IMG/VR virus record: IMGVR_UViG_3300017989_000404
Coordinates: 1 to 26,211 of that record
Source: a virus
Reading direction: 5' to 3' (one strand)
Length of the DNA: 26,211 nucleotides
Shown here: piece after piece, positions 1 through 26,211 of the stretch
Position numbering within the stretch: the first letter of the stretch is position 1
Layout: the number at the start of each line of letters is the position of its first letter
Translations under genes and position numbers: made by a program
The notes under the pieces: model-generated
What the model was told of the DNA's origin: nothing
The model's database searches: none
What the model saw: the letters and a program-made list of their open reading frames with translations, nothing else

Positions 1-2
1 CA

Positions 3-209
3 ATTACTTTAGACTGGTTAGTAGAAAATATTGGTTATGAACTAAGGTATTGGGATCATGCTAATCCACAATACTTAAAGTATGGTGAGAATACTTTAAG
101 GCTTATTTATAAGATTTTTGAAGACTTAGAGTTACAACGTGAAGGTTATGTATTAGTACATAGTCAAAGTAAAAAAACGCTTAAGATTAATAATAAAGAG
201 GAATTGTGA
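3..209 (+). CDS. Partial hypothetical protein (3' end only)
   Basis: An open frame enters from the left edge and runs 68 codons to TGA at 207-209; its start lies outside the window. The visible C-terminal part contains LDWLVENIGYELRYW and ends KTLKINNKEEL. I do not recognise the family. The DNA is clearly AT-rich (roughly 30% GC in the first 120 bases, against nearly half in the capsid region), so base composition differs from the late module. Its stop overlaps the GTG start of the next gene by four bases (GTGA), so the two are probably translationally coupled in one operon. Confidence 0.6.
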   Translation: MTLDWLVENIGYELRYWDHANPQYLKYGENTLRLIYKIFEDLELQREGYVLVHSQSKKTLKINNKEEL

Positions 210-358
210 AAATTGAAGAGTTTGGAAAAGAATACTTAAAAGAAGTATTTGAAAATTTCAAGACTAGTAAACAGGCTTTGGAGATGTTAGTGGATTACAT
301 GTGTTGGTTGGGAAAGGCAAAACATGGCGATTACATAGCGGGGAAAAAGCAAAAATAG
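206..358 (+). CDS. Small hypothetical protein, 50 aa, GTG start
   Basis: The frame starts at GTG 206 and ends at TAG 356-358. AAGAGG at 196-201 lies four bases upstream, and the start overlaps the previous stop as GTGA, which is why GTG is chosen. The product begins VKIEEFGKEYLKEVFENF, is charged and mostly helical in appearance, and ends in a lysine-rich tail. No domain is recognised. It is AT-rich like the gene before it and belongs to the same rightward early operon. Confidence 0.6.
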   Translation: MKIEEFGKEYLKEVFENFKTSKQALEMLVDYMCWLGKAKHGDYIAGKKQK

Positions 359-386
359 TTTACGAGTGGAACCCACAGGAGGCGTG

Positions 387-557
387 ATGCGGAAAATAGC
401 GGCTGAAAAATCAACGGCAGATGAAATCGAAGAACTCCAGCGCAAATTTAACGCAAAAATACAGCCGATGTGGTACGTATTAAAACACAAAATACTGCCA
501 CAATTGGAACAGCAATTATTGAGATGCCTGGACGCGGAGATAAAGGAGTCTGAATGA
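387..557 (+). CDS. Small hypothetical protein, 56 aa
   Basis: The chosen start is ATG 387, four bases after a perfect AGGAGG at 377-382. An in-frame GTG at 366 would add seven residues but lies upstream of that ribosome-binding site. The product starts MRKIAAEKSTADEIEELQRK and is highly charged, with a helical, possibly coiled-coil first half. No catalytic motif is seen. The TGA stop overlaps the ATG of the next gene by three bases, so it sits inside the early operon. Function unknown. Confidence 0.65.
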   Translation: MRKIAAEKSTADEIEELQRKFNAKIQPMWYVLKHKILPQLEQQLLRCLDAEIKESE

Positions 558-829
558 TCCACTCTTTCGGTAAAACCGACTGCTCTGAGTGTGGCAAGAC
601 ATTTAAGAAATCAAGTGCATGGCAAAGATTCTGCTGCGAGCAGTGCAGGAACAGATATCACAGCAGACTAAAGCGCAGGGAGGCAAAAGAGAGAAGGGAT
701 AAGTTGAATCTGAAAAAGTACAGGCGCATTGCAAGGGTGGTCAATACCAAGTGCGGATGCTGCGAAGATATATGCGACAATAGCTGCGAACTGTACAGCA
801 TAAAGAAAATTGTGAAGGAGAAAGGATGA
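554..829 (+). CDS. Small Cys-rich zinc-binding-type protein, 91 aa
   Basis: ATG 554 follows AAAGGAG (542-548) by five bases and overlaps the preceding stop. Residues 10-36 form a compact zinc-finger-like unit: C10-x2-C13, then C28-x2-C31 and H36 in the context FCCEQCRNRYH. A basic helix rich in Lys and Arg follows (about 38-61), and then a second cysteine cluster with C67, C69, C70, C74 and C78. Such small phage zinc fingers often bind nucleic acid or partner proteins; that role is inferred here. The gene lies directly before the resolvase and overlaps its start by four bases. Confidence 0.75.
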   Translation: MIHSFGKTDCSECGKTFKKSSAWQRFCCEQCRNRYHSRLKRREAKERRDKLNLKKYRRIARVVNTKCGCCEDICDNSCELYSIKKIVKEKG

Positions 830-1287
830 ATATATTAGGCATTGATCCAGGAAATGTACAATCAGCTTATGTTTTGTGGAATGCAAAGGATGAAACGCTT
901 GAAGGATATGGAATACTCGAAAACGAAATAATGCTTTCCAGATTAGCATCAGACTTACACATTTGCTCTGATGTAATTGTCTGCGAAATGGTAGCAAGCT
1001 ACGGCATGGCGGTAGGTAAAACCGTGTTTGAAACTTGCGTCTGGATTGGCAGGTTCACTGATCCAGAAGATAAGCTGGTCTACCGAAAGGACATAAAACT
1101 GCACTTCTGCAACAGTATGAGAGCGAAGGACACCAATATCAGGCAAGCTTTGATCGACAGGTTTGGCCCTCCCGGAACAAAGAAAGCACCTGGAAAGCTG
1201 TACGGTGTGAAAAAAGATATATGGTCAGCACTGGCAGTCGCTGTATATTATGCCGACACACATGCAAACGGAAAAGCCTCCGAGTAA
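826..1287 (+). CDS. RuvC-like Holliday junction resolvase / RNase H-fold nuclease
   Basis: The 153-aa product opens with the RuvC-type first strand ILGIDPG, placing the first catalytic aspartate at D7. A second strand, VIVCEMV, supplies E54, and a C-terminal helix KKDIWSALAVAV supplies D131, with D102 (KDTNIRQAL) as another conserved-looking acid. These acids fit metal-dependent cleavage of branched DNA in this superfamily. In phages such enzymes resolve replication and recombination branches before packaging. ATG 826 overlaps the previous stop (ATGA) and follows AAGGAG. This is the last gene of the rightward operon, and its final codons form one arm of a terminator. The superfamily call is firm; the exact substrate is inferred. 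Confidence 0.85.
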   Translation: MNILGIDPGNVQSAYVLWNAKDETLEGYGILENEIMLSRLASDLHICSDVIVCEMVASYGMAVGKTVFETCVWIGRFTDPEDKLVYRKDIKLHFCNSMRAKDTNIRQALIDRFGPPGTKKAPGKLYGVKKDIWSALAVAVYYADTHANGKASE

Positions 1288-1299
1288 TTCAGAGGCTTT
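1273..1299. terminator. Hairpin terminator at operon convergence, probably bidirectional
   Basis: AAAGCCTC (1273-1280) pairs perfectly with GAGGCTTT (1292-1299) around an 11-base loop that contains the TAA stop of the resolvase gene. The 3' side reads CTTTGTT on the plus strand and CTTTTCCGTTT on the minus strand, giving short U-rich ends in both directions. It lies between the converging early and late operons, where a shared terminator is expected. Confidence 0.6.
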
Positions 1300-1334
1300 G
1301 TTCCAAGGGTTGGGGAATTCGATTAAAAGTTATT

Positions 1335-1697
1335 TTACTGTGGCGTTACCTTCTTGTCAAGTTCAACCAGTTTCTGGTAGTCATCTGTCAGGTGGAAGAA
1401 ATCCAGCACCGCGTCAATTCCGCTAATCATACCAGCCCAGATTTTATCGTCAGGATCATTTGTGAAATCACCATCCTGGTTTAAGTCGGTTGCTGCAGCC
1501 CTGTCCTTCAAGCTTTCTACAGCTTTGCGCATTTCAAACAAAAGATTTGCTGCCGGCACTTTCAAACTGTCTTTAATCAGGTCTAACAGCTTTAGGTACT
1601 TCATTACATCTTGGCATATACCGATTAGTTTCGGCAAGTCCTTAACATGTTTGAATACACCAAACACGCCAGCCAGATTAATTCTCGGGATTCTCAT
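1335..1697 (-). CDS. Late protein with EF-hand-like loop, 120 aa
   Basis: The start is ATG 1697, four bases after AGGAGG (1707-1702 on the minus strand); upstream in-frame codons precede that site and are rejected. The N-terminal half is helical and basic (MRIPRINLAGVFGVFKHVKD). Residues 71-83 read DLNQDGDFTNDPD, which matches the spacing of an EF-hand or dockerin-type calcium loop: D71, N73, D75, G76, D77, with D81 or D83 further on. A helical C-terminus follows. It overlaps the 3' end of the DUF5675 gene by 20 bases and is the last late gene. Calcium binding and any part in lysis are inferences. Confidence 0.7.
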   Translation of the reverse strand: MRIPRINLAGVFGVFKHVKDLPKLIGICQDVMKYLKLLDLIKDSLKVPAANLLFEMRKAVESLKDRAAATDLNQDGDFTNDPDDKIWAGMISGIDAVLDFFHLTDDYQKLVELDKKVTPQ

Positions 1698-2172
1698 TCT
1701 GCCTCCTAGAGTCAATTATTTCAATCCAGATGGACTGATACCCGTTTAACACATCTAAAATCTCTTCAAGGGCATTCTGCGAGTCGTGTATAGTATCCTC
1801 AGTTGAATACATGCCGACAAGAATACACCCTGCTGTATTTTGAGGGTAGTTTCCTTTATGTAACTTCACTTCAGTAAAATCCGGTACACCTTTAAGCTCT
1901 GGCAGTACGCGCTTAAACTTAGGCGACCACTCCATTACAATACTGTATTTACCTGGAGGAATACAACGTGGTTTTTCATCTCGATCAGGTGGTTCAAGTG
2001 TATCGTATATTTTACCCGCAACATTAAGCTTTCCTTGAGTTGTCAGGGCTGAAAACCTGTCACGGATCAATACTATTGTAATTTCCTTAGGCTCTAATTT
2101 CATACCTGGAACCGCTAACTTTCCTTTGTCGTTGACATACTTGTCACGCCAGAAGAACGGCATACGCGTCAT
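1678..2172 (-). CDS. DUF5675 family protein, 164 aa
   Basis: The sequence follows the DUF5675 pattern as I know it. A strand with a basic pair (IVLIRDRFSALTTQGKL) is followed by TLEPPDRDEKPRCIPPGKY (residues 58-76), then SPKF, GVPDF, the motif LHKGNYPQNTAGCILVG (104-120), and a C-terminal strand. The H105-x-G-N and G-C116-x-L arrangement resembles the His/Cys layout of L,D-transpeptidase-like folds, but catalysis is not established. Phage members often sit near lysis genes, as this one does, next to a holin-like gene. ATG 2172 is used, though only a weak GGTGG-type site precedes it; ATG 2163 is an alternative. Confidence 0.8.
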   Translation of the reverse strand: MTRMPFFWRDKYVNDKGKLAVPGMKLEPKEITIVLIRDRFSALTTQGKLNVAGKIYDTLEPPDRDEKPRCIPPGKYSIVMEWSPKFKRVLPELKGVPDFTEVKLHKGNYPQNTAGCILVGMYSTEDTIHDSQNALEEILDVLNGYQSIWIEIIDSRRQNENPEN

Positions 2173-2175
2173 TAA

Positions 2176-2442
2176 TTAACCACCAAAAGTTGAGTTTATT
2201 GCTGCTGCTGCTGCGTCTAGCACTTTAATGATCGCGTATATAAGAGCAATCATTGCACTGTTGTAGAGTATCTTTTGTTTGCCGTTAACTGGTTGCTGTG
2301 ATGGGTTATGTGACTTCAAACCCTCTTCAACAGCATCTTTCATTTGTGCAGGCAAATGTTTCATGTCAGTCTTGATCTCCACAATATCGGTTTCATTTTT
2401 CCTGACCCTTTCTTCCAGTTTATCGTGGCTGTCGCAATTCAT
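2176..2442 (-). CDS. Coiled-coil protein with one C-terminal TM segment, holin-like
   Basis: The 88-aa product has a charged heptad-like helix (residues 8-45), a short linker (HNPSQQPVNGKQ), and one hydrophobic stretch from about 57 to 80 ending in an Ala run. This layout, a coiled coil followed by one membrane helix, matches XhlA-type lysis accessory proteins and small phage holin-like proteins. AGGGGG precedes ATG 2442 by five bases. Its place between an HExxH protein and a DUF5675 protein at the end of the late operon supports a membrane role in lysis. A spanin or membrane anchor is another possibility. Confidence 0.6.
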   Translation of the reverse strand: MNCDSHDKLEERVRKNETDIVEIKTDMKHLPAQMKDAVEEGLKSHNPSQQPVNGKQKILYNSAMIALIYAIIKVLDAAAAAINSTFGG

Positions 2443-2451
2443 TCTAGCCCC

Positions 2452-2718
2452 CTATTCTGCCTCTCTTGCCTCTATCTCCAGCGGGTTGTTAGCGTAGCCG
2501 TACTTCAGGTTGTAAAAGTTCCACATAAGCAAATACCCAACTTTACCGTAGCGTTCTATCTGCTCCAGGTGTTTGCGCTCATGCCTGATCAATGCCGGGG
2601 AAGGATATGTTCCTATGTAATATATCTGTTTTTCAAACACATCCACCATTGCATCTTTTTTAGCCTTTTTCAGGATAAACCAGTTCAGACTATACTTACG
2701 CGCTTTTTTGGGGTTCAT
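2452..2718 (-). CDS. Small HExxH (gluzincin-like) putative metalloprotease, 88 aa
   Basis: The protein contains RHERKHLEQIERYG, placing H46, E47 and H50 in a textbook HExxH zinc motif inside a helix. About 30 residues later it has NPLEIEAREAE, where E81 or E83 could be the third zinc ligand, as in gluzincins. Between them lies an aromatic stretch (MWNFYNLKYGY). At 88 aa it is a minimal version of such a fold. The start ATG 2718 overlaps the stop of the 1128-aa gene (ATGA) and follows GAGGACC. Possible roles include virion protein processing or attack on the host envelope. Activity is unproven. Confidence 0.7.
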   Translation of the reverse strand: MNPKKARKYSLNWFILKKAKKDAMVDVFEKQIYYIGTYPSPALIRHERKHLEQIERYGKVGYLLMWNFYNLKYGYANNPLEIEAREAE

Positions 2719-5700
2719 TGTTCGGTCCTCACTCTTCTTTGTATTTTTCTTTTCATGTAATTTCTGGCACGTGTCCGAGCTTGGTCGATGTTTTTTTTAA
2801 TCAATTTGGTTTTAAGTTTGTCGCTCATCTTTCGTTTCGCAATACGGTCTACAAGCCGCTTTGCTTCCTGACCTGCAATGATTTGAAATTCATCAAATTC
2901 TGCTGGAGTCATTCCATATTCAACTCCGCGAATAGTTACCCTGTTTGATGGAATCCCTATATTAATACCAAGTCTCAAGATTTCCTGGTTAGTTACATCA
3001 GCTTTAACAGGGCTCACACCTTTGCCTAGAAACATACGCTGAACAACGCCGGGTTTACCTTCACCGGCTCTTATTATTGGTTGACCCCATATATCACGCC
3101 GTGGATATAACTGATCGCGCATAAAGCGGCCTGGTACTCTTTCCTGCATAATCTGAACAGCCGTTTCGGTGCGCTTCAGTTCGGGTTCTATTGCTCTTGT
3201 TGTTGCTCCTACAATATTCGGTACTAAACTCCCTGTTGTCATTTTTATGTAATTGTTGCCGTATCTTTGAGGATCGCGCACAGCATCAAGAAAGTTACTC
3301 AGACCTGATACAAATGTTTTGGAGAGCAAGTTCTTAGATACCGACCCTCCGGCTGCAGCTAACGCAGCCATGTATTCATCGTCATCACCAGGATCAAATT
3401 CAGCATAGTCTGCAGCCATGCCAAGCACAGATGCAATCGGTTCGAATCTTTCTATTGGAAGCCATGCGTCCGGTCCACCAAAAAGTTTAAGGTTAATGCT
3501 GTAAGGTTGCCAGCCTGTGCGATACAAAGAATCTCTTTCATTTTTGTCTTTAGGGCCACCACCTGTAAGGAAGCCTGATTTAGCCAGCATTATGCCGATT
3601 CCCATTATAGCAGTACCGAATGCAGGTGCAGCCATTTCATCGCTAAAATTCGCACCTTTAATATTAAAATGATCCCCGCGTAATGCTTTAAGAAACCCTA
3701 ATGGTGTACGCTCAACAGCATACTTAGCAATATTGGTGGGAGTTCTTACAAATGGAATAATATATTTTTGAGCATTTATTCCGTATATTGGAGTACTACG
3801 CATTTTCTGCAACTGCTTTCCAAAAGCACCAAGCTCTTTAGTAAACGTTGCATACCTCATTTTATCTTCAGCTTTTTTGTTAAACTTGTTAGACTTCATC
3901 AGTTCATCAATACGCTGAGCGAACTTATCTCCTTTAACATTTTCAATCCGAGCCTGCCGGTAAGCAAGGGAATACTTTTCCGACTGATATGCAAGTGCTT
4001 TGAAAAAGTCATCAAACCCTTGAAGTAACCTGCCAGGTAAACGTACAAACTTTCCTGTTGATCCTGGAATAGAACCAAATCTTCCAATACGCCCTGCTTC
4101 TTCGAACTTAGTCATTTCATCAATCGACATTTCAGTCTTGAATGTTTGCAGGCCAATAGCTAACGCATCCAACATAGCATTGCCGTAAGATTTTTCCAAG
4201 TGGTTAGCAAGTTCCGGTGCTGTTGGTTTTGTCAATCCCTTGAAAGCTGCCAGACCTTCACGAAAGAACCTTTGCCGTCTTTCCCCGGTAGCAGCAGAAC
4301 GTCCTAGTTCAATAAATGCAGCAGCAGGTTTTTCAATTCCAAAGTGAGAACCATAAACGGCTAAGTTAGAAACAATGTTTGCTACATTAGTTTGTGGTCC
4401 GCTGAGTATACCGTTCATCCAAAGTTCATAAAACTTATCAGATAATTTTGTAGGGGGAAGTTTATCTACTTCTTTCATCAGTTGTTGCAGCCCTTGCGCA
4501 TCAGCCGGATCATAAAGCAGCAACTTATCAAGTATATCGTCTGACACTTGCTTGCCGTGTAACTTTTGTGCAAACTGAGGGATAAAGGATTTGTCGTATC
4601 TATTTTTTATCTGAGCCAGTTTGCTTAGTTTGGTTGCGATATTACGATAGCCAAGTTCTTGACCTTTTATCATTCCTATATTTGCATTAGTGAGATTTAA
4701 TTTCATTGCTTCTTCTATTGCTTTATCGCGAGCTTCTATATCTTCAATGTTATTCGTTTCAACCGCTTTTTTGCTGAGTCTACGGGCTTCAAAGGTTTTA
4801 ACTAAGTGTGCTTGCCGTATAGCTTCCTGTTCATATGCGTTTGCAGACTTCTTTTGCGGATCAAACTTTAACGCCCATTCCATGCTGTATGTGCCATCAG
4901 CAAACCGTTTGGCTGTTTCTATAACAACATCGTCAAATGTTCGTTTACCCTCTTTTCGCATCGCTTCTATTTCAGGATAACCGATTTCAGTTAAGTGATT
5001 GATGTAAAACTTAGTATCGTAATCTGCATCTATTCGTTCTAAGTTAACGCCTTTACCTGTGGTATCACCCCCCGCATACTTCGGCAACGGCATACCGTAT
5101 GCAAGACCACCGGCAGGTACATTGCCTGCAACTTCTTTTATAGCGTCAGGTTTGGCTTCTAAGACCATTTCTTGTTCCGGGCTGACATATTCTTCAAGTG
5201 GAGTTAATTTAACCTCTGGTACGGCAGCAGGTTTGTTCAATTCCTCTGTTATCTTATCTTGAAACTGTTTCTTTTGCTGACTTGTTAACCTTGCTCCTAT
5301 ACCACCAATAATAGGGCCGCTGATTCCTGAAACAATTGCGGTCTGCTTTATGCGTTCCATTAACTCAGGCCAGGTGATCGTTTCGTCAATGGCAATCTTG
5401 TTCAAGCCAGCTTCAAGTATTGTTGCCGCTTCCTCGCCAAGTGTATCCCACAAAGCATATGAAATAGCTTTCTTTGCCCACGGCATAGACTTAAACAACT
5501 TGCCGATAGAGATAGCTTCAGTAACTGACTCAATCAATCCCTGACCAATTGCCCCCCACGTTGCGGTCTTAGGACTTGCACCTTTTGATCTCAGTTCATC
5601 GTACTTATTCCCTGCTGATACTGCAGACATTGCCATTAAAGGACCAGCCGGACCCAAGGGTGCAGTCGCAATTAAAGTAGGCAAGTTAGAACCTACATTT

Positions 5701-6101
5701 TGCAAGACTTCAAAAGTTATCTGCTTTGCTTTGTTGTCTGGTAAATCCTCAGGAGTAATTGCTTTTAATCCCTTGTCTAACATGCTATCCCAGAAGTCAG
5801 CAGTTTTAGCCAGCACTTTTTGATAAGCTTGTACTCCAGGGATTGCCTTGAATACACCTGCGTCTTTTTCTCCTAAAGCCCGTTGAATACCAGCTAACCC
5901 TTTGCCTATTTGTAAAACGCCAGCACCAAGACCTGGTACAATAGCAGGTGCTACTTCTTTGCCGATCTCAACAGTTTTTTCTAATACTCCAGGTTCTTTA
6001 TATTCCTCAAGTGGAGTAAGTTTTGCAGCAGGCTTTTCGTACTCCTCTAAAGGGGTTAACTTCGGCTGCTTGTTATATTCTTCCAAAGGTGTAAGTTTCA
6101 T
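2715..6101 (-). CDS. Large internal virion / polyvalent protein, 1128 aa
   Basis: This giant protein begins with three copies of KLTPLEEY (residues 2-34) and has a fourth at 298-305. Between them lies a Gly/Ala-rich stretch with membrane-active character (APAIVPGLGAGVLQIGKGLAG, TLIATAPLGPAGPLMAMSAVSAG, AIVSGISGPIIGGIGARL). The C-terminal half has features I associate with the LPD38-type region of large polyvalent phage proteins: LWMNGILSGPQTNVANIVSNL, then RLLQGFDDFFKALAYQSEKYSLAYR, then IIPFVRTPTNIAKYAVERTPLG. Such proteins are packaged in the capsid and ejected with the DNA, forming or guiding a channel through the envelope; that role is inferred. The C-terminal tail is very basic. ATG 6101 follows AGAGGA, and the gene overlaps the upstream stop by one base (TAATG). 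Confidence 0.75.
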   Translation of the reverse strand: MKLTPLEEYNKQPKLTPLEEYEKPAAKLTPLEEYKEPGVLEKTVEIGKEVAPAIVPGLGAGVLQIGKGLAGIQRALGEKDAGVFKAIPGVQAYQKVLAKTADFWDSMLDKGLKAITPEDLPDNKAKQITFEVLQNVGSNLPTLIATAPLGPAGPLMAMSAVSAGNKYDELRSKGASPKTATWGAIGQGLIESVTEAISIGKLFKSMPWAKKAISYALWDTLGEEAATILEAGLNKIAIDETITWPELMERIKQTAIVSGISGPIIGGIGARLTSQQKKQFQDKITEELNKPAAVPEVKLTPLEEYVSPEQEMVLEAKPDAIKEVAGNVPAGGLAYGMPLPKYAGGDTTGKGVNLERIDADYDTKFYINHLTEIGYPEIEAMRKEGKRTFDDVVIETAKRFADGTYSMEWALKFDPQKKSANAYEQEAIRQAHLVKTFEARRLSKKAVETNNIEDIEARDKAIEEAMKLNLTNANIGMIKGQELGYRNIATKLSKLAQIKNRYDKSFIPQFAQKLHGKQVSDDILDKLLLYDPADAQGLQQLMKEVDKLPPTKLSDKFYELWMNGILSGPQTNVANIVSNLAVYGSHFGIEKPAAAFIELGRSAATGERRQRFFREGLAAFKGLTKPTAPELANHLEKSYGNAMLDALAIGLQTFKTEMSIDEMTKFEEAGRIGRFGSIPGSTGKFVRLPGRLLQGFDDFFKALAYQSEKYSLAYRQARIENVKGDKFAQRIDELMKSNKFNKKAEDKMRYATFTKELGAFGKQLQKMRSTPIYGINAQKYIIPFVRTPTNIAKYAVERTPLGFLKALRGDHFNIKGANFSDEMAAPAFGTAIMGIGIMLAKSGFLTGGGPKDKNERDSLYRTGWQPYSINLKLFGGPDAWLPIERFEPIASVLGMAADYAEFDPGDDDEYMAALAAAGGSVSKNLLSKTFVSGLSNFLDAVRDPQRYGNNYIKMTTGSLVPNIVGATTRAIEPELKRTETAVQIMQERVPGRFMRDQLYPRRDIWGQPIIRAGEGKPGVVQRMFLGKGVSPVKADVTNQEILRLGINIGIPSNRVTIRGVEYGMTPAEFDEFQIIAGQEAKRLVDRIAKRKMSDKLKTKLIKKNIDQARTRARNYMKRKIQRRVRTEQ
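5187..5210 (-). repeat. Fourth KLTPLEEY copy inside the 1128-aa protein
   Basis: Residues 298-305 again read KLTPLEEY, after a short Pro-rich linker (NKPAAVPEV) that closes the N-terminal helical domain. It is about 260 residues from the first three copies, so the motif brackets that domain. Confidence 0.9.
6000..6098 (-). repeat. Three KLTPLEEY peptide repeats at the N-terminus of the 1128-aa protein
   Basis: Residues 2-9, 14-21 and 27-34 are each exactly KLTPLEEY, separated by short charged spacers (NKQP, EKPAA). The codons differ between copies, for example in the Glu-Glu-Tyr and Leu-Thr-Pro codons, so the peptide is kept while the DNA has drifted. This points to selection on the peptide rather than a recent tandem duplication. 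Confidence 0.9.
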
Positions 6102-7081
6102 TATTCCTCTAATACAAATGCTTTTCCTGTAGCGTCTTTAACAATTGGTTTGCCATCCTTAGTGAACTCGCCTGTTTCTTGATAACCAGCAGGAACAGTA
6201 AAGGTTTTTTCTGTCTGCACATTCGATATTTTTTGACCAGGTTTAGATACTTCCGAAACTTTTGGTTTCCCCGATATAACCTGGTCAAGCAAGTCAAAGA
6301 GTTCAGTTGCTTCCGGGTCTTCGGATGAAATTCCCTGCATTAAAAGCTGAGCTTTCACTTTAACAGCATCGTCAAAGTCGAGTTGCTTTTTCTTTTCCAG
6401 ACCTGAACGACCGTAGAACTCCATAAGTGCCTGCCGTTCGTTTTCAGGTAACTTCAGTATATATTCGTACAACTGTATGCTTGCCGGTTTAGTAGTGTCA
6501 GCCGCCATCTTTGGAGCTCCTGTTACAGGAACAGCCTTAACACCTTCTGCTGTTTGAATGTCAACATACCGTTTCCCGTCTTCACCCATATATGCTTTTC
6601 CCACTATTTCACCTAACGGCGATCCTTTACCTTCAGCCTGCATTTTAGCTAACACGCTTTCAACAAGACCGCTGTACTTAGTGAAATCTTTATCTGATTT
6701 CTTTTCCAATGCTATTAATGCAGCGGCCTGCGCTCCCTGTTCAAGTATCTTGTAATCTTCTGTAGCAATGCCATAATCCATCATAGCAATAGCAGCTTCA
6801 GCAGGGTCTGTTGCAGTCTGCATCTTGAGGTTAAACTGCTGCAGCATTTCAGCTTTGCGTTTCGATTCTTCTTCTTTTTTGGCAAACTGTTCTTCCCTCA
6901 ATCCAAGCTCACGTTCCTGCAACCCAATCCTTTCTTGGCCTTGAGCAAGTTGCTGCTGTTGCAACTGCCTCTGCTGACCCTGAGCGCGCATTGTACCCAT
7001 TGTCTGCAAACCTGCTCCAAGTCCTGGTGCAGCATAAGCAAGCGGTGATCTAAGTTCAATATTCGGATATCCGTATGGCAT
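6101..7081 (-). CDS. Gln/Glu-rich coiled-coil internal virion-like protein, 326 aa
   Basis: After a Gly-rich start (residues 1-30, SPLAYAAPGLGAGLQTMG), residues about 33-80 form a dense Gln/Glu/Leu helix (QQRQLQQQQLAQGQERIGL and on) that looks like a long coiled coil. A mixed charged domain follows, and the C-terminus is a small beta-rich unit (FTVPAGYQETGEFTKDGKP). No enzyme motif is seen. The position between two other Ala/Gln/Gly-rich proteins, after the tail hub gene, matches the P22 ejection-protein block (gp7, gp20, gp16), so ejection with the genome is the likely role. GGGGAGG lies six bases before ATG 7081. Confidence 0.65.
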   Translation of the reverse strand: MPYGYPNIELRSPLAYAAPGLGAGLQTMGTMRAQGQQRQLQQQQLAQGQERIGLQERELGLREEQFAKKEEESKRKAEMLQQFNLKMQTATDPAEAAIAMMDYGIATEDYKILEQGAQAAALIALEKKSDKDFTKYSGLVESVLAKMQAEGKGSPLGEIVGKAYMGEDGKRYVDIQTAEGVKAVPVTGAPKMAADTTKPASIQLYEYILKLPENERQALMEFYGRSGLEKKKQLDFDDAVKVKAQLLMQGISSEDPEATELFDLLDQVISGKPKVSEVSKPGQKISNVQTEKTFTVPAGYQETGEFTKDGKPIVKDATGKAFVLEE

Positions 7082-7084
7082 TTG

Positions 7085-8179
7085 TTACCTCCCCGTCAAC
7101 CATGATTGTATGCCACCGCCTAAACCTCCAGCAGCACCGATATACGGAAGAGCCTGACCAAGCAAGCCCCACCCTAAACCTTGCTGTTGGCTTTCAAGTT
7201 CAGCAGCCTGTAAACCAGAAGACAAACCAACACCGGCAAGATTTTGAGCAAGTGACTGCTGCACGTTTGCCAGATTTGTACCTAGACCAAGCTGAGCCTG
7301 CCCTACTCGTGTACCCATTCCACTGTACATGTCAGCAAGTGTTGCACCGCGAGCTAAACCGGCCTGCTGCGCTCCTGCACCCAACTGTCCATATGTTCCT
7401 AAAGCCTGCTGCCCAAGTCCAAGCCTTACATTTGCAAGCCCCTGTCCCTGTCCTGTGTATATGTTGGCTAAGTTTGCACCTAACCCCTGCTGCATTCCAG
7501 CCAAGTTCTGTCTTGCACCTAGCCCAGTCTGATAACCGGCAAGCTGTGTCTGATAGACAGCCTGCTGTTGGCTTAGGTAGTCCTTTCTGAACTGTGAATC
7601 ATAAGCTGCAAGCTCTCTGTTTATGAACTGCTGTAACCCGGCTGTATCTTCAATTCCTATTCGTGCTGCTTCGTTGGTAGCCCGTTTGATTATCTCATCT
7701 CTGCCGTACTGATAGTTAGGATCACTCCTGTATGCTTCAGGATCGAATGCAAATTCAGGAGCCTCTTCCTGCATATAACGCTCTAAGCCTGCTGTTGATT
7801 CCTGATAAGAAGTTCTTAACGCATCTGCTGCCGCCTTTGCACCACCTGTTAAGGCTTCTGTTGCTTTTGCGGCTTCCTGTCTTGCTGCATCAAGGCCGGC
7901 TTTGTAAAAAGCTTCTGACTGGTTCATACCGCTCTGCACGTTTTGGTTGTACAACTGCTCTGCCTTCTGTGTATAATCACGCATGGACTGCATGGCTGTT
8001 TCTGTATAGTCTCTCAAATACTGGAACACATCCTCTGTCATCGACTCCAGAAGATCGTTTGCAGCGGCTGCAGTGTCTTTCACATCACCACCGCCTGGGT
8101 CCATGCCAAACCAGTTATCCATAACCCAACCAAGAAACATGGGGTTATATTTTGACTCTTCCTGCAAAATTGAAAACAT
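7085..8179 (-). CDS. Ala/Gln/Gly-rich ejection-type protein, 364 aa
   Basis: The N-terminal half is helical and rich in Ala, Gln and Tyr, with a short marker region EEAPEFAFDPEAYRSDPNY around residues 138-157. From about residue 205 to 340 the sequence is built of imperfect 10-12-residue repeats around GLGxxLA (TGLGARQNLAG, GLGANLANIY, LGLGTNLANVQ), giving a long low-complexity Gly/Leu/Ala/Gln helix or fibre. The end is Gly-rich and hydrophobic (GLLGQALPYIGAAGGLGGG). This fits phage proteins packed in the head that pass the envelope during ejection. GAGGAGG lies four bases before ATG 8179. The role is inferred from composition and position. Confidence 0.65.
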   Translation of the reverse strand: MFSILQEESKYNPMFLGWVMDNWFGMDPGGGDVKDTAAAANDLLESMTEDVFQYLRDYTETAMQSMRDYTQKAEQLYNQNVQSGMNQSEAFYKAGLDAARQEAAKATEALTGGAKAAADALRTSYQESTAGLERYMQEEAPEFAFDPEAYRSDPNYQYGRDEIIKRATNEAARIGIEDTAGLQQFINRELAAYDSQFRKDYLSQQQAVYQTQLAGYQTGLGARQNLAGMQQGLGANLANIYTGQGQGLANVRLGLGQQALGTYGQLGAGAQQAGLARGATLADMYSGMGTRVGQAQLGLGTNLANVQQSLAQNLAGVGLSSGLQAAELESQQQGLGWGLLGQALPYIGAAGGLGGGIQSWLTGR

Positions 8180-8188
8180 ACAGCCTCC

Positions 8189-8518
8189 TCAGTATAGCAA
8201 TATATTTATATACACATCAGTCCAGACGGAACCGGAATTGTTAACAATTGTCGTTGTTTCGTCATCTGTAAGCTGAACGGTAAGCCCAGATGTTACAAGT
8301 TCTCTGTTTGTTCCCTCGTACACCTGCACTATCCTGCGATACCGGGCGTTCTTGGAATGTGAAAAAGCATAAGACCCACCGTTGGCTAAAGTCGCAAGTG
8401 CTGTGTCGTCCTCAAAGTTTTTCTGCTCAATAGAACAGGCTTCTCTAATAATGGCCCTAAGTACATAGCGCAATTCGTGTGCTAATGTCGTAGGTAATGT
8501 TATGTTACTGTGCAGCAT
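8189..8518 (-). CDS. Hypothetical structural protein, 109 aa
   Basis: The start is ATG 8518, five bases after AGGAG, and the gene begins directly after the tail hub gene. The first 40 residues are helical (LPTTLAHELRYVLRAIIREAC). The rest is polar and beta-rich, ending in hydrophobic strands (VWTDVYINILLY). No known domain is recognised. Its place between the gp10-like hub and the ejection proteins suggests a small virion or assembly protein. Confidence 0.6.
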   Translation of the reverse strand: MLHSNITLPTTLAHELRYVLRAIIREACSIEQKNFEDDTALATLANGGSYAFSHSKNARYRRIVQVYEGTNRELVTSGLTVQLTDDETTTIVNNSGSVWTDVYINILLY

Positions 8519-8519
8519 T

Positions 8520-9959
8520 TTAACTCCTGTTCAACACTTCTATGTCTTCAGTGCCGTTAAATAAAGCAAACCGACTGTTATGCGTGTGTACTATTTCATA
8601 CTGCCTGGAAGTGTATACACCCATCCTGCGCAGTGTAGTGTAAAAATCATACTCACCAGTCTTTCCAAGCCCTAGTATCAGTTCATTTCCCCAAGCATTG
8701 TTGTTGTCTCTCCAACGTATGCTGAATTTATTTTCCGCTGTATAAGAGCCGTACCCTTTTTGAATACGGAACTTGATCCAGTTTGACTTCTTGCGTAGCT
8801 GTGTGCCGTGTGTAACGTGCCCTGTCTGCCTGACTGTTCGGATCGTATCACCCCAGTCCTGAAATGTATCCAGCGACATATTGCCCACCAGACCGTTATT
8901 TCTGCCGCCTACAAGGTGTTTATTCCAGGGGCTGACATAATCATAAGTCTGCCCAAGAAAACGCTCGTGAGAGGCTGTAGACTTATTCCAGTAAGACCAT
9001 TCGTGCCATTCATTCCTTGATACATCATATACCAGCGTTCTGTCTGCTGTAGGAAACTGTGTAACGTAAAAGATGTGCCCTGCGATCCTGTATATATCAG
9101 ACATTGCATTGCTGATATCGCTGAATCCTTGTACTACCCTGTCGTAAGGAGTGGACAAAGGTTCAGGCAAACCAACACCAGGCCAGCGCACACAGCGTCT
9201 GTCTTCATCCCAGTAATACCAGAACCCTTCAGCAAACTGTACGGTATCAGCAGCAATACACCCTTTCTTAATTGCACTGCCAATATCCCTCTGAAAGTTA
9301 AAGAACAAAGAGCCGGTATCCTGCCATGTTTCAATTGTATGTGTCCCAAAAGCAAGCAACAGTCCTCTAAATTCTACTACTTTCGTAGCGTCATCAGGGT
9401 TTACATTTGCGACAAAGCTGTCAGTTGCACCGTTGAACACATCGGAATTGGCATCTGTGTAATATATCCTGTCGTCACCGTATCTTGTCACAACCAAACG
9501 CTTGTTGATTGTCGCAATGGAAGTTGCCTGAAAGTCTACAACACCCGATACACTCAACTGACTAACGGTCCATGTCCCATCTATTTTGATAATGTGCTGC
9601 CCGTTTACCATGTAAATGTTATCGCCACGTTCAACAAAAGAAACGCGCTGTCCTACCAGCATTTTACTTGTTGCTCTTGTTGTAACATTACCGGCACTGT
9701 CAACCGAGTATATATTGCCGTTGCATACCACAACTTCTTCATCCTGAGTGCCCCAATAGAACAAGCCGTCTATCGAATTACTGCTGTTGGAAGTATCAGC
9801 AAACGATTCTATTCCAGGACGTTTAACTGTCGCTGGTTGCCCTTCCTGCGGGAGTTCGGTTACATAGCCGTCTATCAGAAGCGCAGACAGTTCAGACAGT
9901 CCCTCTTCAGGGATGTTCTGATATACAGGTGTGTTAAAAGGTACCGGGCGTTCAGCCAT
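8520..9959 (-). CDS. P22 gp10-like packaged-DNA stabilisation / tail hub protein, 479 aa
   Basis: The sequence fits the Phage_stabilise (P22 gp10) family. It has an N-terminal stretch with KRPGIESFADT (residues about 46-56), repeated beta-blade motifs (DGLFYWGTQDEEVVVCNGNIY, MYMVNGQHI-type strands, RYGDDRIYYTDANSDVFNG), and a long beta-rich body. The length is close to P22 gp10 (about 470 aa). In P22, gp10 binds gp4 below the portal and plugs the filled head; the same role is expected here with the gp4-like product at 15237-16091. GGAGG precedes ATG 9959 by six bases, and the gene abuts the preceding fibre gene. Confidence 0.85.
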   Translation of the reverse strand: MAERPVPFNTPVYQNIPEEGLSELSALLIDGYVTELPQEGQPATVKRPGIESFADTSNSSNSIDGLFYWGTQDEEVVVCNGNIYSVDSAGNVTTRATSKMLVGQRVSFVERGDNIYMVNGQHIIKIDGTWTVSQLSVSGVVDFQATSIATINKRLVVTRYGDDRIYYTDANSDVFNGATDSFVANVNPDDATKVVEFRGLLLAFGTHTIETWQDTGSLFFNFQRDIGSAIKKGCIAADTVQFAEGFWYYWDEDRRCVRWPGVGLPEPLSTPYDRVVQGFSDISNAMSDIYRIAGHIFYVTQFPTADRTLVYDVSRNEWHEWSYWNKSTASHERFLGQTYDYVSPWNKHLVGGRNNGLVGNMSLDTFQDWGDTIRTVRQTGHVTHGTQLRKKSNWIKFRIQKGYGSYTAENKFSIRWRDNNNAWGNELILGLGKTGEYDFYTTLRRMGVYTSRQYEIVHTHNSRFALFNGTEDIEVLNRS

Positions 9960-10085
9960 TACCAGCCTCCAACCTCAAGGGTCGCTCTACCCCAAGAGTT
10001 AGCACCCACACAAACGTAGATGTAATTTGTATCCCATGCTATGCTGCCCTGATCTCCTGTATCGCCAGTGCTGGACGGTGTTTTG
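9959..10085 (-). repeat. C-terminal module shared with the 355-aa protein (copy 1)
   Basis: The last roughly 40 residues (GDQGSIAWDTNYIYVC, NSWGRATLEVG) align with the end of the 355-aa protein (GDTGEVAWDSTFVYVY, NGWGRATLEVG). Spacing is the same and WGRATLEVG is identical. The similarity is clear in protein but weak in DNA, so the duplication is old or the module was acquired separately. Confidence 0.75.
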
Positions 10086-11554
10086 GAACTGCGTATACGA
10101 ATGTAATCATCGTTAACATCAAGTGCGCAAGTAGGATCGTTCCCTGTGCCACCGCGTAAAAGTAGACCGCCAAAGCCGCTATCAATTGTTGGGTCAAATT
10201 CGAATGCGTGGTTGAGTATATTTCCGTCAATATAAAAATGTCTTGTCCCGTTATCAGTGTTAAATGTATATGCTGATCCAAGCCATGTGATATCAGTTGA
10301 ATCAATTGTTACTTGATCGTTGCCTGCATCAACCTTAAAGCAGTTCGCCATTGTATCCCCTTCAACTCTGAAGTCAACATTGTCGCTGCCGTTGTTAATA
10401 ACAATTTCAATGCTGTCTGCGTGAAATGCGCTTATGTTACCGTTATCAATCACTATATCAAAGCCAGAAGATGAACTGGAAACAACCTGTGTATATATTC
10501 TGTCTGTAGCATCACCCATTGTGATTGACGAACCGATTCCCCCAAGCATATAAATTTGTGAATAAAGATTATCTTCTATAAGAACAGCACCATCTGAAAT
10601 GTGTATAGGGTCTGCCCCTGAATCACCTGTTTTAACATGAAGCAGCACATCAGCTTCAGGTGTATCTGTGTTCAAGCCGATGCTGTTTGCGCTTGCATCA
10701 ATAAAGAACATGGCAGAGTTGCTGTCGGATTCGCACCTTAAATCTTTATCTGCTCCTGATTCGTTGAATACAAACGCGCCTCCGTCAATATCCACATTGC
10801 CAGCTATAGACAGTGTAGAATCAAGAGTAACAGCACCTGTAATTCCAACCGTTGACTGAAACTGCGCAGCACCAGCACAAGACAATGTTGTGGATAAGGT
10901 CAATGCATGTGTGAAAGTAGCAGCCCCGCCGTCAGCAATATAAAGGCCATTATTACCATCATCGTATAAGCGAACACCATCACCATCACGAGCCCTAAAC
11001 TCATCGGCTTTGACTTCTTTGCCGTCTGCAAAAATAACATTACCATCTCCCTGAAAGATCATTTCTTTAAGCGCATCTGTTGTATTCGTAATACTGAATC
11101 CATTATCAGCAGTAGATATTTCCAATCTGTAATCATCTGTGCTTGCGCTGTTAAGCTTTAATCCGCCGCCTGCTGCATTTGTTGGAGATAAGGTGAGTAC
11201 ATCCTGATTGTTGCTTGTGTAATCGTCTGCAGGACCAACCCTGAACCCGCCAAGGAATGTTTCAAGAGTTACGCCGTCATTATCTTTCATCACTACATCG
11301 TAATAACCAGGCCGTGCGTATATTTCAGCACGACCGTAAGCATTAGTTGTGTAAGGATTACTCACGGGATTGGACTCGTCTTTGTCGTCATACAAAGTAG
11401 ACAATGTGGTTGTGCCGTGATCGTAAACTGTAACCTCACCGCTGATAAGCTGGTCGCCTGAATTATCATCAAAGCCTATCCACAAAGGGAACTGATAAGC
11501 GGTAGCTGAAGCAGCCACCGCTATAAACAACATCAGGATTGTTAGTATTTTCAT
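9959..11554 (-). CDS. Modular fibre-like protein with Sec signal peptide, 531 aa
   Basis: The chosen start ATG 11554 overlaps the previous stop by one base (TAATG) and puts a clean signal peptide at the N-terminus: MKILTILMLFIAVAASATA, with an AxA-type site after A19. A longer reading from 11587 would bury it inside the protein and has no better ribosome site. Residues about 30-100 form a fibre-type domain (GEVTVYDHGTTTLSTLY, SNPYTTNAYGRAEIY, GYYDVVMKD). The middle is beta-solenoid-like, with RDGDGVRLYDDGNNGLY. The end GSIAWDTNYIYVC then NSWGRATLEVG is nearly shared with the neighbouring 355-aa protein. This looks like a tail fibre or adhesin; why it should be exported is unclear. Confidence 0.75.
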   Translation of the reverse strand: MKILTILMLFIAVAASATAYQFPLWIGFDDNSGDQLISGEVTVYDHGTTTLSTLYDDKDESNPVSNPYTTNAYGRAEIYARPGYYDVVMKDNDGVTLETFLGGFRVGPADDYTSNNQDVLTLSPTNAAGGGLKLNSASTDDYRLEISTADNGFSITNTTDALKEMIFQGDGNVIFADGKEVKADEFRARDGDGVRLYDDGNNGLYIADGGAATFTHALTLSTTLSCAGAAQFQSTVGITGAVTLDSTLSIAGNVDIDGGAFVFNESGADKDLRCESDSNSAMFFIDASANSIGLNTDTPEADVLLHVKTGDSGADPIHISDGAVLIEDNLYSQIYMLGGIGSSITMGDATDRIYTQVVSSSSSGFDIVIDNGNISAFHADSIEIVINNGSDNVDFRVEGDTMANCFKVDAGNDQVTIDSTDITWLGSAYTFNTDNGTRHFYIDGNILNHAFEFDPTIDSGFGGLLLRGGTGNDPTCALDVNDDYIRIRSSKTPSSTGDTGDQGSIAWDTNYIYVCVGANSWGRATLEVGGW

Positions 11555-11680
11555 TAGTACCCCACTTCCAAAGTAGCTCGGCCCCATCCGTTAGCAACAC
11601 CTGTATAGACATAGACAAAAGTAGAATCCCACGCAACTTCTCCTGTATCTCCAGGATCAGCAGAAGCAGGTGATTGCGTC
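11554..11680 (-). repeat. C-terminal module shared with the 531-aa protein (copy 2)
   Basis: This is the partner of the module at 9959-10085: the protein ends SADPGDTGEVAWDSTFVYVY, then TGVANGWGRATLEVGY. A common C-terminal tip on two different stalks suggests a shared binding or trimer-capping function. Confidence 0.75.
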
Positions 11681-12621
11681 TGTACAATCTGCACTGAATC
11701 GCTGTTTACTGACAACAACTGTACAGGCTGTGTTGTTCCAATGCCTACTTGTCCAGTATCCAATATTCTCAACCTGTATGCCGCTTCATCCTGATCATAT
11801 ATACCGAAAGCATCTTCATCATTAATGAACTGAGTGCCACCTTCCGTATTTTCCAGCCACAAAGAAGCGAGATTTCCATCGGTAGCAGTTATCTTTATCC
11901 TTTGTGACACGCCGCTGCCGCTCACCTCAAGCGGCTGTGAAGGGGAATTAGTACCTATTCCGACTTGTCCATTATCCAGAATTCTCAACCTGTAAGCAGA
12001 TTGATCCTGATCATATATACCAAAAGCATTTTCATCATTAATGAACTGAGTGCCGCCTTCCGTATTTTCCAGCCATAATGATGCAAGATTGCCGTCAGTC
12101 GATGTTATTTTGATCCTTTGTGACACACCGCTACCGCTTACCTCAAGTGGCTGTGAAGGGGCATTAGTACCTATACCAACCTGGCCTCCATCCTCAATGA
12201 ATACACCGAGATTGTCTCCGTCATCAATCAAAGAAAGGCCGCTTGCATCCATGGCTTTAACTGCTTTGAGTTCTAACGTGTCGCTCGATACAACGGATAT
12301 GCCGACCCATATATTATCCTGAGTGAATATAGTTACAGCATCACTGTCTTTAATGACAATCTTAATCCAGCCTGAAGCGGTGTATAAAGAGCCTCTACCT
12401 ATAGAATCAAGAGTGAAGGGGTTAGACGCAGCCCCTCCACTTTTTGAAGTAAAGCAATCTCTAAGATCGGTTGTTCCAGCGTTATATACAGTGACCGTAC
12501 CGTCAGCGTTAAGTAATCCGTCTGTGCTAGCAATCCCATATATCACACCGTCAATCTGGTAGTAATTAGTTGCACACAAAGGCAGGCACAACACTATTAA
12601 GCATAGCAACAGCTTGCGCAT
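11554..12621 (-). CDS. Modular fibre-like protein with signal sequence, 355 aa
   Basis: ATG 12621 follows AAGGAGG by four bases. The protein starts with a short hydrophobic signal (MRKLLLCLIVLCLPLCA), possibly cleaved after A17 or retained as an anchor. The next domain (GTVTVYNAGTTDLRDCF, SNPFTLDSIGRGSLYTASG, KIVIKDSDAVTIF) is homologous to that of the 531-aa neighbour. Two tandem 72-residue modules follow, each with VGIGT-NxPSQPLEVSG, SQRIKIT, SLWLENTEGGTQFIND and YRLRILDNG or DTG. A third VGIGT and the shared C-terminal module WGRATLEVG close the protein. VGIGT repeats are typical of fibre proteins. It is probably a receptor-binding or surface protein made with the 531- and 869-aa proteins. 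Confidence 0.75.
   Translation of the reverse strand: MRKLLLCLIVLCLPLCATNYYQIDGVIYGIASTDGLLNADGTVTVYNAGTTDLRDCFTSKSGGAASNPFTLDSIGRGSLYTASGWIKIVIKDSDAVTIFTQDNIWVGISVVSSDTLELKAVKAMDASGLSLIDDGDNLGVFIEDGGQVGIGTNAPSQPLEVSGSGVSQRIKITSTDGNLASLWLENTEGGTQFINDENAFGIYDQDQSAYRLRILDNGQVGIGTNSPSQPLEVSGSGVSQRIKITATDGNLASLWLENTEGGTQFINDEDAFGIYDQDEAAYRLRILDTGQVGIGTTQPVQLLSVNSDSVQIVQTQSPASADPGDTGEVAWDSTFVYVYTGVANGWGRATLEVGY
11751..11966 (-). repeat. 216-base fibre module, copy A
   Basis: This is one of three copies of a 72-codon unit. It is tandem with copy B at exactly 216 bases period, and the two differ at scattered sites, many of them synonymous. Some stretches match the distant copy C more closely than B, for example the codons for YRLRIL preceded by Glu-Ala-Ala rather than Gln-Ser-Ala. 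Confidence 0.85.
11967..12182 (-). repeat. 216-base fibre module, copy B
   Basis: This is the tandem partner of copy A in the same gene, coding for the same 72-residue module (VGIGTNAPSQPLEVSG through to YRLRILDNG). Confidence 0.85.
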
Positions 12622-12630
12622 TCAGCCTCC

Positions 12631-15240
12631 TTAATCGGTAAGATCGGTTGCTGTTACAACCCCGTTAACGACTTCGATGCGATAATATTTACCGTTGGTT
12701 GTGTCTTTAAGAACCACACCCTTCCAGGCAAAAGGTGTGTCGTCGTCATTTTTTCCCAAATAATATGTGTCATCCGTATGAGGGTAAATATTACCCTCAA
12801 CATCAAGTTTCGCATTCGGGCTTGCTGTGCCTATGCCTACATTCCCGCCTGAAGGATTCAGCGAAAGCGGATAAGATACACCGCCAAACACACTAATGGA
12901 TTGTAACCATCCGCCAAAGGGGCTATTTGGGTTTACACCGAAATCAAGCCCTACGCTGTTGCCAGACTGGGTAAGCCTGAGTAAATTTGTGCTACCATCC
13001 AAAGCAGGAGCACCGGATGTACCATAGATATGACACTCGCAGGACGGGCTGTCACGGTTTAACCCGATATACCCATTATCCAGAATTCTCAACCTGTATG
13101 CCGCTTCATCCTGGTCATATATTCCAAAAACATCTTCATCATTAATGAACTGGGTTCCACCTTCAGTATTTTCCAACCACAAGGAAGCAAGGCTTCCATC
13201 GGTAGCAGTTATTTTTATTCTTTGTGATACGCCGCTGCCACTTACTTCAAGCGGCTGTGAGGGAGTCGCAGTGCCTATACCAACCTGACCGCCATCTTCA
13301 ACGAATATGCCGTTGTCAGCATCGTCAACAAGGTAGAGTCCTGCCCCATCTCTTGCTTGAATTTTATCAGCTTGTATTTTTCTACCATCACCTATATCCC
13401 AGTCACCTGTCAGTGCAACCGTGCCGTCCTTGTTGACGTAATCGTCAGGATCAATGTACGCCTCTAGTGTGGTGTCGCTTTCGAGTTTAGTGTACACTTC
13501 TGTTGAATTGTAGGAATATGCGTCAATAATATCCTGTATTTCGTTCGTGGTTTTTTCTGAATCTTGTGAATCAAGGTTTACCCATCCACTGTTGTAACCC
13601 TGAAAGTTTGATCCGTCCCATCTGATAGTACCATCATTTGTTCCTGCTGAAGTGCCAAGTTTAATAGCCCCGTTGACTTCGAGCTTTTCTGAAGGTGTTG
13701 CGGTACCGATACCTACCCTATTTGTGTTTGCATCACCGAATATCAGGTTCTGGTCAGTATCACCTTCAACCCTGAAGTCTCCCTGTGTGTTTCCATCCTC
13801 GTTGAATACGGCTGTGTCGTTACATATCACATGCTCAGCTTCGACTGTATCAGCAATTTTAACATCACCATTAACCTCAAGTGTTGCAGATGGGGTGGTT
13901 GTACCAATACCTACACTTCCAAATGTTCCTGCACCAGTAGCAGCACCGACATGCAGTGTTGGAACGGTGGAGTTAAAGCCTACATTAAAGCTGTTAGCAG
14001 CACCAGTAAGCCTGTTTGTGTTATCAACACCAATACCGACTATCATGTTACCAGCACCAGTAGCTGTAATCCATTTTCCCAGAGCCATTGTGTTCGCTGT
14101 GTTGGCATTATTGAGTTCACCAATGGAGAAAGCACCCTGACCATAAACCAGGTTACCGTTGCCATGTGAGAATGAATATACTCCATCTGACTCGCAGTTG
14201 TAACCAGACGAGAACGAGTTATCACCAGCTGACTCACAAAACTGCCCAAATGTTGCTGTGTATTCACCGATAGAAGCGTCATCCCATTCTGTTCCAGTGC
14301 ATGTGCCAGCCCTGAAAGCTCCTCTCCTTGGATACCAAAACATTCTGGTTCCAGCACCGGAGTAAGGAATATAGTTTCCCGATCCATAAGTTCCAGATGC
14401 ACCCATAATATCATTGCCTTTAATCATGCCTGTTGTAACTTCCAATGTGCCAGCTACTTCAAGGGATGATCCTGGTGTCTGTGTTCCTATTCCAACATTG
14501 CGATCTTCAACATACACATAAGGGTTAGCTTCAGTCCATGGAACACCAATAAAGCCGCCAGCAGCTTCAACTGTTCCGCTAAAATATGCGCCGTTATCCG
14601 CTGTTACAGTCAATCTATCGTTTTCCCCATCAAGTCCAACTGGATCACCCACTACTATGCCACCCTTTGCTTTAATTGGGCCAGTCACTTCAATGGTTGC
14701 CAGAATTTCTATAGAGCCGCCGTCTTTTGATTCTATAATATTTGTTTCAATTGAGTTCAGAGATACGCTTGATGTACCGCCTGTAATGAAAGATTGCCAG
14801 TCTGTTCCGTCATAGCCGTAAAACTCATCGTCATCAGAGTCGTAATACATCCAACCTTCAGAAGGGCTTGTTGGAGCTCCAGATTGAGGTTCAATCTCAA
14901 TCGTTCCAACTGCAAACGTTTCTATCGTAGATAAAGGCAGTGTGCCGTCAGGACCAACAATAATTTGTCCATAACCATACGTTTCGTTGTAACCACCAAC
15001 AGTACCTGTAGGATGGGAAGCACTCATCGGGATAAAAGCTGTGGATACCGTAGGATCGTGATTAAGTATCAAACCCCCGTCATCATCAAGTGCAAACACC
15101 CGATGTACAGGTGGTGAAGAGGTAACATCGTACCCTCCTATAACACCAGCAGGATGGAATGCATCCAACGGAGGAGCAACTCCGAAAACACCAACAGTAA
15201 ATAATACGGTAAACAACACACACCATTTGCATGATTTCAT
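12631..15240 (-). CDS. Large modular fibre/adhesin-like protein with signal sequence, 869 aa
   Basis: ATG 15240 overlaps the stop of the gp4-like gene (ATGA) and follows GGGAGG by eight bases. The N-terminus is a signal-type segment (MKSCKWCVLFTVLFTVGVFG). Two HPxGxxGGY repeats and a phage-type GWMYYDSDDDEFYGYDG segment follow. Five VGIGT-xxPSxxLEV repeats, plus one decayed copy, are spread along the body. Residues about 313-400 look like a YadA-type beta-roll head, with recurring S/A-x-G steps (GQFCESAGDNSFSSG, YSFSHGNGN). The 72-residue module shared with the 355-aa protein comes next. The C-terminus (GKYYRIEVVNGVVTATDLTD) is like phage fibre tips. No outer-membrane anchor or chaperone peptidase domain is visible. 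It is probably a host-recognition fibre. Confidence 0.78.
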   Translation of the reverse strand: MKSCKWCVLFTVLFTVGVFGVAPPLDAFHPAGVIGGYDVTSSPPVHRVFALDDDGGLILNHDPTVSTAFIPMSASHPTGTVGGYNETYGYGQIIVGPDGTLPLSTIETFAVGTIEIEPQSGAPTSPSEGWMYYDSDDDEFYGYDGTDWQSFITGGTSSVSLNSIETNIIESKDGGSIEILATIEVTGPIKAKGGIVVGDPVGLDGENDRLTVTADNGAYFSGTVEAAGGFIGVPWTEANPYVYVEDRNVGIGTQTPGSSLEVAGTLEVTTGMIKGNDIMGASGTYGSGNYIPYSGAGTRMFWYPRRGAFRAGTCTGTEWDDASIGEYTATFGQFCESAGDNSFSSGYNCESDGVYSFSHGNGNLVYGQGAFSIGELNNANTANTMALGKWITATGAGNMIVGIGVDNTNRLTGAANSFNVGFNSTVPTLHVGAATGAGTFGSVGIGTTTPSATLEVNGDVKIADTVEAEHVICNDTAVFNEDGNTQGDFRVEGDTDQNLIFGDANTNRVGIGTATPSEKLEVNGAIKLGTSAGTNDGTIRWDGSNFQGYNSGWVNLDSQDSEKTTNEIQDIIDAYSYNSTEVYTKLESDTTLEAYIDPDDYVNKDGTVALTGDWDIGDGRKIQADKIQARDGAGLYLVDDADNGIFVEDGGQVGIGTATPSQPLEVSGSGVSQRIKITATDGSLASLWLENTEGGTQFINDEDVFGIYDQDEAAYRLRILDNGYIGLNRDSPSCECHIYGTSGAPALDGSTNLLRLTQSGNSVGLDFGVNPNSPFGGWLQSISVFGGVSYPLSLNPSGGNVGIGTASPNAKLDVEGNIYPHTDDTYYLGKNDDDTPFAWKGVVLKDTTNGKYYRIEVVNGVVTATDLTD
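13071..13286 (-). repeat. 216-base fibre module, copy C (in the 869-aa gene)
   Basis: The same 72-codon module appears near the 3' end of the neighbouring 869-aa gene, with long near-identical DNA stretches to copies A and B. Exchange of modules between adjacent fibre genes by recombination is the simplest explanation. Confidence 0.85.
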
Positions 15241-16091
15241 CTTCTTGTCCTCCCAATGTTAAATGCACCTTTTTTGAAGTGGTTATTAGTTATCGGCCTG
15301 TCGCCGTCTTTAGCTTGTTTCTTCAGTTTTGTGGCTTTCATTTCGTATAAACGCGGATCAACTCCATATTCGTAAGCCAGGTCTGCAGCAAGAGCAAACA
15401 CAAGATACTTATACCAACGTACAGGGAAGTCCGGGTTATTGGTTGATGTGTCAAAATCTTCAAGCAATCGCACTCGCATATATTCCAACACAAAGTCAGT
15501 ATTGTTTGGTTGAGGATAAAGATAAACATGCGGGATGAGTTTGCGGTGAAACGCCAGCTTATCTGGATATGATGAAGCGTCAAACTTGTTGTCGATTTTG
15601 AAATATTCGTCAAAAGTAATAATTGATACAGGGTAGTCGTGACTGGTTGTACTGCGTATATTGGCTGCTTCGATCAGAACTGTATCGGCATCTTCCTGCC
15701 AATCTCCAATCGAACTATATTCTGTATCGACAGCCCACACACCGCCTGTTGTGCCTCCCTGTTTCCAATAACTGAGATATTCTGCACCCGTTACAGGTCG
15801 ATTGTCTGCTGTTGCAGTATGACTTCTGGTGCATGTATAAATATTGCCGTCAGTCCCTGTAACTTCGCTTGATGCAGTAAAGGTCTTTGTTTTCCATTCA
15901 CGCGTCCACAGCATGACATTATCATCCTGCAAAGCTTTGACCAAAACATTAAGTGCTTCAGCACCTTCTGAAAGTTGCGCTGCCGTTGGATTCTGCCCTG
16001 TTGCGACTGCGCCAAGTTTCCTTAACGATTCAGTAATGAGTTTATTTCTGGTCAGTTCAAAGTCATATGATCCACTGGTTGTTTTAGACAT
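15237..16091 (-). CDS. P22 gp4-like tail adaptor / head completion protein, 284 aa
   Basis: Residues 10-70 match the start of gp4-type tail accessory factors: helical TRNKLITESLRKLGAVATGQNPTAAQLSEGAEALNVLVKAL, then NVMLWTREWKTKTF. The C-terminal part (VRWYKYLVFALAADLAYEYGVDPRLYEMKATKLKKQAKDGDR) is the matching helical end. P22 gp4 is about 166 aa; the extra length comes largely from an inserted module at about 74-126 (IYTCTRSHTA, LSYWKQGG, VWAVDTEY), of the kind seen in carbohydrate-binding-like phage segments. gp4-type proteins bind the portal and seat the gp10 hub. GGGGAG precedes ATG 16091. Confidence 0.8.
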   Translation of the reverse strand: MSKTTSGSYDFELTRNKLITESLRKLGAVATGQNPTAAQLSEGAEALNVLVKALQDDNVMLWTREWKTKTFTASSEVTGTDGNIYTCTRSHTATADNRPVTGAEYLSYWKQGGTTGGVWAVDTEYSSIGDWQEDADTVLIEAANIRSTTSHDYPVSIITFDEYFKIDNKFDASSYPDKLAFHRKLIPHVYLYPQPNNTDFVLEYMRVRLLEDFDTSTNNPDFPVRWYKYLVFALAADLAYEYGVDPRLYEMKATKLKKQAKDGDRPITNNHFKKGAFNIGRTRR

Positions 16092-16113
16092 TCGCTCCCC
16101 TTACAAGTAGAAA

Positions 16114-16129
16114 GGGGGCAAAAGCCCCC
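16114..16129 (-). other. Intercistronic stem-loop
   Basis: GGGGGC (16114-16119), loop AAAA, GCCCCC (16124-16129) form a perfect six-pair GC hairpin. It sits six bases or so after the stop of the 221-aa gene and 22 bases before the gp4-like start. On the minus strand it is followed by only TTTC, so it would be a weak terminator at best; an RNA processing or attenuation element is possible. Confidence 0.6.
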
Positions 16130-16135
16130 CGCCTA

Positions 16136-16801
16136 TTAATAATCAATCGTGTACGGATCGGGCACAGCATCTTTGTCAACATCACTCGGTAATGCCGAAG
16201 TGCCACTTGGTAACGATCCTTTGAATGTATAAAAGGTTGTCGTTACACCGGTTGCGTTAAAGTTAGTTGTTGATGGTGTGAAGTCGTTGTCGGTTGTTTT
16301 AACCAAGATCGCACACAGAGCCGCTTCGTTAGAGGGTATAGCCGGTAACACTGCTGTTTCGGTTGTAGCATCGTATTCCGTTCCCTGAGTAACCGTAACA
16401 GAAGCATTTGGGTCAGTGTCGCTGCCGTCAAAAGAGGCTAAATAATAGCACTGTTCCCCTGCTTCTAAAACAGCAGCCGACTGCCAGTCAAGGATTTCAG
16501 CGGTAGCATAGCAGTATTTCAGCACACCGTCAATTATAGCTTCACAGGTTACCAGGGTCCAGACGCTTGCACCGTCTGCCGCTGTACCAGCTTCCTGCAC
16601 AGCACCTGTCGACAAAACAGCTTCAGCAGGCCCAAGACCCATATAACGCTGGTTGTGTTTTAGAGCATTTACCATTGTTTGCAATTCGCCTATAAGATAC
16701 CATTCCCCCCACGACACATTATGCCCTGAAGGTGTGTACCTGTATGAAGCAAACAGTGTTATAATCGCACATAAGATTACAAGCACCGCTATTCTCTTCA
16801 A
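16136..16801 (-). CDS. Exported/anchored protein of the structural operon, 221 aa, TTG start
   Basis: The start codon is TTG at 16801, four bases after AAAGGAGG; no ATG exists nearby that would keep the N-terminus. The N-terminus KRIAVLVILCAIITLFASYRY is a signal peptide or uncleaved anchor. The remainder is polar and beta-rich, with VLPAIPSNEAALCAILVKTTD around residues 150-170 and an acidic tail. I do not recognise a named family, though the mid part resembles phage decoration-type sequences. It is one of four neighbouring late genes with a signal sequence, and hairpins flank it on both sides. Confidence 0.7.
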   Translation of the reverse strand: MKRIAVLVILCAIITLFASYRYTPSGHNVSWGEWYLIGELQTMVNALKHNQRYMGLGPAEAVLSTGAVQEAGTAADGASVWTLVTCEAIIDGVLKYCYATAEILDWQSAAVLEAGEQCYYLASFDGSDTDPNASVTVTQGTEYDATTETAVLPAIPSNEAALCAILVKTTDNDFTPSTTNFNATGVTTTFYTFKGSLPSGTSALPSDVDKDAVPDPYTIDY

Positions 16802-16821
16802 TGTTCCTCCTTTAAGTAACG

Positions 16822-16844
16822 CGGGAGGGCTGTTAACCCTCCCG
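16822..16844 (-). other. Intercistronic stem-loop
   Basis: CGGGAGGG (16822-16829) pairs perfectly with CCCTCCCG (16837-16844) around a seven-base loop. It lies nine bases after the stop of the zinc-ribbon gene and 20 bases before the TTG start of the 221-aa gene. No U-tract follows on the minus strand, so it is not a typical terminator. mRNA processing or stabilisation between cistrons is more likely. Confidence 0.65.
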
Positions 16845-16853
16845 GTTAATAGT

Positions 16854-17099
16854 TTACTTTAACTTTGGCGTTAGCCCCAGAAGTTCAAGTGCCTCTACCA
16901 GAGCAGGGCTAACCTGCTTGCCGTTAATGCATTCTTTGCACTTCACTTCTTTGAACACTCGTTTGCCGTTCTTGTCCAGTTTCGGGCGAAGCTTTTTATT
17001 GCCGTGTTCGTCTTTAACCTGAAGGTCGTCCTCGAACTGCTTAATCTTCTGAGTTCCCGTGCCTGAACAATATACGCATTCGCGAATAAGAGCAGCCAT
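16854..17099 (-). CDS. Zinc-ribbon protein, 81 aa
   Basis: Two CxxC knuckles frame the protein: C8-V-Y-C11-S-G-T-G, of the DnaJ CxxCxGxG type, and C54-K-E-C57-I-N-G-K. The 42-residue spacer between them is charged and rich in Lys and Asp. The C-terminal helix (SPALVEALELLGLTPKLK) may bind a partner. AAGGGGG precedes ATG 17099 by four bases. The gene sits between the decoration-like gene and the exported 221-aa gene. An assembly or chaperone role is plausible, but function is unknown. Confidence 0.7.
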   Translation of the reverse strand: MAALIRECVYCSGTGTQKIKQFEDDLQVKDEHGNKKLRPKLDKNGKRVFKEVKCKECINGKQVSPALVEALELLGLTPKLK

Positions 17100-17108
17100 A
17101 TAACCCCC

Positions 17109-17543
17109 TTATCCGCTGTAGCGTTCGGACATAAAGTATTCTGCCCAACAGCATACCTTTGCGGCATCAGTGTCATGACCCATTACGAGGTCAATCGTAT
17201 CAGCCGCCGCGTAATACTTTGTTGTACCTGCATATGTGTCTGTTGCTTCAAGTGAAATCTGACCCGTTGCAGAGTTCAGATTAAGACTTGCATCCCATCC
17301 GTCAGCGGTAGCTGCATCACCAACGGTTGCTGTGCAGGCACCTCCTTCTGCTGTAAGCACTTCAGCACCCCAACGTATCACACGTGCTCCTGCCGGAATT
17401 TTGAGAACCTGGACGATATCAGTTGCCGATACGTTTGTTGCGGAAAAATCCAGATAGTTCTCAGTCCAGATTGAACGCCCACCGATCGCCTGTTTTTCGA
17501 CTGCAGCCTGTCCAGTCAGAAATGTTTTGATTGTGTCAGCCAT
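17109..17543 (-). CDS. Decoration / head-stabilising-type protein, 144 aa
   Basis: The gene lies directly downstream of the major capsid gene and starts at ATG 17543, six bases after AGGAGG. The product is beta-rich and Ala/Thr-rich, with VLKIPAGARVIRWGAEVLTAEGG at residues about 46-68 and TATVGDAATADGWDASLNLN after it, a pattern I have seen in phage proteins encoded beside capsid genes. A stabilising or minor head protein is the best guess. No enzymatic motif is present. Confidence 0.6.
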   Translation of the reverse strand: MADTIKTFLTGQAAVEKQAIGGRSIWTENYLDFSATNVSATDIVQVLKIPAGARVIRWGAEVLTAEGGACTATVGDAATADGWDASLNLNSATGQISLEATDTYAGTTKYYAAADTIDLVMGHDTDAAKVCCWAEYFMSERYSG

Positions 17544-17554
17544 TATTTACCTCC

Positions 17555-18700
17555 TTAGGCCAGAGTGATATCGGACTGCTGTGTTCTGCTTACGTAGAAG
17601 GAGAACTGCCCGTTATCAAAGGTAAAGGAACTGGACGGATCAGTGAACTGAGGCTTTGCCACACCGAAGTCAAAGTCGATTGCATAACCAACCTGATCGG
17701 TATAGTCAAAGGTTTCCATTACCATGTAAGGCTCAGTCCCGAACGCCAGACCGATTGCATCTGCTCCAAGAAACTTGCCGTGCGACCACGGGACAGCACC
17801 TGCGCCGCCATCAGTTGCGATCGGCATTTTCTCGTAGCCATGAATTATTACGTTGTTGTAAGTACAGATTGCATCCTTAAAAAGAGGATGGTCCTTGCCT
17901 TTGCCCTGCCATGCGCTGTTGACGATGTTGATCCACTCTGTATTGCGCAGCATGTCGGCTTTTACATCTGTATGCACAAGAGCGACAAACCACGGTGTAC
18001 CGTCAATCATGAGTGGAGCAAGTTTCGGACGCTGACCGTCTCTGCCTGTTAAAGCTGCTGAATACATCAAAGAAACCATTGCAGGTGTGAACTTTGAAGT
18101 TGTAGCTGAAAGAGCAGCTTTAGCTGTTGCAGCAGTTCCAGTGAGTTCGTACTTGTTATCTGTCACACCGTCATAGTAGTAAATCTCCGTTGGAGCCGCA
18201 AGCAATGTGGTGCGTGTAACATTGTCGATCTTCTGAGCAGCCCAGTTGTAAAGCAGGTTTTTGCTCACTTCGTCAAACTTGAAGTAAGTTCTTTTCCTTG
18301 CCATGCGGCTGCGTGAGCGTGTAGCGTTCCTGTACTGCGCCAGCGTTATGGAGTAATCATCCGTGCTGATGTCAGATTCGTTGTCCTCCAGGGTCTGGCC
18401 TTCTGTTACGCCACTATTCTCATCGAGTTCAAAGTAAAACCCGACTGTGAGTTTGTCGCCAGGTTCGCGGCCTTTGAAATCTTTGTAAGCGTGAACAATG
18501 GAATTGCCCCCACCATCAATTACTCCACGGTGGCTGTCAAGATACTGCTTCTGTTCCTTTGCAGGAAGACCATTCCTTCTGAGAAAGTCTCCTGAAAAGC
18601 GGGAAAGAAAAAAGCACTGCCTGGGCATTTCAGACATAAATTCCGATGCCCACCTTTTAACTGTAAGGTTATCGGCAGAAGTAAAGTTTTTTGATGCCAT
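17555..18700 (-). CDS. Major capsid protein, N4-gp56 / DUF4043-like, 381 aa
   Basis: The region GFYFELDENSGVTEGQTLEDNE (residues 87-108), followed by DDYSITLAQYRNATRSRSRMARKR, is the hallmark E-loop-like segment of the DUF4043/N4-gp56-type capsid proteins as I recognise it. Next comes a helical spine with VSKNLLYNWAAQKIDNVTRTTLL. The C-terminal half has the P-domain-like strands and VALVHTDVKADML. Length is normal for an HK97-fold capsid. It sits right after the scaffold gene, with AGGAGG before ATG 18700. P22's own coat is a different subfamily, so head and tail genes here are mosaic. Confidence 0.82.
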   Translation of the reverse strand: MASKNFTSADNLTVKRWASEFMSEMPRQCFFLSRFSGDFLRRNGLPAKEQKQYLDSHRGVIDGGGNSIVHAYKDFKGREPGDKLTVGFYFELDENSGVTEGQTLEDNESDISTDDYSITLAQYRNATRSRSRMARKRTYFKFDEVSKNLLYNWAAQKIDNVTRTTLLAAPTEIYYYDGVTDNKYELTGTAATAKAALSATTSKFTPAMVSLMYSAALTGRDGQRPKLAPLMIDGTPWFVALVHTDVKADMLRNTEWINIVNSAWQGKGKDHPLFKDAICTYNNVIIHGYEKMPIATDGGAGAVPWSHGKFLGADAIGLAFGTEPYMVMETFDYTDQVGYAIDFDFGVAKPQFTDPSSSFTFDNGQFSFYVSRTQQSDITLA

Positions 18701-18715
18701 GAGTTTCCTCCTGTG

Positions 18716-19720
18716 TTATCCTTTCTTTGCTTCCCACGCATCAACGTCAGACCATGTGATTTGCCCTTTGTCGATCAGTTCGATAAGTGCAGCATCACCA
18801 CCGGCTTTGTGAATGGAATCAAGATCAATTCCACCTTCTGTATCTGTGGTGTTCGAAGCATTGGCTGTTACTGTCTTCTTTTGACCGGAAACAGTTTTAG
18901 CTCTTTGCCTTGCTACGTTTTCCTGCTGCAACTTCTTTTCCTGACCTTTTTTCTCCAGGTCTGCCAGTCTCTGCGTAAGCTGAACGTTTTTGGCTTTCTG
19001 AATATACAACTGCAGTTCGTTGGAAAGACGAGGGTCAAGAGGATCAGCAATAAAAACATCAACAGCACCTGGAGCCCATATCGCAGAATCTTTTTTTGCC
19101 AGGTCTTTGATTGTTGGCAAAAGATTGTCGAGTTCAGGCTCTGCAGTCCTGACTGCTTGCTCATGTTTGCTTTTCAATTGCATTTGCTGCCTCTGATAAG
19201 CATTCAAGTAAGCAACAGGGTTCTGCTCATATCTGATACGTTCTTCGTCTGACATTTCCGGTAGCTGTTCTTGCTGTTGCGGACCTTTAGCATTGCTTAA
19301 ATCAGTTCTTAACTTGTCGATTAAGCTTTGCTTTTCCTGTACTTGCCTTTCCAATTTACTCAGCCGTTCTTCAACTGGGTCAACTGATTCTTGAGTTTCG
19401 GAAGTTTCTTGCTGTGTCTCCTGCTCTGTCTGGGTTTCGCTGACTTCACCTTGACTGTCAGAACTTACTTCCTCTGTGCTTGGTTCGGTAAATACATTTT
19501 CGCCAGCACTTGCTAATGTCTGGTATTCAGCGGCAAGCTCAATAGGTAATTCGCCGCGATCAATCGCGGCAACTAGCTGCTCTTCGCTTTTCCCTTCCAG
19601 CAGTTCGCGGTACTGGTCGAACTTGTTTTCCTGAACTTGCTGTTCAGAGGTTTCGGTTGTCTGCTGCTCAGTCAGGTTCTCTTCAACTACTGCCGATGTT
19701 TCGGCGTTTTCTACGTTCAT
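18716..19720 (-). CDS. Capsid scaffolding protein, 334 aa
   Basis: The protein is acidic and Gln/Glu/Thr-rich over its first 115 residues (EENLTEQQTTETSEQQVQEN and similar). A coiled-coil helix (VEERLSKLERQVQEKQSLID) and a Gln/Lys-rich helical part around residue 240-275 follow. This composition, with position immediately before the capsid gene, is typical of phage scaffolds, which guide coat assembly and leave the head before packaging. The extreme C-terminus (SDVDAWEAKKG) is likely the coat-facing end by analogy. AGGAGG lies four bases before ATG 19720. Confidence 0.8.
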   Translation of the reverse strand: MNVENAETSAVVEENLTEQQTTETSEQQVQENKFDQYRELLEGKSEEQLVAAIDRGELPIELAAEYQTLASAGENVFTEPSTEEVSSDSQGEVSETQTEQETQQETSETQESVDPVEERLSKLERQVQEKQSLIDKLRTDLSNAKGPQQQEQLPEMSDEERIRYEQNPVAYLNAYQRQQMQLKSKHEQAVRTAEPELDNLLPTIKDLAKKDSAIWAPGAVDVFIADPLDPRLSNELQLYIQKAKNVQLTQRLADLEKKGQEKKLQQENVARQRAKTVSGQKKTVTANASNTTDTEGGIDLDSIHKAGGDAALIELIDKGQITWSDVDAWEAKKG

Positions 19721-19742
19721 CTATCCTCCTGGTGTTTGGGGA

Positions 19743-19802
19743 GGCAATCAATTGCCGGTGTGCCCCTTTATTCGGTAGACCTGTTGGTCTAGTGTGCCGA
19801 AT
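19743..19802 (-). other. Cluster of inverted repeats between scaffold and portal genes
   Basis: Two inverted repeats sit side by side in the leader of the scaffold gene. The first is GGCAAT-CA-ATTGCC (19743-19756). The second is a nested one: ATTCGG (19770-19775) with CCGAAT (19797-19802), enclosing TAGACC-TGTT-GGTCTA (19776-19791), with GTGTG left as a one-sided bulge. GTGTGCC also occurs twice as a direct repeat. Together with the terminator just upstream, about 115 bases are almost entirely paired. A protein-binding site, a structured leader RNA or a processing site could explain this. Confidence 0.6.
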
Positions 19803-19805
19803 TAT

Positions 19806-19855
19806 AAGAAAAAGCCCCACGTGCCGACCAGTTGACCAATCGGTACATGGGGCTT
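19806..19855 (-). terminator. Rho-independent terminator inside the late module
   Basis: The arms at 19812-19827 and 19840-19855 pair over 16 positions, with one wobble and one mismatch, around a 12-base loop. On the minus strand the stem is followed directly by TTTTTCTT. It lies 16 bases past the stop of the 57-aa gene. Late transcription must either read through or restart, so scaffold and capsid could be expressed at a different level from TerL and portal. Confidence 0.8.
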
Positions 19856-19871
19856 AGTTACGACTTGCGGA

Positions 19872-20045
19872 CTAAGTTACCCGCTTATACGTTTCCTTGT
19901 AATTAGTTGTGACCCAAGCTATTCCGCCTTTCTCAATGCGAATAACAATTTCACCACTTACCTTGTTTTTAATTATACCGTATTCCTTCATGAGTTTCAA
20001 CAGTGCCCCTAAAAAGGTATTGACATGCACATTACTTTTATGCAT
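19872..20045 (-). CDS. Small basic protein, 57 aa, downstream of portal
   Basis: ATG 20045 overlaps the last codons of the portal gene by eight bases (the portal ends AAT-GCA-TAA), and TAG ends the frame at 19872. The product begins MHKSNVHVNTFLGALLKLMK and has a helix and then amphipathic strands (GEIVIRIEKGGIAWVTTNYK). The regular helix-strand pattern, translational overlap and the terminator directly behind it support a real gene. Family unknown. The ribosome site is weak (AGGA about ten bases upstream), as expected for a coupled gene. Confidence 0.65.
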   Translation of the reverse strand: MHKSNVHVNTFLGALLKLMKEYGIIKNKVSGEIVIRIEKGGIAWVTTNYKETYKRVT

Positions 20046-22305
20046 TGGGAGGCATTCCTGTTCCAGGCTGCTGCGGAGCCGGTCCCTGTTGTAACCCTAA
20101 CTGCTGCGCCAGCTGTGGAGATATGATCCCCTGCCGGAACAGTTCTTTTGCAACGGACTTATACTGTTCGGTGAAGTATTTAAGCTGCTCACCCATAGCA
20201 CCGGCCTGCTGCTGTTGCCTGATATTCTGCAGGTACTCAGCCTTTATTGATGCAGGCATATCGGAAAGCTGTGCAACAATTGTAGGATCAGGCGGTAATC
20301 CTGCCGCTCCAAGTCTTTCCATCATAGAAAGCGCAGCCTGTCTTTTTGCTGGTGTATCAAGGTTTTCGTCAACTATAAGATCGAATTTCACAAGGTCGAA
20401 GTTATCAAGCACAGACTGTATTACCTCAGGTGGATATAGCATCAATTCCATAGTCTGCGGTATTTGCGGTGCTTGCTGACCGGACATTGCTTTCAGCGGT
20501 GCAGTAGACAGCTTCAACTCATTCCGTGCATTCTCTGAGTACAGTATTCTGATAACCCTTTCTTTGCTGTATATCTTTTGTATCGCTTTGATAATAAGTT
20601 TGCCAAGTCTCTTCTTTGCATTGCTGTGGTTGTCGTACAAATATTCGTTGCCAACAAGTCCTTTTTCTTCCTGGAACAGCAAAGCTTTACCTGACTGCCG
20701 TTCTGCTTGCCCAAGCATAGCCAGATTGACATTAGCCAAGTCCCTGACCTTCTGCGGTGCTGTAAAAGAGAACTGGAACAACTCAGGCGGTATCTTCTGC
20801 CCTTCCATCTGACGAGGGACATCGTTCATATCGTTGACTTCCCACACCGTACCAGGACTTGAGCCGTAATCCTTGAAGTCCTCAAAGTCTGATGGATTGG
20901 AAAACATATCCTTGCGTACAAAGGTTGGGTTTGCATTAGCCTTTGTCGCATAATCAACGATCAACGATTCCATCTTGTCGATCTGCTTGTTCATATCCAT
21001 CAAACCCTGAACTTTTCCCCGGTATTTGTTCTTTCTCTTTTTCGCATAATCAAACACCAGGTTAATGTCGCCATCAAACGGATACTGCTTGTCATCTGGG
21101 AAATATGCGTCCAGAAGGATATCTTCGGTAAAAGTAATTATCTTGATGACTGGCTTCAAGAATGGTGTGACAACAAACGCTTCTACACCTTTAATTGCTG
21201 CAATCTCTTCAGCCGAGAAGTCTTCAAGCACAACATGGTCACCCCTGTCGGTGGATGCGTCACGGTAATTGCTAAGCCAATACACGCGTTTCTTGTACCG
21301 CTGCACAACCTCAACAACCTTAAAGGTTTTGCGGGCAACATCGCTTAAAGAAAGGTCGCCAATGGGTTCGTTAACCTGTGTGCCGTGTTCGTATGCTTCG
21401 TTACCGTGATACTGGACATGATCTTTTGGCTCTTCCTCTTCTGTAAGATCACACATCACACGTTCAAGTTCAGAAGCTTTTTCCGGGAACATATCCTTGG
21501 CTTCACGCAAAGAGTACCACTTGTGCTTGGCTGCATACTGCATATCACGCTGATCTATACTGTTATGTGGCCCACCGTCAACATCGTCCCACGGGTAATG
21601 GTTGATAACAATTTCACCTTCAGGGTTTTCGCTGTAATCAACGTAAATTTCAAACACGCCAATTCCGGCATCAAGTTTGTCTTCGAACACACAACTGTCA
21701 ACAATTGAAAACTCATTTGACTCCAGCACCTGGTTGAGACAGACGTTCATAATGTCAGCAGATAACTGGTCTCCGTTATCAACAGCATAGCAATGCAGCT
21801 TAGTCCTGTTCCTGCGCTGATAACCGCACAGGCTGTCTGTTATTGCCTCAGTGTAATTCAGCGTCAAAGCGCAACGATCCTTGTCGTTAAGGTCTTGAAG
21901 TGTTTTCTTATCCCAGTGTTCCCCTTCAACAAAAGCAACAGCCTTTTTACCGAGCTTCTTGGAATCACGGTTGTACACAACAGCACCTTTCCAAAGGCTC
22001 TTACCTATTTCCAGGTCTTCTGCTTCTTCCTTTATATCCTTGGGTTCAGGGATATACTCGCCTGCAAACTCATGCGAATGCATGGTTTTTCCAGCAGGAT
22101 AGATAACCCATTGCGCCATGCCCTGTGGTTCGCCTATTTCTGTCTCATTATAAATAACTTCCTGCTCCACTGCATGGGTGTGACCTTTAGCAGGTGCAAT
22201 ATAACGTGTCACCTGCCCGGTCGCTTCATTCACAACTTCAACAGCCAAGTGAAAGTGAGAGCCTGCGCCTCTGCCCACTTTCGATGTTTGCAAAATGTTT
22301 ATCAT
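20038..22305 (-). CDS. P22-type portal protein, 755 aa
   Basis: Length and sequence order fit P22-like portals (about 725 aa in P22). After residue 110 come KKLGKKAVAFVEGEHW, LNYTEAITDSLCGYQRRNR (a helix that starts the wing), NHYPWDDVDGGPHNSIDQRDMQY, and the stem/clip-like KKRKNKYRGKVQGLMDMNKQIDKMES. A long C-terminal helical barrel-like tail follows, rich in Gln and Pro. Portals form the dodecameric DNA entry ring and dock TerL. An unusual N-terminal domain (1-85) carries three His pairs: H17-F-H19, H42-T-H44 and H76-S-H78. AGGAGG precedes ATG 22305. TerL is immediately upstream. Confidence 0.85.
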   Translation of the reverse strand: MINILQTSKVGRGAGSHFHLAVEVVNEATGQVTRYIAPAKGHTHAVEQEVIYNETEIGEPQGMAQWVIYPAGKTMHSHEFAGEYIPEPKDIKEEAEDLEIGKSLWKGAVVYNRDSKKLGKKAVAFVEGEHWDKKTLQDLNDKDRCALTLNYTEAITDSLCGYQRRNRTKLHCYAVDNGDQLSADIMNVCLNQVLESNEFSIVDSCVFEDKLDAGIGVFEIYVDYSENPEGEIVINHYPWDDVDGGPHNSIDQRDMQYAAKHKWYSLREAKDMFPEKASELERVMCDLTEEEEPKDHVQYHGNEAYEHGTQVNEPIGDLSLSDVARKTFKVVEVVQRYKKRVYWLSNYRDASTDRGDHVVLEDFSAEEIAAIKGVEAFVVTPFLKPVIKIITFTEDILLDAYFPDDKQYPFDGDINLVFDYAKKRKNKYRGKVQGLMDMNKQIDKMESLIVDYATKANANPTFVRKDMFSNPSDFEDFKDYGSSPGTVWEVNDMNDVPRQMEGQKIPPELFQFSFTAPQKVRDLANVNLAMLGQAERQSGKALLFQEEKGLVGNEYLYDNHSNAKKRLGKLIIKAIQKIYSKERVIRILYSENARNELKLSTAPLKAMSGQQAPQIPQTMELMLYPPEVIQSVLDNFDLVKFDLIVDENLDTPAKRQAALSMMERLGAAGLPPDPTIVAQLSDMPASIKAEYLQNIRQQQQAGAMGEQLKYFTEQYKSVAKELFRQGIISPQLAQQLGLQQGPAPQQPGTGMPPNA

Positions 22306-22316
22306 TTTATGCCTCC

Positions 22317-23933
22317 TTATTTACCCATCCAACCAGCGTGTGACATAGCAGAACTACGTCTTCTCGGTCGTGAATATCTCTGTCTTCCCAGATAATACTT
22401 TTCATCTATGGATACAGCCAGAATAAAGGCACTTGCCTTATCAGGGCTGCGGCCTATCTCTTTTTCGATCGCCTTATTCGAGTCTATTTTAAGTTTGCCT
22501 TTGAATACGTCCCTGTTTTCTTTTTTAGGAGAAGTAAGCTCAACCATTAATTCTTCATCTTCAATGATCTTTATGTTACCGGCTTGAAAGCAAGAGCGGG
22601 CAACGTTCCACAGTTCGTCTTTGCGCCGATAAAACATATCGTCCCGTGGTTTAGCAGATACATCCTCGGATATAATAACAATAGACATATCCCGTATAAG
22701 CTTGCGCACCATCGTTACAATTGCTCTACCTATACCAGTTGCCTCTATTGATGCGACATGACAGTTATTCTCGATGAAAGATTGTACAATTTCTTGAGCA
22801 AGTAACGTTTCGTCACGTTCATGGACTTCAGGTCTTATCTCTACCTGCTTAACATGGTTTGGCCCCTGAAAATACTGGATAATGGTTTTGTCTTTAATCA
22901 AACCAATATCAACACCGGCTTTAAGGGGGTAATCTTCCTGCATCTTAAAAGGTTCTCTATGCGCTGCCTCTTCCACCCATACCCATGGAATGAAAGAACC
23001 TGTTTCAGCAGTCGGAAACTTAGAGCGCACATAAATCTTAAACCCGTCTGTATCTTCACCGCCGTATTGAATCTTCATTTTGTCGATGTGTATTTGTTTT
23101 TGCGCTTCAGGCATACGATCGGTTTTGTAAAAGTCCCATGTCAAAGGAATGTAAAGGCTGCGCTTCGGGCCTCGGTGTGTTGAGTAAGCAAAGCCACGGT
23201 TCTTTGTCGGGTTAAAGATAGGAAAGATATAGTTGTGAAGGTCAGAACAAGTATTCTCGATCTGCTCAATGATCTGATCCTCAACCTTGTTTGCCTCATC
23301 AATAATGAAGAACATGTACTTTTCGTGGAAACCGTCAATCGTCTTAGCCAGGTTACCATCTTCAAGAGAAACAGTTTTTGTAAAAGCCTTTCTGGTTGGA
23401 ACTCTTTTGTCGGTAAACGGGTCTTTGAAATACATGTTCTCTGCAGTCTTATCAAACCAATCCTTGATAATGCACATGTACTCACCGGCTTCGTTTGTAT
23501 GATTAAGCCATTTGTCTATTTCACGCCACAAGATATTCTGCAGCTGCGACTTTGAAGGTGCAAGGGCAATAACCTTAACCGGATCAAAGCATGTCAGAGC
23601 CCATGGAATTAACATACCTCCTGCTACACAGTCTTTACCCGTACTTTTGGCTGAGCAGACAGAAGCTCCTGCAGCTTTAATATACCGCAGGAGCACCTTA
23701 TTCTTAATTCTGTTAACGTCTTTAACCCTTGGACTGTGCTGTAGCCAGGTCTTTGCCCAGAGCAACCGCCTCAACTCATTTAAGAACTGATACTGTTGAT
23801 TAGAAACACGCGGTTCTTTGTCCGATCCAACCGGATGAAACCCCATAGCTTCAATAACAAAACGGTACGGGTCATATCTCCAATCTCCGATCTTCTGGGC
23901 AAGCTTATTTATTTCCTCTTGTGTTATCTGCAT
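22317..23933 (-). CDS. terL: Terminase large subunit
   Basis: The 538-aa protein carries both halves of a packaging motor. The ATPase has a Walker A-type loop CSAKSTGKD (93-101), a Walker B strand MFFIIDEA (207-214) with D212/E213, and a coupling segment IFNPTKNRGFAYSTHR (239-254). The RNase H-fold nuclease has AGVDIG (D342), SIEATGIG (E397) and GRSPDKASAF (D498), which supply the metal-binding acids. TerL cuts concatemers and pumps DNA through the portal encoded next. The start lies one base after the stop of the 35-aa gene, with only CAGGGTGA as a ribosome site, so coupling is likely. Confidence 0.93.
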   Translation of the reverse strand: MQITQEEINKLAQKIGDWRYDPYRFVIEAMGFHPVGSDKEPRVSNQQYQFLNELRRLLWAKTWLQHSPRVKDVNRIKNKVLLRYIKAAGASVCSAKSTGKDCVAGGMLIPWALTCFDPVKVIALAPSKSQLQNILWREIDKWLNHTNEAGEYMCIIKDWFDKTAENMYFKDPFTDKRVPTRKAFTKTVSLEDGNLAKTIDGFHEKYMFFIIDEANKVEDQIIEQIENTCSDLHNYIFPIFNPTKNRGFAYSTHRGPKRSLYIPLTWDFYKTDRMPEAQKQIHIDKMKIQYGGEDTDGFKIYVRSKFPTAETGSFIPWVWVEEAAHREPFKMQEDYPLKAGVDIGLIKDKTIIQYFQGPNHVKQVEIRPEVHERDETLLAQEIVQSFIENNCHVASIEATGIGRAIVTMVRKLIRDMSIVIISEDVSAKPRDDMFYRRKDELWNVARSCFQAGNIKIIEDEELMVELTSPKKENRDVFKGKLKIDSNKAIEKEIGRSPDKASAFILAVSIDEKYYLGRQRYSRPRRRSSAMSHAGWMGK

Positions 23934-23934
23934 T

Positions 23935-24042
23935 TCACCCTGTTTCTAAAGGATGTGCCATCAAACCGCTTACATCGCCGTGACGGTAGACTGTTGTAAA
24001 GTAATGCTTGTCAACATACTCTTCACCCGTCAGCCTGAACAT
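23935..24042 (-). CDS. Small protein upstream of terL, 35 aa
   Basis: A short frame (MFRLTGEEYVDKHY, then HGDVSGLMAHPLETG) ends at TGA one base before the terL ATG and overlaps the end of the 207-aa gene by 20 bases. ATG 24042 is preceded by CAGGAGA at about nine bases, and a second AAGGAGG directly touches it. A longer reading upstream would lie wholly within the 207-aa gene and is not used. The compact aromatic sequence looks like a real microprotein, but its function is unknown. Confidence 0.5.
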   Translation of the reverse strand: MFRLTGEEYVDKHYFTTVYRHGDVSGLMAHPLETG

Positions 24043-24646
24043 CCTCCTTCTCTCCTGATTCTTCATCGAAAGAAAAATCTTCAACCACTCCTGGAACGTC
24101 ACCCACTTTTTCTGGTTCTTTTGTTCCTTCTGGCTGTTCCTTGATTTCTGGGAGTTCTCCTGTTCCGTCAAATTTGAGTGTGCAGGCTGCTTCGAACTTG
24201 TGTGCAATGTCTGCTCCATAAATCTCTCCTATACGTTCGTATATGTCCATTCCCTGCCTGATCTTGTTGACAAGGAAAGCTTCCACCTGTATTCGGTTGG
24301 AATGATGGAAGTTAAGCATTTCAAGATGTTTTGCCGCTCCTCTTAACTGCCCCCACGGGATGCCTGGAAAGACCGACACGTATTCTTCCTTTTCTTTCTC
24401 AGACATTTTGTTGTTTACCTTTTCGTTCAGTTCTTTGTTTGGTGTTTTCAGTGCAGCCGCTTCCTTCATCAGGCCCGCGAATTGAAAAAGGCTTTCCATT
24501 CGATCGGGTGTGATACCGTACAGCTTTTCCATTAAGAACAGCAAGTTGTTAAGCGGGTTCTTGTTAGGAATAAAACCCTTTCCGCCAAACGGCATACACT
24601 TTTCACAGCCCTGGAACTTACACGTGCATCGGTTGAACAATTGCAT
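24023..24646 (-). CDS. Hypothetical protein with N-terminal Cys cluster, 207 aa
   Basis: The start ATG 24646 overlaps the stop of the 56-aa gene by one base (TAATG), with GGAGG (from CCGGAGGT) upstream. The N-terminus carries C7, C9, C14 and C17 in the pattern CTCKFQGCEKC, a possible zinc or metal site. The middle is helical (LLFLMEKLYGITPDRMESLF, YVSVFPGIPWGQLRGAAKHLEM). The C-terminal 50 residues are acidic and disordered-looking. Immediately before terL one expects a small terminase subunit, and this could be a divergent one, but no helix-turn-helix is obvious, so the assignment stays open. Confidence 0.6.
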   Translation of the reverse strand: MQLFNRCTCKFQGCEKCMPFGGKGFIPNKNPLNNLLFLMEKLYGITPDRMESLFQFAGLMKEAAALKTPNKELNEKVNNKMSEKEKEEYVSVFPGIPWGQLRGAAKHLEMLNFHHSNRIQVEAFLVNKIRQGMDIYERIGEIYGADIAHKFEAACTLKFDGTGELPEIKEQPEGTKEPEKVGDVPGVVEDFSFDEESGEKEDVQADG

Positions 24647-24816
24647 TATACCTCCGGTTCATCTTTATTTTGGTACAAGGCTCTCAAAGCCTCGCCTAAT
24701 TTCGTGCCATAAGAACTGCAAGGTGCGTTATTACCCCACACTTGCTTATAATGGATTATGCATAAACCGTGTTTTCGATCTAATGGATGATATCCGTAAC
24801 ATGTTTTGCAGTTCAT
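24646..24816 (-). CDS. Small four-Cys protein, first gene of the late operon, 56 aa
   Basis: The frame runs from ATG 24816 to TAA at 24648-24646. AAGGGG lies five bases before the start. Cysteines C3, C6, C19 and C33 (CKTCYGYH, GLCIIHYK, APCSSYG) suggest a single zinc-binding knuckle. A helix (LGEALRALYQN) and an acidic tail follow. It is the first gene after the palindrome-bearing promoter and is joined to the 207-aa gene by TAATG. The next gene also has a cysteine cluster, so the two may work together. Function unknown. Confidence 0.65.
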   Translation of the reverse strand: MNCKTCYGYHPLDRKHGLCIIHYKQVWGNNAPCSSYGTKLGEALRALYQNKDEPEV

Positions 24817-24835
24817 TTGGACCCCTTCAGGTTAT

Positions 24836-24865
24836 TTTATACCTACAATAGGTATTTATCAACAA
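24836..24865 (-). promoter_or_regulatory. Candidate late promoter with embedded palindromic operator
   Basis: On the minus strand TATAAA (24841-24836) lies downstream of TTGATA (24862-24857, 15-base spacing) or TTGTTG (24865-24860, 18-base spacing). The spacer contains a perfect palindrome ATACCTA-CAA-TAGGTAT at 24839-24855. A repressor bound there would block the polymerase. Transcription would start about 13 bases before the 56-aa gene and drive the terL-portal block. Confidence 0.55.
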
Positions 24866-24877
24866 ATTTATGCGCAT

Positions 24878-24906
24878 AAAAAGAAAATAGCCCCTTTTGA
24901 GGCTAT
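24878..24906 (-). terminator. Rho-independent terminator upstream of the late promoter
   Basis: ATAGCC (24887-24892) pairs with GGCTAT (24901-24906), with a further C-G pair closing a TTTT loop. On the minus strand the stem is followed by TTTTCTTTTT. It separates the 44-aa gene and the candidate small RNA from the late operon promoter. Confidence 0.75.
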
Positions 24907-24985
24907 CGTTCCCGGCAGGATATTTATGTACCCTGCGCAGCCGTTAAAGCTGCTCGGTCTTGGTTATGTCAAGGATTAGAACTGT
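24878..24985 (-). ncRNA. Candidate small structured RNA, about 108 nt
   Basis: The promoter-like TTGACA-17-TAATAT at 25020-24992 would start an RNA near 24985, and the intrinsic terminator ends it near 24878; no open frame of note lies between. The RNA can form two directly abutting hairpins: 24937-24953 (GCAGC stem) and 24915-24936 (eight-pair stem, six-base loop). A short CCG/CGG helix closes around both (24912-24914 with 24955-24957). In the second hairpin one pair is G-U on the minus strand but A-C on the plus strand, which favours minus-strand RNA. It could instead be only the 3' UTR of the 44-aa gene. Confidence 0.4.
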
Positions 24986-24991
24986 GCAGCT

Positions 24992-25020
24992 ATATTACCA
25001 GAACCTGGATCATGTGTCAA
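24992..25020 (-). promoter_or_regulatory. Candidate minus-strand promoter just after the 44-aa gene
   Basis: A consensus -35 TTGACA (25020-25015), an ideal 17-base spacer and a -10 TAATAT (24997-24992, four of six matches) lie immediately after the stop of the 44-aa gene. It would drive the candidate small RNA. Confidence 0.45.
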
Positions 25021-25022
25021 CC

Positions 25023-25157
25023 CTATTTTGGCTTTTTCTTCTTGTGCGGTTTCTGGTCCGTGCTTTTGACGCACACTGCATACGGGTTGACCTTCTTGCC
25101 GCTTTTCCTGTTTTTCGCTTTTACCTTGCGTACACATCGTTCAAGTTTGGCTGGCAT
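25023..25157 (-). CDS. Small conserved-type basic phage protein, 44 aa
   Basis: The frame runs from ATG 25157 to TAG at 25025-25023. AAAAGGATG lies a few bases upstream. The product reads MPAKLERCVRKVKAKNRKSG, then NPYAVCVKSTD, then a Lys-rich tail. The pattern KLxRCVxKVK followed by NPYAVC resembles short phage proteins I know from many genomes, which usually lack a defined function. With about one third Lys and Arg it could bind nucleic acid. It is the first minus-strand gene after the divergent promoter and is preceded by a strong leader stem-loop. Confidence 0.75.
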   Translation of the reverse strand: MPAKLERCVRKVKAKNRKSGKKVNPYAVCVKSTDQKPHKKKKPK

Positions 25158-25182
25158 TGTTCATCCTTTTTTTTATTTATCA

Positions 25183-25242
25183 GCCGGTAAACCCACACCC
25201 AAAAACCAGAGGTAGTGATTAAAAAAGTGTGGACCAACCGGC
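25183..25242 (-). other. Leader stem-loop of the minus-strand transcript
   Basis: GCCGGT (25183-25188) pairs with ACCGGC (25237-25242), and CCACAC (25193-25198) with GTGTGG (25227-25232). A four-by-four internal loop separates the two helices, and a 28-base loop caps them. The start predicted from the minus-strand promoter is about 25243, so the RNA would begin with this structure. A 5' stabilising hairpin or a protein site in DNA are both possible. Confidence 0.65.
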
Positions 25243-25249
25243 AGTTACT

Positions 25250-25279
25250 ATTATACATTTTGGTCATCCGGATTACCAA
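25250..25279 (-). promoter_or_regulatory. Minus-strand promoter of the divergent pair
   Basis: A perfect -10 TATAAT (25255-25250) is preceded directly by TG and by -35 TTGGTA (25279-25274) at 18 bases. It would start transcription close to 25243 toward the 44-aa gene. Confidence 0.55.
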
Positions 25280-25287
25280 TAAATTAT

Positions 25288-25315
25288 TTGATAAAAACAA
25301 ACAAGGCGATATAAT
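25288..25315 (+). promoter_or_regulatory. Strong plus-strand promoter of the early operon
   Basis: TTGATA (25288-25293, five of six), a 16-base spacer and TATAAT (25310-25315, six of six) form a near-consensus sigma70-type promoter. The expected start is near 25322, at or next to an ATG with a 13-codon open frame. The two divergent -35 boxes are only eight bases apart, so the two polymerases would compete. Confidence 0.7.
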
Positions 25316-25321
25316 AAAAAC

Positions 25322-25437
25322 ATGAAATGCACGGCCGAACCGAAAAACGATATTGCAAAATAAGCTTGAACCTGGGGCGAGGTTTCACTTGGCCGTGCTA
25401 CCTTGCTTCAGGGGATAGCTTTTAATACGGAGGGAAA
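25322..25437 (+). other. Structured 5' leader of the early operon
   Basis: The 116-base leader before the 78-aa gene has an outer helix GCACGGCCGA (25329-25338) with TTGGCCGTGC (25389-25398), including one wobble. Inside it is a smaller hairpin, AACCT (25369-25373) with AGGTT (25380-25384), around GGGGCG. A 13-codon frame (MKCTAEPKNDIAK) starts at 25322, almost exactly at the predicted transcript start, and runs through the left arm of the helix. Translation of it, or binding of a ligand or protein, could alter folding. No known riboswitch class is recognised. Confidence 0.5.
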
Positions 25438-25674
25438 ATGATATTAAACATGCAAGAGCTGAAGGATTTTATAAGCTGGTATGAAAAGAACGTTGAGGAA
25501 AGCGACGTTAAATTAAAGGAATGTAATTTAGGCTTCAAGGAAAAAGGGGTGGAGGAAATTAAGACGATATTCAACATTCATGTTTATGATCCAGGCGAGT
25601 GCATTGTTATTGAAAACGGCAACAAGAAAGAATTAGCTAAACCAGATTTCCAGTTAATTTTCACACTAGGGTAA
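25438..25674 (+). CDS. Hypothetical protein, 78 aa, first gene of the early operon
   Basis: ATG 25438 follows GGAGGG by three bases. The product starts MILNMQELKDFISWYEKNV. It has a helical first third, then beta strands (IKTIFNIHVYDPGECIVIE) ending in PDFQLIFTLG. It is acidic and lacks cysteines or enzyme motifs. Its stop is five bases before the initiator gene, and both share the promoter at 25288-25315. Function unknown; an early regulatory or replication accessory role would fit its place. Confidence 0.7.
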   Translation: MILNMQELKDFISWYEKNVEESDVKLKECNLGFKEKGVEEIKTIFNIHVYDPGECIVIENGNKKELAKPDFQLIFTLG

Positions 25675-25679
25675 ACATC

Positions 25680-26211
25680 ATGGCGAGAACCGTAAAAAAC
25701 ATAGTCGATTATTTCCCGCACAGCTGCAACCACAGCAAAACAATGTTTATACTGGATAACCAATATGGAAATGACGGTTATGCTTTTTGGTTCAGGCTTT
25801 TAGAAATCCTTGGCAAGACTGAAAATCATTTTCTCGATCTTAACAAAAAGTCTGATTTTTTATTTCTGGTAGCAGAAACCCGTATAACTGGAACAGAAAG
25901 GTGCCAGGAATTATTGGACCTGCTTGCCGACCTTGATGCGATCGACTCAGAACTGTGGAAGGAGTATAGAGTAGTCTGGGTGCAAAAGTTTGTTGATAAC
26001 ATTGCAGACGTTTATAAAAAAAGAGGTAGAAAAACACCGTCAAAACCCGTTCTTGATAACAAGAAAGCTATTTCTGGTACCAAGAATGCGATAACTGTTA
26101 CAGAAATCCCACAAAGTAAAGTAAAGGAAAGTAAAGTAAAGGAAAGTAATAACACTACGTCAAAATCATGGGATGATTTTTCGGTTGATGTTAAAGAAAT
26201 ATGCCGTAAGC
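25680..26211 (+). CDS. Replication initiator-type protein, Lin1244/Lin1753 (DUF4373) domain, 3' truncated by window
   Basis: The frame opens at ATG 25680 and is still open at the right edge (177 codons seen). The N-terminus IVDYFPHSCNHSKTMFILDNQYGNDGYAFWFRLLEILGKTENHFLDL matches the Lin1244/Lin1753 (DUF4373) domain of phage replication proteins: YFPHD-like, then a YGxxGYxxWxxLLE helix. Further helices (ERCQELLDLLADLDAID) and WVQKFVDNIADVYKKRGRKTP follow. A low-complexity linker then contains SKVKE twice. Such proteins usually bind the origin and recruit the helicase loader. A weak AGGG lies before the start. The C-terminal domain is outside the window. Confidence 0.8.
   Translation, partial: MARTVKNIVDYFPHSCNHSKTMFILDNQYGNDGYAFWFRLLEILGKTENHFLDLNKKSDFLFLVAETRITGTERCQELLDLLADLDAIDSELWKEYRVVWVQKFVDNIADVYKKRGRKTPSKPVLDNKKAISGTKNAITVTEIPQSKVKESKVKESNNTTSKSWDDFSVDVKEICRK
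26115..26149 (+). repeat. 15-base tandem repeat in the initiator gene
   Basis: AGTAAAGTAAAGGAA occurs twice in perfect tandem (26115-26129 and 26130-26144), followed by a five-base remnant. It codes for SKVKE twice in the linker of the initiator. Origins often lie inside initiator genes, so these could be iterons, or simply a slippage-prone Lys/Ser linker. Confidence 0.85.

Follow-up and report, generated by a model that had tools for sequence, protein, structure and literature searches.

Predicted Sec-type signals precede tailspike head-binding domains in the tail operon of a podophage

Tail fibres are usually taken to be cytoplasmic products that are added to virions before lysis. Known podophage tailspikes, such as P22 gp9, Sf6 gp14 and those of Pam1 and Pan3, begin with a head-binding domain. 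We describe a virus whose fibre genes lie in the same adaptor/nozzle operon neighbourhood and one of whose products, of 531 aa, has the same N-terminal fold, but in the two proteins with such a domain a predicted signal of 17-19 residues comes before it, and no beta-helix lyase domain or other enzyme domain was recognised behind it. The nearest precedent for a signal followed by a head domain is WceF of Pantoea stewartii (PDB 6tgf), a secreted tailspike-like enzyme in which a P22-like head domain follows a Tat signal (PMC7949094). The order of export signal and P22-like head domain is the same in both cases; however, WceF is a beta-helix enzyme encoded in a bacterial exopolysaccharide cluster, whereas our proteins come from phage tail-operon genes and their signals are of the Sec type. 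Among cultured podophages, BcepC6B (gp19) and PBR31 (orf35) have in common a fibre-like protein that carries a signal and is encoded in the late region, as here, but it belongs to another fibre family (phrog_11393) and has no head-binding domain match. DGR target proteins of phages are without signal peptides (PMC6199706). The literature searched contained no account of tail fibres with signal peptides; this coverage is partial, and such an absence is weak evidence of novelty.

The DNA analysed here, called the window, is an entire viral record of 26,211 bases and carries a single late operon, encoded on the minus strand. Its features are as follows.

22317-23933, minus strand: terminase large subunit
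20038-22305, minus strand: portal
18716-19720, minus strand: scaffold-like protein
17555-18700, minus strand: major capsid protein
17109-17543, minus strand: small protein between the capsid and 221-aa genes
16136-16801, minus strand: 221-aa orphan protein with a hydrophobic N-terminal segment, TTG start
16745-16801, minus strand: its hydrophobic segment, residues 1-19, a signal peptide or signal anchor
15237-16091, minus strand: tail adaptor-like protein without a signal (DSL-LC05 tail adaptor match, E 2.5e-7)
12631-15240, minus strand: 869-aa fibre-like protein with signal, GTRMFWYP section and VGIGT repeats
15160-15240, minus strand: its predicted signal peptide, residues 1-27 at most, candidate cleavage at G20 or A27
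11554-12621, minus strand: 355-aa fibre protein with signal peptide, head-binding domain, VGIGT fibre repeats and C-terminal cap
12571-12621, minus strand: its predicted signal peptide, residues 1-17, putative site LCA17/T18 (from sequence)
12304-12564, minus strand: its head-binding domain, residues 20-106
9959-11554, minus strand: 531-aa fibre protein with signal peptide, tailspike head-binding domain, fibre and C-terminal cap
11498-11554, minus strand: its predicted signal peptide, residues 1-19, AxA site ATA19/Y20 (from sequence)
11237-11497, minus strand: its head-binding domain, residues 20-106 (profile match to PDB 7eeq; Foldseek)
8520-9959, minus strand: nozzle/head closure protein Hc3 without a signal (phrog_578, E 4.6e-46)

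The three fibre genes (869, 355 and 531 aa) sit between the tail adaptor and the nozzle/Hc3 gene. The adaptor gene overlaps the start of the 869-aa gene (ATGA), and the nozzle start overlaps the stop of the 531-aa gene. The rest of the late operon encodes large proteins, probably internal ones. The relatives of capsid and portal, at 20-27% identity, belong to podophages such as Paracoccus phage KLEP18-1 and the Bcep22-like phages, which places the window phage far from anything cultured. It is a podophage, short-tailed and with a P22-type tail, and the record is possibly fragmentary. Single-sequence scans of viral contigs with the nozzle, portal, capsid, 355-aa and 221-aa queries found no relatives. 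Terminase-based scans returned distant relatives only; one of them (L257) has capsid and portal in common with the window, and none shares its fibre genes.

All four frames of 221, 869, 355 and 531 aa are open over the coordinates listed above. Their products begin (TTG)KRIAVLVILCAIITLFAS-YRY, MKSCKWCVLFTVLFTVGVFGVAPPLDA-FHP, MRKLLLCLIVLCLPLCA-TNYYQ and MKILTILMLFIAVAASATA-YQF, respectively, each with a basic n-region, a core of strong hydrophobicity and a supported start. Shine-Dalgarno sequences stand upstream of 16801 (AAGGAGG), 15240 (GGGAGG) and 12621 (AAGGAGG), and the start at 11554 overlaps the preceding stop codon in TAATG; an alternative start at 11587, giving 542 aa, is less likely. 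As a measure of hydrophobicity, we took the best 11-residue Kyte-Doolittle mean within the first 35 residues. It is 3.65, 2.56, 3.17 and 3.17 for the 221-, 869-, 355- and 531-aa proteins and at most 1.38 for the remaining 16 proteins of the window, which bears out an earlier note on this DNA that had described basic residues and a hydrophobic core at these four starts. We calibrated the measure with two 50-kb segments of the E. coli K-12 genome, with secreted and cytosolic classes assigned from gene knowledge: a mean of at least 2.0 with a core starting by residue 14 was seen in 18 of 25 secreted proteins and 0 of 42 cytosolic ones. Such N-termini are rare in viruses, with 13 among 1243 mechanically called ORFs of at least 200 aa in viral loci (1/553 and 12/690), a rough yardstick that includes non-genes. 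By comparison, 4 of the 14 window proteins of at least 200 aa have one (Fisher 2e-5). No canonical lipobox ([LVI][ASTVI][GAS]C) and no twin arginine (RR) can be read in the four N-termini. The AxA site that had been picked out in the 531-aa protein is indeed clear and is the sole textbook site of the four; the other three sites are plausible but atypical. Because of their signal anatomy, their exact placement, their recurrence in other phages and their preserved character, we consider it likely that these are genuine Sec-type export signals.

A P22-type tailspike head-binding domain lies directly behind the signal in the 355- and 531-aa proteins. Residues 24-106 of the latter match the first domain of tailspikes from Rhodoferax phage P26218, Idiomarinaceae phage 1N2-2 and others, and a profile of the domain matched PDB 7eeq, "Tailspike head-binding domain" (E 4.7e-4), and more weakly that of Pan3 (9vyg). 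An AF2 model based on six sequences, with a mean pLDDT of 74 and most domain blocks at 81-92, retrieved the head-binding domains of Pan3, Pam1, P22 gp9 and Sf6 gp14 in Foldseek. The domain of the 355-aa protein is 36% identical to that of its neighbour and matches a spike of PBR31 (E 2.6e-4) and one on the contig G026:C35 described below (E 3e-6). When aligned, Y20 of the 531-aa protein falls on Met1 of a signal-free spike, so that a spike N-terminus of the ordinary kind would result from the predicted cleavage after ATA19. Disulfide formation is an unlikely reason for exporting the 355-aa protein, since its mature form has one Cys. A hit to a LoVEphage lipoprotein (E 0.9) was a chance match.

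We looked for the same combination in the phylum-level group to which a Desulfobacterales MAG belongs, covering 297 genomes. Counting the two in the window, signal and head-binding domain are fused in five proteins of four phage sequences; the other three are on contigs from two genomes, G026:C35 (GC 0.68), G126:C152 and G126:C192. A signal in front of a tail-docking domain, recurring on three other phage contigs, is a new result, and these independent cases strengthen the proposal of Sec-type signals on tail-fibre-like proteins. In 24 homologues the domain is signal-free and lies near the initiator Met. Nine of these come from phage records and four from additional viral contigs, ten are encoded at loci in genomes of a second phylum group, and the last is that of G720. 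Such signal-free homologues agree with the statement in the earlier note that tail fibres normally assemble in the cytoplasm. Signal carriers thus make up 5 of 29 head-binding proteins, with 5 of 6 in the window and the Desulfobacterales-type phylum group and 0 of 23 elsewhere. Host lineage may matter for the signal, but the sample is small. Strict lineage specificity is weakened by G720, which is of the same order as G026 and has the signal-free spike. The related signals end in textbook AxA sites (PAWA/A, PALA/A and VVA/Q), and in pairwise comparison the signal has changed more than the domain that follows but has remained hydrophobic. In the G026:C35 fusion gene, a downstream, signal-free start is possible at M32.

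The same contig (L280, 33965-37857) has signals on products of 424, 120, 226 and 148 aa between capsid and nozzle, all from starts with Shine-Dalgarno support. Its nozzle was rejected as a further signal bearer, as alignment sets the true start at M15. On both G126 contigs, which belong to two distinct phages, a gene for a multi-spanning membrane protein of the O-antigen ligase family (Wzy_C, PF04932) follows 2-5 bases behind the fusion gene, within the podophage virion operon, at these positions.

L304:7618-8802 (G126:C152): Wzy_C gene
L305:5302-6462 (G126:C192): Wzy_C gene

On G126:C152, adaptor and nozzle come directly after.

The four proteins differ in kind. All are signal-like at their N-termini, but we detected no head-binding domain in the 869- and 221-aa proteins, and the latter is an orphan for which the scans found no relatives and the AF2 model has a pLDDT of 35. 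Section 226-426 of the 869-aa protein matches a bacterial protein of 663 aa (L269) with which it shares the GTRMxWYP section. This protein and two more cellular ORFs with VGIGT-type sections (L270 and L273) also have signal-like N-termini. Unlike the 869-aa gene, however, that of L269 adjoins nusA/rimP-like genes and lies outside any virion operon. Searches for relatives of the 869-aa protein gave no match in plasmids and none among 398 genomes of a second phylum group, for which an empty answer alone shows nothing. A fibre repeat of 268 nt occurs in three copies, 78-79% identical, at 11744-12011 and 11960-12227 in the 355-aa gene and 13064-13331 in the 869-aa gene, pointing to recombination between neighbouring fibre genes.

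These signals suggest that the window phage probably exports virion parts from the cytoplasm while it infects the cell. Given the recurring pair of signal and docking domain, either phages assemble some virion parts outside the cytoplasm or they send copies of the spike to the host envelope; a settled fate would alter the interpretation of phage genes that carry signals. The leading reading, cell-surface action also being possible, is that the mature fibres join virions at or after lysis, and we hold it tentatively, at somewhat less than an even chance. The fibres would be made late, from the coupled operon they share with tail adaptor and nozzle, and would cross the inner membrane by their Sec-type signals, which would then be removed. 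The mature 531- and 355-aa proteins would carry an ordinary N-terminal head-binding domain and could dock on the tails of particles outside the cytoplasm. Retention at the envelope is an alternative for the 869-aa protein and the 221-aa orphan. Use on the virion is favoured by the head-binding domain, by the tail operon and by the window, possibly part of a larger genome, offering no further fibre-like gene or receptor-binding candidate. P22 tailspikes join particles last, and their addition is possible in vitro. Counting against docking are the three cleavage sites that are not textbook and the 869-aa protein without a head-binding domain; moreover, since heads and tails are put together in the cytoplasm, exported fibres would be kept from their partners until lysis. 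A more elaborate form, which we regard as unlikely, is two-compartment assembly in some podophages: heads and tails would form in the cytoplasm, whereas the receptor-binding spikes would leave it, perhaps be altered by an envelope glycan enzyme, and dock only when lysis brings the compartments together. The candidate enzyme is the Wzy_C protein that two related phages encode next to the spike gene.

We rank docking at or after lysis above action on the envelope, retention as an anchor and leftover signals, in that order. Exported proteins that never enter the virion could act on or coat the envelope, through glycan modification, receptor masking or superinfection exclusion. WceF makes this conceivable, as it shows that a head-binding domain can persist in a secreted protein on no virion (PMC7949094), and so do the Wzy_C gene within a few bases of the fusion gene on two phage contigs and the signal-like N-termini in cellular relatives of the 869-aa protein. 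The window, however, has no Wzy_C-like gene, its fibre genes are inside the tail operon with no enzyme domain found, and it offers no other receptor-binding candidate; we think this rather unlikely. The hydrophobic N-termini might instead be kept as membrane or virion anchors, for example as a helix seated in the tail hub. The 221-aa segment, more hydrophobic than every E. coli signal sampled and with no clear AxA site, could equally be an uncleaved anchor. As an account of all four proteins this is improbable: 24 homologous head-binding domains do without such a helix, and the related fusions have textbook AxA ends. The earlier note had left the choice between export and anchoring open, and the head-binding domain behind two of the signals favours an exported virion part over a pure anchor. 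That the signals are functionless passengers, acquired when fibres recombined with secreted bacterial fibre-like proteins and merely tolerated, seems more doubtful still. Such an origin would fit the repeats common to the fibre genes and the existence of cellular relatives of the 869-aa protein that carry signals, but one phage keeps four signals, and in other phages they recur with hydrophobicity kept despite divergence.

Three further features of the window were seen. The portal has an N-terminal extension of about 110 residues, outside the portal family match, with repeated His motifs (SHFHL, HTHAVE and HSHEF). In the lysis region, an 88-aa protein (2452-2718) contains RHERKHLEQ, possibly a small HExxH-like metallopeptidase motif. 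The product of 826-1287 on the plus strand begins MNILGIDPGNVQSAYVLW and, by the look of its sequence, resembles a RuvC-type resolvase.
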